Part shown: one piece after another, positions 1 to 64,000 of the stretch
Layout: each line of letters begins with the position of its first letter
Position numbering within the stretch: the stretch's first letter is position 1
Source of the DNA: Acidobacteriota bacterium
GTDB taxonomy: Bacteria > Acidobacteriota > Vicinamibacteria > Vicinamibacterales > UBA8438
Length of the DNA stretch: 64,000 nucleotides
Direction: 5' to 3'
Assembly (NCBI GenBank): GCA_015659035.1
Contig: DQNS01000004.1
Location: 36,440-100,439, forward strand
The notes under the pieces: generated by a model
Told to the model about the DNA's origin: nothing
Database searches by the model: none
What the model saw: only the letters and a program-made list of their open reading frames with translations
Made by a program: the position numbers and the translations under genes

Positions 1-2
1 TC

Positions 3-1517
3 CCGGTCGCGCTCTGGGCGCTGCTGGTAGTCGGGCCGCTCCTGCTGCTCGGGCTGCATGACAGCCTGCAGCGCGAGCACACCGTCCTGCGCAACTTCCC
101 TCTTCTCGGCCATGTGCGCTATCTGTTCGAGATGGTGCGGCCGGAGATCCAGCAGTACTTCATCGAGTCGAACACCGACGCCTTTCCGATCGAACGCGAG
201 TTCCGCAACATCGTCTATCAGCGGGCCAAAGGCGAGCTCGAGACGCAGCCGTTCGGCACCCAGCGCGACGTCTATCGCATCGGGTACGAGTGGGCGGCGC
301 ATTCGCTGGCGCCGGTCCCGCCGCTGGAGGAGCCGCCCCGCATCCCGGTCGGCGGCCCGGACTGCCGCCAACCTTACTCATGCTCGATGCTGAACATCTC
401 GGCGATGAGCTTCGGCGCCCTGTCCAGCCACGCCGTGCTGGCCCTGAACGCCGGCGCAAAGGCGGGCGGCTTCGCGCACAACACCGGCGAGGGCGGCCTC
501 TCGCCGTATCACCTCGGGCCGGGCGGTGACCTCATCTGGCAGATCGGCACCGGCTACTTCGGCTGCCGCACACCCGATGGCCGGTTCGACCCCGACCGGT
601 TCCGAGACCAGGCGGCGCACGACGCGGTGCGGATGATCGAGCTCAAGCTCTCGCAGGGCGCGAAACCGGGGCACGGGGGCGTGCTGCCGGGCCCGAAGGT
701 GTCGGAGGAGATCGCCGCGATTCGCGGGGTCACGCCGTGGCAAACGGTCATCTCGCCCCCGGCGCACTCGACGTTCTCGACGCCTGCGGGGCTCCTGGAA
801 TTCGTGGCCCGGCTCCGCGACCTGTCCGGCGGCAAACCGGTGGGGTTCAAGCTGTGCGTTGGGTACCGGGTCGAGTTCCTGGCCGTCTGCAAGGCGATGC
901 TCGACACCGGCATCACCCCGGACTTCATCACCGTGGACGGAGGCGAAGGCGGCACGGGCGCGGCGCCACTCGAGTTCGCGAACTCGTTAGGTATGCCCGC
1001 GCGCGACGGCTGGATGCTGGTCCACAACGCGTTGACGGGGCTGGGGCTGCGGGACCGCGTGACCGTGATCGCGTCCGGCAAGATCCTAACCGGCTTCCAC
1101 ATGGCCCGCGCGCTCGCCCTTGGCGCCGACCTGTGCCTCTCGGCGCGCGGGATGATGCTGGCCCTGGGCTGCATCCAGGCGTTACGCTGCAACTCGGGGC
1201 ACTGTCCCACCGGCATCACGACGCAGAACCCGGCACTCGTGTATGGTCTCGACGTCGGGGACAAGACGCCGCGGGTGACCCGGTTTCAGGCCGCCACGGT
1301 CGGAGGCCTGCTGGAGCTGCTGGGCGCGATGGGGCTGTCCCACCCACGAGAACTCGGCCCGCACCACGTCTTCCGGCGGGTCAGCGACTCTCACGTGCGC
1401 ACCTTCGCGCAGATCCACGAGTTCCTGCCCGAGGGAGCGCTGCTCGCCGACGGCGAGGGTGCCGAGTCGTGGCGTGACGACTGGCGGGCGGCTAGACTCC
1501 TTATTCAAGGAGTCTAG
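3..1517 (+). CDS. FMN-binding glutamate synthase family protein (GltB2-like), 5' truncated by window edge
   Basis: Open frame runs from the window edge (PVALWALLVVGPLLLLGLHDSLQREHTVLRNFPLLGHVRYLFEMVRPE...), so the track start at 114 is internal. Motifs SMSFGALSS, GGEGGTGAAPLEF, CNSGHCPTGITTQ are typical of the glutamate synthase FMN domain. Confidence 0.9.
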   Translation, partial: PVALWALLVVGPLLLLGLHDSLQREHTVLRNFPLLGHVRYLFEMVRPEIQQYFIESNTDAFPIEREFRNIVYQRAKGELETQPFGTQRDVYRIGYEWAAHSLAPVPPLEEPPRIPVGGPDCRQPYSCSMLNISAMSFGALSSHAVLALNAGAKAGGFAHNTGEGGLSPYHLGPGGDLIWQIGTGYFGCRTPDGRFDPDRFRDQAAHDAVRMIELKLSQGAKPGHGGVLPGPKVSEEIAAIRGVTPWQTVISPPAHSTFSTPAGLLEFVARLRDLSGGKPVGFKLCVGYRVEFLAVCKAMLDTGITPDFITVDGGEGGTGAAPLEFANSLGMPARDGWMLVHNALTGLGLRDRVTVIASGKILTGFHMARALALGADLCLSARGMMLALGCIQALRCNSGHCPTGITTQNPALVYGLDVGDKTPRVTRFQAATVGGLLELLGAMGLSHPRELGPHHVFRRVSDSHVRTFAQIHEFLPEGALLADGEGAESWRDDWRAARLLIQGV

Positions 1518-1518
1518 C
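1491..1518. terminator. Perfect 12-bp stem / 4-nt loop hairpin overlapping the stop codon; likely bidirectional terminator between convergent genes
   Basis: GCTAGACTCCTT attc AAGGAGTCTAGC; TAG stop at 1515-1517. Followed by a second stem GGCCCGT...ACGGGCC. Confidence 0.6.
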
Positions 1519-1581
1519 GGCCCGTACGTGGAACGGGCCCCACCCGTCCGAGGGCAGGGCCCACTAGATTGACGCCGAGTG

Positions 1582-2685
1582 CTATCTCGCCTCGCGCGCG
1601 TCCGCCTCCAGCAGCCGCGCGCCGCGGAGAATGCCGCCGAACGAGTAGTTCGCCTCGTGACAGGCGTACTCGTAGACCTTGTTCTCGCTCGCCGGCCAGA
1701 CATATTCGCCGCTCCAGGGCGCCGTCCAGACCGTCGGGTCGTCCACCGTGAACTGATACAGGAGGGTCTCGACGTCGATGCGGGTGAAGCGCTCCACGAC
1801 GTGCAGGTTCCGCGACGCCTGGCCGAGCGCCGGCATGTCCCGGAAGTTGGTGGTGTCGACCACCAGCGTGTCGCCTTCCCAGTGGCCCACCGAGTCGCCC
1901 AGCCAGCTCCGGATCTCGGGCGAGGCGTGCTCCTGGTTCATCCGGATGATGCGGGCCTCGTGGACCATCTCCACCTGGACCATCACCGTCTCTTCGGTCT
2001 GCACGATCCGCTTCAGGTTGTTGTAAAGGACCGGCAGCATCGGCGGTCCGGCGGTCGAGCCGAACCCCAGCAGACAGCGCTCGGAATGCGGACGCCGCTC
2101 GGGATTGTCATACGGACCGGGCGCGTTCAGATCGTCCTCGAGCCACCAGGCGGTGCCGGTGTTCGGGCGATAGAACGCCAGGAGCGAGGCACGTTGCGCC
2201 TGCGCTTCGGGTGTCGACGGCGGCTGCCGGCCGTTCGGCGGATCGGTGATGATCGACGTGCGCCACTGCCCGTCGATCTGGAACCCCGCGCTCCCGCGGT
2301 CCATCCAGAACGAGTTGTAGCCGCCGACGTTGCCGGCGGCGCCGCTCGACCCGTCTCCACCGACCGGCGGGGCTTCACGGGGCGGGCCGCTCTCCACGTT
2401 CCGCTCGTCGGGGATGTTGAAGATCCGCTCGAGCGAGCCCGCGCCGGCGGCCAGCGCCGCTGCTTCCTCTTCGGTCAAGACCAGCTTGTCGCCGAGGTCG
2501 ACGGGTCGCTGCAACGGGGTCAGGGTCGCGATGTCGTAGGTGCCCGACAGATCCGGACGGCCGTCGGCCGTGCGAGGGATGTCGGTGCCACCCTGCTGCG
2601 CCACCGCGGCCGGGGCCAGCATCGCGAGCGCGATCGAGAGAACACCGAGCATCACCGGAACTCGACTACTCATGAGTACCTCCAT
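1582..2685 (-). CDS. Secreted hypothetical protein with signal peptide
   Basis: MEVLMSSRVPVMLGVLSIALAMLAPAAVAQQ signal peptide; TADGRPDLSGTYD motif common in acidobacterial secreted proteins. Confidence 0.75.
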   Translation of the reverse strand: MEVLMSSRVPVMLGVLSIALAMLAPAAVAQQGGTDIPRTADGRPDLSGTYDIATLTPLQRPVDLGDKLVLTEEEAAALAAGAGSLERIFNIPDERNVESGPPREAPPVGGDGSSGAAGNVGGYNSFWMDRGSAGFQIDGQWRTSIITDPPNGRQPPSTPEAQAQRASLLAFYRPNTGTAWWLEDDLNAPGPYDNPERRPHSERCLLGFGSTAGPPMLPVLYNNLKRIVQTEETVMVQVEMVHEARIIRMNQEHASPEIRSWLGDSVGHWEGDTLVVDTTNFRDMPALGQASRNLHVVERFTRIDVETLLYQFTVDDPTVWTAPWSGEYVWPASENKVYEYACHEANYSFGGILRGARLLEADAREAR

Positions 2686-2835
2686 CAGGCACCTTCCACA
2701 GACGCGGGCCGGTCAAGTGGCCCACCTGCGCTGCCCAGAACATCGCGAATGCGCGGGGCGAGTGTACCCCGGATGCACGTCGCACGTCACGGTGGGAATG
2801 TTCGGACCACCGAGCACCGCGTCGGTGAGCGGCCC

Positions 2836-2928
2836 GTGTCCAAGGTGTTCTCCGTGGCGGAAGCAAAGGCGCACTTTTCCGATTGCCTTCGCGCGGCCGA
2901 GCAGGTTTCCGTCCACGGTGGAAGCTGA
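2836..2928 (+). pseudogene. Truncated Phd/YefM-type antitoxin N-terminus
   Basis: VSKVFSVAEAKAHFSDCLRAAEQVSVHGGS* matches the Phd-family N-terminal pattern (FSVAEAKAxFSxxLRxAE) and stops after ~30 aa. Confidence 0.6.
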
Positions 2929-3182
2929 CGCGTCACCGACCGCTGTTTTTCGACAGACTCGGCAACCCTGACTTCAGGAACCCGGACGAGCGACTCCTGG
3001 ACCGCGAGGCCGTTCTGCAGAGGGACGAAATGGCCGGCAAGATCGCTCGTGCGGGAGCCATCTACATGTTCGTGTTCGCGGTCCTAGCGGGGATCGACGC
3101 CCTGTTGAACTATCGATACTTCGTGCCCGGGTGGGCGATGCTGACCTGGCTCGCAGCCCTGTTCTCGTGGCGACAGTGGTAG
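2883..3182 (+). CDS. Small two-TM membrane protein
   Basis: ...AGKIARAGAIYMFVFAVLAGIDALLNYRYFVPGWAMLTWLAALFSWRQW; start uncertain (ATG at 3030 possible). Confidence 0.4.
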   Translation: MPSRGRAGFRPRWKLTRHRPLFFDRLGNPDFRNPDERLLDREAVLQRDEMAGKIARAGAIYMFVFAVLAGIDALLNYRYFVPGWAMLTWLAALFSWRQW

Positions 3183-3211
3183 CTGCTGAGGAACACCGAA
3201 TACTCGGGTAA

Positions 3212-4843
3212 TCATCGTTCCTGCATGTAGGGATAGCGATAGTCGCGCGCCGGGGTAAACGTTTCCTTGGTGGTGCGGGTACTGACCCAGCGAATCAGGT
3301 TCAGGAAGCTGCCCGCCTTGTCGTTGGTGCCCGACGCACGGGAGCCGCCGAACGGCTGCTGCCCGACAACGGCGCCGGTCGGCTTGTCGTTGATGTAGAA
3401 GTTCCCCGCCGCGTGCTGCAGCGTGTTGTGGGCCAGGTTGATCGCCTTCCGGTCCCGCCCGAAGATCGCCCCGGTCAAGGCATACGGCGACGTGGTGTCG
3501 CACAGCTCGAGTGTCTGCGCGTAGTCGCTGTCCTTGTAGACATGGACGGTCAGCACCGGACCGAACAGCTCCGTCTCCATCGTCGTATACCGGGGGTCGT
3601 GCGCCTGGATAATGGTCGGCGCGATGAAATACCCGGTGCGGTCGTCACAGGTGCCGCCACAGATAACATCCGCGCCGCTGTCGGTCCGCGCCGCCGCGAT
3701 GTAACCCTTGAGCTTGTCGAACGTCGCCTTGTCGATGACCGCGCCCATGAAGTTGGTGAAGTCGGCGATGTCCCCGTAGCGAATCGCCTCCACCTCGCTG
3801 CACAGCCGGTCGCGCAGACGGCTCCACAGACTCTCGGGGATGTAGGCGCGGCTCGCCGCGCTGCACTTCTGCCCCTGATACTCGAACGCGCCGCGGATCA
3901 GGTTGGCCGCCAGTTCGTCGGGGTCGGCCGAGGCATGGGCGAACACGAAGTCCTTGCCGCCGGTCTCACCGACGATCCGGGGATAGCTCTTGTAGCCGGC
4001 GATGTTGGCGCCGACGGTGCGCCACATGCCCTGGAACACCGCCGTGCTGCCGGTGAAGTGCACGCCCCCAAGGTCGGGATGCGCCATCGCCGGGTCGCCG
4101 ATCTCGCCACCGCTACCGGGCACCAGATTGATGACGCCGGCCGGCAGCCCAGCCTCCTCGAATAGCTGCATCAGGTAGTAGGCGGCGAAGACGGCGGTAG
4201 ACGCTGGTTTCCAGACCACGGTGTTCCCCATCAGCGCGGGACTGGTCGGGAGGTTTCCGGCGATCGACGTGAAGTTGAACGGCGTGGCCGCGAAGATGAA
4301 CCCTTCCAGCGCCCGGTACTCGACGTAGTTCCACATGCCGGGCGCGCTGGCAGGCTGCTGCGCGTAGATCTCCGGCAGATACGACGCATTGAACCGCCAG
4401 AAGTCGATCAGCTCGCAGGCGGCGTCGATCTCGGCCTGGAACGCCGTCTTGCTCTGGTTCAGCATCGTGGCGGCGTTCAGCACCTGACGATACCTGCCGG
4501 CCAGGAGCTCGGCCGCCTTCAGCCAGATCGCGGCGCGCGACTCCCACGGCATCGCGCTCCACTCGGCCCGGGCGTCGGCCGCGGCGGCGATCGCCTGGTT
4601 GACGGTCTCGGCGTTGCCCTTGTGATAGGTGGCCAGGCTCCGTCGGTGGTCGTGCGGAAGGATGCACGTGCCCAGGTCGCCGGTCGTCACATTCCGGCCA
4701 CCGATGATCAACGGGATCTCGATCGAGTCGGCGACGAACGTGTCGAGCTGCGCCCTGAGCGCGGCCTTCTCCGGGGACCCGGGCGCGTAATTCAGGACCG
4801 GTTCGTTGCGGGGCGCGGGGACCGTGACACGAGCGTTGTTCAT
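3212..4843 (-). CDS. pruA: L-glutamate gamma-semialdehyde dehydrogenase (1-pyrroline-5-carboxylate dehydrogenase)
   Basis: Aldehyde dehydrogenase motifs GETGGKDFVFAH and EYQGQKCSAASRAYIP; AAGGAGT RBS before ATG at 4843. Confidence 0.93.
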   Translation of the reverse strand: MNNARVTVPAPRNEPVLNYAPGSPEKAALRAQLDTFVADSIEIPLIIGGRNVTTGDLGTCILPHDHRRSLATYHKGNAETVNQAIAAAADARAEWSAMPWESRAAIWLKAAELLAGRYRQVLNAATMLNQSKTAFQAEIDAACELIDFWRFNASYLPEIYAQQPASAPGMWNYVEYRALEGFIFAATPFNFTSIAGNLPTSPALMGNTVVWKPASTAVFAAYYLMQLFEEAGLPAGVINLVPGSGGEIGDPAMAHPDLGGVHFTGSTAVFQGMWRTVGANIAGYKSYPRIVGETGGKDFVFAHASADPDELAANLIRGAFEYQGQKCSAASRAYIPESLWSRLRDRLCSEVEAIRYGDIADFTNFMGAVIDKATFDKLKGYIAAARTDSGADVICGGTCDDRTGYFIAPTIIQAHDPRYTTMETELFGPVLTVHVYKDSDYAQTLELCDTTSPYALTGAIFGRDRKAINLAHNTLQHAAGNFYINDKPTGAVVGQQPFGGSRASGTNDKAGSFLNLIRWVSTRTTKETFTPARDYRYPYMQER

Positions 4844-4957
4844 CGAGAAGACTCCTTTACCGGACATGGATAGCCAATGGACCGCGAAAGATCTATTCTC
4901 CCACAGGGGCGAGAATCACGCCGACCCCTGCCCGCATGGCATCTTCTGGAGGTTCTC

Positions 4958-5656
4958 ATGACACGTCTGTCTGGTGCGGCGCTCGTCGGTCTACTCCTCG
5001 CCGGCGCGGGACTCGCGTCCGCGCAGGACTACCCGCATGCGTATCCGCGGGACGGCGCGGAGCAACTCTTCGAGAACCACCGCGTCATCGTGTGGGAGGT
5101 CGTCTGGCACGACGGCGTGCCGCAGCCCTACCATCGTCATCGATACGACATGACCGGTGTGTTCCTGCGATGGGGGCCACTTCGGGTGACGCGGCTCGAC
5201 GGAACGTTCACCGACAGCGAAGTACCGTTCGAGCTCCCCAACGTATTTCTGCTGCAGAAGGGTGTGACCCACAAAGAGGAAAGCATCGGGTCACCCGACC
5301 GTCACGCCATCATGATCGACATGAAGGACACGTCCGACGTCCCGACCGATACGAGAACTGACATTCCGCCCGCGTTTCCCCACGCTGGCGCCGAGGAAGC
5401 ACTGGACCATGAGCGGGTCCGGGTCTGGGACGTCAGCTGGCCATCGGGACACTCTCTGCCGGTCCACGTACACCCCACCGACACCGTGCTCGTGTTTCTC
5501 GAGGGCGGTACGATCAGCACAACACGCGAAAACGGCGCCGAGAACACCACCACCTACAGCGAGAAAGATATCGCGTTCCTGCCGGCGGGCACGGCGCACA
5601 CCACACGTGTGGTGAACGGGTCGCCCCGGGTGATGTTCTACGAGCTGCAGGACTAG
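4958..5656 (+). CDS. Secreted cupin-domain protein
   Basis: MTRLSGAALVGLLLAGAGLASAQ signal peptide; two cupin-like repeats (HRHRYDMTGVFLRWG; LPVHVHPTDTVLVFLEGG); GGAGG RBS. Confidence 0.8.
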   Translation: MTRLSGAALVGLLLAGAGLASAQDYPHAYPRDGAEQLFENHRVIVWEVVWHDGVPQPYHRHRYDMTGVFLRWGPLRVTRLDGTFTDSEVPFELPNVFLLQKGVTHKEESIGSPDRHAIMIDMKDTSDVPTDTRTDIPPAFPHAGAEEALDHERVRVWDVSWPSGHSLPVHVHPTDTVLVFLEGGTISTTRENGAENTTTYSEKDIAFLPAGTAHTTRVVNGSPRVMFYELQD

Positions 5657-5722
5657 ACATCTCCTATGGGCGAGATCGTCACGCTTGAAGCACGTTTTTC
5701 GTCGCTCACCGGAGATGTCTAG
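5653..5722. repeat. 70-bp inverted-repeat element overlapping the cupin stop codon
   Basis: Left arm CTAGACATCTCC (5653-5664), right arm GGAGATGTCTAG (5711-5722), perfect 12-bp arms. TAG stop at 5654-5656 lies in the left arm. Confidence 0.6.
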
Positions 5723-5864
5723 CCCCGCGTAGCTGGGCCAAGCCTGGCAGCGAGGCGGGAGCCGACCCTCGTCTGGACGGTTTGAGGCGGAGCTTCGCTG
5801 CCAGCCCGATGTAAAAGCCCCTTGACCGACCGATTTGGTCCGAGATAGACTGAGAATTCGAAAC

Positions 5865-5879
5865 TGAGACTCAGTCTCA
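5865..5879. promoter_or_regulatory. Candidate Fur-like operator upstream of feoAB
   Basis: TGAGACT-C-AGTCTCA is a perfect 7-1-7 palindrome, the architecture of Fur boxes (compare TGAGAAT-C-ATTCTCA), ~60 bp upstream of the feoAB start. Confidence 0.5.
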
Positions 5880-5937
5880 CTTTTCACGACCACGCCATGG
5901 ATTCCCACTCCAATGGCGTCGAGGAGTTCTCCCCTCC

Positions 5938-8469
5938 GTGCACCAGGGCCTCCGCACCCTTGACCAGCTGCCGATCGGCACCAGCGCCGTCGTCCATCAT
6001 GTCGGCTGTGACCGGCCGATGGCACGCCGCCTCATGGAAATGGGACTGCTGCCCGGCACCCGGCTTGAAACGGTGCGCCGGGCGCCGCTCGGTGACCCGC
6101 TGAAGATCCGGCTGCGCGGCTACCTGCTGTCGCTCCGACTCGCCGACGCGGCGCATATCCAGCTGGTGCCGGAGGGCCGGACCGACATCGTGGAGGAGGC
6201 CGGCAACGGCGCCACCCCGTATCGCTTCGCAGCCCGCGAAGCCCGCGAAGCAAATGACGCGACCGACGCGGCACACACCACCCACGTACCACAGGTGCTG
6301 GTGGCCGGCAACGCCAACTCCGGAAAGACCACGGTGTTCAACGCACTGACCGGCGCCCGCGCGCAGGTCAGCAACTATCCCGGTGTCACGGTGACGCGGT
6401 CATCGCGGCGAGTCACGCTTCCCGACGGGTCAGGGGTCGAGATCGTCGATCTGCCTGGCACCTACAGCCTCAGCGCGCACTCGCCGGACGAGCAGGTCGC
6501 GGTCGACGAGGTGCTCGGCCGGCGCGGCGATCCGCCCGACGCGGTCATCGTCGTGGTTGACTCCGGCGCGCTCGAGCGGGGGCTCTACCTCGTGCTGCAG
6601 ATCGCCGAGACCGGTGTCCCGGTCATCGTGGCGCTCAACATGATTGACGAGGCGAGCGCCGGCGGCACCGACCTCGACGCGGCGCGGCTGGGCGTGTGGC
6701 TCGGCGCCACGGTGGTGCCGACCGTCGCCTCGAAAGGCATCGGACTCGATGAGCTCCGGGGCGCGATCGGCACGACGCTCGCCCTTGCGCCGCGCGCCGA
6801 CTCCGCCTGGGCCGGTCTGCCCACACAGGTCGAGCGCGAGGTCACCACGGTCACCCAAGCGCTGAGGGATGCCGGCTTCGGGAAGACCCCGGCGGCGCGC
6901 CGGTCCTGGGCGCTCTGGTCGCTGCTGTCGCTCGAAACCGATGACGGCGCGACCACCGGGCTCCCAGCCTCGGTCCGGCAGACGGTGCACACGATCCAAC
7001 AGGACGCCGTCGCGGCACAGCGCAGTCTCGACCACGAAATCATCGCCTCGCGGTATCGCTGGATCGAGACGGTGGTGGCCGACATCCGGACGGTGTCCCG
7101 CGAAGACACGCGCAAGTGGACCAGCCGGATCGACGGCATCCTGACGCAGCGTGTCTACGGGCTTGTGGCGTTCGCGGTGGTGATGGCGGTCCTCTTCGAG
7201 GCGTTGTTCACCTGGTCCGCGCCGTTGATCACCGGGATCGAAACCGCGACCGGGTGGTTGCAGAGCGGCGTGACCGCCGCACTGCCGCCCGGCATCCTGA
7301 GCGACCTGATGGTCGACGGGGTCATCGCCGGCGTCGGCAACGTCGTGGTCTTCGTGCCGCAGATCGGGATGCTCTTCTTCTTCATCGCGCTGCTCGAGGA
7401 CGTCGGATATCTCGCCCGGGTGGCGTTCGTCATCGACCGGTTGATGGGACGAGTGGGGCTGCATGGCAAGGCGTTCGTCCCGATGCTGTCAGGATTCGCG
7501 TGCGCTATTCCGGCGGTCATGGCAACCCGTACCATCGAGAGCCCGCGGGACCGGCTGATCACGATGCTGACGCTGCCCATGGTCTCCTGCAGCGCCCGGC
7601 TGCCGGTCTACGCGCTGGTCACGGCCGTGGTCTTCGCCGCCGACCAGCGGGTGTTCGGCATTCTCAGCGTGGGCGCCGTCGTCCTGTTCTCTATGTACGC
7701 TCTCTCGGTCGCTGCCACCCTCGGGGCTGCCGCAGTGCTGCGACGCACGGTGCTGCGCGGCCCGCGGGTGCCGCTGCTGCTGGAGCTGCCCCCGTACCGG
7801 GTACCGGTCTTAGGCAATGTGGTGACGGTGACCTGGCGGCGTGTGCGGAGGTTCCTCGAGGACGCCGGGACGATCATCCTCACCATGACCGTCATCCTGT
7901 GGGCGCTCCTGTCGTTCCCGCACAGCGCCGAGATCGACGCCCGGTTTGACACGTCGCGCACCCAGCTCTTTGCCACGACGACCGATGCCGGTGCGCGGGA
8001 GGTGGGGCTGGCCGAGCTGGACGGGCAGCAGGCGGGCGAGCAGCTCCGCTACAGCGTCGGTGGCCGGTTGGGCCGGGTCATCGAACCGGTCATCGAGCCG
8101 CTCGGCTTTGACTGGCGAATCGGGGTCGGCATCCTCGGCGCCTTCGCCGCGCGCGAGGTATTCGTGTCGACGCTGGGCATCGTCTTCGGCATCGAGGGGG
8201 CGGACGAGGAGAGCGTCAGCCTCCGCTCGTCGCTGCAGAATGCGCGGCAGGCCGACGGCTCGCCGCTGATGACCCCGCTCACCGGAGTCTCGTTGATGGT
8301 GTTCTTCGTACTGGCGTGCCAGTGCATGAGCACCCTCGTGGTCGTGCGCAAGGAATCGGGCACCTGGCGCTGGCCGGTGTTCATGTTCGCGTATATGTCG
8401 GTTCTGGCCTACGTCGCGTCGCTGACGGTCTATCAGGTCGGGTCCGTGCTCGGCTGGGGGGTCTCGTGA
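5938..8469 (+). CDS. feoB: FeoA-FeoB fusion, ferrous iron transporter
   Basis: N-terminal FeoA-like SH3 domain (MARRLMEMGLLPGTRLETVRRAPLGDPLKIRLRGY), then FeoB G1 GNANSGKTTVFNALTGARAQVSNYPGVTV, DLPGTYSL and gate-domain helices. Confidence 0.95.
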   Translation: MHQGLRTLDQLPIGTSAVVHHVGCDRPMARRLMEMGLLPGTRLETVRRAPLGDPLKIRLRGYLLSLRLADAAHIQLVPEGRTDIVEEAGNGATPYRFAAREAREANDATDAAHTTHVPQVLVAGNANSGKTTVFNALTGARAQVSNYPGVTVTRSSRRVTLPDGSGVEIVDLPGTYSLSAHSPDEQVAVDEVLGRRGDPPDAVIVVVDSGALERGLYLVLQIAETGVPVIVALNMIDEASAGGTDLDAARLGVWLGATVVPTVASKGIGLDELRGAIGTTLALAPRADSAWAGLPTQVEREVTTVTQALRDAGFGKTPAARRSWALWSLLSLETDDGATTGLPASVRQTVHTIQQDAVAAQRSLDHEIIASRYRWIETVVADIRTVSREDTRKWTSRIDGILTQRVYGLVAFAVVMAVLFEALFTWSAPLITGIETATGWLQSGVTAALPPGILSDLMVDGVIAGVGNVVVFVPQIGMLFFFIALLEDVGYLARVAFVIDRLMGRVGLHGKAFVPMLSGFACAIPAVMATRTIESPRDRLITMLTLPMVSCSARLPVYALVTAVVFAADQRVFGILSVGAVVLFSMYALSVAATLGAAAVLRRTVLRGPRVPLLLELPPYRVPVLGNVVTVTWRRVRRFLEDAGTIILTMTVILWALLSFPHSAEIDARFDTSRTQLFATTTDAGAREVGLAELDGQQAGEQLRYSVGGRLGRVIEPVIEPLGFDWRIGVGILGAFAAREVFVSTLGIVFGIEGADEESVSLRSSLQNARQADGSPLMTPLTGVSLMVFFVLACQCMSTLVVVRKESGTWRWPVFMFAYMSVLAYVASLTVYQVGSVLGWGVS

Positions 8470-8684
8470 TCTGGTTGAGTTGGCAGGAAGTCATCGTCGC
8501 GATCATCGTCGGGTGGGCCGTGGTGTCCCTGTATCGGCATCTGCGTGAGCTGGTCGGCAGCGCCGCGCCGGACGCGCAGGCCTCGTGTCACGGATGTGAT
8601 GACTGCGCCACCGAGACCGACACGGCACCTCCGCACCCGCCCGCGACTACTCCGCTCCATCCCCAGAGCACGCGCATTCACTGA
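8466..8684 (+). CDS. FeoB-associated Cys-rich small membrane protein
   Basis: GTGA overlap with feoB; single TM followed by CHGCDDC. Confidence 0.8.
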   Translation: MIWLSWQEVIVAIIVGWAVVSLYRHLRELVGSAAPDAQASCHGCDDCATETDTAPPHPPATTPLHPQSTRIH

Positions 8685-8692
8685 CACGCCAC

Positions 8693-9445
8693 TCACCGCC
8701 GGCTCTGCAGCTTGGCCAGCAGGCGCAGGATCTCCAGATAGAGCCAGACCAGGGTCACCAGCAGCCCGAACGCGCCGTACCACTCCATATACTTCGGCGC
8801 GCCGCGCTCGGCACCCTCCTCGATGAAGTCGAAGTCGAGCACGAGGTTGAGCGCCGCGATCACCACCACGAACAGGCTGAACAGGATGCCGAAGGTGCCG
8901 CTCGAATGGATGAGCGGCACGTTGATACCGACGAAGCCGAGGACGAAGCTCAGCAGATAGACGATGCCGATGCCGCCGGTGGCGGCGAACACGCCGAGCT
9001 TGAAATTCTCGGTCGCCCGAATGATCCCGCTGCGATAGGCGAACAGCAGCGCACCAAGCGTACCGAAGGTCAGGAAGACCGCTTGCGCGACGATGCCCGG
9101 GTAGCGCTGCTCGAACAGATACGAGATGCCACCCAGCGCCAGCCCTTCAAGCGCGGCGTAGAGCGGCGTCGTGTAGGGCGCCCACGTCTGCTTGAACACC
9201 GTCACGAGCGCCACGACGAACCCGCCGATGAAGCCGCCGACGACCAACCCCATCGGCAGGCCCTCGGCCGTGCCCCGGCCCCAGACATACATGGCGGCCA
9301 CGAACAAGATCGCCAGCGACATCGCCGTCTTGTTGACGGTGCCCCCGATGGTCATCGTCTCGTGACCGACGACCGACGGCACACGGGTGAAGGTGTCGGC
9401 GCGGAGCGCCGGGTTACCGGAACGCAACGCCAGATGGGCGGACAT
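8693..9445 (-). CDS. Bax inhibitor-1/YccA family membrane protein
   Basis: ~7 TM protein with N-terminal MSAHLALRSGNPALRADTF and C-terminal EWYGAFGLLVTLVWLYLEILRLLAKLQSRR. Confidence 0.88.
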   Translation of the reverse strand: MSAHLALRSGNPALRADTFTRVPSVVGHETMTIGGTVNKTAMSLAILFVAAMYVWGRGTAEGLPMGLVVGGFIGGFVVALVTVFKQTWAPYTTPLYAALEGLALGGISYLFEQRYPGIVAQAVFLTFGTLGALLFAYRSGIIRATENFKLGVFAATGGIGIVYLLSFVLGFVGINVPLIHSSGTFGILFSLFVVVIAALNLVLDFDFIEEGAERGAPKYMEWYGAFGLLVTLVWLYLEILRLLAKLQSRR

Positions 9446-9597
9446 CGCTTTTCTCCCCCAGTGTCAGTGCACCCGGTCTCGAGACCCCGTCCCCGTCATA
9501 ATAGGTGCCGAAATCGAACCACTGTGCCGGGACACGACCCCACTGTAGCGAACGACCGTCGGGGCCGCAAACGACCGACCACGGACCCGCCACCATC

Positions 9598-11514
<1,917 letters not shown>

Positions 11515-11594
11515 GCCGGCGCACGCTCGCGGCCGACGGCAGGTACCCGGAGCCGTGGTCAGGCAACGCTATAATCAGGGCTGCGACGAGCAAC

Positions 11595-12353
11595 ATGACG
11601 CACAGGATGGTCCGCACGCTGGCGGCCGGGATGATGGCGGGGGCACTCGCCTCGCCGGCCATCCTGCACACCGGGCTCGAGGCCAGACAAACCAGCACCT
11701 CGGTGTTCCCGGTCTACGAGGGCTTCCTGAAGAATGACGACGGGACGCTGCTGCTGGCATTTGCCTACTTCAACCACAACCGCACCACCATCACGATCCC
11801 GCCGGGCCCGGACAACAGATTCGTGACCGGTGAGCCGGACCGTGGTCAGACCACCACATTCCTGCCGGGACACCACCGGTGGCAGTGCATCATGGTGGTC
11901 GACGGCGACTTCGACGGAATCCTCCGATGGCATCTCTCACACGGCGATGAGACCCATCTGACCAGTGAGTCGATGCTCCAATACAGCTGGGAGTTCGATG
12001 CCGGCGGCGCGCGACGAGCCTTGCGGGATATCGACCTGGCCACGGCACCGCGCGATGTCTGTCTGAACCGGTCGCCAATCGTACGGGTGCTCGGGCCCTC
12101 GGCGTTGACCGGCGCCGTAGGACACGGGGTCAAGCTGTTTGGCAGCGTGCGTGACGAGGGACTACCCCGCGGCGCCGCGGTGACCGCATCGTGGCGCCAG
12201 ACCAGCGGGCCGGGCTCGGTCACCTTCGACGTGTCGGACCAGACGAGAACGCTGGCGTTCTTCGATACGCCGGGCACCTACGCAGTCGAGTTAACTGGCA
12301 GCGACACCGTTTTTGAGCGGAGCGCGCAGGTCACGGTCGTCGTCGCACCCTAG
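11595..12353 (+). CDS. Secreted hypothetical protein (C-terminal PKD-like region)
   Basis: Signal-like N-terminus; YAVELTGSDTVFERSAQVTVVVAP; TATAAT -10-like hexamer at 11570-11575. Confidence 0.65.
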   Translation: MTHRMVRTLAAGMMAGALASPAILHTGLEARQTSTSVFPVYEGFLKNDDGTLLLAFAYFNHNRTTITIPPGPDNRFVTGEPDRGQTTTFLPGHHRWQCIMVVDGDFDGILRWHLSHGDETHLTSESMLQYSWEFDAGGARRALRDIDLATAPRDVCLNRSPIVRVLGPSALTGAVGHGVKLFGSVRDEGLPRGAAVTASWRQTSGPGSVTFDVSDQTRTLAFFDTPGTYAVELTGSDTVFERSAQVTVVVAP

Positions 12354-12355
12354 CT

Positions 12356-13789
12356 CTACTGGCCTTCGTTCGTCTTGGCCCGCTCGGGGTTCGCCAGCCG
12401 GGCCAGTTTGTCCTTCAACCGTACCTGATACTGCTCTTCGGTCATGAACGCGATGTCGGTCCAGGCATTGCCCATGTCATCCATGGTGCGGCTGCCCCAC
12501 CCGATCCACGCCGACGGGTCCGGGTTGTGTTTGTTCGCCACGGTGTTGTCGTGCCAGGCGACCGAGTGGAGGATGGTGCCGGCCGGGAACAAGTGCGGCT
12601 CCTCGTAGGTGTAGGTGAGTTGCCAGACCTGCTCGTAGCGCGGCACGTCGGTCAGCACCTGGCGCCGACCGTCGGCATGAATCGCCTCGAGCAGCATCCG
12701 GCTGCCGCGGAAGTGCATGTGCGGCTGGAAGTTGATGATGATCGCCGGGCGCTCCAGCCGGAAGAAGCGCTCGGAGCGGGCGACGGTGTGCGGTGGAATG
12801 CTCAGCTGCGCCAGGCTGTTGACCGAGCCCTCGTTCAGGAACGGCCCGAGCGGGGTCTCGCTGTCGAGCGGCAGGTCGACGCCCTGCCGGAGCAGCAGGT
12901 CTTCGACCTTCTCGCGGTTCAGCGTCCAGTCGTCGCCGATGCCGGTCCGGATCCGATGGGAGGTCACCTCGAGATCCGGTACCACCCCGCGGGGATAGAA
13001 CTTGATCCCGACACTGGAGATGTCGTGGACCGCCTCGCCCCATGGGTGATAGTGCGGCGCAAACCTGAACCTCGACCCTGCGTGCAACAGCTTGCCGGTG
13101 CCCTCCGGGAAGTAGTCGCCGTTGTTGCCCATCACGTACTCGGTGACGTGCACGGTGTCGACGTCGTCATCTTCCTCCGGGTTCTCGGCCTGGCTGAACG
13201 CATACACGTGCTCGTGGTGCACGCAGCAGGCCGCGGTCGTCAGCACCTGCACCCACTTCATGTAGCGGTCCTCGGTCAGCCCAGACTCGACGATCTCCGA
13301 CGGGAACATATCGGCACCCTCGGCCGGAATGTCGAACCCCTCTTTCATCGCCACGATCAGGTCCGGCTCGCCGTACACCCATTCGTCCAACGCTGCCAAA
13401 TCGAGCGGCGGTGGCGCATCCTCCGGGTTGCCCCGCGGCGCGCCGGTGTCCACCCAGCTGGCGATGACGCCGATCTCCTCGTCGCTCAGGGAAGGGTCGT
13501 CCCGATACACTCCGATTGAGCGGTCGAGATGCCAGGGCGGCATTTGCCGCGTGGTCACGCGGTCCTTGATCGCGCGTGCCCACGGCCGAACCTGCTCGTA
13601 GCTCAGCAGTGCCATCGGCGCGGCGGTGCCCGGACGGTGGCAGTTCTGACACGAGCGCTGCAGAATCGGCAGCACGTCCTTCGTGAACGTAGGCGTGTCG
13701 GCTTCGGCCCCGGCACCGATGGCCGGCCCGGCGCCCCCGACGACGATCGCCAGCGCCAGCAGGACGACGGCTGTGTAGGCTCGCTTCAC
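12356..13789 (-). CDS. Cytochrome c domain fused to PHM-like (copper type II ascorbate-dependent monooxygenase-like) domain
   Basis: CQNCH heme motif near N-terminus; copper-ligand-like CVHHEH, PHYHPWG and QPHMHFRGSRM motifs. GTG start at 13789 with RBS; ORF extends to 13819. Confidence 0.7.
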   Translation of the reverse strand: MKRAYTAVVLLALAIVVGGAGPAIGAGAEADTPTFTKDVLPILQRSCQNCHRPGTAAPMALLSYEQVRPWARAIKDRVTTRQMPPWHLDRSIGVYRDDPSLSDEEIGVIASWVDTGAPRGNPEDAPPPLDLAALDEWVYGEPDLIVAMKEGFDIPAEGADMFPSEIVESGLTEDRYMKWVQVLTTAACCVHHEHVYAFSQAENPEEDDDVDTVHVTEYVMGNNGDYFPEGTGKLLHAGSRFRFAPHYHPWGEAVHDISSVGIKFYPRGVVPDLEVTSHRIRTGIGDDWTLNREKVEDLLLRQGVDLPLDSETPLGPFLNEGSVNSLAQLSIPPHTVARSERFFRLERPAIIINFQPHMHFRGSRMLLEAIHADGRRQVLTDVPRYEQVWQLTYTYEEPHLFPAGTILHSVAWHDNTVANKHNPDPSAWIGWGSRTMDDMGNAWTDIAFMTEEQYQVRLKDKLARLANPERAKTNEGQ

Positions 13790-13860
13790 GACGACCTCCC
13801 TCAATCCCGGACGGGGCATCCCACAAAGGGACCGCGTTGGGCTTCAGCTCAGTGGGGTCA

Positions 13861-13906
13861 CAAACCTCCAGTTTGCTCCCTCGTCGCGCCTTGCCAGCCG
13901 GGCGCC
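13861..13906 (-). repeat. Degenerate copy (E) of the long palindromic repeat family, core and apex only
   Basis: Minus strand ...CCGGCTGGCAAGGCGCGACGAGGGAG matches the core of copies A/B; apex hairpin CAAAC-ctcca-GTTTG (13861-13875). Confidence 0.55.
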
Positions 13907-14075
13907 GCGCTCCGGGACTGATGCAGCGCCCTCTACTACAGGACAGTAGCACCTCTGGTCCGGTTGATCCAGAAGGTCCACGGCCCCATCGGGCTGCACG
14001 TACGCACCCGACTCGGCGGGAGTTGATCTATCCTGACGGGGCGGAATCAGTGGACGTGACCAGAAGAGAGAAGAC

Positions 14076-15743
14076 ATGACGACACGCGACCACGGTTGGC
14101 CGACACCTGGTGTCTCGCATCGCTGGAGCCGCCGAACCTTCATGCATCGGGTGTCCGGACTCGCGGCGGCGGGGGTCGCCGGACGCCTGCTCCACGGACT
14201 ACCTCCACTGAGCGGCCCGGTGCTAGCCCAGGAGACCAGCCCGGGCGCGGTCATCGAGACCACAGCCGGTCGGGTGCGTGGCGCAACGCGCGCCGGGATC
14301 CACATCTTCAAGGGTGTCCGCTACGGCGCCTCCACCGCCGGACGGAACCGATTCATGCCACCGGTCGCGCCGGCACCGTGGTCCGGCGTGCGCGACGCGC
14401 TGGAATACGGCGCCTCGGCGCCGCAGAGCCGCGCACACCCGGCGAAGAGCGAGGACTGTCTGTTCCTGAACGTCTGGACCCCGGGGCTCGGTGACGGCGG
14501 GCGTCGTCCGGTGATGGTCTGGCTGCACGGCGGCGGGTTCAGTGCCGGATCAGGGTCGTCACGAACCTACGACGGCGTGAACATGTGCACGGCGGGTGAC
14601 GTGGTACTGGTCACCATCAACCATCGCCTGAACATCTTCGGCTCCGCCTATCTGGCCCAGCTGGGCGGGAGCGACTTCGCGGCATCGGGCTGCACCGGGA
14701 TGCTCGATATCATCGCCTCGCTCGAGTGGGTGCGCGACAACATCGAGGCGTTCGGGGGCGACCCCAACACCGTCACCATCTTCGGTGAATCGGGCGGCGG
14801 GCGAAAAGTGTCCACGCTCCTCGCGATGCCGGGGGCCACGGGGCTGTTCCACCGGGCGATCATCCAGAGCGGGGCTATCCTGCGGGTCCGCAATCCACGT
14901 GACGCGACCCGCGAGGCGGAGCTGGTCCTGGCCAAGGTGGGGCTGCGATCGAACCAAGGCCACGAGTTGCAGATGGTCCCGACCGACACGCTGTTCGAGG
15001 CCGCCCTCGAGGCCGCGGGCGGGTTCGAGCCTGAAGAGCGGGTGGTCGGCATGACGGGGAACACCCCGGTGCTCGACGGCGACGCGATCCCGGTGCACCC
15101 ATTCGACCCGACAGCGCCGGCGGTCTCGGCCGACGTCCCGGTACTCGTCGGATACAACCGGACCGAAGAGACCCTGTGGTGGCAGAACCGCGAGATGCCG
15201 CTCGACATGCAGGAGGGCGAACTGCTTGAACGGATCGCGGCGCTGTTGCGCATCGACGTCGACGCCACACGTGTCATCGAGGCGTATCGCGACGCCTACC
15301 CGGACGCCCGGCCCTGGGACCACTACATCCTGATCTGCACTGATTACCCTCGCGGCATCTACGCGCGAGAGCTGGCCACGCGCAAGACTGCCCTGGGCGG
15401 CGCGGCCGCCTGGCTCTACCGATTCGACTGGGACCTGGGCGGCGAGATGCACACGCCACACGCGCTCGAGATCCGCTTCGTGTTCGACAACGTCGACCAC
15501 TTCGAGACACGGCTGTTCGACCGGCCCGGCTCGGCGGACTCGCGCGCGCTGGCGGCGAAGATGAGCGCCGCCTGGATGGCGTTCGCCCGCACCGGGAACC
15601 CAGACACCCCGGACCTCCCCCACTGGCCGGTCTACTCCGCCGACAGCCGGGACGCGATGCTCTTCAACAGCGAGAGCCGGATCGTGCGCGACCACGACCG
15701 TGGGGCGCGGCTGGTGATGGAAGAGGTGCTGAAGCTGGACTAA
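14076..15743 (+). CDS. Carboxylesterase/lipase type B, Tat-exported
   Basis: SRRTFMHRV Tat motif; PVMVWLHGGGFSAGS; FGESGGGRKVSTLLAMP nucleophile elbow. Confidence 0.92.
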   Translation: MTTRDHGWPTPGVSHRWSRRTFMHRVSGLAAAGVAGRLLHGLPPLSGPVLAQETSPGAVIETTAGRVRGATRAGIHIFKGVRYGASTAGRNRFMPPVAPAPWSGVRDALEYGASAPQSRAHPAKSEDCLFLNVWTPGLGDGGRRPVMVWLHGGGFSAGSGSSRTYDGVNMCTAGDVVLVTINHRLNIFGSAYLAQLGGSDFAASGCTGMLDIIASLEWVRDNIEAFGGDPNTVTIFGESGGGRKVSTLLAMPGATGLFHRAIIQSGAILRVRNPRDATREAELVLAKVGLRSNQGHELQMVPTDTLFEAALEAAGGFEPEERVVGMTGNTPVLDGDAIPVHPFDPTAPAVSADVPVLVGYNRTEETLWWQNREMPLDMQEGELLERIAALLRIDVDATRVIEAYRDAYPDARPWDHYILICTDYPRGIYARELATRKTALGGAAAWLYRFDWDLGGEMHTPHALEIRFVFDNVDHFETRLFDRPGSADSRALAAKMSAAWMAFARTGNPDTPDLPHWPVYSADSRDAMLFNSESRIVRDHDRGARLVMEEVLKLD

Positions 15744-15753
15744 GTGGCCCCGG

Positions 15754-15915
15754 TCACCAGATCGTCTCGACCGCCGAGTAACGTCTGATCCGGGCGTCCT
15801 TGGTCACGAGCGCGGCCGACTCCAGCATGGCCGTGGCTACGATCAGCCGGTCGGCCGGGTCGTCCGGAAACTCGTGGCCGATCTGCGTCACGTCGCCGTG
15901 ACGCAGATCGCCGGA
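15754..15915 (-). pseudogene. C-terminal remnant of a VapC-like PIN-domain toxin
   Basis: Minus-strand translation ...QIGHEFPDDPADRLIVATAMLESAALVTKDARIRRYSAVETIW*; in-frame stop just upstream. Not in the supplied ORF track. Confidence 0.75.
15879..15910. repeat. Perfect 14-bp stem / 4-nt loop palindrome at the PIN-remnant breakpoint
   Basis: CGATCTGCGTCACG tcgc CGTGACGCAGATCG. Confidence 0.8.
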
Positions 15916-15937
15916 CCCTTAGGAGAGATGTGACGGA

Positions 15938-16004
15938 GACGGAACCGGTGTTCCGTCCCCATCATGCGGTCTTCTGGCGCCCGAGCGAACACCCTGGGCG
16001 CCAG
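15938..16004. terminator. Two tandem hairpins between convergent genes
   Basis: GACGGAAC cggt GTTCCGTC (15938-15957) and CTGGCGCCC ... GGGCGCCAG (15974-16004). Confidence 0.5.
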
Positions 16005-16037
16005 TCATCTGCAGCGTTCGCGCTGGCTGGCTGGCAG

Positions 16038-16649
16038 CTAGTCGACCATGAAGTCGCCGACGTGCACATCGAGCTGGTGGCTGAAACGAACACCGGCGAT
16101 GCCGTCGACGTCCATCCCCGCCTTTGGCAGGCTCACCACCTCCGTGCCGTTCGACAGGAACCGCACGTTGCTCGCACCCACCTCGACCGAGATGGTGTTG
16201 CTCATCCGCCCGTTCTCGAGGGCGTTGACGGCGCTGTGCTCGGCCCAGCCGCTGGTCAGGTTCTCAGTGTCGCCGCCCATCCGCTTCTTGATCAGGAACT
16301 GGCCATCTTCCCGGATCAGGAAGTAAGTGTAGCGCTGCCCGTCACCGTCGAGATCCTGGCCGCCAAAGAACAGCCCGAAGGAGTTCAGGTGCGACGACGC
16401 CGTGGTCTGGGTGAAGCTCGCACTGAGGGTGTAGGTGCCCGACCCCGAGTTGCTGGGGTTCCAGAAGACGGCGGCGGGCCCGGTGGTAACGTGGAAGCCG
16501 CCGCCCATCGACCGGAAGTGGAGGTCGTTGACATCGGCGCGGCCGCTGTCGAGCCGGGCCTGCCAGCCGTCCATCATCACGCCGCCGCCCTGCCCGAGAA
16601 CCGGAAGTGTCAACAAAAGTAACGCCACTGCTACAAGACTGGTTCGCAT
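16038..16649 (-). CDS. Secreted concanavalin/DUF1080-like protein
   Basis: MRTSLVAVALLLLTLPVLGQ signal; FGLFFGGQDLDGDGQRYTYFLIREDGQFLIKKR; AGGAGG RBS. Confidence 0.72.
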   Translation of the reverse strand: MRTSLVAVALLLLTLPVLGQGGGVMMDGWQARLDSGRADVNDLHFRSMGGGFHVTTGPAAVFWNPSNSGSGTYTLSASFTQTTASSHLNSFGLFFGGQDLDGDGQRYTYFLIREDGQFLIKKRMGGDTENLTSGWAEHSAVNALENGRMSNTISVEVGASNVRFLSNGTEVVSLPKAGMDVDGIAGVRFSHQLDVHVGDFMVD

Positions 16650-16736
16650 GGTACCTCCTTGCATGCTGTCAAGGCCTTCGCGGCCAATGCAGTTCAAACT
16701 GCTATCGTACCCTGAGGAACGACCCTCGTCCAGTGA

Positions 16737-18188
16737 TCACACCAATTCTGTCAATGTGGCGGCAAAGAGCTTGTAGAACCGGCCGACCGACGCCACGTGC
16801 ACCCGCTCGTCCGGCGAATGCGGGTACTCGATCTGCGGCCCGAACGAAATCATGTCGATGCCCGGGATTTTCTTCCCCAGGATCCCGCATTCGAGTCCAG
16901 CGTGAATCGCCTTGACCTCCGGCTCCGTCCCCAGCTCCCGCCGGTGCACCGCTTTCACGACCTCGAGCAGCCTGGACTCCAGATCCGGCTTCCACCCCGG
17001 ATACGCCATGTCCTCCTCGACCGCCGCCCCGGCGAGCAGCCCGACGGCGCGCACCTGACCGCGCAACGCCACCAATGCGGAGTCGATCGAGGACCGGCTG
17101 CTCAACCCGACGCGGAGCGACCCGTTGACCCGCTTGACGGTCGCCAGGTTCACGCTGGTCTCGACCAGATCGGGAATGTCGTAGCTCATCGCCTCGACGC
17201 CGTGCGGGAGGGCGTTGACCAGCTGGAGGACCCGCTCGGTCGTCGCCTGGTCCCAAACCGCCTCGGGCGCATTCGTGTCATCCACCGCCAGCTGCATCCT
17301 GGACTCGGCCGGCCCGTACTCGGCGCGAATCGTCTCGATCTCCCGCTCGATAGCCGCCATCAGCGCGGTCCGGCCCTCCGCCGCCACGACCACCGTCGCG
17401 AACGCCTCGCGCGGGATCGCGTTGTGGGCGCTGCCGCCGGCGAACCGAACCAGACGGAACCCGCCGCCGAGATACGCCGCCCCGAGGGCCCGGCCGAGCA
17501 ACTTCACCGCATTGCCACGCTGGAGATGAATGTCGCACCCCGAGTGCCCGCCCTTGAGGCCGGTCAGCGCGATCGACAACGCCACCCCGTCGGCCGGCGC
17601 CGGCTCGGTGCCCAGCTCGACGGTGAGCTGCGTGTCGCCCCCGCCCGCGCATCCCACGTAGACGATGCCATCCTCTTCCGAGTCCAGGTTGATGAGCTGG
17701 CGCCCGTACAGCATGCGGGCGTCGAGCTGCGCCGCGCCGGTCAACCCGGTCTCCTCGTCGATGGTGAACAACAGCTCCAGCGGCCCATGGGCGAAGTCGG
17801 TCTCCCCCATCACGGCCAGCATCGTCGCCACGCCGATACCGTTGTCCGACCCCAGGGTCGTGCCGGTGGCATTAAGGTATTCACCGTCCCTCCGCGGGAT
17901 GATCGCGTCGGTGGCGAAGTCGAAGTTGACGTCGGCGTTCTTCTCCTGCACCATGTCGAGATGCGACTGCAGGATGGTGACCGCGGCGCCCTCGTGCCCA
18001 GGTGTGGCCGGTTTGCGCACCACCAGATTGCCGGCGGGGTCGCCCTGATGCGCCAGCCCGTGGCTCTCGGCCACCGTCACGACATGGCTGCGCATCCGGC
18101 CCTCGTCCTTCGAGGCGCGGGGAATCGTGAGAATCGTGTCGAAATGCCGCCAGAGGGCGACCGGTTCCAGCTCGGCAACGAACGTCAT
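16737..18188 (-). CDS. pepD: Beta-Ala-His dipeptidase / aminoacyl-histidine dipeptidase (M20)
   Basis: ILQSHLDMVQEKN, LGSDNGIGVATMLA, FTIDEETGLTGA; AGGAGG RBS before ATG at 18188. Confidence 0.92.
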   Translation of the reverse strand: MTFVAELEPVALWRHFDTILTIPRASKDEGRMRSHVVTVAESHGLAHQGDPAGNLVVRKPATPGHEGAAVTILQSHLDMVQEKNADVNFDFATDAIIPRRDGEYLNATGTTLGSDNGIGVATMLAVMGETDFAHGPLELLFTIDEETGLTGAAQLDARMLYGRQLINLDSEEDGIVYVGCAGGGDTQLTVELGTEPAPADGVALSIALTGLKGGHSGCDIHLQRGNAVKLLGRALGAAYLGGGFRLVRFAGGSAHNAIPREAFATVVVAAEGRTALMAAIEREIETIRAEYGPAESRMQLAVDDTNAPEAVWDQATTERVLQLVNALPHGVEAMSYDIPDLVETSVNLATVKRVNGSLRVGLSSRSSIDSALVALRGQVRAVGLLAGAAVEEDMAYPGWKPDLESRLLEVVKAVHRRELGTEPEVKAIHAGLECGILGKKIPGIDMISFGPQIEYPHSPDERVHVASVGRFYKLFAATLTELV

Positions 18189-18311
18189 GGGGCCTCCTGG
18201 GGATTGCCAGAGGAGTCGGTCCGCCGCCAAAGCTTCGGCGGACCCGCCGAAGCTCGTCGTCCAATCATGACAGACGAGCGAAGGCGGGGGATATTATCGA
18301 GCCTACAGTAC

Positions 18312-19205
18312 ATGTCTCTGCTATCGGGCGTCACGCGAGCGTCCGTAGCCGATACGCGGCGCAGCCCCTCGCGTCGAAGCCTCTGCGCCCTCGTCATCCT
18401 GATCGCGATCGCCGGGTCCGGGCCCACCTCGGCCCAGACCCGACCACCGGACGAAGCCCTCGAGGCGCCACGACAGGAACCGAGCATCGCTGCGGCACCG
18501 TCGGCGGCGTCCCTCGCACGGATCCGGCGTGGACTGACGCTGCAGCAACCGACCGAGCTTCCCGCCCTCGAGATCGTTGACGACGAGGCGCTCGTGGACC
18601 GGCGACCGACCATCCAGCTCGTGCCCGGGCTCGATTTCGTCGGCGGGCTCGATCTGTTCGGTGTCTTCGACAGCACCGGTAGACAGCTCGGACCACCCAC
18701 CCATCGAGACATGATGAACTTCATGACAGCGCGTGACATGAACGAGGCGGTGGGGAGCGGCGGCAGCGTTCGAGGCATCGCGAGCGTCTCGGCGGTCGCG
18801 CTGGCGCTGCCCTATGCCATCAAGGCGATCGGGGCGATCGGGGGCTGGCTCTTCGGTCACGACGACGACGACGCGCCGGCACATCCGATCTTGACCGAGA
18901 GCGAGGAAGCGCGCGCGCTCGCCGGCGTGACAGCAGACCGCCAGGTGCTCGCCGCCGGTGTCCACCAGCGTGGGCGAACCGTCGCCTTGTCGCTGGTCGT
19001 GCCGGCCGACACGCCGGCCGACACCGCACGCGCGCTCGGGGAGCGGTTCGTGATGCTGATCAAGACATTGGCATTGACGGAGACGGCCCCTGACGACGAG
19101 ATCGGCGTCGGGGACTACGACTACATCGTGCAGGTCAGCTCACCCTCCGACAGCGTGATTGCCCGGGGTGGCAAGGCCACCGCCGACACCAAGATCCACT
19201 GGTAG
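18312..19205 (+). CDS. Secreted hypothetical protein
   Basis: Signal-like LCALVILIAIAGSGPTSAQ; the long upstream extension of ORF 16797 is antisense to pepD. Confidence 0.6.
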   Translation: MSLLSGVTRASVADTRRSPSRRSLCALVILIAIAGSGPTSAQTRPPDEALEAPRQEPSIAAAPSAASLARIRRGLTLQQPTELPALEIVDDEALVDRRPTIQLVPGLDFVGGLDLFGVFDSTGRQLGPPTHRDMMNFMTARDMNEAVGSGGSVRGIASVSAVALALPYAIKAIGAIGGWLFGHDDDDAPAHPILTESEEARALAGVTADRQVLAAGVHQRGRTVALSLVVPADTPADTARALGERFVMLIKTLALTETAPDDEIGVGDYDYIVQVSSPSDSVIARGGKATADTKIHW

Positions 19206-19230
19206 GCTTGACACAGGATCTGTCTCACCG

Positions 19231-19260
19231 CCTGCTGACTTCCGACTTCTGACTCCTCAC
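19231..19260 (-). repeat. Heptanucleotide tandem tract (YAGRAGN)n
   Basis: CTGCTGACTTCCGACTTCTGACTCCTCAC on plus strand; period 7. Confidence 0.6.
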
Positions 19261-19270
19261 GCGTGCTCCC

Positions 19271-20023
19271 TCACCACGCGGTCCAGCCACCATCGACCGG
19301 GAGCGTCGCGCAGTTGACCATGCCGGCCTCGTCGCTGGCGAGGTAGACCACCGCGTGGCCGATGTCTTCGGGTGTGGCGAGCTCGCCACGCGGAATCTTC
19401 CCCAGCACGAACGCCCGGAACTCCGGCTGCTCCAAACGCGCCCGGGTGAGGTTCGTCTCGACGAACGTCGGGGCGACCGAGTTGACCGTGATGCCGTAGG
19501 TGGCCCACTCGACACCCAGGGTGCGCACGAGGTTGATGATGGCTCCCTTGCTGGCGCAGTAGACCGGCTGACCCGGAATGCCGATGAGCCCCGACTGGCT
19601 CGAGATGAACACGACGCGGCCGAATCTCCGCTCGATCATCTTCGGCGCCACCGCCTGAGCACAGAAAAAGCCGCCACGAACATTCGTGTTGAAGTGGTCG
19701 TCCCAGTTCTCGACGTCGACCTCCAGCCCCGGCTGCGGACGGTTGATTCCGGCGTTGTTGACGAGGATATCGATGTGACCGAGCCTGGCCTCAACCGCCG
19801 CGACGCCGGCGGCGATCTGAGCCAGATCGCGCACATCGATCGTGAGGGGCATCGGGGTCTCGCCCGCCTCCGCGCAGAGCGTGGCGGTCTCATCGAGCGA
19901 CAGGTCCGACCGGTTCGAGATGGCGACGTGCGCACCGGACCTGGTCAGCGCGACGGCGATCGCCTGCCCCAGACCGGTCGCCGCACCGGTGACCAGCGCC
20001 GTCCGGCCCGTCAGATCAAACAT
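19271..20023 (-). CDS. SDR family oxidoreductase
   Basis: TGAATGLGQAIA, NNAG, YCASKGA. Confidence 0.92.
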   Translation of the reverse strand: MFDLTGRTALVTGAATGLGQAIAVALTRSGAHVAISNRSDLSLDETATLCAEAGETPMPLTIDVRDLAQIAAGVAAVEARLGHIDILVNNAGINRPQPGLEVDVENWDDHFNTNVRGGFFCAQAVAPKMIERRFGRVVFISSQSGLIGIPGQPVYCASKGAIINLVRTLGVEWATYGITVNSVAPTFVETNLTRARLEQPEFRAFVLGKIPRGELATPEDIGHAVVYLASDEAGMVNCATLPVDGGWTAW

Positions 20024-21293
20024 CGCCCCCTCCGTAACGCTCGGTCCGCACGTGGGCGGTGATGGCGTGCGCCAGCATCCGCTCCATCTCGCACTGCCTC
20101 GCTGTCACCGTCCCGACCTCGACGCTCGCCGCCGGCGTCATCTTCTGGTAGGTCACCGTCTTGAGGAACTTGCCCACCCAGACCCCGCCGGTGTAGCGCG
20201 CCGACCGGCTGGTCGGCAGGATGTGGTTGGTCCCGATCGCCTTGTCGCCGTAAGCGACCGTCGTCTCCTCGCCGATGAAGAGCGACCCGTAGTTACGCAG
20301 GCGCGCGTGGTAGTAGTCGGTGTCCTCGACATGTATCTCGAGATGCTCGGGTGCCCAGTCGTCACTCAACGCGATCGCCTCATCCCGGCTCTCGGCCACC
20401 AGCACCCGTCCGTTGTCGCGCCACGAGGCGCCCGCGATGTCCTTCGTCGGCAGTACCTCGAGCTGTCGCTCCAACTCGGCGAGCGCACGGCGGGCGAACG
20501 ACGCACTGAGACAGACCAGGAACTGCCCGCTGTTGGGGTCGTGCTCGGCCTGCCCGAGCAGGTCGCAGGCGACCAAGGCCGGGTCGGCGCTATCGTCGGC
20601 GATGATCGCGATCTCGGTGGGGCCGGCGAGCAGGTCGAGACCGCATTGTCCGAACAGCTGTCGCTTCGCCTCGGCGACGAACCGGTTGCCGGCGCCGCAC
20701 AGCATGTCAGCCGGGTCCACCACGCCCATCCCGTAGGCCATCAGCGCAAGCGCCTGCACCCCGCCGAGCACGAAGATGCGGTCGGCCCCCGCCTGCTTCA
20801 TCGCGTTGATCGTGGCCGGAAAGTACCCCTCCCCCTTCACCGGCGGCGTGCACCCGATCACGGTGTCGACGCCGGCGACCTTGGCCGGGATGATGCTCAT
20901 CTGGGCCGAGCCGAACATCGGATACCGACCGCCGGGCACATAGCTGCCGACGCAGCTGACCGGGATGTGCTTGTGCCCGAGCACGACACCCGGCCGGATC
21001 TCGGTTTCGAGCGGAATCAGCGTGGCGAGCTGCGCCTCGGCGAACGCCCGGACGTTCCCCTGACAGAACGCCGTGTCGGCGACCACCTGGTCGCCGCACC
21101 TCCCGATCGCCTCGTCGATCTCTCGGGGGCTGAGCTCGAAGTCGGGCGGGTCCCACTCGTCGAACGTGCGGCTGTACTCACGCACCGCGTCGATGCCACG
21201 GGCCCGCAGTTCCCGCAGCATCCGGGCCACGTAACGAGAGGTTTCCTCGTCCTCCTCGAACAACCGGTGGCCGCCGTCTTTCACGATCCGCAT
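20016..21293 (-). CDS. HisD-family dehydrogenase, HpsN (sulfopropanediol 3-dehydrogenase)-like
   Basis: VGSYVPGGRYPMFGSAQMSIIPAKVAGV, GAGNRFVAEAKRQLFG, DLLAGPTEI. PGGRYP variant rather than the canonical biosynthetic PGGTAP. Confidence 0.85.
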   Translation of the reverse strand: MRIVKDGGHRLFEEDEETSRYVARMLRELRARGIDAVREYSRTFDEWDPPDFELSPREIDEAIGRCGDQVVADTAFCQGNVRAFAEAQLATLIPLETEIRPGVVLGHKHIPVSCVGSYVPGGRYPMFGSAQMSIIPAKVAGVDTVIGCTPPVKGEGYFPATINAMKQAGADRIFVLGGVQALALMAYGMGVVDPADMLCGAGNRFVAEAKRQLFGQCGLDLLAGPTEIAIIADDSADPALVACDLLGQAEHDPNSGQFLVCLSASFARRALAELERQLEVLPTKDIAGASWRDNGRVLVAESRDEAIALSDDWAPEHLEIHVEDTDYYHARLRNYGSLFIGEETTVAYGDKAIGTNHILPTSRSARYTGGVWVGKFLKTVTYQKMTPAASVEVGTVTARQCEMERMLAHAITAHVRTERYGGGDV

Positions 21294-21322
21294 GGGGTGT
21301 CCTCTCTATGTCGGGTCTCTAA

Positions 21323-21424
21323 AGGAGACAGAAGGCAGGAAAAAACTTAAAGGCTTCGCCAGCATTCACCGGTTCTGCGTGTCGAGGGAGCCATCCGACT
21401 TTCTCCTGTCTCCTGTCTCCTTCG
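21323..21424. repeat. Inverted pair of heptanucleotide tracts flanking a GGCTTCGCC element
   Basis: AAAGGAGACAGAAGGCAGGAAAA ... TTTCTCCTGTCTCCTGTCTCCTTCG. Confidence 0.65.
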
Positions 21425-21447
21425 TGCTGGCCGCGCTCTACCGCCCG

Positions 21448-22935
21448 CTACAGATCCATTACCTCCTCGATGTCGGGGTCCAGGACGGGCGGGGGTGACG
21501 CCAGCGAGATCCCGAAGAACAGCGTCATCGACAGCAGCAACGCGACGAACCCGCCGGTGATGCCATACGGGATCGCCAGACCAAACAGCTCGATCCCGAA
21601 ATTGACCACCAGGCTGGTCACGATGGCGACGTTGGCGGCACTCGCTGTGGCCCGCTTCCAGTTGAAGCCGATGGCGACGGTCGGGACCAGGGCGGCCGCG
21701 AAGGTGCCCCAGCCGAACGCGCCGAGCAACGCCACCAGATCCTGCCGCGAGTAGAGCACGAACACCGCCGACCCGACCGCAAGGAGCACGGTCGCGACCC
21801 GCGCCCAGAAGAGCTCGTTCGACAGCGATCGGCCGTACAGCGCCTTCGGGATATCGTGCACCAAGGCGGCGGCACCGAGATTCAGGAAGCTGTCGGCGGT
21901 CGACATGATGGCGGCGAAGAGCCCGGCGAACACCACACCGGCCAGCATCGGGCCGGCGTGGAACTGCAGGAACTGGGGCGCCGCATCGTCCGGGATGGCC
22001 AGCTCAGGATGCCCGCCCTGGATGACGAGCGCCCGCATCGCCAGCCCGATACTGAGCCAGAGCAGCGAGCACAGCATGTAACCGCCGGCACTGACCGGCA
22101 GGATGCGCCGGGCATCCTCGACCCGCCGGGTCATCATCAGCTTGGTGATGACGTGCGGCTGCCCGGAGGCGCCAAGCACGAACACGACAAACCAGGACAG
22201 CGAGCCCATCATGCCCAGCGTGCCCCACGGCGTGATCGCCTCGGGGTCGTCCTCCATGATCGTCGTGACGATGCCGGTCAGCCCACCGTCGACGACGCTC
22301 AACGCCGCGAAGAAGACGCACACCGCGGCCACGATCATGACGGCGCCTTGCACCAGGTCGGTATACACCGACGCGAGGATGCCACCAGTCACGCAGTAGA
22401 ACACCAGCACGGCACAGGCGATCGCCATGCAGGTCACCAGCGAGACCTCGGGGATGAACGACACATTGTTGAGCACATCCCGAAGGACGGTCGCCATCGC
22501 CAGAATCTGGGTGCCCAGATAGCCGACGACCCCGAGGAGGATGGCGACCGCCGTGAGCAGCCGCGTGCGCTCGCTCCGATAGCGCGCCGCCACCGCGTCG
22601 GGGAGCGAGATCGTGTCGCGGAGCTCCGCCACCATCCGCAGCCGAGTCCCCAGGAGATAGAACACACAGCAGAAGCCCAGAGGGCTGATGACCGTCATCC
22701 ATGCCGAGCTCAACCCCATCCGGTACACGAGCCCCGGCCCGCCCACGAAGCCGAAGCCGCTCATCGTGCTCGAGAACACCGCGAGACCGGTGACGAGGAT
22801 GCCGAGATCGCGCCCCGCCATGAAGAAATCTCTGGCGGAGGTGGTCCGGCGGAGCGCCCAGACGCCGACACCGACACACATCGCCAGGTAGACGACGACG
22901 AAGACGAGGATCACGAGTGCGCGTGAGTCGTCCAT
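21448..22935 (-). CDS. Sodium:solute symporter family protein
   Basis: ~13 TM SSS-like protein; ARDFFMAGRDLGILVTGLAVFSSTMSGFGFVGGPG. Confidence 0.9.
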   Translation of the reverse strand: MDDSRALVILVFVVVYLAMCVGVGVWALRRTTSARDFFMAGRDLGILVTGLAVFSSTMSGFGFVGGPGLVYRMGLSSAWMTVISPLGFCCVFYLLGTRLRMVAELRDTISLPDAVAARYRSERTRLLTAVAILLGVVGYLGTQILAMATVLRDVLNNVSFIPEVSLVTCMAIACAVLVFYCVTGGILASVYTDLVQGAVMIVAAVCVFFAALSVVDGGLTGIVTTIMEDDPEAITPWGTLGMMGSLSWFVVFVLGASGQPHVITKLMMTRRVEDARRILPVSAGGYMLCSLLWLSIGLAMRALVIQGGHPELAIPDDAAPQFLQFHAGPMLAGVVFAGLFAAIMSTADSFLNLGAAALVHDIPKALYGRSLSNELFWARVATVLLAVGSAVFVLYSRQDLVALLGAFGWGTFAAALVPTVAIGFNWKRATASAANVAIVTSLVVNFGIELFGLAIPYGITGGFVALLLSMTLFFGISLASPPPVLDPDIEEVMDL

Positions 22936-23522
22936 CAGGGGTCACCGGCCTGGCCACCACGATTGGCCGCCACGATGCCCCTGAATCGCTCCATGTCCTC
23001 GCGGGTCACGATCGAGCGACCGAACACCAGGACATACAGCGTCACGACGAGGAACTGCGCCGGCCAGAAGCCGTAGAGGAACCAGGCGGTCGGTACGGGG
23101 AGCGCGAAGAACAACGGGCTGCCGACATCGTCCAGATAGCCCTGATAGGTGACCACCATCATCGTGAGGATCAGCCCAAGGACCACCCCGCAGACGGCCA
23201 GCAGCGCCCAGACCCGCTCGAGGTGCTTCACGCCGAGCGCCAGACAGCCCACGATGAGCGCCAGCTGTAGCAGGCCGAAACTCCAGGCGAGCCAGAGAAT
23301 CGGCCGGTGTCGCTCGGGACCCGCGCCCCCGTGATTCATCGACGGAAACCTGCTGTGCGTGGTGCCGTGGCCGGTGTAGACGCGCTCCACCCCCCCACCT
23401 GCCGATGACGGCACGTCCTCGAACGGCACTTCCTCGATGACGAAGGCCAGCGCCAGGACGACGCACAGCGCCAGGAGCAGCCCGAACAGGATGAGTGGGA
23501 GCCTCGAGGGTCGTTCCATCAT
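22935..23522 (-). CDS. Small integral membrane protein translationally coupled to the symporter
   Basis: ~4-5 TM segments; 1-nt overlap with the symporter start. Confidence 0.65.
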   Translation of the reverse strand: MMERPSRLPLILFGLLLALCVVLALAFVIEEVPFEDVPSSAGGGVERVYTGHGTTHSRFPSMNHGGAGPERHRPILWLAWSFGLLQLALIVGCLALGVKHLERVWALLAVCGVVLGLILTMMVVTYQGYLDDVGSPLFFALPVPTAWFLYGFWPAQFLVVTLYVLVFGRSIVTREDMERFRGIVAANRGGQAGDP

Positions 23523-23594
23523 GCAGAGCGGCCTAGTGTAACGCGCGCTCGCCGCAAGCGGTTAGAATCGAGCAGTCATGATTCATGCATCTCG

Positions 23595-24133
23595 ATGCTG
23601 ATGACAAGGCGGGCGGAAAACGCCGGAACGGCCCGGACGACAGGGCCAGCCTCCGTGGTCGCAGTGCTGCTGGCACTGATCGACGAGGGTTTCGACCGGC
23701 GGTCGTGGCACGGCACCAACCTGCGGGGCGCCCTGCGGGGGATGACCCCCGCGCGAGCTCTATGGCGCCCGGGCCGCACCCGTCACAACATCGGGGAGCT
23801 CGTCACGCACGCGGCCTGCTGGAAATACACGGTGCGGCGCCGGTTGACCGGCGAAAAGCGCGGCAGCTTCGCGTTACCCGGCAGCAACTTCTTCCCCGCT
23901 CCGAGGACGGCCACCCAGACGGACCGGCGGGACAACGTGGCGTTGCTGACCCGCGAGCACCGACGGCTGCGCGACGCGGCCGAAAGACTGGAGGACCGCG
24001 ACCTGGCAAGGCCGGTCGGCCGCGGTCAGGACACAATCGGGGGGTGGTTCGGGGCGTCGCCGCCTACGACCTGTATCACGCGGGTCAGATCCAGCTGATC
24101 AAACGGCTGATGCGCCGAGCATCATCCGCGTGA
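23595..24133 (+). pseudogene. DinB-like (DUF664/DinB_2) protein with apparent -1 frameshift at a G6 tract
   Basis: Frame 0 encodes ...GALRGM...HNIGELVTHAACWKYTVRRRLTG...; frame 2 continues VRGVAAYDLYHAGQIQLIKRLMRR (DinB C-terminal H..HxxQ-like). Junction near GGGGGG 24039-24044. Confidence 0.7.
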
Positions 24134-24147
24134 AAGGAGAGGCACAC

Positions 24148-25383
24148 ATGCGAAGCAGATACCCGGCGTGGTTGACCCTGACGATGCTCGTCGGCGCTGC
24201 AGGTGTCGCCACGGCACAGGGACCACTCGACTACCCGCAGTGGCGGGGCACGAACCGGGACGGCGCGGCGGCGTCGTTCACCGAACCGGACGCCTGGCCG
24301 ACCGCGCTGACGCAGCGGTGGCAGGTCGACACGGGGCTCGGCTACGCCACGCCGATCCTTGTCGGGGAGCGGGTCTACACCTTTGGCCGGCAGGACACCG
24401 ATGAAGTGGTGATGGCGCTCGATGCCGCGACCGGAGCGGTCGTGTGGCGTACCCCCTACGACGCGCCCTATCGCACCAATCCCGGCACAATGCGTCACGG
24501 CCCCGGGCCGAAGTCGACGCCGCTGTTCTACGACGGCAAGCTCTACACCCTCGGCATCAGCGGGGTCGTCTCGGCGTTCGACGCCACCGACGGCGCGCTG
24601 CTCTGGCAGAAGCCGGCGCAGCCGGTCGAGCCGTTGTACGCCACCGCGCTCTCTCCGGTTGCCGACAACGGACGCGTGATCTTCCACGTGGGTGGGCACG
24701 ATGCCGGGGCGCTGACCGCCTTCGACGCCGACAGCGGCGACGTGGTCTGGCGCTGGGACGGCGACGGCCCCGGGTATGCCTCGCCGATGGTCGCCGAGCT
24801 CGACGGCGTGCGGCAGGTCGTGACCGTCACCCAGGAGCATATCGTGGGTGTGGCGGCCGACACCGGCGAGCTGCTCTGGGAGCGGCCGTTCGTCTCGCGG
24901 TCCACGAACAACGCCATCACGCCGATATTGGACGGCGAGAGCGTCATCGTCACCGGTCACAACCTGGGGGTCGCCAAGTTCAGACCGAGACGGCAGAACG
25001 GGCGCTGGACGACCGAGACCGTCTGGGAGACCGACGAGGTCTCGATGTTCATGAGCAACCCGGTCCTCGCCGGTGACACGCTGTTCGGCATGTCGCATCT
25101 GAGCGCCGGACAGTTCTTCGCGCTCGATGCCGGCAGCGGGGCGACACTTTGGCGGACCGAGGGTCGCGAGGCGAACAACTCGGCGGTGATCATGGCGGGC
25201 GACCTGCTGTTCTTGCTGAACAACGACGGTGACCTGATCGTGGCGCGCATGAACCGGACCGGCTTCACCCAGGTGACCCGCTACGAGGTCTCGGACAGCA
25301 CCACCTGGGCGCAACCGACCATCTCGGGAAACCGGCTGTTCATCAAGGACGACTCGACCGTGACGCTCTGGACGGTGGAGTGA
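24148..25383 (+). CDS. PQQ-like beta-propeller (BamB-type) secreted protein
   Basis: Signal peptide; repeated GDVVWRW / GELLWERP propeller motifs; AAAGGAGAGG RBS. Confidence 0.88.
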   Translation: MRSRYPAWLTLTMLVGAAGVATAQGPLDYPQWRGTNRDGAAASFTEPDAWPTALTQRWQVDTGLGYATPILVGERVYTFGRQDTDEVVMALDAATGAVVWRTPYDAPYRTNPGTMRHGPGPKSTPLFYDGKLYTLGISGVVSAFDATDGALLWQKPAQPVEPLYATALSPVADNGRVIFHVGGHDAGALTAFDADSGDVVWRWDGDGPGYASPMVAELDGVRQVVTVTQEHIVGVAADTGELLWERPFVSRSTNNAITPILDGESVIVTGHNLGVAKFRPRRQNGRWTTETVWETDEVSMFMSNPVLAGDTLFGMSHLSAGQFFALDAGSGATLWRTEGREANNSAVIMAGDLLFLLNNDGDLIVARMNRTGFTQVTRYEVSDSTTWAQPTISGNRLFIKDDSTVTLWTVE

Positions 25384-25397
25384 GAGGCGGACGCTTT

Positions 25398-25430
25398 CAG
25401 AAGGCAGGAGACAGGAGGTAGGAGTCAGCA
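25398..25430 (+). repeat. Heptanucleotide tandem tract
   Basis: CAGAAGG CAGGAGA CAGGAGG TAGGAGT CAG. Confidence 0.7.
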
Positions 25431-25502
25431 TGAGAGGTGCGGCCAGGCTTGGCCTCGCCGAACTTCAGGTTATGGTGCACAGGAGAGCCAGGGAGATCCG
25501 CA

Positions 25503-26594
25503 ATGGAGCGAGATGACCGTACAGGTCGCTACAGCCGTCGCGAAGTGATTCAGTTGCTTGGGGGCGTGGCCGGGCTCGGGGCGGTTGCCGCCTGCGGCGG
25601 CGCCGACCCGCCGCCGGCGCCGCTCACGACACAACCGACACCACCGCCGGTCGCGACGCTGGGCGGTCTGCCGCGCGACGCGATCATCCGCACCGTGCTG
25701 GGGGACATCACCCCGGACGCCATCACCGGAGTCACGCTGTTTCACGAACACCTGTCGATCCGGCTGTCAGCGGAGCGGCCGTCGGCGACCGATGACGTCG
25801 ACAACGTCGTCCGGGAGATCAGGATGGCGGCCCAGGAGGGTGTCGGTTGCATCGTCGACGGCGGACATCCGGACATGGGTCGAGACCTCGACGCCGTCCG
25901 GCGGGTGGCCACAGAGACGGACGTGCACGTCGTCGCCTCCGGCGGGTACTACATGCAGCGGTTCTATCCGCCCGAGATCGCGGCCACCAGCGAGGACCAG
26001 ATTGCCGAGGACCTCTCCGCGGAGGCCGCCCGGGACCGGCTTGGCGCGTTCGGCGAGATCGGCCAGAACTCGGACGCGGCCGAGATGACCCCCGAGGAGC
26101 TGAAGGTGTTTCGCGCCGTCGGCAAGGCGCACCTCGCGACCGGTCTTCCGATCTTCACGCACAACGCCTATGGCACCGGTGAGAACGTGCGGCCGGACGC
26201 CGGGCTCACACAGCTCGACGTGCTCGAATCAGTGGGCGTCAGCGCAGACCACATCGTGATCGGGCATGCCTGCTGTCTCGACGACCCGTCGGCCCGCGTC
26301 CTGATCCGGATCGCCGAGCGTGGCGCGTTCGTCGGCTTCGACCGCGTGACCGGCGGCCGTGTGGACGACCCGCAGAAGGTGTCGACCATCATGGCGTTTC
26401 TCGAGGCTGGGCACGCCGACAAGCTGCTGGTCTCCTCCGACTTCACCGGGCGGCGGTCGGAGGCGCGACCCGGCTACGGCAACTCGATTACGATGTTCGC
26501 GCCGTTAATGCGCGAGGTCGGCGTCGACGCGTCGGTGCTGCAGGCGATCCAGCGAGACAACCCGCGGCGATTCCTCGCGTTTGTGCCGGCATGA
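25503..26594 (+). CDS. Phosphotriesterase-family protein, Tat/lipoprotein export signal
   Basis: SRREVIQLLGGVAGLGAVAACGG; GVTLFHEHLSIRLS, GEIGQ, VSSDFTGRRS. Confidence 0.88.
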   Translation: MERDDRTGRYSRREVIQLLGGVAGLGAVAACGGADPPPAPLTTQPTPPPVATLGGLPRDAIIRTVLGDITPDAITGVTLFHEHLSIRLSAERPSATDDVDNVVREIRMAAQEGVGCIVDGGHPDMGRDLDAVRRVATETDVHVVASGGYYMQRFYPPEIAATSEDQIAEDLSAEAARDRLGAFGEIGQNSDAAEMTPEELKVFRAVGKAHLATGLPIFTHNAYGTGENVRPDAGLTQLDVLESVGVSADHIVIGHACCLDDPSARVLIRIAERGAFVGFDRVTGGRVDDPQKVSTIMAFLEAGHADKLLVSSDFTGRRSEARPGYGNSITMFAPLMREVGVDASVLQAIQRDNPRRFLAFVPA

Positions 26595-26596
26595 AT

Positions 26597-26752
26597 GGTC
26601 CGCGCAAGAATAGGTTCCCGTTGTGGGGCGTCGAGACGTCCGGCTGACAAGGCGCGAGGAGGGAGCACACGGGCAGTATTCGACCGACGAGCAACGCCGC
26701 CAGACGGGATGCATCGGCGGCCGAAAATGGGAAGTTATTCTTGCGTGGGCCA
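26597..26752 (+). repeat. Long palindromic repeat family, copy A
   Basis: TGGTCCGCGCAAGAATAGGTTCCCGTTGTGGGGCGTCGAG ... GGCCGAAAATGGGAAGTTATTCTTGCGTGGGCCA: inverted termini, ~95% identical to copy B in the core; starts 2 nt after the 26594 stop. Confidence 0.85.
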
Positions 26753-26793
26753 CCAAGAGAGATGATGTTCCCGAACGCGGGAGGAGCGTGCCT

Positions 26794-28086
26794 GTGAAGG
26801 TCTGGCTATGCCTTGGGGCGGTCGTGTTGCTGGCGGCACTGGCCACGACGACGGTGACCGGTCAGCGCGGCGGCGTATTTCGCGAGTCGCGCGACCATCC
26901 CGCCATCCGGTACTCGGACGGACCGCGGCATGACGCGGTCACCGCGCTCGACCGGGCGGTCCAGGCCGGCGAGGTCGCGCTCGTCTTCGAGCCCACCTCC
27001 GGCTATCTGCACTCGGTGCTCGAGGCGCTCGACGTACCGGTCGAGTCGCAGCTGACCGTCTTCTCGAAGACGAGCTTTCAGGCGCATCGGATCAACCCGG
27101 AGAACCCGCGCGCGATCTACTTCAACGACACGGTCGCGGTCGGCTGGGTGCGGGGAGGCGATGTGCTGGAGGTCGCGTCGCTGGATCCCACGCAGGGCGT
27201 CCTGTTCTTCTCGATCGACCAGCAACCGACCGACCGGCCCCAGATCCGGCGCAACGACCAGTGTCTGGCCTGCCACCTGTCCTGGGACACCCTTGGGGTG
27301 CCGGGGCTTCTCACCTTCAGCACACTGCCGATGCCGGACGACCCGAACGCCTATGCGGTCGGGTGGGTCACCGACCACCGGAGTCCTCTGCAGGAACGCT
27401 GGGGCAGCTGGTATGTGACCGGCGCGCCGCCGTCGGTGCGGCACCTGGGCAACACGACCGAACCGATCGAGTACGTGCCGGGCGCCAGCACAGACCCCAC
27501 CCCGGCACTCGACACGCTTGAGGGGCTGTTCGATCTGAGGGGCTACCCCACGCCCTACAGCGACCTCGTGGCGTTGCTGGTGCTGGAGCATCGGACCCAC
27601 ATGACCAACCTGCTGATCCGCATGGGGTGGGAAACCCGCGTGGCCGACTACGAGGCCGCACGCGCCGGCCGACCGCCCGCCGACCAGGCGGCGGCAATCC
27701 GGGACACGGCGGTCGAGCTCGTCGACTATCTCCTGTTCGTGGACGAGGCGCCGCTCCCGCCGGGCATCCGCAGCACCTCGGGATTCGGAGACCAATTCTC
27801 GGCCCAGGGCCCGTTCGACAGCCGGGACCGATCACTGCACCAGCTCGACCTCGACGGCCGGCTGTTGCGCTACCCGTGCAGTTTCCTCATCTACACCGAT
27901 GCGTTCGACGCCCTGCCTGAGCGGGCGAAGGATGCGGTGTATCGGCGCATGTGGGACGTGCTCTCCGGGCAGGCCACCGACGATCGCTACACGCGCCTCA
28001 CACTGGACGACCGGCGCGCCGTGGTGGAGATTCTGCGCGACACCAAGCCGGATCTTCCCGCCTACTTCCAGGCCGCACCGGACTAA
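26794..28086 (+). CDS. Secreted cytochrome c-like protein (one CxxCH)
   Basis: Signal-like N-terminus; CLACHLSWDT heme motif; GTG start. Confidence 0.75.
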   Translation: MKVWLCLGAVVLLAALATTTVTGQRGGVFRESRDHPAIRYSDGPRHDAVTALDRAVQAGEVALVFEPTSGYLHSVLEALDVPVESQLTVFSKTSFQAHRINPENPRAIYFNDTVAVGWVRGGDVLEVASLDPTQGVLFFSIDQQPTDRPQIRRNDQCLACHLSWDTLGVPGLLTFSTLPMPDDPNAYAVGWVTDHRSPLQERWGSWYVTGAPPSVRHLGNTTEPIEYVPGASTDPTPALDTLEGLFDLRGYPTPYSDLVALLVLEHRTHMTNLLIRMGWETRVADYEAARAGRPPADQAAAIRDTAVELVDYLLFVDEAPLPPGIRSTSGFGDQFSAQGPFDSRDRSLHQLDLDGRLLRYPCSFLIYTDAFDALPERAKDAVYRRMWDVLSGQATDDRYTRLTLDDRRAVVEILRDTKPDLPAYFQAAPD

Positions 28087-28253
28087 GGACCCTGACCAGA
28101 ATAAGTGTGCCACCGTGTGGGCCCAGATCGACGCCGCGTACAGCACGCCTCCGGCGCGAGGAGTGCGCATACCGGGAGTATGCAAGCGACGAGCAACGCC
28201 GCGGGGCGGGATGCATCGGCGGGCCAGAATGGCACAGTATTTCGGGGTCTTCA
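28084..28253 (+). repeat. Long palindromic repeat family, copy C (diverged)
   Basis: Core GGCGCGAGGAG...GCATAC-cggga-GTATGC...CGACGAGCAACGCC...GGGATGCATCGGCGGGCC; left end TAAGGACCC coincides with the TAA stop of the upstream gene. Confidence 0.75.
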
Positions 28254-28289
28254 CCCCGGCTCTCTCCCAGAGGGAGAAACCGGAGCGCC

Positions 28290-28317
28290 CGAAGTCTGAA
28301 GTCTGTAGCCAGAGGAG
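28290..28317 (+). repeat. Short heptanucleotide tract
   Basis: GAAGTCT GAAGTCT GTAGCCA GAGG. Confidence 0.45.
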
Positions 28318-28339
28318 CCGGCATCTCGGTGAACGGCTC

Positions 28340-29017
28340 CTACAATCCCGTGAGATCGATTTCGTTCCGGCCGGCGACGATCTCGACTTCGCGTTCGCGG
28401 CGGGTCTCGCCGTTCAGCATCGTCACGGTGTAGGTGCCGGGGATCACGTCCGGCACGGTGAAGGCACCGTCGTTGTCGGCCAGCACGGCGTAGGGGCTGG
28501 AGACGACCAGAATGTCGGCGTGCATCTCGGTGTGGGTGTTGCACACCACGTCGTACGAGTCCTCGCGGTCGAAGGTGAACTCGTAGCTGCTACCGAACAG
28601 CGTGGCGATGTTGAACACCGACTCGCCGGCGGTGTCTTTCACGTGCACGGTGTGCAGGTCGTCCTCGCTGTTGGTGAACTTCACGGTCTGCCCTTGTCGC
28701 ACGAGGAGAAAGAGCGGATTGAACATACGGCCATACTGGTCCATCACCGGGGTCTCATCCGGCAGCGGCACGTCGATCTCCGCGTGCGCGTCGAGCAGGA
28801 TAATCGACACGATCACGCCGTTCGCGGGCGGCGCCATGCCGACGAGTTGGGCACGGCCGCTCTCGGTCGGCTCGGCCGGGGCCGGTGGTGCGGGCATGGA
28901 CTCGACCGGCGCCTCAGTCCCGCACGCCGCGGTGACCAGCAGGATGACGCCAGCAGCCAGCGTGCCGGTCAGGCAGTGCCCGTAGACGCCGAAGACACGT
29001 CGCAACAGGGCCAGCAT
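28340..29017 (-). CDS. Cupredoxin/plastocyanin-like lipoprotein with carboxypeptidase-regulatory-like tail
   Basis: LLVTAACG lipobox; VKFTNSEDDLHTVHVKD, VVCNTHTEMHADILV copper-ligand pattern; DNDGAFTVPDVIPGTYTVTMLNGE. Confidence 0.8.
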   Translation of the reverse strand: MLALLRRVFGVYGHCLTGTLAAGVILLVTAACGTEAPVESMPAPPAPAEPTESGRAQLVGMAPPANGVIVSIILLDAHAEIDVPLPDETPVMDQYGRMFNPLFLLVRQGQTVKFTNSEDDLHTVHVKDTAGESVFNIATLFGSSYEFTFDREDSYDVVCNTHTEMHADILVVSSPYAVLADNDGAFTVPDVIPGTYTVTMLNGETRREREVEIVAGRNEIDLTGL

Positions 29018-29119
29018 CAGCTGCCTATCGTACCAAAGTTCTTGTCGAGGCCCTTCAGGGCCGTTCGCCGGGCGGTATGTCGGCGCCTTTCGATGTGCCT
29101 CGCTGGGCAAGGAGCCACG

Positions 29120-29499
29120 ATGACGACACGGCTACGTACCTTCAGCGGCGTATCGGTTGCCGCCGTGCTGGTCGCCGCGCTGACGGCGGCGTGACGATGG
29201 AAGCGATCGAGGTGGCGGTCGGCTGTCCACAGAGCAGCATCCATGCGCTGCGAGACGGCAGCATCACACGCGGCATCCTGTTCGACGCGACCCTCCTCCC
29301 CGGCAAGGCGACGGCGGACGGGTGGCTCAAGCCGGACACCCCGGTCACGTGGGCCGACCTCGAGGCGCTGGAAGAGTATCGAGGGCGTGCGGGTGAGGAA
29401 ACGCGGCGATTGCACCGCTACGAGTTCCTGTTCACCGCCGCGCCGCTCCGGATCGAACAGGGCATGGGTTCGCCGATCAACCCGATTACAACGTTTTGA
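29120..29499 (+). pseudogene. Secreted hypothetical protein, apparently frameshifted between signal peptide and mature part
   Basis: AAGGAG RBS + MTTRLRTFSGVSVAAVLVAALTAA* then, one frame over, VTMEAIEVAVGCPQSSIHALRDGSITRG.... Confidence 0.5.
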
Positions 29500-29541
29500 T
29501 CCTTCGACAAGGCCACGGCGTACTCTGCTCAGGATGAGCGG
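29499..29541 (+). repeat. CCTTCGACAA...CTCAGGATGAGC dispersed repeat
   Basis: TCCTTCGACAAGGCCACGGCGTACTCTGCTCAGGATGAGCGG; inverted relative at 47401-47444. Confidence 0.65.
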
Positions 29542-29636
29542 GAGTGTGAGCGGGGAGGCACGTGACGAGCGGGGAGGCATATAATGAGCCACCTGAAGTT
29601 TTCGCGCACAGTTCGGTAAGGATAAGGAGGTCCACG

Positions 29637-30839
29637 ATGTCGATCCTGAAGAAGTACGGTCTGCTGGGGACGATGGCGGTACTGGCGGTCGTCGTGGCGT
29701 GCAGCGGCGGAGCCATGGAGGCGCCGGCCGAAGAACAGGCTGCCGACGCAGCGGGCGACGCGGGTGGCGTGCAGGCGCCGATGTTCGAGGTCGACCCGCT
29801 CTGGCCGAAGCCGCTACCGAACCACTGGCTGCTGGGCTCGACCATCGGCGTGGATGCAGACACCCAGGACCACATCTGGGTCGTGCACCGCGCGTCGACG
29901 CTTGCCGCGAACGAGACGCCAGTTCTGGGAGACCCGCCGACCGCGGAGGAGTGCTGCGCGCCGGCGCCGCCGGTGCTCGAGTTCGACTCGGAGGGCAACC
30001 TCGTTGGACAGTGGGGCGGCCCCGGAGACGGTTACGACTGGCCGTCATCGAACCACGGCATCACCGTCGACCATATGGACAACGTCTGGATCGGGGGCAA
30101 CGGCGCGGGCGACTCCCACGCCCTCAAGTTCACGCGCGGGGGCGAGTTCTTGTTACAGATCGGCGTGGCCGGTCGCGACCCCGACAGCCTCAGCCTCGAC
30201 AGCTTCGGTCGCATCGCCAAGATCTCGGTCGACGGGCCGGAGAACGAGATCTACTTCGCGGACGGCTACGGCAACAAGCGGGTGGCGGTGGTCGACGCCG
30301 ACACCGGCGAGGTCAAGCGGTTCTGGGGCGCCTACGGGAACGAGCCGGACGACAGCGACCGGCAGCGCTACACACCGGGTGGCCCGCCACTGCAGCAGTT
30401 CAGAAGTCCGGTGCACTGCGCCGAGGTGTCTGACAGCGGACTGATCTACGTGTGCGACCGCTCGCACGACCGGATCCAGGTGTTCCAGAAGGACGGCACC
30501 TTCGTCGACGAGATGTTCGTGCTGCCCAACACGACCGGGTCCGGCTCGGCATGGGATATCGATTTCTCGCATGACCCGGACCAGGCCTACATCTATCTGG
30601 CGGACGGCGTGAACCAGCGGGTCCACATCATCGACCGCGAGAACCTGGAGCACTTGACCAGCTTTGGAGACGGCGGCCGGCAGCCGGGCCAGTTCTTCGG
30701 CGCGCACAGCATCACGGTCGACTCGCAGGGGAACATCTACACGACGGAGACCTACGAGGGAAAACGGCTGCAGAAGTTCGTCTACAAGGGGATGGGCCCG
30801 GTGACGACCCAGAACCAGGGCGTGGTCTGGCCGCGGTAG
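29637..30839 (+). CDS. NHL-repeat lipoprotein (peptidyl-alpha-hydroxyglycine alpha-amidating lyase-like propeller)
   Basis: VVVACSGG lipobox; repeated GRIAKISVDGPENEIYFADGYGNKRV / SGLIYVCDRSHDRIQVF / QGNIYTTETYEGKRLQKF NHL blades. Confidence 0.85.
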   Translation: MSILKKYGLLGTMAVLAVVVACSGGAMEAPAEEQAADAAGDAGGVQAPMFEVDPLWPKPLPNHWLLGSTIGVDADTQDHIWVVHRASTLAANETPVLGDPPTAEECCAPAPPVLEFDSEGNLVGQWGGPGDGYDWPSSNHGITVDHMDNVWIGGNGAGDSHALKFTRGGEFLLQIGVAGRDPDSLSLDSFGRIAKISVDGPENEIYFADGYGNKRVAVVDADTGEVKRFWGAYGNEPDDSDRQRYTPGGPPLQQFRSPVHCAEVSDSGLIYVCDRSHDRIQVFQKDGTFVDEMFVLPNTTGSGSAWDIDFSHDPDQAYIYLADGVNQRVHIIDRENLEHLTSFGDGGRQPGQFFGAHSITVDSQGNIYTTETYEGKRLQKFVYKGMGPVTTQNQGVVWPR

Positions 30840-30909
30840 GAGCGGGCCACGGCTGGCCGGACACCGCCAGCCATGCTCTGGAGCTTCAGGCTTTGGGCAC
30901 CAGGGCCGC

Positions 30910-31072
30910 TAAGGGTCCGCGCAAGAATAAGTTCCTATTTTGGGGCGTCGAGGCGTCCGGCTGGCAAGGCGCGAGGAGGGAACATACGAGCAGTATTCGA
31001 CCGACGAGCAACGTCGCCAGACGGGATGCATCGACGGCCGAAAATGGGAAGTTATTCTTGCGTGGGCCCTAA
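30910..31072 (+). repeat. Long palindromic repeat family, copy B, with TAA direct flanks
   Basis: [TAA]GGGTCCGCGCAAGAATAAGTTCCTATTTT ... AAAATGGGAAGTTATTCTTGCGTGGGCCC[TAA]; apex ATAC-gagca-GTAT at 30984-30996. Confidence 0.9.
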
Positions 31073-31147
31073 GAACCCGGGTGGACACACGTCTGCGACT
31101 TCTGGGCGTCGAGGCGACTCGGGACGATCCAGGGTAAGATCTCGCCC

Positions 31148-31381
31148 ATGCTTAAAGGCACCCGCCCTGGAATTCTGCGGAAAGTCCAGCCGATCAGCGT
31201 GCACGGCCAGATCTCCTGGGACGTGTTCTTCAGCGACCCGGACGATCTCGAGGGACCGGTACAGATGGCGCGGGTGGGGCCGGAGGACGTTGACCCTCAC
31301 CTCGAGCCTGGCGACCGGATCACGCTGGCGTATCTGCTCGGCAGCGTGACCAGCGTCACCCGCGACAAGGGCGACGGGTAG
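31148..31381 (+). CDS. Small conserved-looking hypothetical protein
   Basis: 77-aa ORF upstream of rsgA on the same strand. Confidence 0.5.
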   Translation: MLKGTRPGILRKVQPISVHGQISWDVFFSDPDDLEGPVQMARVGPEDVDPHLEPGDRITLAYLLGSVTSVTRDKGDG

Positions 31382-31398
31382 ACCCTGACCCCCTTCTC

Positions 31399-32511
31399 AT
31401 GAGCCCACCCAACAAGGACAGCGCCGATGTGGTGGACCTTGAAACGCTGGGCTGGGGCGACTGGTTCGCCAAGCCGTTCCGTCCGCACGCAGCCGAGGGA
31501 CTGCGACCGGCCCGGGTGGCCATACCCCACAACTACCTGTATCAGCTGTACACGGCGCAGGGCGAGTTGATGGGCGAGGCGGCCGGCCGGCTGCGGCACC
31601 AGACCGAGAGTGCCGACGGCATGCCGATCGTCGGCGACTGGGTCGCCATCCGGCCCAGCGAGACGGAACGCAAAGCGACCATCGAGGCGATACTCCCGCG
31701 ACTGAGCTGCTTCTCTCGCAAAGCCGCCGGCGAACCGACCCGTCGGCAGTTCGTGGCAGCGAACATCGACACGGTGTTCCTGGTGTGCGGCCTCGACGAC
31801 GACTTCAACCTGCGGAGAATCGAGCGCTACCTCGCGGCTATCGGGGACAGCGGCGCCACGGCGGTCATCGTGCTGAACAAGGCAGACGTCTGCCCCGACG
31901 TCGACGCGGCGCGCAGCGCCACCGCTGCGCTGGCGCCAGGCACGCCGATTCATGTCACCAGTTGCCTGGAGGACGGGGGCACCGATGCGCTCGAGGCCCA
32001 TCTGTCCCGAGGCAAGACGGTCGCACTGCTCGGGTCGTCCGGGGTCGGGAAGTCCACCATCATCAACCGGCTGCTGGGCACCGACCGGCAACGAACCTGC
32101 GAGGTGCGAGGCCGGGACAGCCGCGGCCGGCACACCACGACGCAGCGCGAGCTGATCCTGATGCCGAACAGTGGGCTGCTCATCGACACGCCAGGGATGC
32201 GCGAGCTCCAGCTGTGGGACAACACCGACGCGCTCACAGATGCGTTCGAGGACATCGACACGCTGGCGGCCGAGTGCCGTTTCCGGGACTGCGCGCACGA
32301 ACGAGAACCGGTGTGCGCCGTCCGCGCCGCGGTCGATGACGGGCGGCTCGCGGCGTCACGGCTCGACAACTACCACCGGCTGCAACGCGAGGGCGACCTG
32401 CTGCGCCGGCGGCGTGACGAGCTGGCGCGGCTCGAGGAGCAACGCCGCGTCACGATCGCCCACCGCGCGATGCGGGCCCTGCGTCACAACCGGTTGAGGG
32501 ACGAGAAGTAA
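31399..32511 (+). CDS. rsgA: Ribosome small subunit-dependent GTPase A
   Basis: Circularly permuted GTPase motifs VLNKADV, LGSSGVGKSTIINRLLG, DTPGMRELQLW; C-terminal zinc-binding CRFRDCAHEREPVCAV. Confidence 0.95.
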   Translation: MSPPNKDSADVVDLETLGWGDWFAKPFRPHAAEGLRPARVAIPHNYLYQLYTAQGELMGEAAGRLRHQTESADGMPIVGDWVAIRPSETERKATIEAILPRLSCFSRKAAGEPTRRQFVAANIDTVFLVCGLDDDFNLRRIERYLAAIGDSGATAVIVLNKADVCPDVDAARSATAALAPGTPIHVTSCLEDGGTDALEAHLSRGKTVALLGSSGVGKSTIINRLLGTDRQRTCEVRGRDSRGRHTTTQRELILMPNSGLLIDTPGMRELQLWDNTDALTDAFEDIDTLAAECRFRDCAHEREPVCAVRAAVDDGRLAASRLDNYHRLQREGDLLRRRRDELARLEEQRRVTIAHRAMRALRHNRLRDEK

Positions 32512-32540
32512 TGTCCTGCTCAAGCATCCACGGAGAAGCC

Positions 32541-33752
32541 ATGAAGACCCTCTGTGTTTCGGTGCTCATGATGGTCCTGACCGGCGCGAGTGCGACGGCC
32601 CAGAACACGCCGATCACCATCCGGGCCGGCCGGCTCATCGACGGCGCGGGCGGTGTCAGCGAGAACGTCAGAATCACGCTCGACGGGCCCCGGATCGCCA
32701 GGGTGGACCGGCTCCGTGGCGCGGTCACCTACGACCTCTCGGACCTGACGGTGATGCCGGGCTGGATCGACACGCACGTGCATCTGACCAACCACTTCGA
32801 CGCCGACGGGCGCAACCACAGCGATCCCGACGAGACTCCGGAGCAGGCGATCCTGTATGCGGTGGAGAACGCCTACCGCACGCTGATGGCCGGCTTCACC
32901 ACCGTCCAGAGCCTGGGAAGCCCCCGGGACCTGGACCTGCGCGAGGCGATCGCTCGCGGCGGCCTCCCGGGCCCGCGGATCCTGACCTCCCTCCGCGCGG
33001 TCAATAGTCGTACCGGCACACCCGAGGAGATCCGGGCGTTCGTGCGTCAGCTCGACGCCGATGGCGCGGACGTCGTGAAGATCTTCGCGTCCGCAAGCAT
33101 TCGGGAAGGCGGCGCGCAGGTCATGACCGACGAACAACTCCAAGCAGTCTGTGGCGAGGCGAACCAGCTGGGTCTGCGGACGGTGGCCCACGCCTACGGA
33201 ACCGAGAGCCTCACGGCGACCATCGAGGCAGGGTGTGGCGGCATCGAGCACGGCACCCGCTACGACGACGCCGTCATCGCCCTGATGGCCGACCGCGGCA
33301 CCTATCTCGACCCGCAGATCGGGCTGCTCTGGGAGAACTACGCGGAGCACAAGGAGGCGTTTCTCGGGCGGGGCAACTACACCGAGGAAGGCTTCGCGCT
33401 GATGGAACAGGCCCGGGTGACCGGGTACGAGACCTTCCAGCGCACGCTCGCTCACGGCGGCGTCAGGGTGGTCTACGGCACCGACGCCGTGGCCGGCGCC
33501 CACGGGCGCAACGCCGAGGAGTTCGTGGCCCGGGTCCGTTACGGCCTGCAGGATCCGATGGACGCGATCATCTCGGCGACCTCGCGCGCCGCTGAGGCGC
33601 TCGGTCTCGCCGACCAGATCGGCACCCTCGCTCCGGGCTTCGCGGCCGACCTGGTCGCCGTCGCCGGCAACCCACTCGACGACATCACCGCGGTGCGTGG
33701 CGTCATGTTCGTGATGAAGGGCGGGGTCGTCTACAAGAACGTCGCGCCGTAG
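32541..33752 (+). CDS. Secreted amidohydrolase-family protein
   Basis: Signal peptide; PGWIDTHVHLTNH; GIEHGTRYDD; YGTDAVAG. Confidence 0.92.
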   Translation: MKTLCVSVLMMVLTGASATAQNTPITIRAGRLIDGAGGVSENVRITLDGPRIARVDRLRGAVTYDLSDLTVMPGWIDTHVHLTNHFDADGRNHSDPDETPEQAILYAVENAYRTLMAGFTTVQSLGSPRDLDLREAIARGGLPGPRILTSLRAVNSRTGTPEEIRAFVRQLDADGADVVKIFASASIREGGAQVMTDEQLQAVCGEANQLGLRTVAHAYGTESLTATIEAGCGGIEHGTRYDDAVIALMADRGTYLDPQIGLLWENYAEHKEAFLGRGNYTEEGFALMEQARVTGYETFQRTLAHGGVRVVYGTDAVAGAHGRNAEEFVARVRYGLQDPMDAIISATSRAAEALGLADQIGTLAPGFAADLVAVAGNPLDDITAVRGVMFVMKGGVVYKNVAP

Positions 33753-33881
33753 TGGCCCACCGCGTTCCGCAATCGTCGTGTGCCGCCGAAGATGCGTTTT
33801 TCCGCGGCGCCTCCCCGGCCGGCCCCGGCAGATCACGCGCGACGGCGGCGGAGAGCATCTTGCGCAGGCCCGGCGGCAGGC

Positions 33882-34322
33882 TTAGCGCCCGAGCCGCTCC
33901 AGCTCCTCGGCGTGGTCGGTCTCCTCGGCCAGCATGTCCTCGAGCCGGATGGCGAGCCCCCTGTCGCCGCATTCCTCCGCCTGGGCGATCCGCGTCGCGT
34001 AGTTCGCAATCACGTGCCGCTCGGCCGCAACGTCGATCTTCATCATCTCCCTGGCGGTCCGGACCTTCTTTGGCATCGACGGGTTGATGTCGAGCTCTCC
34101 CCCGAGCGCCGTGATCTTGTCCGCCAGGAACACCGCGTGGTTCATCTCGCCCGCGATGTCCCCCTTCAGCTCTTCCCGCAGCTCGTGCCCGAGCAGCCCG
34201 GTGGCCGACGCGGAGTGATACAGATACCGTAGCACCGCCTCGAGCTCGAGGTTCAGGTCCTCGTTCAGGCCGTCGATCAGCTGCTGCTTCACGTCGTGCT
34301 TCTTCGTCGTTCGCTTCGCCAT
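33882..34322 (-). CDS. Bacterioferritin-like ferritin-family protein
   Basis: MAKRTTKKHDVKQQLIDGLNEDLNLELEAVLRYLYHSASATGLLG; E..H pairs (GEMNHAVFLADKI; ETDHAEELERLGR). Confidence 0.85.
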   Translation of the reverse strand: MAKRTTKKHDVKQQLIDGLNEDLNLELEAVLRYLYHSASATGLLGHELREELKGDIAGEMNHAVFLADKITALGGELDINPSMPKKVRTAREMMKIDVAAERHVIANYATRIAQAEECGDRGLAIRLEDMLAEETDHAEELERLGR

Positions 34323-34495
34323 TCCTGCCTCCTGATTGACTGACATGGGCCTCCCCACACTCGAGCGGGTGCCCCAGCTTTCGTTCGGTGCCGGCATCGA
34401 GTACTGTGATGCCTTCACACACGGGGGTCGTCTGATGATAACCGGGGGCGGCGCCGAACGTGGGGTCCGGTGACCAACGTCGCGAGATGGACACG

Positions 34496-35494
34496 ATGAC
34501 ATACCGATTTGTCGCGCGCGACCGGCTCCTGTTCTGGTGCCTCATTGTCGGCCTCCTGGCGACGAGCGAGGCTCGAGCCCAACGCGGGTTCGAGCTCCCG
34601 GACACGGTGACCCGCCGCGCCGTCGACATCTGGAGCGAAGGAACCCGGTTGGCCGGCGACCTCTACGCACCCCGTGACCTGGCGGCCGACGAGACACGAC
34701 CGACCATCGTCATGAGTCACGGCTGGGGCGGCACGAAGGCCCTGCTCACCAATGTCGCGTCGCGACTGGCCGCCGAGGGCTACCTGGTGCTGGCGTTCGA
34801 CTACCGCGGCTGGGGCGAGAGCGCCGGCAAGCTGGTGGTCCAGGGCGACATGCCGGACCGCGACGCCGACGGCATCGTGACGGTCCGGGCCAGAGAGATC
34901 CGGAACGTGGTCGACCCTATCGACCAGACCGTGGACATCCAGCGGGCCTTCGACTTCATCGAAGGCGAGCCGAATGTCGACACCACGCGGCTCGGCTACT
35001 GGGGCTCGAGCTACTCGGGCGCCCACGCCATCTGGGTCGCGGCGCACGAGCCACGCGCCGGATGCGCCGTCGGTCAGGTCGCGGCCGCCGACTCGCGGAG
35101 TCTGGCCGCCGTCTCCTGGGCCGACCAGGACATCGCCGAACATGCCCGCCTCCAGGCGATTCGTCGCGCGCGGGGCGACATCGACCCGCTGCCACAGGGC
35201 ACGGACAAGGCGCCCAACCTCAACGGCTGGGCCCATCTCGACAAGGTGCTCTCCTACAACCCGGTCGATGACGCCGGCCGGATCACGATTCCGCTCCTGG
35301 TCATCGACGCCGGGAACGAGGAGCTGTTCGACCGGCACATCGCCGGCGAGTTGGCGATCCAGCGCGCGCAGGCCAACGGCGCACCGGCCGAGTACACCGT
35401 GATTCCCGGCATCACCCACTACCAGGTCTACGGTGACCACTTCGAGGAAGCCACGCGGATGGCGGTCGACTGGTTCGCCGGCTGCTGGAAGTAG
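34496..35494 (+). CDS. Secreted alpha/beta hydrolase
   Basis: Signal peptide; VMSHGWGGTKA; GYWGSSYSGAHA; C-terminal GITHYQVY. Confidence 0.88.
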   Translation: MTYRFVARDRLLFWCLIVGLLATSEARAQRGFELPDTVTRRAVDIWSEGTRLAGDLYAPRDLAADETRPTIVMSHGWGGTKALLTNVASRLAAEGYLVLAFDYRGWGESAGKLVVQGDMPDRDADGIVTVRAREIRNVVDPIDQTVDIQRAFDFIEGEPNVDTTRLGYWGSSYSGAHAIWVAAHEPRAGCAVGQVAAADSRSLAAVSWADQDIAEHARLQAIRRARGDIDPLPQGTDKAPNLNGWAHLDKVLSYNPVDDAGRITIPLLVIDAGNEELFDRHIAGELAIQRAQANGAPAEYTVIPGITHYQVYGDHFEEATRMAVDWFAGCWK

Positions 35495-35510
35495 ACAGTG
35501 ACACGAAGAC

Positions 35511-35559
35511 GTCAGCAGATAGAAGGCAGAAGGCAGAAGAAACCGGTGGGCTTCGCCGC
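35511..35559 (+). repeat. Heptanucleotide tract plus GGGCTTCGCC cap
   Basis: CAGATAGAAGGCAGAAGGCAGAAGAAACCGGTGGGCTTCGCCG. Confidence 0.7.
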
Positions 35560-35586
35560 ATCGGTTGGTGCCCTGCCAAGGAGACT

Positions 35587-37233
35587 GTGAAGATGAAGCG
35601 ACTTGCCATGGTCGTCGCGCTGCTCGTATCGGCCCAGTTGGCGGCCGCGCAGGCACAAACCTCGGAGTCTGGCGGTGGTACGACTCCGTCGTTTAGCCCG
35701 GTGACCTGGGAACGGCTGATGAACGCGGCCGACGAGCCGGAGAACTGGCTGATGTACTCGGGCACGCTCGACAGCCAGCGCTTCAGCCGGCTCGACCAGA
35801 TCCACAACCGGAACGTGGGCGAGCTCGAGCTGAAGTGGGCCTACCAGATCCCGCAGCGCGACCGGGCGGAGACCACTCCCCTGGTGGTCGACGGGGTGAT
35901 GTTCATCACCGAGTCACCGAGCAACCTGGTCGCTGTCGACGCGGCCACCGGACGCCAGTACTGGCGTTATAACCATGAACTGCCGGACGACCTGAAGGTC
36001 TGCTGCGGCCGGAACAACCGGGGGGTGGCGATCCTGGGCGACACGCTCTACATGAGCACCCTCGACGCCCATCTGGTCGCGATCGACGCGCGCAGCGGCA
36101 ACCTGGTGTGGAATACCGAGGTGGCCGACCACGCCGCCGGTTACAGCAAGACGGCCGCACCGCTCGTCGTGAAGGACCAGATCGTCACCGGGATCGCGGG
36201 GGGCGAATACGGCATCCGCGGGTTTCTCGACTCCTACAACGCCGCCAGCGGCGAGCTCGAGTGGCGCACCCACACGATTCCGGGCCCCGACCATCCTGAC
36301 AACCAGACCTGGGCAGGCGATTCGTGGCGCACCGGCGGCTCGCCGACCTGGATCACCGGGGCATACGACCCGGATCTGAACCTGGTCTACTGGGGCACCG
36401 GCAACCCGGGGCCGGACTGGAACGGCGACGTTCGGATGGGCGACAACCTGTACGCCGACTCGGCACTGGCGCTCAACGGCGACACGGGCGAGATGGAATG
36501 GTATTTCCAGTTCACACCGCACGACGTGCACGACTGGGACGCCATCCAGGTGCCGATCCTCGCCGACCTCCAGATCGACGGCGGTATCCGCAAGGTGATG
36601 ATGTGGGCGAACCGCAACGCCTTCTACTACACCCTCGACCGGGAAACCGGCGAGTTCCTGGTCGGCGAGCCGTTCGCGCGGCAGACCTGGGCCGAGCGGC
36701 TTGACACGACCGGTCGACCGATCCGGCGTCCAAACACCTCCCCCTCGGTCGAGGGGACCGTCGTGTCGCCCCCGGTGGGTGGCGGCACCAACTGGTTCTC
36801 GCCCAGCTTCAGCCCAAGAACGGAGCTGTTCTACGTGATGGCGTTCGACAGCGAGGCGGAGTACTACATCCGTGACGACACCTACGAGGAGGGGCGGACG
36901 TTCACGGGTGGCGGGTCGCAGTCGACCGGGCCGATGGACCACTCTACGAGCGCCGTCCGCGCCATCGACCCCAAGACCGGCGCGCGGCGATGGGAGTATC
37001 AGGTACAGCCGCGGTCGACGGCCGGTGTGCTCTCGACCGCAGGCGACCTGGTGTTCAGTGGCAGCGTCGACGGCTATTTCTATGCCCTCGACGCCATCAG
37101 CGGCCGGGAGCTGTGGCACATCGCCGTCGGCGGGCGGGTACATGCGGCGCCGATGAGCTTCGCGGTCGACGGCACGCAGTATGTGACGATTGCCGCCGGC
37201 AACGTCGTCTACACGTTCGGGCTGCGGGACTAA
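35587..37233 (+). CDS. PQQ-dependent dehydrogenase (methanol/ethanol family)
   Basis: Vicinal cysteines in KVCCGRNNRGVAI; WAGDSWRTGGSPTWITGAYDPDLNLVYWGTGNPGPDWNG; VHDWDAIQVPIL. Confidence 0.93.
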   Translation: MKMKRLAMVVALLVSAQLAAAQAQTSESGGGTTPSFSPVTWERLMNAADEPENWLMYSGTLDSQRFSRLDQIHNRNVGELELKWAYQIPQRDRAETTPLVVDGVMFITESPSNLVAVDAATGRQYWRYNHELPDDLKVCCGRNNRGVAILGDTLYMSTLDAHLVAIDARSGNLVWNTEVADHAAGYSKTAAPLVVKDQIVTGIAGGEYGIRGFLDSYNAASGELEWRTHTIPGPDHPDNQTWAGDSWRTGGSPTWITGAYDPDLNLVYWGTGNPGPDWNGDVRMGDNLYADSALALNGDTGEMEWYFQFTPHDVHDWDAIQVPILADLQIDGGIRKVMMWANRNAFYYTLDRETGEFLVGEPFARQTWAERLDTTGRPIRRPNTSPSVEGTVVSPPVGGGTNWFSPSFSPRTELFYVMAFDSEAEYYIRDDTYEEGRTFTGGGSQSTGPMDHSTSAVRAIDPKTGARRWEYQVQPRSTAGVLSTAGDLVFSGSVDGYFYALDAISGRELWHIAVGGRVHAAPMSFAVDGTQYVTIAAGNVVYTFGLRD

Positions 37234-37582
37234 TGGCGCTGTTCGAGCCGCTGTTCGGCGCGCTGAACGCAACCGGGCGAGATACGTCGTGGTCGGCGGT
37301 CTGGCCACGGTGCCGCATGGCTATGCGCGTTTCACCGCGGACGCCGATCTGGTCGTGGACCTGGCAGACGTTGTATCGTCGGCGGCCTGGAAGACCGTCA
37401 CGTGGGACGGTAACCGGGACGCGCTGCTGGACTCGACACTCGCCGCCACGCCGGCGCAGTGGCTCGCCTGGCTCGACGACGCGATCGAGATCGCCTGCCG
37501 CGCCGACGTCTTGAGCAACCGGACCGCAGGCAAGGAAAAGAAACGAGTCGAGAAGCCGGTGAAGCCCTCCAACTTCTCCTGA
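37233..37582 (+). pseudogene. Degenerate nucleotidyltransferase (AbiEii/MNT-like) gene, frameshifted and internally truncated
   Basis: MALFEPLFGALNATG (frame 0), then one frame over ARYVVVGGLATVPHGYARFTADADLVVDL (NTase GG...DxD-like), then an abrupt join to TWDGNRDALLDSTLAATPAQWLAWLDDAIEIA. Confidence 0.65.
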
Positions 37583-37633
37583 CTCCTGTCTTCTGCCTGC
37601 CCTGAGCCCAGTCGAAGGGTCTCCTGACTCCTT
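37554..37633 (-). repeat. Heptanucleotide tract plus cap, interrupted by a CCTTCGAC...CTCAGG element
   Basis: Plus strand GGTGAAGCCCTCCAACTTCTCCTGACTCCTGTCTTCTGCCTGCCCTGAGCCCAGTCGAAGGGTCTCCTGACTCC. Confidence 0.7.
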
Positions 37634-37636
37634 CGT

Positions 37637-38203
37637 TCAGTGCACCCCGTGGCCCATCTGGAGCATCGAGGGCTCGGCACCGAGCCGGCGGATCGCGGTT
37701 TCCCACATCTGGGTCGCCTGGGTCTCGAAGATCAGGTCGAGCTGGACGTCGGCGATGAGCCAGGCCGAGGCCGCGAGCTCGGCATCGAGCTGTCCCGCGC
37801 CCCACCCCGCATAGCCGGTCAGCAGCCGGGTCCGGCCTTGTGAGCGGTTCACGAGCAGTCGCCGGAGCAGGTCCGCCGATGTCGACAGATACAGGCCGTC
37901 GCAGACCCGCACCGCCTCGGCATCCGCCCGCTGGTCCCCCATCAGGATCCAGCCGCGCTCCGGCTCGACGGGACCGCCGATCCAGAGCTGCAGACCGTTG
38001 TCCACCTCGACCGGCGGCGTCAGACTCACGACCGACGACGCCGGCGTGTCGGTCTGCCGGTTCAGCACCAGCCCGAACGCAGCCTCCTCACTGTGCTCGC
38101 ACAGCAGCACGACGGTCTGCTTGAAGTTCGGGTCGTTGAGCTGCGGCATCGAGAGCAGCAGCCTCGGCGCCAGCGAATTGCTGTTTCCCCGTGTGGTCAT
38201 CAT
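37637..38203 (-). CDS. YqgE/AlgH family protein
   Basis: LLLSMPQLNDPNFKQTVVLLCEHSEEAAFGLVLNR; GYAGWGAGQLDAELA. Confidence 0.93.
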   Translation of the reverse strand: MMTTRGNSNSLAPRLLLSMPQLNDPNFKQTVVLLCEHSEEAAFGLVLNRQTDTPASSVVSLTPPVEVDNGLQLWIGGPVEPERGWILMGDQRADAEAVRVCDGLYLSTSADLLRRLLVNRSQGRTRLLTGYAGWGAGQLDAELAASAWLIADVQLDLIFETQATQMWETAIRRLGAEPSMLQMGHGVH

Positions 38204-38342
38204 CCCTCGCTCGATCCTAGCAGGTTACGCTGACACACGGCGGGCGCCGTGTCCACGACCCAGCACGTCTCACCGGCGCCGGCAGCTCGGGGTAAAGACC
38301 TGGGCCCTCGTCGCGCCGTGTACTGCCCGGGCGCGGCGTTGT

Positions 38343-39434
38343 CTACGGCGGATCTCGGTGCGACGCTGGACTCTCACGACGAGCTGCGAGCCGGTCCCGC
38401 GCCCAGGCGACGTGCTCGGCGACCAGCGGCTCGGCCAGAGACCCGGCGTCGGGACGGTCTCCTGCACGAGGGTCACCCAACGCCGCCGCCGCCTCGATCT
38501 CGCCGCTGTTGCCGATGGCCACTGCCAGGTTCCGGCGCAACCGCTTCACACGCACGCGGGTCATCGGGCCGTTGCGGATGGCGGCGCGCAGATCGGTGTC
38601 CGACCGCGACCACAACTCGCCCAGTCGCGGCCGGTCGAGCGGCGCCCGCGGCTGCCAGACCGGGTCGGTGCTGACTGGCGCGGTGTCGTTGTACGGGCAG
38701 ACCTCCTGGCAGATGTCGCACCCATAGACGTGCGTGCCGAGCCCGGCGCGCTGGGCCGGTGGAATCGGCCCTTTGGTCTCGATCGTCAGGTAGGACAGAC
38801 ACCGCGTCGCATCGAGCACACCCGGCTCGGGCAACGCGCCAGTCGGACAGGCGTCGAGACACAGCGTGCAGGTCCCGCACTGGTCGAGGCCGGGCGGGTC
38901 CGGGTCGAGCGGCAGACTGCAGAGGATCTCCGACAGGAATAGCCACGACCCGAGCTCGGGGTTGATGAGACAGGTGTTCTTGCCGACCCAGCCGAGCCCT
39001 GCCTGCTGCGCGTACACCTTCTCCTGTACCGGTCCGGTGTCGACGTAGACACGGGTCTCAAGCGGCGCCGGATGCTGGCCCCTCATCCAGTCTCGCAGAG
39101 CCCCGGTGCGCGCCCCGAGCACGGCATGGTAGTCGTCGCCCCAGGCATAGCGGGAGATGAGCGCTTCGCCGGGGTCGTCGATCTGGGTCGAGTAGGGCCG
39201 GGCGGTGTTGTAGAGCGTACCCAGGACCACCACGGACCGCGCCGACGGCATGACCGCCCGTACGTCCGCACGGCGATCCGCGGTGCGGGTCAGGTACCCC
39301 ATTTCGCCGGCGTAGCCACGGTCGAGCCACGCACGCAGCACGCGCAGCTCGCGGAACCCGGCCGCCGGCGCGATGCCGCAGAGGTCGAACCCCAGCTCGC
39401 GCGCCTGTTCCTTGATCGACTCGGATGTCAGCAT
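38343..39434 (-). CDS. queG: Epoxyqueuosine reductase
   Basis: CGTCTLCLDACPTGAL and CDICQEVCPYND iron-sulfur motifs; MGYLTRTADRRADVR. Confidence 0.94.
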   Translation of the reverse strand: MLTSESIKEQARELGFDLCGIAPAAGFRELRVLRAWLDRGYAGEMGYLTRTADRRADVRAVMPSARSVVVLGTLYNTARPYSTQIDDPGEALISRYAWGDDYHAVLGARTGALRDWMRGQHPAPLETRVYVDTGPVQEKVYAQQAGLGWVGKNTCLINPELGSWLFLSEILCSLPLDPDPPGLDQCGTCTLCLDACPTGALPEPGVLDATRCLSYLTIETKGPIPPAQRAGLGTHVYGCDICQEVCPYNDTAPVSTDPVWQPRAPLDRPRLGELWSRSDTDLRAAIRNGPMTRVRVKRLRRNLAVAIGNSGEIEAAAALGDPRAGDRPDAGSLAEPLVAEHVAWARDRLAARRESPASHRDPP

Positions 39435-39520
39435 TTGGGACGGTGTCCTTCCAACCCCTGCGGGAGGTTCGAATCACACGCTCCGTCGATCCCGCCGGAG
39501 GCGTTCCTGAACCTGCAACT

Positions 39521-39560
39521 GGCGAAGCCCTCCGGCGCCTCCTGCCCCTTATCTTCTTGG
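39521..39560 (-). repeat. Heptanucleotide tract plus CCGGAGGGCTTCGCC cap
   Basis: Minus strand AAGAAGATAAGGGGCAGGAGGCGCCGGAGGGCTTCGCC. Confidence 0.6.
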
Positions 39561-39569
39561 AACCTGTCG

Positions 39570-40760
39570 CTAGTAGAACTTCCTCGCAATGTTGAACCCG
39601 ATGAACCAGTCGTCCTTGCTCCCACCCTGCGCGATCTGCGCGGGGGTCGACCCCAACGAGTTCGAGACGTTCAACTGGAACGTGTGCCCACCGACCCGCT
39701 TCTCGACGCCGAACGAGACATGGTGCGCACCGTCGTCGAACCCGGCGAGCCGCGGCGCGTACTCCCCGATCAGATAGACGGTCGGCCGCACGCGGAGCCG
39801 TGCCCCGAGCCCCAGCATGAACGTCGAGTCGTCATCGTCGTCATTCTCGTCGTCGACCGACAGGTGCAACCGGCCCGGCTTGTTCACGTTGCCCACCCAG
39901 GTCGGCTCGATATACACCGAGGCGCGCGTTCCGAGGCGCTTCGACAGAATGGCGGCCACCGACCCCGAGTAGTCATTGCGGAGGTTGTCGAGACCCTCGA
40001 TCGACGCCTGCAGGTCGAGCCCGACCCCGCTCGGGCCACGTTGCCACAAGATGTTCCGGCGCCCGAAGATCTGGATGTTCTTGTTGTTGCCGCGATAGAC
40101 CCCGATCTGCGTACCCGGCAGCAAGCCGTAGCGAAACTCGAGCCCGATGAGCGCCGGTGAGTCGAGCCCGAAGAAGTCCTCCAGCAGGTTGCCATACGCC
40201 GGACCGCCGTCGACGGGTCGGGAGAAGCGGTGCGTCAGCCGGAACGCGAACTTGTTCTGCGGCAACCGGAGCGTGGTCGACAGCGCAATCAGGTTGAAGT
40301 CGGGTTCCAGCACGTCGACTTCCAGATCAGCGACGGCATCCGGACCGCCGGTCGGCTGCATGCCGCCGCCCGCCGCGGCCACGACGGCGAGCGTACCGGT
40401 CATACGACCGTGCCCCGCACCGCAGAAGACGGAGCAGGCAAACCGATGCCGCCCGGGCTCTGCGGCCACGAAGTCGATCGCAATGGGGTCGCCGCCCGGT
40501 GGGATCGCCGCACCGATTCCCAGCGTCGGAATCGCGAACCCGTGCTCGACATCGGCTGATCGGATCAGCAGTCGTACGCTCTCGCCGACCGCCACCTCGA
40601 TCTCGGACGGTGTGAACTCGAACCGCGATGCGGTGATCTCGATCACGCGGGGCTGTTGCTCGCCAGGGTCACTGTGCGCGCCGGCCAGCGCCGCCGTCGA
40701 CCACGGTCCACACCCGAGTACCACCATCGCGAGGGTCGTCACCTCGCACCATCGCTTCAT
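39570..40760 (-). CDS. CuA-like cupredoxin domain fused to DUF5777-like beta-barrel
   Basis: CSVFCGAGHGRM (Cx3Cx3Hx2M, CuA pattern) after HGFAIPTLGI; C-terminal barrel-like repeats ending FIGFNIARKFY. Confidence 0.72.
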   Translation of the reverse strand: MKRWCEVTTLAMVVLGCGPWSTAALAGAHSDPGEQQPRVIEITASRFEFTPSEIEVAVGESVRLLIRSADVEHGFAIPTLGIGAAIPPGGDPIAIDFVAAEPGRHRFACSVFCGAGHGRMTGTLAVVAAAGGGMQPTGGPDAVADLEVDVLEPDFNLIALSTTLRLPQNKFAFRLTHRFSRPVDGGPAYGNLLEDFFGLDSPALIGLEFRYGLLPGTQIGVYRGNNKNIQIFGRRNILWQRGPSGVGLDLQASIEGLDNLRNDYSGSVAAILSKRLGTRASVYIEPTWVGNVNKPGRLHLSVDDENDDDDDSTFMLGLGARLRVRPTVYLIGEYAPRLAGFDDGAHHVSFGVEKRVGGHTFQLNVSNSLGSTPAQIAQGGSKDDWFIGFNIARKFY

Positions 40761-40800
40761 CACGTCAGCCACCGCCTTGTCTCCTCCCCTGCCCGGGTTC

Positions 40801-41094
40801 CTAGTGGTCCGGCTCGGCGCCTTCCGCCGTGTGCCGTGCGTCATCGCCACTGCGGCGCCACCACGACCGCATCCGTCTGGTCGCCGCCGGCCCGGCGATG
40901 ACCGCACCCACCCAGAACGCCACCTCCGCGATGACGATGAGCGCCGTGGCGACCGCCCCCCGACCCGCCGCGCTCAGCGGCAGGAACGGCACACCCAGCA
41001 AACAGACCCACAGGAGCAACGACAGGCTCATCAGGATGACACCCGCGAAGACCCAGCGGTTCTTGGGACGAGTCCACAGGGGCGCGGACGTCAT
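40801..41094 (-). CDS. Small membrane protein (2-3 TM)
   Basis: RWVFAGVILMSLSLLLWVCLLGVPFLPL...TALIVIAEVAFWVGAVIAGPA; overlaps the lpxB stop. Confidence 0.55.
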   Translation of the reverse strand: MTSAPLWTRPKNRWVFAGVILMSLSLLLWVCLLGVPFLPLSAAGRGAVATALIVIAEVAFWVGAVIAGPAATRRMRSWWRRSGDDARHTAEGAEPDH

Positions 41095-42245
41095 GATGCC
41101 CGGTGCGCTCGTACGACGTCGAGCACCTGTTCAGCGGCGCGGCGGCTGGCGCCGGACCCACCCAGCTTCTCGCGTACGGTCCGCAGCTCGGCTCGCGTCG
41201 TCGCCGCGTGGGTCTCGTCGGTCAGAAACCGCACCGCCTCGCCGGCGACCGCCTCCGGGGTGAATGCCTCCTGCAGAAACTCCGGCACGATCGGCTTCTC
41301 CGCGACCAGGTTCACCATGCCGAATGCGTTCACCCGCACGAACCGGCGGCCCATCCAGTAGGTCAGCGGCGACAACCGGTAGACCACGACCATCGGCCGC
41401 TCGTGAATCGCGGTTTGGATGGTGGCGGTACCGGAAGCCGTGAGCACGACGTCGGCGGCGACGAGCACGGCGTCGGTTTGCGACTCGACGATACAGGGGA
41501 CGCGCGACGTCACACGCGTCAGCCGGGCCAGCGGCTCGAACAGCGCGTCAGGCAGGTTCGGTGCCCGAGCGATCACGAACTGGACCGACGGCACCGCTCG
41601 CGCGATCCGCTCGACGGCACCGACCAGATCCGGCAAGATCATGCGGAGCTCGTTCGCCCGGCTTCCTGGCAAGACCGCCACCGTCGGCGCCTCGGGGTCC
41701 AACCGATACGCCCGCCGGAAGGCGTCTCGGCCGAGCGCGGGCGTCGCGAGGTCGAGCAACGGGTGCCCGACGAACGCGACCGGAATGTCCGCCTCCCGAT
41801 AGAGCGCCTCCTCGAACGGGAAGATGACCAGCGCGCGGGTCACGAACCGCTTCATCGTCCGGAGCCGACCGCGTCGCCACGCCCAGACCTGCGGGCTGAT
41901 GTAGTAGACAACCGGAATCCCGAGCTCTGCGACCGAGGCGCCGAGCCGGAAGTTGAAACCGGGATAGTCGATGGCCACGAACACGTCCGGGCGCTCGGCC
42001 CGCGCCGTCGTCACCAGACGGCGGTAGGTCGCCCACAGCCGCGGCAACGCCGGCACCACCTCGGCCAGCCCGGTCACCGCGAGGCCACCGAAGTCCCGCA
42101 CCAGCCGGCCACCGGACGCCGCGAGCTGCTCGCCGCCGAGACCGAACACGTCGGCGGTGGGATCCAGCCGCCGGATCTCGGTGGTCAGGGCGCCGGCATA
42201 CAGGTCGCCCGACGGCTCACCGCACGAAAGCATCACCTTGGTCAT
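41091..42245 (-). CDS. lpxB: Lipid-A-disaccharide synthase
   Basis: MLSCGEPSGDLYAGAL, FVAIDYPGFNFRL, YYISPQVWAWRRGR, LPGSRANEL, SGTATIQTAI. Confidence 0.95.
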   Translation of the reverse strand: MTKVMLSCGEPSGDLYAGALTTEIRRLDPTADVFGLGGEQLAASGGRLVRDFGGLAVTGLAEVVPALPRLWATYRRLVTTARAERPDVFVAIDYPGFNFRLGASVAELGIPVVYYISPQVWAWRRGRLRTMKRFVTRALVIFPFEEALYREADIPVAFVGHPLLDLATPALGRDAFRRAYRLDPEAPTVAVLPGSRANELRMILPDLVGAVERIARAVPSVQFVIARAPNLPDALFEPLARLTRVTSRVPCIVESQTDAVLVAADVVLTASGTATIQTAIHERPMVVVYRLSPLTYWMGRRFVRVNAFGMVNLVAEKPIVPEFLQEAFTPEAVAGEAVRFLTDETHAATTRAELRTVREKLGGSGASRRAAEQVLDVVRAHRAS

Positions 42246-42279
42246 GCCGCCACGCGTCCGGTGATGGGGTGATTCGGTG

Positions 42280-43791
42280 TCAGGGGGCCAGACGGGACCC
42301 ACGGGGCGCGCCGTGGGCGGCGGATGATCGGCGCAGATCGGCGCGTGACAGATCCAGCTCGTCAATCGACAGCACTTCGACGTTGTCGAACCCGACACCG
42401 GGGAGATCGTCGACGAACGCCGAGGCCTCCCCGACGAGCACGATCGACAGGCGTTGCGGCTGCAGATACGTGCGGGTCACACGCCGGATGTCGTTGACCG
42501 TGACGGCGTTGATCCGAGCGGGATAGGTTGGGAGATCGGCGAGGTCGAGTCCGTAGAGCAGCGACTCGAGCACCTGCGCCGCAATGGCATTCGGGGTCTC
42601 GAGGGTGAGAGGGAAGCTGCCGGCCAGATACGCTTGAGCGTTCTGGAGCTCGAAAGCGCTCACCCGCTCGCGCCGGAGCCGGGCCACCTCGTCCACCATC
42701 AGGCGCAACGCCTCGGCGGTCGCGCCCGATCGGGTATCGGTCTTGGCCATGAAGTCGCCGCCGAACCGGCGGCTGGCCATGTCGGCCGACGCAGCATAGG
42801 TAAGCGACCGCTCGGTGCGCAGTACGCTGCCCAACCGGTTCCCACCTTCGCCACCCAGGATCTTGATCGCCACGTCGAAGGCGAGAAAGTCCGGGTCGGC
42901 GCGTGGGAGCCCGACCTGCCCGACGCGGATCGCCGTCTGCACCGAACCCGGCTTGTCGATGATCACCACCCGACTGGTCGGTTCCGGCAAGGCCGCGCGA
43001 AGCGGCGGCGGCAGGGTCTTGCGTTCCCAATCGCCGAACACCCGCTCGGCGGCCGCGAACGCCTCCTCAACGTCGACGTCACCGACGATTCCGAGCAGCG
43101 CGTTGTTGGGCGCGTAGTAGGTTTCGTGAAACGCGCGCAGGTCGTCACGCGTGATCGCCTGCACCGACGCCGGTGTGCCGTTGTGCGGCATACCGTAGGG
43201 GTGAACCCCGTAGACCAGCCGCCCGAACACCATACCCGCCAAGTACGCCGGGTCCTCGTAGCTGACCTGGAGCCCCGAGAGCACCTGCTGCCGCTGCCGC
43301 TCAATCTCGCCAGGCGCGAACGCTGGGTTGCGCGTGATGTCCGCGACGAGGTGGACGCCGAATTCGAAACTGTCCATCATGACCAGGACGTTGACGAAGC
43401 TCAGGTCCGTCCCCGCGCCCACACTGAGGAGGCCGCCGATGGTATCGATGCTCTCGGCGATCTCGGTGGCGTTGCGACTCGTTGTGCCCTGGTCGAGCAG
43501 CTGCGCCGTCAGCGCCGCGACGCCGTTCCTGCCGGCGGGGTCCGAGGCCGCGCCGGAGCCGATCATCAGCCGCAGGTTGACCGCCGGCTGCTCGTCGTGT
43601 GTCACCACCACGACCTGGAGCCCGTTGGCCAGCGTGCGGATCTCATAGGGCGGGAAGGTCACCGCACGCGCCGGCAACGGCGGGGGCGCGCTTTCCCGTG
43701 GCCAGTCGGTCGGCCGCTGCGCCGCCGACGGCGCGGCGCCACCCAGCGCCAGCAAGACGAGGAGGCCGATCCAGCGGGCGGCCAGCCTCAC
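42280..43791 (-). CDS. M16-family peptidase, non-catalytic partner
   Basis: M16 fold sequence (YEIRTLANGLQVVVVTHDEQPAVNLRLMI), but no HxxEH in the expected place (GRNGVAALTAQLLDQG). Confidence 0.88.
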   Translation of the reverse strand: MRLAARWIGLLVLLALGGAAPSAAQRPTDWPRESAPPPLPARAVTFPPYEIRTLANGLQVVVVTHDEQPAVNLRLMIGSGAASDPAGRNGVAALTAQLLDQGTTSRNATEIAESIDTIGGLLSVGAGTDLSFVNVLVMMDSFEFGVHLVADITRNPAFAPGEIERQRQQVLSGLQVSYEDPAYLAGMVFGRLVYGVHPYGMPHNGTPASVQAITRDDLRAFHETYYAPNNALLGIVGDVDVEEAFAAAERVFGDWERKTLPPPLRAALPEPTSRVVIIDKPGSVQTAIRVGQVGLPRADPDFLAFDVAIKILGGEGGNRLGSVLRTERSLTYAASADMASRRFGGDFMAKTDTRSGATAEALRLMVDEVARLRRERVSAFELQNAQAYLAGSFPLTLETPNAIAAQVLESLLYGLDLADLPTYPARINAVTVNDIRRVTRTYLQPQRLSIVLVGEASAFVDDLPGVGFDNVEVLSIDELDLSRADLRRSSAAHGAPRGSRLAP

Positions 43792-45173
43792 TGGTCGCCT
43801 CCGGGTCGCAGAAACGACCGGCCGGCCGACGCGGGCGGCAGGATCGTGAGCACCAGCCGATTCTCCTCGTTGAAGTAGGTGCGGGCGACCCGCCGGACGT
43901 CTTCCCTGGTGATGCCCATGAAGATGTCGAACTCGGCGTCGGCGGTGGTGATGTCGCTGTGGATCACCGCGGCGTGCGACAGATGCGACGCCTTCTGCTC
44001 GACGGTGAGGCGGGTGAAGATGTAGTCGCGCGCGAACTGGTTCTTGGCCCGCTGCAGCTCCTGGTCGCTGATCAGCTCGGTCTTCAACCGGTCGAACTCC
44101 CCGATGAGCGCCGCCTCCGACTCCTCGGGGGTCCGCCCGGGCTGCACGATCGACACGGCGTAAAACAGGTTCGGGTCCTCGATGATGTGCCCGGCGCCGA
44201 ACGCCGACACGGCGAGCTGATCCTCATAGACCAGACGCCGGTATATTCGCGAGCTCTGCCCGTCAGACAGCAGCTTCGCCGCGATGTGCAGTGGATAGGC
44301 GTCGGGGTGCCCGTCGTAGGTGATGTGATGCGCCACGACCACCGCCGGCAGCGGCCAGTTCTGGTCCTCGGTGATCGTGACCCGGCGCTCGCCGGTCTGA
44401 GGCGGCTCGCGTGGGATGTCGCGGGGCACGCGGTGCGTCGCCTTCGGCACGCGGTCGAAGTACTGCTTTACGAGCGCGAGCGACTCGGCCGACTCGAAGT
44501 CTCCGACCAGCACGAGGGTGGCGTTCTCCGGAACGTAGTAGGTGTCGAAAAACCCCTGGACATCCTCGACCGAGGCCGCCTCGAGGTCCGCCATACTCCC
44601 GATCGCGGTGTGCTTGTAGGGGTGCACGCCGTAGGCCTGGTCGTACAGGATTTCGGAGAGCAACCCGAACGGCGAGTCCTCGTATCGCCACCGGCGTTCT
44701 TCCTTGACGACCTGCCGCTCCGCCTCGAACGTCGTCTCGTCGATCCGCAGCGTCGCCATCCGGTCCGCCTCGAGCCACAACACCAGCGGCAGATACTGCG
44801 CCGGCACCGTTTCGTGGAAGACGGTCTCGTCCTCGGTCGTGTAGGCGTTGCCTTCGCCCCCCACCCTGGAGATCAGCGTGAGATGCGAGTCGGGCAACAC
44901 GTTGCGCGACCCCTTGAACATCATGTGCTCGAAGAGATGTGCGAACCCGGTCCGCCCGGAGCGTTCGTTCTTCGAGCCGACCCGATACACGAGCTGCAGA
45001 TGGACGATCGGCGTGGAATGATCCTCGGACAGGATCACCGTCAGGCCGTTGTCCAGTGTGTGGAGCTGATACTCAAGCCTTGGCGGCCGCACGGCGGTCT
45101 CGACGGTCGTCGAGGCAACGACCATCCCGACCACCGCCGCGACGAAGGCCAGCCACCGTGTCATGCGACGCAT
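43788..45173 (-). CDS. M16-family zinc peptidase, catalytic
   Basis: HLFEHMMFKGS zinc site; 4-nt overlap with the partner gene. Confidence 0.92.
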   Translation of the reverse strand: MRRMTRWLAFVAAVVGMVVASTTVETAVRPPRLEYQLHTLDNGLTVILSEDHSTPIVHLQLVYRVGSKNERSGRTGFAHLFEHMMFKGSRNVLPDSHLTLISRVGGEGNAYTTEDETVFHETVPAQYLPLVLWLEADRMATLRIDETTFEAERQVVKEERRWRYEDSPFGLLSEILYDQAYGVHPYKHTAIGSMADLEAASVEDVQGFFDTYYVPENATLVLVGDFESAESLALVKQYFDRVPKATHRVPRDIPREPPQTGERRVTITEDQNWPLPAVVVAHHITYDGHPDAYPLHIAAKLLSDGQSSRIYRRLVYEDQLAVSAFGAGHIIEDPNLFYAVSIVQPGRTPEESEAALIGEFDRLKTELISDQELQRAKNQFARDYIFTRLTVEQKASHLSHAAVIHSDITTADAEFDIFMGITREDVRRVARTYFNEENRLVLTILPPASAGRSFLRPGGDQ

Positions 45174-45212
45174 GGTCGAATTATGGCACACACCGGAACG
45201 CCCCGCACCCCG

Positions 45213-45235
45213 CCCTCTCCCCGGAGGGGAGAGGG
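45213..45235. repeat. Perfect 10-bp stem hairpin CCCTCTCCCC gga GGGGAGAGGG
   Basis: Read directly; related sequence near 28262-28290. Confidence 0.7.
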
Positions 45236-45267
45236 AGAAGCCGGAGCGCTGCTGTACCCCGACCTGA

Positions 45268-46080
45268 TTAGTGGAGGAACCGAAAACCCAGCATCGTGAA
45301 GGTCGTGGGCTCCAGGTCGAACGGATCCGCATCGATTCGGCGTTCCCGGGAGAGAAACACCTCGCCAACCCCGTCCGCACCAGGAAAACGGGCTCCGATC
45401 TCGACACGCCCGCCGAGTTGATGGTCCCGTCCGCGCTCACTCTTGTCCACGGACACGAGGGTCATCTCCCCCCCGAGGATCAGCGACACCCGTGGGTGAA
45501 CCGCACGGAGCGCCTGGATGCTCCCGCCGATTTCCGCCGTGTAGTCGACAAACGACCGCTGGACGGTCTTGAGCGCCCGATACCCGATGTCTACATCCCA
45601 GGAGCGGATCCGTAACGGCGAGGTGTACTGGAAGCCGAGCATGTTCCACGTGATTGCAGACTCCTTATCGCGATCGGTCAGGTGACGGGAGACATGGTGA
45701 AAGGTGAACCCGAGCTCCGCGTCCGGCATAACGGTCCGCCACCAGGCCGAGGCGTCGATCGTATAGTTGCCCTGGTTCGGGTCGATCGCCCGAATCTCCT
45801 CGCCGATGATGGCCTCGAAATTCACTAGCAGGTTGATCCGGAAATACTGGAGATCGGCAAAGTCAAGGTCGCCTCCGAAATCGGTGTCCCACACGAAGTT
45901 GTCGTCGTTCGAGACCAACCGCAAGGCGTTGAGGTGAAAGTGGTAGTTTGTCAGGAACCCGAGCGTCGCCGGTGTCTGGCGAGCTGTCGATGCGGCGCTG
46001 CTGGTCTGTGCGTGAACGCGCGATGGCCAGGCACCGATGCCGAGCGTGATGATCGCGACGTACGTCACAAGACGAGGCAT
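45268..46080 (-). CDS. Secreted/outer-membrane hypothetical protein
   Basis: MPRLVTYVAIITLGIGAWPSRVHAQ signal; terminal FTMLGFRFLH. Confidence 0.7.
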   Translation of the reverse strand: MPRLVTYVAIITLGIGAWPSRVHAQTSSAASTARQTPATLGFLTNYHFHLNALRLVSNDDNFVWDTDFGGDLDFADLQYFRINLLVNFEAIIGEEIRAIDPNQGNYTIDASAWWRTVMPDAELGFTFHHVSRHLTDRDKESAITWNMLGFQYTSPLRIRSWDVDIGYRALKTVQRSFVDYTAEIGGSIQALRAVHPRVSLILGGEMTLVSVDKSERGRDHQLGGRVEIGARFPGADGVGEVFLSRERRIDADPFDLEPTTFTMLGFRFLH

Positions 46081-46121
46081 AGGTTTGTAGGGAAAAGATA
46101 CGGCCCTGACCAAGACTCGGT

Positions 46122-46156
46122 GCTTCGGGCTTCAGGGTTCGGGCTTCAGGCTACAG
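46122..46156 (-). repeat. Heptanucleotide tract, five units
   Basis: Plus strand GCTTCGG GCTTCAG GGTTCGG GCTTCAG GCTACAG. Confidence 0.65.
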
Positions 46157-46186
46157 CACGGGAACAACACGAAAACCGGCGCAGCC

Positions 46187-47362
46187 TCAGGTTTCTCCGG
46201 TCTCCGGTCTTCCACCTCCGCCGAGGCTACGGCGGACGGGCCGGTCTCCGGTCTCTTCGGCGCGCTCTGTGGTCCCTTCGAGCTCGGCGAGACGACGCTC
46301 GAGGGCAGCGACCCGTTTGCGCAGGGCCGGGAGCAACGTGAACGAGGTGGCCGCCTTGCGCCAGGCCCGGTTGTCGATGGCCGGCAGCCCCGAGACGAAC
46401 GACCCGGCCGGCACGGAGTTGGTGATCCCCGTCTGGCCTGTCGCCCGGGTGCCCTGACCGACGGTCACGTGCGCGTTCACCCCAACCTGTCCCGCCAGCA
46501 CCACGTCCGCCTCGATGGTCGTGCTGCCCGCGATGCCAACCTGCGCCGCCAGCAGGACGTTTCGCCCGACCTGGACCGAGTGTCCGATCTGTACCAGGTT
46601 GTCGATCTTCGCGCCGGCCCGGATACGCGTCTCGCCAAATGCCGGTCGATCGATCGCCACCTGCGCGCCGATCTCGACATCGTCCTCGATGACGACGTCG
46701 CCAACCTGCGGAATCTTCTGGTGCGTGCCGTCGGGGCGCCGGGCGAACGCGAATCCGTCGCTGCCGATTACGGCCGCGTTCTGCAACACGACCCGGTCGC
46801 CGATCACCACGCGCTCGCGCACGGCCACGTGGGAGTGGATGACGCAATCGGCGCCGACCGTCGCGCCGGGACCGATGTGTACGCCGGGGTGCACGACCGT
46901 TCGAGGTCCGACGGAGACCCCGGACCCGATCGAGACGAACGCCCCGATCGAGACGCCGTCGCCCAGCCGGGCGTCTGCGGCAATGCTGCTTGCCGAGTCG
47001 ATGCCTGACGCCGGCGCGGTCTCGTCGGCAAACAACGCGACCGCGTGGGCGAACGCCAGATACGGCGTCTGGGTGCGCAGCATTGGACAGGGGGCCGGCT
47101 CGGCGTCGTCGGCCAGAATCACCGCCGCCGCCCGCGTCGAACGTAACGCCGTCGTGTATCGGGGATTGGCGAAGAACGTGAGGTCGCCGGCCTGCGCGGT
47201 GTCGATCCCAGCCACGCGGCGGATCTCGATCTCGCCATCGCCCTCAAGCCGGCACTCGAGGCGCGCCGCCACTTCACGGAGCTTCAAACCGGCGCAGTAT
47301 ATCACGCGACGGGGGACCGGCCGGACCAGGTCGCGGCTGACCGCCTCGATGGGTCCGAACAA
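46187..47362 (-). CDS. lpxD: UDP-3-O-(3-hydroxymyristoyl)glucosamine N-acyltransferase; C-terminus extends into repeat DNA
   Basis: N-terminal LpxD domain ([11 protein letters not shown]); left-handed beta-helix hexapeptides; [39 protein letters not shown]. Confidence 0.93.
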
Positions 47363-47366
47363 GATA

Positions 47367-47460
47367 CCGGCGAAGCCCTCCGGCTTCTTCTGACTTCCGT
47401 CCGCTCATCCTGAGCAGAGCACAGGGGTGTTGTTGTCGAAGGACTGACTTCTGGCTCCTT
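47367..47460 (-). repeat. Heptanucleotide tract plus CCGGAGGGCTTCGCCGG cap, split by a CCTTCGACAA...CTCAGGATGAGC repeat
   Basis: CCGGCGAAGCCCTCCGGCTTCTTCTGACTTCCG...CTCATCCTGAGCAGAGC...TTGTCGAAGGACTGACTTCTGGCTCCTT. Confidence 0.7.
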
Positions 47461-47469
47461 AAGCACCCT

Positions 47470-48162
47470 CTACAACCTATCCGGCGCCGTGCGCTCGACG
47501 AAGGTGGCCAACCGCTCGAGGTGTAATTCCTTGGAGAGTGCCCGAAGCCGGGGACGGCGGTCGCCGGGCGGCATCGCACGCGCCCCTCGCACCGCCGCCA
47601 GCGCCTCACTGGCCCGGGTGGACCACTCGACCCCGGAGACCCCACGGCGCGCACCGCGACACGCCAGCCAGTGTCCGGCCATCTTGGCGACGAAATACCA
47701 GGAGATGAGGTTGGGCCCCGGCACGAAGAAGAGCAGCGGTCCGAACACCAGCACCCCGAGACCGTCGATCAGCATCCAGAACCGATGATGGTCGATATCG
47801 CGTTGCAGGGTACTACGCGCCATCGACATCGCTCGGTCGGGGTCGAGGTCGCAGGGATACACCAGGACCGCGGCGTCCTGCTGGCGCAGCCGCCAGAGGA
47901 GACGCTGCTCGGCGACCCACTCCGCCATCCCGCGCACGACCCCCGAGCGCACCCTGGCCATCCAACCGTCCGGCCGGTCGCTCGCGCCAGCGTGTCTGAC
48001 CGCACGCCGGTCGCGCCGTTCTTCCTGCTCGGCCGCCAGGGCTTCCCGGAAGCGGCGAAACATCCGTCCCGCGAACCCGCTGTGCTGCGGCTGGTCTGAC
48101 TCGCCCAGCTCGCAATAGAGCTCGTAGCGAGTCTCCCCCGCCGGGACCAGAAACACCTCCAT
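47470..48162 (-). CDS. Membrane protein resembling mitochondrial K+-H+ exchange-related family
   Basis: MEVFLVPAGETRYELYCE start and central TM hairpin (LIDGLGVLVFGPLLFFVPGPNLISWYFVAKMAGH). Confidence 0.6.
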   Translation of the reverse strand: MEVFLVPAGETRYELYCELGESDQPQHSGFAGRMFRRFREALAAEQEERRDRRAVRHAGASDRPDGWMARVRSGVVRGMAEWVAEQRLLWRLRQQDAAVLVYPCDLDPDRAMSMARSTLQRDIDHHRFWMLIDGLGVLVFGPLLFFVPGPNLISWYFVAKMAGHWLACRGARRGVSGVEWSTRASEALAAVRGARAMPPGDRRPRLRALSKELHLERLATFVERTAPDRL

Positions 48163-48223
48163 CAGTCAGCGTCTCCGTACTCTGGTCACGCCCGCCGTCT
48201 CTCCTGTACCATCAAGACTATCC

Positions 48224-48838
48224 ATGGCCACGGAGCGTGTCGCGCGATTCGTCGTGCTCATCTGTCTGCTCGCGCCGGCGGGCGCCGGCGCCCAGTCCTC
48301 GGCACCCGTCGAGCTGATCGTGCGGGTCTTCGACGAGCTCGACGAAATCACGGCGCACTGCCAGATAGCGGTCTACACGGCTGACACGCGCGACGCGCCC
48401 CTCGTGCCCGACCTGCGCCCCGGCACGGGGCATCACGTCGAGGTCGAGCCCGGGCTGTACGACCTGCAGGTCACGTGGCGCAGGCCTGGCGACACCGTGG
48501 CGATCGAGTGGGCCGAGCACCTGTCAGTGTTGTGGTACCCCGACGAAGGGGGGCACCACGTCGAGATCGTCAATCTGCAGCCGGTCTTCGGAGCCCTGCT
48601 GGTGCGGCCGCCAGTCGCTTGGCTCGAGACCGACCGTGACTGGCATGTCAGCGCGTTTCTGCATGGTGGCGTGGGACGCGCCGGCTTTGAGCCGGTTGAC
48701 GGCACGGACTACAAGCTGTTCATCCTCCCGGCCGGTCGCTACGACCTTGTCGCTGGGCTCGGCTCGACAGAGCTCACGGTGACCGATGTCGAGGTGCCGG
48801 CCCAGCGCACCCGACTGAAGCTGTTGGAAATGCAATAA
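48224..48838 (+). CDS. Secreted hypothetical protein
   Basis: FVVLICLLAPAGAGAQ signal peptide. Confidence 0.7.
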   Translation: MATERVARFVVLICLLAPAGAGAQSSAPVELIVRVFDELDEITAHCQIAVYTADTRDAPLVPDLRPGTGHHVEVEPGLYDLQVTWRRPGDTVAIEWAEHLSVLWYPDEGGHHVEIVNLQPVFGALLVRPPVAWLETDRDWHVSAFLHGGVGRAGFEPVDGTDYKLFILPAGRYDLVAGLGSTELTVTDVEVPAQRTRLKLLEMQ

Positions 48839-48897
48839 GGATCGGGCGCCGGAAACGAGCAAGTCCCTGGCGCCCAGAACGCTGGCGGGTGCTCCAG

Positions 48898-49060
48898 TTA
48901 GGACCCGGGCGGGAATGACTATGCCATTCTGGTCGCCGATACATCCCGCCCGGCTGCGTTGCTCGTTGCTTACATACTCCCGGACGCGCGCTCCTCGCGC
49001 CTTACCGAACGGGCGCCTCGACGCCAGAAGTTGGCATACTTATTCCCGCCCGGGTCCTTA
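48898..49060 (-). repeat. Long palindromic repeat family, copy D, with TTA direct flanks
   Basis: [TTA]GGACCCGGGCGGGAATGACTATGCCA ... TTGGCATACTTATTCCCGCCCGGGTCC[TTA]; right TTA is the stop codon of the minus-strand gene ending at 49058. Confidence 0.9.
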
Positions 49061-51274
49061 CCTGGCCAATGGGTCGGGGCGGATCTGGAAGTGCACGATC
49101 TTGCTCTTGGTGCCCTTGCCACCTTCGGTGTGCCAGACGTAGTTCGACCCGTAGTTGGCCCAGAGCCCGCGGCCCCTCCAGCCGGCATCCGGATCGTCGA
49201 TGCGCCCATCGAGCCCACGCGAGTAGAACGCCATCGGGTACGGCACGCGCAGGACGACCCACTCGCCGGTCTCCGGATCCAGCGCGAGCAGCGAGTCCGA
49301 CGTCGAGCCGTCCGCGATCGGGATGTTCGCGCCGAGCCCTAGGGTGTTGTACTGGTCGACCCAGCTGTAGTAGTGAAAGTCGGCGCTGCCCGGCGTCTCG
49401 ACGCCCTTCATCTGCGGGCCGGGCACCGGATAGAGCGTCCAGCCTTCGGGGCAGTGCTGGCCGGTCGCCTCGGGACCGTTCGTGACGGCGCATTTCGTCC
49501 GGTCGAAGCTCGCCATGTGGCTGCTGCCGGAGAGCGCCGCCCAGATGACGCCGTTTCGGTCGACATCGATGCCGCGCGGCGCGCTGCCGGTCTTCATCGG
49601 GTCGACGTTGGGATTCTCGATCGACGGCGGTTCGTAGACCTCGGCGATGCAGGTCTCGGGCGGGTTGTCCCCGCGGTCGAGCCGGACCAACCGGCCGGGG
49701 AACGGCCCGGTGCGGGTGATCCAGACCGAATCATCGGTCGGGCTCGCGATGATGCCGTAGCCGAACCCGGCGATCCGTGTATCGAGCGCCGGGTCATTCT
49801 CCTCGGCCCGCGGCTCGTTCCATGGCTTGGAGATCTTGCCGTCGCCGTTGGTGTCGATGACGGTCGGACACCATCCCTGCGAGAAACGCTCGTCGCCGGT
49901 CTCGTCGTAGACCTTGGTGTCGAGCCAGCCGATGGTGTTGCCGTCACCGCTGAACCAGAGGGTGTTGTTCGCGTCCTCGCCGAACTGGAGATGATGGGTC
50001 CCGAAGCAGGTGTCGATCAACACGAACCGTTCGGTCTCCGGGTCGTAGTAGGACGCCTGCCGACCGCTTCTCGACAGCGGGAAGAACTCCGCGTAGTCGT
50101 TGTCCGAGCCTTCCTGGCACCAGTCCGCGTTCGCACGGGCGCGGACAGTCGACGTCATCCAGACGCGACCCTTCTGGTCCATCATCGGGTTATGGGGATC
50201 GGCCGAGTTCTCGTGCCCATCGGGTCCGCCGCGCCCCCAGAGCAGCTGATCGCCCCAGTAGTACGACGGCTGGAGTTGCGTCTGCGGGAAGCGCGACGGG
50301 ACGTTGTCGGGATCGTCCAGCCGCACCGGGATCGTCAACTCGACGGCGCTGTTCGCGATCGGGTCGACCACTGTCAGGCTGCCGTGTCCCGCCGACACAC
50401 CGTAGACCGGCCCGCCGCCGTTGATCGTCGGGTTGCGCTTGTCGGTCGCGATCTCGTCGTGGATGAACGACGAGTCCGTTCCCCAGTCCCACAGCGTAAC
50501 GACCAGGTTCCGCTCGACGCCGCTCGGCCGGGGCGGGCGCGGCGGGGTCTCGCCCGCCGCGATCCGGTCGGTCCAGTCGGCGAACATCTCGAGCGCGCGC
50601 TGCCGGCCGAACCGGTTCATCGCGCCGCTCATCGAGTTGCCGCGCTGGCCGGTCTGGACCCGATGGTCCCACGCCGCGACGGTCGAGTCGAAGTCGTCGA
50701 GGTGCTGCACGACGCGCGTCGCCGTGTTGCCAAGCTGATGGCAGAGCTGACACCCCTGCTTCATGATGTCGACCCACGCCCCCTGGCTCTGGAGGTTCTC
50801 CGCAATACCGTTGCCGTCGGGACCGGTGCCGGGGAACTCATGTGCCGGCGGTGGCTCGATCAGCGAGTACCAGTAGTTGCCGGGGTAGTATTGCGCTGCA
50901 GCTTGCTCGTTCGGCGCCACGACGCCGGTGAGCGTCACGTCCTCCCGGCCCGGGGACAGCTGGACCTTCGCCGAGTCGACCAGCCCATAGCCGCGGACCC
51001 AGACATCGTAGGTCGCCTCGGGCAGTTGGGGCAGCACGAAGCGACCACGATCGTCGGTGACCACGATCTTGGCGAACTTGGTCTCCAGCTCGTTGGTTTC
51101 CGCAATCACCCAGACACCGGCCTCCGGGCCGTTGTCACTGGTGACGGTGCCGGCGAGGACGCCGTCAGCCACACCGCCCTGGCGGGCCAACGCCGTCGCG
51201 CTCCAGGCGGCCACGCCGACCACCAGCAGCAGAACCGGCATGAACACTACACACGGGCGAAATCCGGTGCGCAT
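49058..51274 (-). CDS. Secreted carboxypeptidase-regulatory-like / NHL-type propeller protein with one heme motif
   Basis: Signal peptide; DRGRFVLPQLPEATYDVWVRGYGL; CQLCHQ; propeller repeats. Confidence 0.78.
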   Translation of the reverse strand: MRTGFRPCVVFMPVLLLVVGVAAWSATALARQGGVADGVLAGTVTSDNGPEAGVWVIAETNELETKFAKIVVTDDRGRFVLPQLPEATYDVWVRGYGLVDSAKVQLSPGREDVTLTGVVAPNEQAAAQYYPGNYWYSLIEPPPAHEFPGTGPDGNGIAENLQSQGAWVDIMKQGCQLCHQLGNTATRVVQHLDDFDSTVAAWDHRVQTGQRGNSMSGAMNRFGRQRALEMFADWTDRIAAGETPPRPPRPSGVERNLVVTLWDWGTDSSFIHDEIATDKRNPTINGGGPVYGVSAGHGSLTVVDPIANSAVELTIPVRLDDPDNVPSRFPQTQLQPSYYWGDQLLWGRGGPDGHENSADPHNPMMDQKGRVWMTSTVRARANADWCQEGSDNDYAEFFPLSRSGRQASYYDPETERFVLIDTCFGTHHLQFGEDANNTLWFSGDGNTIGWLDTKVYDETGDERFSQGWCPTVIDTNGDGKISKPWNEPRAEENDPALDTRIAGFGYGIIASPTDDSVWITRTGPFPGRLVRLDRGDNPPETCIAEVYEPPSIENPNVDPMKTGSAPRGIDVDRNGVIWAALSGSSHMASFDRTKCAVTNGPEATGQHCPEGWTLYPVPGPQMKGVETPGSADFHYYSWVDQYNTLGLGANIPIADGSTSDSLLALDPETGEWVVLRVPYPMAFYSRGLDGRIDDPDAGWRGRGLWANYGSNYVWHTEGGKGTKSKIVHFQIRPDPLAR

Positions 51275-51500
51275 CTCTGTTGTCCTCCCGCCGCACCCGA
51301 GCATCCACGAGAATGGATGCGGCTTCCGTCCACACTGTACCCGAGCGTCGTGGAGTGGTCAACGCCGCCAGGGCTCCTCAGCGGGTAGGTCTTGGCGTGA
51401 GAGGCTCGGCTTCGGTATGATTCAAGGCTTGTCTGCGCGGCAGTGCCCTCCTTATTCGCGGCACAGCGTGTGTTCCGGCCCCGAGGCCCACAAGAACTAG

Positions 51501-52082
51501 ATGAGCGTACACTCGACGCCCCCCCGACTGGTCCGCACTGCGCTGATGTGGGCGCTGGTGGTCTTTCTCGGCACCGGGACGTTCGCGATCTTCGGTGCAC
51601 AAGAACCGGACCCGGACGCACCGGCGACCTCGGCGAGGGGAGACGCGCCGACCGGGATCGGGGCCAACCCTGCGGCGCAGCCAATCGCCTTCAGCCACGC
51701 GCAGCACGTCACTGCGGTCGGTGTAGACTGCCAGTTTTGTCATGCCTACGCGCGCCGTGGACCGGTCGCCGGGATCCCGTCGGTACAGCGCTGTGTCGGC
51801 TGTCATCGGGTGGTGCTGAACGAGCAGCCGGAGATCCTGAAGGTGCTCGAGTACTGGGAGAACGCGGAGCCGATCCCGTGGATACGCGTGCACGACCTGC
51901 CGGACTACGTCCGCTTCGCTCACAAGCCGCACATCCGGGCGGGGGTCGACTGCGCAGACTGTCACGGACAGGTCGAGAAGATGCACGCGGCCGTGCAGGT
52001 CGAATCGCTCAGCATGGGCTGGTGTTTGAGCTGTCACCAGGAGCGTGACGTCACCCGGGACTGTCTGGCGTGCCACTATTGA
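51501..52082 (+). CDS. actA: Alternative complex III subunit ActA, pentaheme cytochrome c
   Basis: Five CxxCH: CQFCH, CVGCH, CADCH, CLSCH, CLACH; first gene of the act operon. Confidence 0.93.
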   Translation: MSVHSTPPRLVRTALMWALVVFLGTGTFAIFGAQEPDPDAPATSARGDAPTGIGANPAAQPIAFSHAQHVTAVGVDCQFCHAYARRGPVAGIPSVQRCVGCHRVVLNEQPEILKVLEYWENAEPIPWIRVHDLPDYVRFAHKPHIRAGVDCADCHGQVEKMHAAVQVESLSMGWCLSCHQERDVTRDCLACHY

Positions 52083-52120
52083 GGCGCGCGAACACGAGCG
52101 CGCGGCATCGCCGCGTGACG

Positions 52121-52143
52121 CCTGCCCTGAGCTTGTCGAAGGG
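52121..52143 (+). repeat. CCTGAGCTTGTCGAAGG dispersed repeat
   Basis: CCTGCCCTGAGCTTGTCGAAGGG. Confidence 0.55.
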
Positions 52144-52207
52144 GCTGCGCTACGTTCACCACGGGGTCTGAAGACCCGCGGCTACGTCAAAACACGGCCT
52201 GACGGCC

Positions 52208-55200
52208 GTGGGGGAAGGTGGGGTGAAGCAGGGCACGTCATCGCTGATCGAGGTGGTCGAGCGCCGCACGTTCCTCAAAGTGCTGGGGAGCGCCGGCCCG
52301 GCGGTGGCGATCGCCGCCTGCTCGCCCGTGCCACCCGAGAAGATCATTCCGTTCGTGATCCCCCCCGAGGACGTCATCCCGGGTGTTGCGACCTGGTATG
52401 CGAGTGTCTGCGGCGAGTGCCCCGCCGGCTGTGGCACCCTGGTGCGTACTCGGGAAGGCCGCGCGGTCAAGGTGGAGGGCAACCCCGAACACCCGGTCAA
52501 CCGGGGCGGGCTGTGTATCCGGGGCCAGTCGTCGCTGCAGGGGCTCTACAACCCGGACCGGATTGCCGGACCGCAGCGCCGCCGTGTCAGCGACGCGGCC
52601 GGGCGGAGCGTGCTCGAGGGGGTGGCCTGGGACGACGCGCAGCAGACGCTGGTCGACCGGCTCCAGACGCTCCGTGACGCCGGCCGTGGCGACCGGGTCG
52701 TCCTCATCACGCCGCCGCTGACCGGCACGATGGCGACGCTGGTCGCCGCCTGGGCCGACGCCGTGGGGGGTGCACACTGGGTGCGCTACGAAGCGTTCGC
52801 CTACGAACCGATCCGCCGCGCCAACGCGCGTGTCTTCGGACGCGCGGAGCTCCCCCACTACGACTTCGCGCGCGCCGACCTGCTGGTGTCGTTCGGCGCC
52901 GATTTCCTCGAGACGTTCGGCTCGCCGGTCGGCTACGCCCGCGACCACGCCGGCCAGCGCCGGGTCCGTAACGGGGAGAAGGCTCGGTTCGTCCAGATCG
53001 AGCCGCGGCTCTCGATGACCGGCGCGAGCGCCGACGTGTGGCATTCGGTGCCCCCGGAGACCGAGGGGCTCGTGGCCGCGGCGATGGTCCACACGATCGT
53101 CGATGAGCGGCGGGCGCAGGGTGTGCCCGAAGAGGTCGTCGCGCAGATCGCTGGGCTCGTCGATGGCGCATCACCGGACCAGGTTGCCAGCACGACGGGG
53201 CTGTCCGCCGACACGATCCGCGAGCTGGCCCGCGCCTTCTCCGACCCGGCACTGGGGTCGGGCCGGACCCTCGCCGTCGGCGGGGGCGTCGGGGTCTCGG
53301 GGTCGAACGCCACCGCGGCACAGGTGGCAATCACGCTGTTGAACTACGTCGCCGGCAATATCGGTGCGACGGTCGACTTCTCGTCCGCCTCGACCCTGAG
53401 CACGGCCGCCACCTACGCCGACATGCGTGGCCTGACCGACCAGATGCGGTCGGGCGACGTCGAGCTGGCGATCATCTACACCGTGAACCCGGTCTTCACG
53501 ATGCCGGCCGCGGCCGACTTCGGTGGCGCGCTGGCCCAGGTGCCCTTCGTCGCCAGCCTGTCGAGCCTGCCGGACGAGACGACCGCGCTGGCCGATCTGC
53601 TGCTGCCCACGCACACCGCGCTCGAGTCGTGGGGCGACAACCACCCGCGTCACGACGTGCGTGGCCTGATGCAGCCGGTGATGCAACCGGTGTTCGACAC
53701 CCGGCACGCCGGCGATGTGCTGCTCGAGGTCGGTCGGTCGCTGGGTGACGAGGCGGCAGCCGGTCTACCACGGCGCGGTTTCTACCGCTTCCTGCGGGAC
53801 GAGTGGGAGCGGATGCAGCCGGCACCGGAAGGGGACCCCGAGACGGCGGAGCCCGCGGCGCCCGATTTCGAGACCTACTGGGCGGATGCCCTGCGGCGCG
53901 GCGGGACGACCGTCCCGGTCGAGACGGTCACCCTCGACCTCATCCCCGAGCTGTTCCAGACCGGCCTGGTGGGCGACCTGGCGCCGACCACCTCGAGACG
54001 GCCCTACACCCTGGTCGCCTATCCGTCGCTACACTTCTTCGACGGGCGTGGCGCCAACCGCCCGTGGCTCCAGGAGATTCCGGACCCGCTGCTCAAGACC
54101 ACCTGGGGCACCGGTGTCGAGATGACCCCGGACACCGCGCACGCCCTCGGCGCCGAAGAAGGCCAGCTGGTGGCGGTCGAGTCCGACCATGGTCAGGTGA
54201 ACGCGAGCGTCATCATCAACCCGCATCTGTCCGAGAACGTGGTCGCGATCGCCATCGGGCAGGGGCACACGAACTTCGGGCGATACGCCGCCGACGCCGT
54301 TGGAGTGAACCCGATCGCCCTGCTCGACGCCGAGCCGGAAACCGCCTCGGGCGGTGTGCGATGGGTCGGCACCGGCGTGACCCTCACCCCGCGCGAGCTG
54401 GCGCGGCCGATTCCCCGGCTGCAGCGCAGCTTCGATCAGGAGGGCCGGGAGCTGGCCCAGTCGGTGTCGCTGGCGGCGCTGGTGGCGGGCGAGGTGCACC
54501 CCGCGGAACATCCCTTCAGTCTGCACGCGGACCACGACCACCCGGTGCACCGCTGGGGTATGGCGATCGACCTGGATGCCTGCAACGGGTGCAACGCGTG
54601 TGTGGCGGCCTGCTACGCCGAGAACAACATACCGGTGATGGGCGCCGAGGGGATGCGACGCGGCCGGACCATGTCGTGGCTCCGGATTGAGCGGTTCGTC
54701 GAGCCGGGTCCAGGGAACGCGGGACCGGACAACCGGTTCCTGCCGATGCTCTGCCAGCACTGCGACCACGCGCCGTGTGAGACCGTCTGTCCCGTGTTCG
54801 CCACCTATCACACCGACGAGGGACTGAATGCGCAGGTCTACAACCGCTGTGTCGGTACCCGTTACTGCTCGAACAACTGTCCCTACAAGGTCCGTCGTTT
54901 CAACTGGTTCACGCCGGAGTTCGACGCGCCACTGCCGCTGCAGCTGAACCCGGATGTCACCGGTCGCAGCAAAGGGGTAATGGAGAAGTGCACGTTCTGT
55001 GTGCAGCGGATCCAGGACGGCAAGGAGACCGCCCGCGACGAGAACCGCCCGGTGCGGGACGGCGACGTGTCCCCGGCGTGCGCCCAGAGCTGTCCGGCGC
55101 AGGCGATCGTCTTCGGTGACATGAACGACCCGGCGAGCCGGGTGTCGCAGCTGTCGGACGACGCGCGCGGGTATCACGTGCTGAACGAGCTAAACACGCG

Positions 55201-55243
55201 GCCTGCGGTGACATACCTGAAGAAGGTGACGCAGGACCGATGA
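52208..55243 (+). CDS. actB: Alternative complex III subunit ActB (molybdopterin-oxidoreductase-like + 4Fe-4S)
   Basis: Tat motif RRTFLKVLG; CNGCNACVAACYAENN, CQHCDHAPCETVCP, CSNNCPYKVRRFNW, CTFCVQRIQ. GTG at 52223 also possible. Confidence 0.95.
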   Translation: MGEGGVKQGTSSLIEVVERRTFLKVLGSAGPAVAIAACSPVPPEKIIPFVIPPEDVIPGVATWYASVCGECPAGCGTLVRTREGRAVKVEGNPEHPVNRGGLCIRGQSSLQGLYNPDRIAGPQRRRVSDAAGRSVLEGVAWDDAQQTLVDRLQTLRDAGRGDRVVLITPPLTGTMATLVAAWADAVGGAHWVRYEAFAYEPIRRANARVFGRAELPHYDFARADLLVSFGADFLETFGSPVGYARDHAGQRRVRNGEKARFVQIEPRLSMTGASADVWHSVPPETEGLVAAAMVHTIVDERRAQGVPEEVVAQIAGLVDGASPDQVASTTGLSADTIRELARAFSDPALGSGRTLAVGGGVGVSGSNATAAQVAITLLNYVAGNIGATVDFSSASTLSTAATYADMRGLTDQMRSGDVELAIIYTVNPVFTMPAAADFGGALAQVPFVASLSSLPDETTALADLLLPTHTALESWGDNHPRHDVRGLMQPVMQPVFDTRHAGDVLLEVGRSLGDEAAAGLPRRGFYRFLRDEWERMQPAPEGDPETAEPAAPDFETYWADALRRGGTTVPVETVTLDLIPELFQTGLVGDLAPTTSRRPYTLVAYPSLHFFDGRGANRPWLQEIPDPLLKTTWGTGVEMTPDTAHALGAEEGQLVAVESDHGQVNASVIINPHLSENVVAIAIGQGHTNFGRYAADAVGVNPIALLDAEPETASGGVRWVGTGVTLTPRELARPIPRLQRSFDQEGRELAQSVSLAALVAGEVHPAEHPFSLHADHDHPVHRWGMAIDLDACNGCNACVAACYAENNIPVMGAEGMRRGRTMSWLRIERFVEPGPGNAGPDNRFLPMLCQHCDHAPCETVCPVFATYHTDEGLNAQVYNRCVGTRYCSNNCPYKVRRFNWFTPEFDAPLPLQLNPDVTGRSKGVMEKCTFCVQRIQDGKETARDENRPVRDGDVSPACAQSCPAQAIVFGDMNDPASRVSQLSDDARGYHVLNELNTRPAVTYLKKVTQDR

Positions 55244-56574
55244 GCTTCGCGACGATCAACGACGACATCCTGCGCACGCTCCGGCCACCCGGCAGGGTCT
55301 ACTACGCCGGGCTGGCGCTGGCGCTCGCCGCCCTGTCGATCGGCGTGCTGGCGTTTCTGTATCAGGCCCGGACCGGCATGGGTGTCGCCGGCTACGAGCA
55401 CCCGGTCCTCTGGGCCGTCTACATCACCAACTTCGTCTTCTGGGTCGGCATCGCGCACTCCGGTACGCTGATCTCGGCGATCCTGTTTCTGTTCCGGGCC
55501 AAATGGCGGACGGCGGTAGCCCGCGCGGCGGAGGCGATGACCGTGTTCGCCGTCGTGACCGCCGCGCTGTTTCCGATCATCCACCTCGGGCGCCCGTGGT
55601 TCTTCTACTGGCTGATTCCCTACCCGAACGCGCGTGAGCTCTGGGTGAACTTCCGCTCGCCGCTGATCTGGGACGTCTTCGCCATCACCACGTATCTGAC
55701 CGTGAGCGTGATGTTCCTGTATCTCGGGCTGATGCCGGACCTCGCCGCGGCGAGGGACAGGATCACGGACTGGCGCCGGCAGGTCTATCGCGTGCTGTCG
55801 CTGGGCTGGCTCGGCACCAACCGACAGTGGCGCCACTACATGGCGTTGTACGGATTCTTTGCCGCCCTGGCGACCCCGCTCGTCGTGTCGGTCCACAGCG
55901 TGGTGTCCTGGGACTTCGCGGTGTCGATCCTGCCGGGCTGGCACAGCACGATCTTCGCGCCCTACTTCGTGGCCGGAGCCATCTTCTCGGGGCTGGCGAT
56001 GGTGATCACGCTGCTGGTGCCGCTCCGACGGATGCTCAGGCTCGAGAGCTACATCAGGGTGCATCACTTCGAGAACCTCGCGAAGCTGATGCTGATGACG
56101 TCGCTCATCGTGAGCTATGCGTACATGGTGGAATTCTTCATCGCCTGGTACAGCGGCAGCCCGTTCGAACAGGGGACGTTCTACGATCGGATGTTCGGGC
56201 AATACTGGGCATACAGCTGGATGATGTTCACGTGCAACGTGTGCGTCCCGCTGCTGCTGTTCTCGAAGACGGTCCGCACCAATCTGCGGTCGTTGTTCGT
56301 CATCTCGATCCTCGTCAACATCGGGATGTGGCTGGAGCGCTACGTGATCATCGTCAGCTCGCTCTCGCACGACTTCGACCCGGCGAACTGGTCGGGCGTG
56401 TACGAGCCGACCTGGGTAGAGGCGGCCATCACCGTCGGAGCGTTCGGGCTGTTCTTGACGCTGTTCCTGCTGTTCGTGAAGAACTTTCCGGCCGTCTCGA
56501 TCACCGAGATGAAGGAGACGATGGAGCGACCGGCCGAGGGCGACCCGGCCAGCGCCTGGCCGGAGCCCGTGTAG
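55240..56574 (+). CDS. actC: Alternative complex III subunit ActC (NrfD/PsrC-like)
   Basis: Polytopic membrane protein; GRPWFFYWLIPYPN; 4-nt overlap with actB. Confidence 0.93.
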   Translation: MSFATINDDILRTLRPPGRVYYAGLALALAALSIGVLAFLYQARTGMGVAGYEHPVLWAVYITNFVFWVGIAHSGTLISAILFLFRAKWRTAVARAAEAMTVFAVVTAALFPIIHLGRPWFFYWLIPYPNARELWVNFRSPLIWDVFAITTYLTVSVMFLYLGLMPDLAAARDRITDWRRQVYRVLSLGWLGTNRQWRHYMALYGFFAALATPLVVSVHSVVSWDFAVSILPGWHSTIFAPYFVAGAIFSGLAMVITLLVPLRRMLRLESYIRVHHFENLAKLMLMTSLIVSYAYMVEFFIAWYSGSPFEQGTFYDRMFGQYWAYSWMMFTCNVCVPLLLFSKTVRTNLRSLFVISILVNIGMWLERYVIIVSSLSHDFDPANWSGVYEPTWVEAAITVGAFGLFLTLFLLFVKNFPAVSITEMKETMERPAEGDPASAWPEPV

Positions 56575-56578
56575 CGCC

Positions 56579-57079
56579 ATGGCAGAGGGAGTGGAGATTC
56601 TCGGCATCTACGACCGCGCCACGACAGCGGCGGTCGGTGTCCGCGCGGTCCTCGAGGAAGGTCTGGGCGAGGTCATCACCTATTCGCCGGTGCCGGACCG
56701 CGCCCTCGACCAGGCGCTGCACGTCACCCTCAGCCCGGTGCGGCTGTTCGTGCTGATCGGGGGGCTACTGGGGTGCGCCACGGGGTTCATCTTTCCGATC
56801 TACACCGTGCTCGACTGGCCGCTGATCACCGGCGGCAAACCGCTCATCTCGATTCCGCCCTTCGTGGTCATCGCATTCGAGCTGACGATCCTGTTCGCGA
56901 GCCTCGGCGGTATGGCCGGGTTCCTGCTGCTGTCGAGGCTGCCGCGCGTCACCGGCCGACCGCCCGACGCGCGGTTCACAGACAACATGACGGGCATCAG
57001 CGTTACGTGCGCCCCCGAGCAGGCGGCCGCCGTGCGGGCCTGTCTCGCACGCACCGGCGCGAGCGAGATCCGGGAGTAG
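56579..57079 (+). CDS. actD: Alternative complex III subunit ActD (DUF3341)
   Basis: Two TM segments; FTDNMTGISVTC; position in operon. Confidence 0.9.
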   Translation: MAEGVEILGIYDRATTAAVGVRAVLEEGLGEVITYSPVPDRALDQALHVTLSPVRLFVLIGGLLGCATGFIFPIYTVLDWPLITGGKPLISIPPFVVIAFELTILFASLGGMAGFLLLSRLPRVTGRPPDARFTDNMTGISVTCAPEQAAAVRACLARTGASEIRE

Positions 57080-57081
57080 TC

Positions 57082-57567
57082 ATGCGCAAACCACTCGCGA
57101 CGACGATCATCCTCGTGGCGGCCGGCGCCGCGGCCCTGGCCTTCCCCTGGACCCGCAACATGTACACGGGCCCGGTCGTGCTGCCACAGGTGGCGCCGCG
57201 GGTGCCCGTCGAGGACGCGATCGCGGTCGATGGCCCCCAGATCCTGGACCGGCTGTCGTCGCAAGGACTGCCCAACCCGCGACCCAACACGCCCGAGGTG
57301 CGGGACGAGGGCGCGTGGCTGTATGACGTCTACTGCGCCATCTGCCACGGCGCAACCGGACAGGGCGACGGGCAGATCGCCGAGCACTACCCCCGCATGC
57401 CCAACCTGTCGGCGCCCAACGTCCAGAACTACACCGACGGGTGGATCTACAGCATCATCCGCGAGGGCGGACCCAACATGCCGGCGTCTGCCGCGGTGAT
57501 GAGCGTGGATGAGCGGTGGGCCCTCGTGCACTTCGTGCGGACTTTCAAGACACCGAATCCGAGATGA
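57082..57567 (+). CDS. actE: Alternative complex III subunit ActE (monoheme cytochrome c)
   Basis: MRKPLATTIILVAAG; CAICHGATGQGDGQIAEHYPRMPNL. Confidence 0.9.
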   Translation: MRKPLATTIILVAAGAAALAFPWTRNMYTGPVVLPQVAPRVPVEDAIAVDGPQILDRLSSQGLPNPRPNTPEVRDEGAWLYDVYCAICHGATGQGDGQIAEHYPRMPNLSAPNVQNYTDGWIYSIIREGGPNMPASAAVMSVDERWALVHFVRTFKTPNPR

Positions 57568-58820
57568 TCGCCGTCGGCACCCCGGTCGTCTCGGACGGCA
57601 CGCGTCGCCTCTATCTCGGTGCCGGCCTCGTGGGCACGGCGGCGTTTCTGTACGGCGTGGTCCTGGGTGACGCCATCAGAGCGTGGCAGTCGTTGCTGGT
57701 GAACTTCCTGTTCTTCGGCGGGCTGGCGCAGGCAGGCGTCGTGCTCTCGGCGATGATGCAGGTGACCTCGTCGCGGTGGGGTCGCGCGCTGAAACGCACC
57801 GCGGAAGCGACCTCGGCGTTCCTCCCGGTATCGTTCGTGCTGTTGCTCGTGTTGCTGGCCGGTGTGTCCGCCTGGGCACCGTGGGTGCAGGCGCCGGTCG
57901 AGGCCAAGCAGGCATGGCTCAACATCCCGTTCTTCGTCACGCGGCAGATTCTCGGATGCCTGCTGCTCGGCGGTATCAGCCTGGCCTACGTCTACCGGTC
58001 TGTGCGTCCGGACATCGGGCTGCTCGACCAGTCTGGTGAGCACGCGGCCACGGGGTTCGCCCGCCGCCTGATCGTCGGGTGGCGCGGCATCGACGTCGAG
58101 CGCGAGACCTCTCAGCGGGCGCAGGACCGTCTGGCACCGGCAATGCTGATCGCGTACGCGTGGGTCTTCACCCTGGTCGCGTTCGACTTTTTCATGTCGC
58201 TCGACCCGCACTGGTTCTCGAGCCTGGCGGGCGGCTACTACTTCATCGGCAACCTGTTCGCCGGGCTCGCCTTTCTGGCGGTGGTCGCCGTCTGGTCGCG
58301 CAAGCGGCTGCAGCTGACGGCGTATGTCGGCCCCCACCAACTGCACGACGTCGGCAAACTGCTCTTCGGCTTCTGCATCCTGTGGGCCTACATGTTCTGG
58401 TCGCAGTATCTGGTGATCTGGTACGGCGACCTGCCGGAGGAAACCGAGTTCATTGCGCACCGCATGAGCGGCGCCTGGGCGCCGCTCGCCTGGACCGTGT
58501 TCGCCGTGGTGTTCGTCATCCCGTTCGTCGTGCTGCTGAGTCGCGCCGTGAAGACAAGCCCGCGCGGGCTGAGGGCCATCGCGTGCGTGGCCTTGGTCGG
58601 CATGTGGCTCGAACGCTTCATCCTGGTGTCCCCGTCGTTGTGGCACGGGGACGGGGTCCCGCTGGGTGTCATCGAGCTGCTGGTAACAGCCGGGGTGCTG
58701 GGTCTGTTCGCCTGGTGCTACACGACATTCCTGCAAACCTTGCCAGTGCTGCCGCTGTCCGACCCCCGACTGGAGTCGGCGTCGGCCCATCCACACGCGC
58801 ACCATGGCCACGCGGCGTGA
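57564..58820 (+). CDS. actF: Alternative complex III subunit ActF (NrfD-like)
   Basis: Polytopic; FDFFMSLDPHWFSSLAGGYYFIGNLFAGLAF; QLTAYVGPHQLHDVGKLLFGF; ATGA overlap with actE. Confidence 0.93.
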   Translation: MIAVGTPVVSDGTRRLYLGAGLVGTAAFLYGVVLGDAIRAWQSLLVNFLFFGGLAQAGVVLSAMMQVTSSRWGRALKRTAEATSAFLPVSFVLLLVLLAGVSAWAPWVQAPVEAKQAWLNIPFFVTRQILGCLLLGGISLAYVYRSVRPDIGLLDQSGEHAATGFARRLIVGWRGIDVERETSQRAQDRLAPAMLIAYAWVFTLVAFDFFMSLDPHWFSSLAGGYYFIGNLFAGLAFLAVVAVWSRKRLQLTAYVGPHQLHDVGKLLFGFCILWAYMFWSQYLVIWYGDLPEETEFIAHRMSGAWAPLAWTVFAVVFVIPFVVLLSRAVKTSPRGLRAIACVALVGMWLERFILVSPSLWHGDGVPLGVIELLVTAGVLGLFAWCYTTFLQTLPVLPLSDPRLESASAHPHAHHGHAA

Positions 58821-58835
58821 AGCTGAAAGAGCACG

Positions 58836-58884
58836 AAAGAAGACAGAGGGCAGGAGGCAGGAGGAAGCGGGAGGGCTTCGCCGG
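58836..58884 (+). repeat. Heptanucleotide tract plus GAGGGCTTCGCCGG cap
   Basis: AGACAGAGGGCAGGAGGCAGGAGGAAGCGGGAGGGCTTCGCCGG. Confidence 0.75.
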
Positions 58885-58973
58885 CTTACGTTCACGGTCC
58901 GCCTGGCCACAGCGGCACCTCTGTCCTGCGTGATATCCTCGGCTGTTTGACGTCGCACCGGACAGACCTGCCG

Positions 58974-59672
58974 ATGGCCGCGCGCCCCCATCAGTTCATT
59001 TCGGCACCGGACACCGGCGCCTCGCCGCTGTCGCAGGAATGGCGCGTGCGGCGGCGGTTCGCGCGACGGTTGCGGCTGCTTGGCCTCCCCGCGGACCTGA
59101 GGGGGTGGAGCGTCCTGGACATCGGCGCGTGGCACGGCTACTTCTCGTTCGAGTGCGAGCGCCGCGGCGCCGGTCGGGTGCTGGCGATCGACCGGTTCGC
59201 GTGGGACCGGTTCGGGATGGAGGAGTTCCTTGCGGCCCACACACGGCTCGGGTCACGCGTTGAGTATCAGCATCTCGACGTCCACGACCTCGACGTCGAC
59301 GCCATCGGGCAGTTCGATCTGGTGCTGCTGCTCGGGGTGTTCTACCATCTGCGCAACCCGCTGGCGGCCCTGGAGCGGATCGCCCGCGTGACGAAGCGTC
59401 TGCTGATCTGCGAAACACACGTCCTGCTGCCCTTCATCCACGAACGGTATCCGCTCGTCTCGTTCTTCCCGGGCGACGAGCGGGCAGGGGAGCAGACCCA
59501 CGACCTCTGCGGCATCCCGACCATGACCGCGCTGACCGAGATGCTGCGGTTCGCCGGCTTCAGCGAGGTCGAGATCGCCTACCGGCCATCGTTCCGTTAC
59601 TGGAAGAAGTTCGTGTCCCTGGTAACGACACGCCCCCAGTCGGGACGCGGGATCGTGCATGCGAGGCCCTGA
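58974..59672 (+). CDS. SAM-dependent methyltransferase (CmoB-like)
   Basis: VLDIGAWHGYFSFECERRGAGRVLAIDRFAWDRFG; FDLVLLLGVFYHLRNPLAALE. Confidence 0.85.
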   Translation: MAARPHQFISAPDTGASPLSQEWRVRRRFARRLRLLGLPADLRGWSVLDIGAWHGYFSFECERRGAGRVLAIDRFAWDRFGMEEFLAAHTRLGSRVEYQHLDVHDLDVDAIGQFDLVLLLGVFYHLRNPLAALERIARVTKRLLICETHVLLPFIHERYPLVSFFPGDERAGEQTHDLCGIPTMTALTEMLRFAGFSEVEIAYRPSFRYWKKFVSLVTTRPQSGRGIVHARP

Positions 59673-59677
59673 GACAC

Positions 59678-59716
59678 GAAGAAGTCAGCAGTCAGAAGGT
59701 AGAAGTCAGAAGGAGG
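59678..59716 (+). repeat. Heptanucleotide tract leading into the next gene's RBS
   Basis: GAAGTCAGCAGTCAGAAGGTAGAAGTCAGAAGGAGG, then ATG at 59724. Confidence 0.7.
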
Positions 59717-59723
59717 CCACGCC

Positions 59724-60620
59724 ATGAACATTGCGGTGATCGGAATGGGAACGATGGGCGCCCCGATGGCGACCAACCTGCTCAAGGCGGGCCACAGCGT
59801 GGTCGTGCACAACCGGACCCGCGAGCGGGAGGAACCCCTCGTAGCGCAGGGCGCGACACGCGCCGAGAGCCCGGCCGCGGCCGCGCGTGACGTCGAGGTG
59901 GTGCTGACGTGTGTGTCGGACACCCCGGACGTCGAGCGAGTGCTGCTGGACCCGGAGATCGGCGCCATCAACGGTCTGCGCGACGGTGGACTGGTGATCG
60001 ATTGCTCGTCGATCGCACCGGCGGCAACGCGCACGATCGCGGCTCACTTCGCCGAGAAGGACATCGGCTACGTCGACGCGCCTGTGTCTGGCGGCTCGGA
60101 AGGCGCCATCAAGGGCACGTTGGCCATCATGTGCGGCGGGAGCCAGGCCGATTTCGAGCGGGCCAAACCTGTCCTCGAGGTCTTGGGAAGCAAGCTGACC
60201 CACATTGGCGACGTCGGGTGCGGTCAGATTGCCAAGGTGGCGAACCAGGTGGTCATTGCCGGCACCTTCCTGGCCCTGGGCGAAGCGCTGACACTCGCCA
60301 ACAAGGCGGGCGCCAACCCCGAAAAGGTGGTCGAGGCAATCGGGGGCGGGGTGGCCGGGTCCTGGATCTTGCAGAACCGGTCGTCCAACATGTTGAACGA
60401 CACCTATCCGCTCGGTTTCCGCACGCGGCTGCACCGCAAGGATCTCGGTATCGCCCTGGACACGGCGCGCACATTCGAAGTACCGGTACCCCTCGCCAGT
60501 CTCGTGGCGACGATCGAGGATGGGCTGATCGCACAAGGCTTCGGCGACGAGGACATGTCGAACCTGGCCCGCTTCGTGCGCAAGGGCGCCAGCGTGCCGG
60601 ACGGCCCGATGAAGGGGTGA
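59724..60620 (+). CDS. NAD(P)-dependent 3-hydroxyisobutyrate dehydrogenase-family oxidoreductase
   Basis: MNIAVIGMGTMGAPMATNLLKAGH; DAPVSGGSEGAIKGTLAIM; KVANQVVIAG. Confidence 0.93.
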   Translation: MNIAVIGMGTMGAPMATNLLKAGHSVVVHNRTREREEPLVAQGATRAESPAAAARDVEVVLTCVSDTPDVERVLLDPEIGAINGLRDGGLVIDCSSIAPAATRTIAAHFAEKDIGYVDAPVSGGSEGAIKGTLAIMCGGSQADFERAKPVLEVLGSKLTHIGDVGCGQIAKVANQVVIAGTFLALGEALTLANKAGANPEKVVEAIGGGVAGSWILQNRSSNMLNDTYPLGFRTRLHRKDLGIALDTARTFEVPVPLASLVATIEDGLIAQGFGDEDMSNLARFVRKGASVPDGPMKG

Positions 60621-60647
60621 CGCCGCGGACAGCAGAGGGATTCACTG

Positions 60648-61352
60648 GTGAGCAAGAAGGTCTACTCCGGCTCGGCGGCCGCGCTCGAGGGGTTGCTCCA
60701 CGACGGCATGACGCTGATGGTGGGCGGTTTCGGGCTGTGCGGCGTGCCACAGAACCTGGTGCGGGCGCTGCGCGACTCCGGGGTGAAAGCGCTGACCTGT
60801 ATCAGCAACAACGCCGGTGTGGACGGCGCCGGGCTCGGGCTGCTGCTCGAGACACGACAGATCGACAAGATGGTCGCCAGCTACGTCGGAGAAAACAAGC
60901 TGTTCGAGCGGCAGTTCCTCGACGGCATCATCGAGGTGGAGCTGAACCCGCAGGGCACCATGGCGGAGCGGATGCGCGCCGGGGGCGCCGGTATCGCCGC
61001 CTTCTTCACGCCGACCGGCTACGGCACGCCGCTGACCGAGGGCAAGGAGACCCGCCAGTTCGATGGCCGCTGGTACGTGCTGGAAACGGCCCTGCACGCC
61101 GACGTGTCGCTGGTCAAGGCCTGGAAAGCGGACGAAGCGGGCAACCTCGTCTACCGGATGACGGCGCGTAACTTCAACCCGCCGATGGCCGAGGCCGGCC
61201 GGGTCACGGTCGCCGAAGTCGAGGAAATCGTTGCACCGGGAGAGATCGACCCGCACCTCGTGCACACGCCCGGCATCTACGTGGACCGGATCGTCGTCGG
61301 GGAAAACCAGGACAAGGCGATCGAGCGCCGGAAGACGCGCCCGACGGTGTAG
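60648..61352 (+). CDS. 3-oxoacid CoA-transferase subunit A
   Basis: MTLMVGGFGLCGVPQNLVRAL; ISNNAGVDG; FFTPTGYGTPL. Confidence 0.93.
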   Translation: MSKKVYSGSAAALEGLLHDGMTLMVGGFGLCGVPQNLVRALRDSGVKALTCISNNAGVDGAGLGLLLETRQIDKMVASYVGENKLFERQFLDGIIEVELNPQGTMAERMRAGGAGIAAFFTPTGYGTPLTEGKETRQFDGRWYVLETALHADVSLVKAWKADEAGNLVYRMTARNFNPPMAEAGRVTVAEVEEIVAPGEIDPHLVHTPGIYVDRIVVGENQDKAIERRKTRPTV

Positions 61353-61554
61353 GGTGTGTCAGCTAGCAGACGCCCGCGTCGCACCGAAACCCGTGCAGCG
61401 GGACGGTCACCCGGGGGCTGCTGGACATCACCCGAAACTGGCGGGGCGGATCTCCTGCCGATCGCAGCTGCGACACGGCTCGCGCATGCACGTGGCGACT
61501 GGTTGACGGCCCGAAAGACCGGTTGGTACCCTGTCCACGCTAAGAAACCAGACA

Positions 61555-62211
61555 ATGGCCCTGACCCGCGACGAGATGGCCGCGCGCGCCGCGCGAGAGA
61601 TCAAGGACGGCTTCTACGTGAACCTCGGGATCGGCATCCCGACGCTGTGCGCCAACTTCATCCCAGCCGAGCTCGACGTCAAGCTGCAGAGCGAGAACGG
61701 CCTGCTCGGGATCGGCCCCTACCCCACCGAGGCGGAGATCGACGCCGACCTGATCAACGCCGGCAAGGAAACCGTCACCGCGGTGCCCGGTGCCAGCTAT
61801 TTCAGCAGCGCGCAGAGCTTCGCGATGATCCGCGGCGGCCACATCGACCTTGCGATCCTCGGCGCCATGCAGGTCTCGAAGAACGGCGACCTCGCCAATT
61901 GGATGATTCCCGGCGCGATGGTCAAGGGACCCGGCGGCGCCATGGACCTGGTGACCGGCGCCAAGCAGGTCCTGATCGTCATGGACCACCTGTCGAAACG
62001 GGGCGACAAGAAGGTCCTCGACCACTGCAGCCTTCCGCTGACAGGCACGCAGGTGGTGAACAAGCTGGTCACGTCGCTGGGCGTCATCGAGGTGACGCCC
62101 GACGGGCTTCAGCTGCTCGAACGCGCCCCGGGGGTGTCGGTGGACGAGATCCGCGACGCGACCGAGCCGGAGCTGCTGACCGACGGCGACGTACCGGAAG
62201 TGGCGGTATGA
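61555..62211 (+). CDS. 3-oxoacid CoA-transferase subunit B
   Basis: [55 protein letters not shown]. Confidence 0.94.
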
Positions 62212-62252
62212 TCGGGGGGTTCGCGTAATTGACGAGAGAGGCTCAATCGCCG

Positions 62253-63851
62253 ATGACCAGTTTCATGGCCCGCGTGGCCTGGCCTGCCGTGATCGCCGTG
62301 CTGTCGACCGTCGTTCCGGTCGCGGCCCAGGACGGTCCGGAGCTGCCCGAGCAGTATCGCGAGCCCATTTCACTCCTCCCCGAGGTGCTCGGTCCCTACG
62401 CCTTCAAGATCTCCTCGGCGAACGAGGAGGCCCAGCAGTTCTTCGACCAGGGCATACAGCTGATGTTCGCGTTCGCCAAGGTAGACGCTGTCCGGTCGTT
62501 CCGCGAGTCCTGGACACGCGACCCCGACTGCGCCATCTGTTACTGGGGCGAGGCCTGGGCCTGGGGCTCGTATCTGAACGGGCCGATGCGGCCGTCGGAG
62601 GCGCCGTACGCCTACGCAGCCGTGCAGACGGCGCTCGACCTCGCCGACCTGCACGCCAGCGCGCGGGAACGGGCGTATATCGAGGCGCTGTCGGTGCGCT
62701 ACGTCGAGCACTTCGAGGTAGACAAACGGCGGGAACAGGACGAGGCCTACGCCGAGGCGATGCACCTGCTCTCCGAGCGGTATCCGGACGACCTCGATGC
62801 CGCCACGCTGTACGGCGACGCCTTGTTCCTGCTGGAGCCGCGGCGCGGGACCCGCGATCTCAACGACCCCAACGTGCGACGGCTGCACGGCGTGCTCGAG
62901 GGGGTACTGGCGAGGGACATCACCCACCCCGGCGCGTGTCATCTGTATGTCCACGCCACCGAGTCGACGATTGCGCCGGAGAAAGCTGAGGCGTGCGCGG
63001 AGTTCCTCGGCGATGCGATCCCGGGCGCTAGTCACATCAACCACATGCCGTCGCATACCTGGAACGAAGTCGGCCGGTGGGCGGACTCCGTTGTGGCCAA
63101 CACGAAGGCGTGGCACTCGGACCAGAAGGCCGCCTACGACGAAGGGATCGCGATCTACCCGCAACACAACCTGCACATGTTGCTGTTCGCCGCCTCGATG
63201 GACGGACAGGGCGCCGTCGCCATCCAGGCCGGCAAGGACTATCACAAGCTGACCGGAGCCAGCATGTATCACGCGCTCACCCTGTTGCGGTTCGGCCGAT
63301 TCGACGAGGTGCTCGCAGTGGCCGGCCGGCCCGAGGGAGAGGTCCAGGGCGGGCTCTGGGACTTCGCGCAGGGCTACGCCCACCTGCGTGAGGGCGATGC
63401 GGACTTCGCCGAGGTCTATCTGAACCGTGTGCGCACGACCGCCGAGACGTCCGAGGCCCGGCTGCGGTTCCATTCGGCCGAGACGCTGCTCGGGGTGCTG
63501 GTGGGCATCCTCGAGGGCGAGCTGCACCGCCACGCCGGCGAGCTGAACGCCGCGGTCGGCGCGTTCGAGCGGGCCGTCGAGCTCGAGGACTCGCTGGTCT
63601 ACGACGAGCCGGAACCGCTGCCGTTCGCCGCCCGCCACTGGCTCGGCGCGGTGCTGCTCGAGCTCGCGCGCTACGCCGAGGCCGAACAGGTCTATCGTGA
63701 CGAGATCGCCGACCACCCCCACAACGGCTGGTCGCTCTTCGGGTTGAAGACAGCGATCGAGGCGCAGGGTCGCACTGACCCCGCCGTGGACGCCGACCTG
63801 GAAGCCAGCTGGGCCCGGTCGGACACCTGGCTCCGGTCTTCGCGGTTCTAG
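62253..63851 (+). CDS. Secreted TPR-like protein
   Basis: Signal peptide; AQQFFDQGIQLMFAFAKVDAVRSFRESWTRDPDCAICYWGEAWAWG; MPSHTWNEVGRW; helical repeats. Confidence 0.82.
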   Translation: MTSFMARVAWPAVIAVLSTVVPVAAQDGPELPEQYREPISLLPEVLGPYAFKISSANEEAQQFFDQGIQLMFAFAKVDAVRSFRESWTRDPDCAICYWGEAWAWGSYLNGPMRPSEAPYAYAAVQTALDLADLHASARERAYIEALSVRYVEHFEVDKRREQDEAYAEAMHLLSERYPDDLDAATLYGDALFLLEPRRGTRDLNDPNVRRLHGVLEGVLARDITHPGACHLYVHATESTIAPEKAEACAEFLGDAIPGASHINHMPSHTWNEVGRWADSVVANTKAWHSDQKAAYDEGIAIYPQHNLHMLLFAASMDGQGAVAIQAGKDYHKLTGASMYHALTLLRFGRFDEVLAVAGRPEGEVQGGLWDFAQGYAHLREGDADFAEVYLNRVRTTAETSEARLRFHSAETLLGVLVGILEGELHRHAGELNAAVGAFERAVELEDSLVYDEPEPLPFAARHWLGAVLLELARYAEAEQVYRDEIADHPHNGWSLFGLKTAIEAQGRTDPAVDADLEASWARSDTWLRSSRF

Positions 63852-63925
63852 CCGCCGCAGCGGGGCTGAGAAAGCATCCTGGCGATGTTGCGTCGATGAC
63901 CGTCCGGGCGGTTTGAGGCGGGGCT

Positions 63926-64000
63926 CTAGAACGTACGCCCACTCCAGTTGGAGGTCTTGAGCTCGAGGGCATGGCCGTCGGGGTCGCGGAAGTAGAGGCT
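63926..64000 (-). CDS. VOC/glyoxalase-family protein, C-terminal fragment at window edge
   Basis: Minus-strand translation SLYFRDPDGHALELKTSNWSGRTF*; absent from the ORF track because truncated. Confidence 0.8.
   Translation of the reverse strand, partial: SLYFRDPDGHALELKTSNWSGRTF

Follow-up and report, generated by a model that had tools for sequence, protein, structure and literature searches.

The ends are what usually defines a MITE, and the interior is regarded as filler. The element described here presents the reverse, a conserved interior in exchangeable ends whose fold is possible on one strand only. ERIC is its closest functional parallel: both are long imperfect palindromes, but their sequences, compared by reading, differ throughout and the hosts are others, so that the element would work like ERIC without being a member. 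To our knowledge, end exchange around a constant centre is not known for ERIC. PMC10969869 and PMC3049150 describe Correia and ERIC elements as altering mRNA, and for ERIC the effects are reported to depend on orientation (cited in PMC3049150); MITEs with stable hairpin transcripts are thus already known. BOX of pneumococcus is a modular repeat which is thought to be mobilized by an IS and has a structured transcript (PMC3049150). The element resembles BOX in its modularity, presumed IS mobilization and putative structured transcript, but the modules boxA, boxB and boxC stand in a row whereas here a constant centre is nested in different ends. With the REP/BIME sequences and their RAYT (Y1) transposases it shares palindromic structure, intergenic position, high copy number and a one-strand hairpin; unlike these, it has paired inverted ends and a DDE-type target duplication. 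Among the ISAzo13 insertion sequences and MITEs compared (Correia, RUP, Nezha), similarities were the end layout of autonomous ISAzo13 elements, the TNA duplication, the many intergenic copies and the lack of coding content. In contrast to those, no autonomous partner was found in the genome, the interior is not visibly IS-derived, and one interior occurs with other ends.

The window, i.e., the whole stretch of 64,000 nucleotides that was analyzed, contains the 157-bp imperfect palindrome studied here (copy B, 30913-31069) as well as several relatives:

30910-30912, + strand: left target site duplication TAA (within CTAAG), based on the TNA duplication statistic
30913-30941, + strand: left terminal inverted repeat GGGTCCGCGCAAGAATAAGTTCCTATTTT, an ISAzo13-type end (type T1) like the ends of 1.9-kb ISAzo13 elements
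30945-31038, + strand (the strand with the conserved fold): conserved core, 102.9 bits with covariance model R1
30973-30981, + strand: 5' sides of three tandem G.A/A.G motifs, GA at 30973-30974, 30976-30977 and 30980-30981 (alignment A1, columns 32-33, 35-36 and 40-41)
30984-30996, + strand: apex hairpin ATAC-GAGCA-GTAT (alignment columns 44-58)
30999-31007, + strand: 3' sides of the tandem G.A motifs, GA at 30999-31000, 31003-31004 and 31006-31007
31041-31069, - strand: right terminal inverted repeat, reverse complement GGGCCCACGCAAGAATAACTTCCCATTTT
31070-31072, + strand: right target site duplication TAA
26596-26752, + strand: copy A, the same element, flanked by GAA and CCA
28128-28223, + strand: additional core copy with another ISAzo13-like left end CTAAGGACCCTGACCAGAATAAG and a decayed right end
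48932-49024, - strand: additional core copy with both ends of one other type (GGACCCGGGCGGGAATAAG...)
13807-13913, - strand: core copy of weak score (38 bits), more distantly related, with untyped ends

The arms of copy B (50 nt each) are 82% complementary, and its single-strand DNA fold reaches -55.8 kcal/mol (z = -10.5 against shuffles). This agrees with the first-pass annotation, which had described a long imperfect palindrome with the apex hairpin now located at 30984-30996. The roughly a dozen differences that it had estimated between copies A and B were counted as 13 of 157 positions. Its flanking TAA trinucleotides are present on both sides of copy B but not of copy A. Both copies are real, but the two-copy picture was too small: three more core relatives lie in the window and at least 144 core copies were detected by the covariance model in the genome of this organism (3.18 Mb in 150 contigs, 89% complete). 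A search with the whole element, the genome-wide count that had been proposed as a check, gave 40 scored places at 77-100% identity in this genome, further candidates being unscored. Among 40 relatives including this genome, matches were found in 29, and outside the genus mostly just the centre (query bases 35-134) was conserved. No covariance model of Rfam 15 matched the element or its relatives, in the main set even at E up to 10. The stop codon of a phosphotriesterase-family gene (PF02126, 25437-26594) ends 2 nt before the start of copy A. The genome of a congeneric sister species, G002, contains a form shortened to 96 bp by deletion, which has T1 ends and lacks most of the core (L071, 2295-2390).

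Insertion traces were drawn from 89 elements with T1 or T2 ends. Their flanking triplets were mainly TAA or TTA, and where both flanks were TNA (58 elements) the two were equal in 44 cases, against 21.8 expected. The joined flanks of a copy on contig C79 matched G002 with 90% identity over 191 nt, and the element was absent there. The TNA duplication together with this empty site demonstrated that the element inserts precisely with a 3-bp duplication; precise insertion, suggested earlier as a check, was thus seen for the C79 copy, which was used in place of copy B because the flanks of the latter are not syntenic in the three congeners. A further element copy had inserted into another core, within its apex loop.

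Scanning one genome per species for exact matches to CGCAAGAATAACTTCC revealed T1 ends in several phyla. In CAIWXX010000014 (uncultured Acidobacteria) and DAHWQF010000589 (labelled Acidimicrobiaceae), pairs of T1-like terminal repeats lie 1907 and 1937 bp apart and enclose ISAzo13 transposases (PF07592/NF033519, E = 2e-102 and 6e-111). These two insertion sequences (L075 and L088), both of other organisms, share 23-24 of the 29 T1 positions per end, 5-6 being different, and a similar end layout, CTNAGG...CAATAAATAA, occurs on autonomous ISAzo13 elements of the order. Judging from these ends, an ISAzo13-family transposase is the most likely mobilizing enzyme of copy B, and mobility with ISAzo13-type ends can be regarded as very probable. 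No PF07592 match was found in the 89% complete assembly of the own genome, and G002 contains a PF07592 remnant of 26 positions only. The search for a transposase between the same ends, which had been proposed for the same genome, was thus negative there for ISAzo13 but succeeded, with similar ends, in other organisms. Since no ISAzo13 enzyme was found, the own copies have probably been left stranded, unless its gene belongs to the tenth of the genome that the assembly lacks. As copy B has 157 bp and carries no gene, it is a MITE with ISAzo13-type ends and not an ISAzo13 insertion sequence. The earlier comparison with MITE- or ERIC-like non-autonomous elements is supported by the multiple copies, the matching transposase-bearing insertion sequences elsewhere, the TNA duplication and the empty site of the sister copy. 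No described ISAzo13-driven MITE was found in the literature searched, which did not extend to subscription journals; the single paper there to mention both ISAzo13 and MITEs draws no connection between them. The analysis offers ISAzo13 as the likely mobilizer family for a MITE.

The element is a real MITE, and its interior is the interesting part. The central approximately 94 nt belong to a much larger family than the whole element, and in the loci of relatives quite different inverted repeats surround the common centre. A covariance model built from an alignment of 40 cores gave matches in 41 of the 247 genomes that were sampled across the phylum. The core was also detected in other phyla, in MAGs with the labels Nitrospinota, Nitrospirota and Planctomycetota, some of them possibly mis-binned, and on one Desulfosarcina plasmid, the record of which is complete; within the phage and plasmid collections this plasmid carried the only copy. 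Typing of 139 own copies revealed matching ends of type T4 in 27, T2 in 20, T1 in 13 and T3 in 9 copies, and the remainder were mixed, decayed or of further types. By layout, the T1, T2, T5, T6 and T8 ends are ISAzo13-like. T4 and other ends start with CTAG, T3 ends resemble them, and these ends are similar to the IS630 elements of relatives. The latter carry CTAGTGGTCCGTCAC ends resembling T3, but none of them matched T3 or T4 in full, and none of the relatives' IS630 or ISAzo13 loci had ends matching T4. The presence of the same core within several types of terminal repeats indicates that the ends were swapped and the core was retained. Own core copies show many other end types (CTAGTGTCC..., CTAGTGGCCCGTATCAGTG..., GGGTCCGTAAGG..., GGTTTTC...), without a matched transposase.

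As RNAalifold did not recover the outer stem from the raw alignment, the structure was written by hand. In the hand alignment of 40 cores, 87% of the cells were paired (25-38% when slid), with two-sided changes in 21 of 32 pairs. For 86 model-found cores of other genomes these values were 91% (27-39% when slid) and 30 of 32, to be read alongside the slid and shuffled controls because the structure guided this alignment and some of its cores were also used in training the model. The best conserved unpaired bases are the three tandem G.A/A.G motifs (33-37 of 40 sequences per position pair), accompanied by conserved AA on either side. Tandem G.A is possible on one strand only, since the opposite strand would have T.C mismatches. 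Among mismatches at paired core positions, G.T outnumbered A.C by 226 to 53, with an excess in 18 columns against 5 and in 75 rows against 2; these counts are not independent events, as the copies are related, and the column-level sign test gave p = 0.01 only. The ends showed the same tendency in T1 (34:5), T2 (54:19) and T4 (51:13) but not in T3 (16:15). All four end types have G(T/C)CCG in common, with recurrent T on the left and C on the right.

RNA folding pointed to the same strand. Copy B folded with -101 kcal/mol on the core strand and -72 kcal/mol on the other, a difference of 29 kcal/mol, and among the own copies with flanks the core strand folded better in 114 of 139. In a control with random wobble flips, 15 of 18 elements reached the observed strand difference in less than 10% of trials; L076 (11%), L134 and L089 did not fall below this limit. 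Strand-specific selection on the fold is therefore likely, and a fold kept on one strand only indicates that the unit under selection is a single strand. This bias does not prove RNA, because G.T wobbles are tolerated in single-stranded DNA too; given selection, a transcript is somewhat favoured over single-stranded DNA.

In the own genome, 114 of 139 copies were intergenic, with no preference for tandem, divergent or convergent gene pairs relative to background. Between co-directional genes, assigned with a simple home-made codon-based gene caller on which these orientation counts rest, the core strand was sense rather than antisense in 39:19 cases in the own genome and 16:10 elsewhere (total 55:29, p = 0.006); the bias in the other genomes alone was not significant. 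We know of no reason for a direction preference of DDE insertion, and the sense bias thus hints, as a weak test, at selection on the transcript. The 43-residue translation shared by copies A and B, already considered a by-product of DNA repetition in the first-pass annotation, can be regarded as such. One frame is open across both copies, as a small protein would require, but stems and loops differ by 1-2 nt among copies, which breaks any frame, and conservation tracks base pairing on one strand; a coding function is hence practically out of the question.

The explanation that we favour, with some reserve, combines an ISAzo13-moved MITE with an independent core selected on one strand, most likely as a transcript. 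Copy B would have been moved in trans by an ISAzo13-family DDE transposase into a CTNAG site with a 3-bp TNA duplication, and its core is an independent conserved module that has become joined to transposon ends of several kinds. A one-strand fold is kept in the core and, less markedly, in the ends, so that the selected unit would be a single strand, most likely the transcript. Co-transcribed with a neighbouring gene, the element would form one stable hairpin acting in cis on that mRNA by harmless folding-out, processing or stabilization, effects of the kind reported for Correia and ERIC elements. Such an effect would favour sense insertions and keep the core intact through end changes. A near-perfect DNA palindrome of this size would be unstable, and the one-strand wobbles would break the DNA palindrome yet leave the transcript paired. 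It is conceivable, and we propose it only tentatively, that the core is a selfish structured-RNA module which outlives its transposons by switching transposase families. It would survive the loss of a transposase through the ends of other families (ISAzo13 types, IS630-like types) in several phyla, and the fold of its transcript would render insertions tolerable to the host. This raises the testable question of whether non-autonomous bacterial elements are selected for transcript effects on the host. With more than 100 copies in a genome and absent from Rfam, the core is also a target for annotation.

The observations could also be read as a plain MITE, the core being passive filler, the ends diverging or recombining and the fold kept merely as a DNA palindrome. 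MITEs whose transcripts form stable hairpins are ordinary (review PMC10969869), most copies are intergenic, and long palindromes readily arise and homogenize. However, a passive element should conserve its transposition ends, and here the core stays and the ends are exchanged. Neither the strand asymmetry nor the conserved, non-complementary G.A bases are expected of a passive palindrome, which makes this reading unlikely. The persistence of the core through end changes would fit as well a hairpin of single-stranded DNA, e.g., on the lagging-strand template or recognized by an HUH (TnpA/RAYT-like) enzyme, to which the DDE-type ends would be secondary. G.T wobble and sheared G.A pairs form in DNA as well, and HUH transposases read strand-specific hairpins with invariant mismatches. 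IS200/IS605-type elements, however, do not make DDE-type inverted ends and a 3-bp duplication, and the excess of sense copies beside genes speaks for transcription; we consider such a DNA hairpin rather improbable.

The strong covariation in the core fold would also be compatible with a free-standing structured RNA, such as an intercistronic phage or host element, repeatedly captured by transposon ends. Two intergenic core-like hairpins without recognizable transposon ends lie on viral contig IMGVR_UViG_3300022695_000189 (L376, 3153-3352; L377, 5267-5464), and a second, reversed hairpin follows each of them. Against this, most inspected cores have paired transposon-like ends, the fold was present in just 1 of 30 viral contigs carrying the sequence pattern, and an Rfam match is absent, so that this origin is given little credence. 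The transcript-selected MITE remains our preferred reading. No strand-specific conserved core common to MITEs with different transposon ends was found in the literature searched, subscription journals lying outside the coverage.

Preference for one strand may be a general trait of intergenic palindromes in bacteria, as an E. coli ERIC copy between dxs and yajO (L399) behaves likewise: it folds with -50 versus -37 kcal/mol, 13.6 kcal/mol better on one strand, and its stem has GA mismatches (CAGGAGCTTAC/GTAAGTGACTG). In MAGs with the labels Rokubacteria, Gemmatimonadetes, Holophagae, Nitrospirae and Planctomycetota, T1-type ends also enclose palindromic centres that differ, as it appears, from the core. 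Such elements (GAAACCGnAGGAATAGC...CGAGGATTTCG) were observed at L170 (6736-6915), L124 (1750-1929), L072 (931-1135), L159 (1937-2115) and L116 (173-357). They are likewise one-sided, L170 folding with -133 versus -88 kcal/mol with 11 wobbles and zero A.C mismatches. Some of them have GGGATGC/GCGCCC-like motifs as in the core and the same one-strand fold preference, and they possibly represent a sister core family. The copy on the plasmid of Desulfosarcina sp. BuS5 (NZ_CP087953.1; L051, 3005-3161) is T1-ended and has kept the outer core, with a fully paired stem in place of the G.A-mismatched part.
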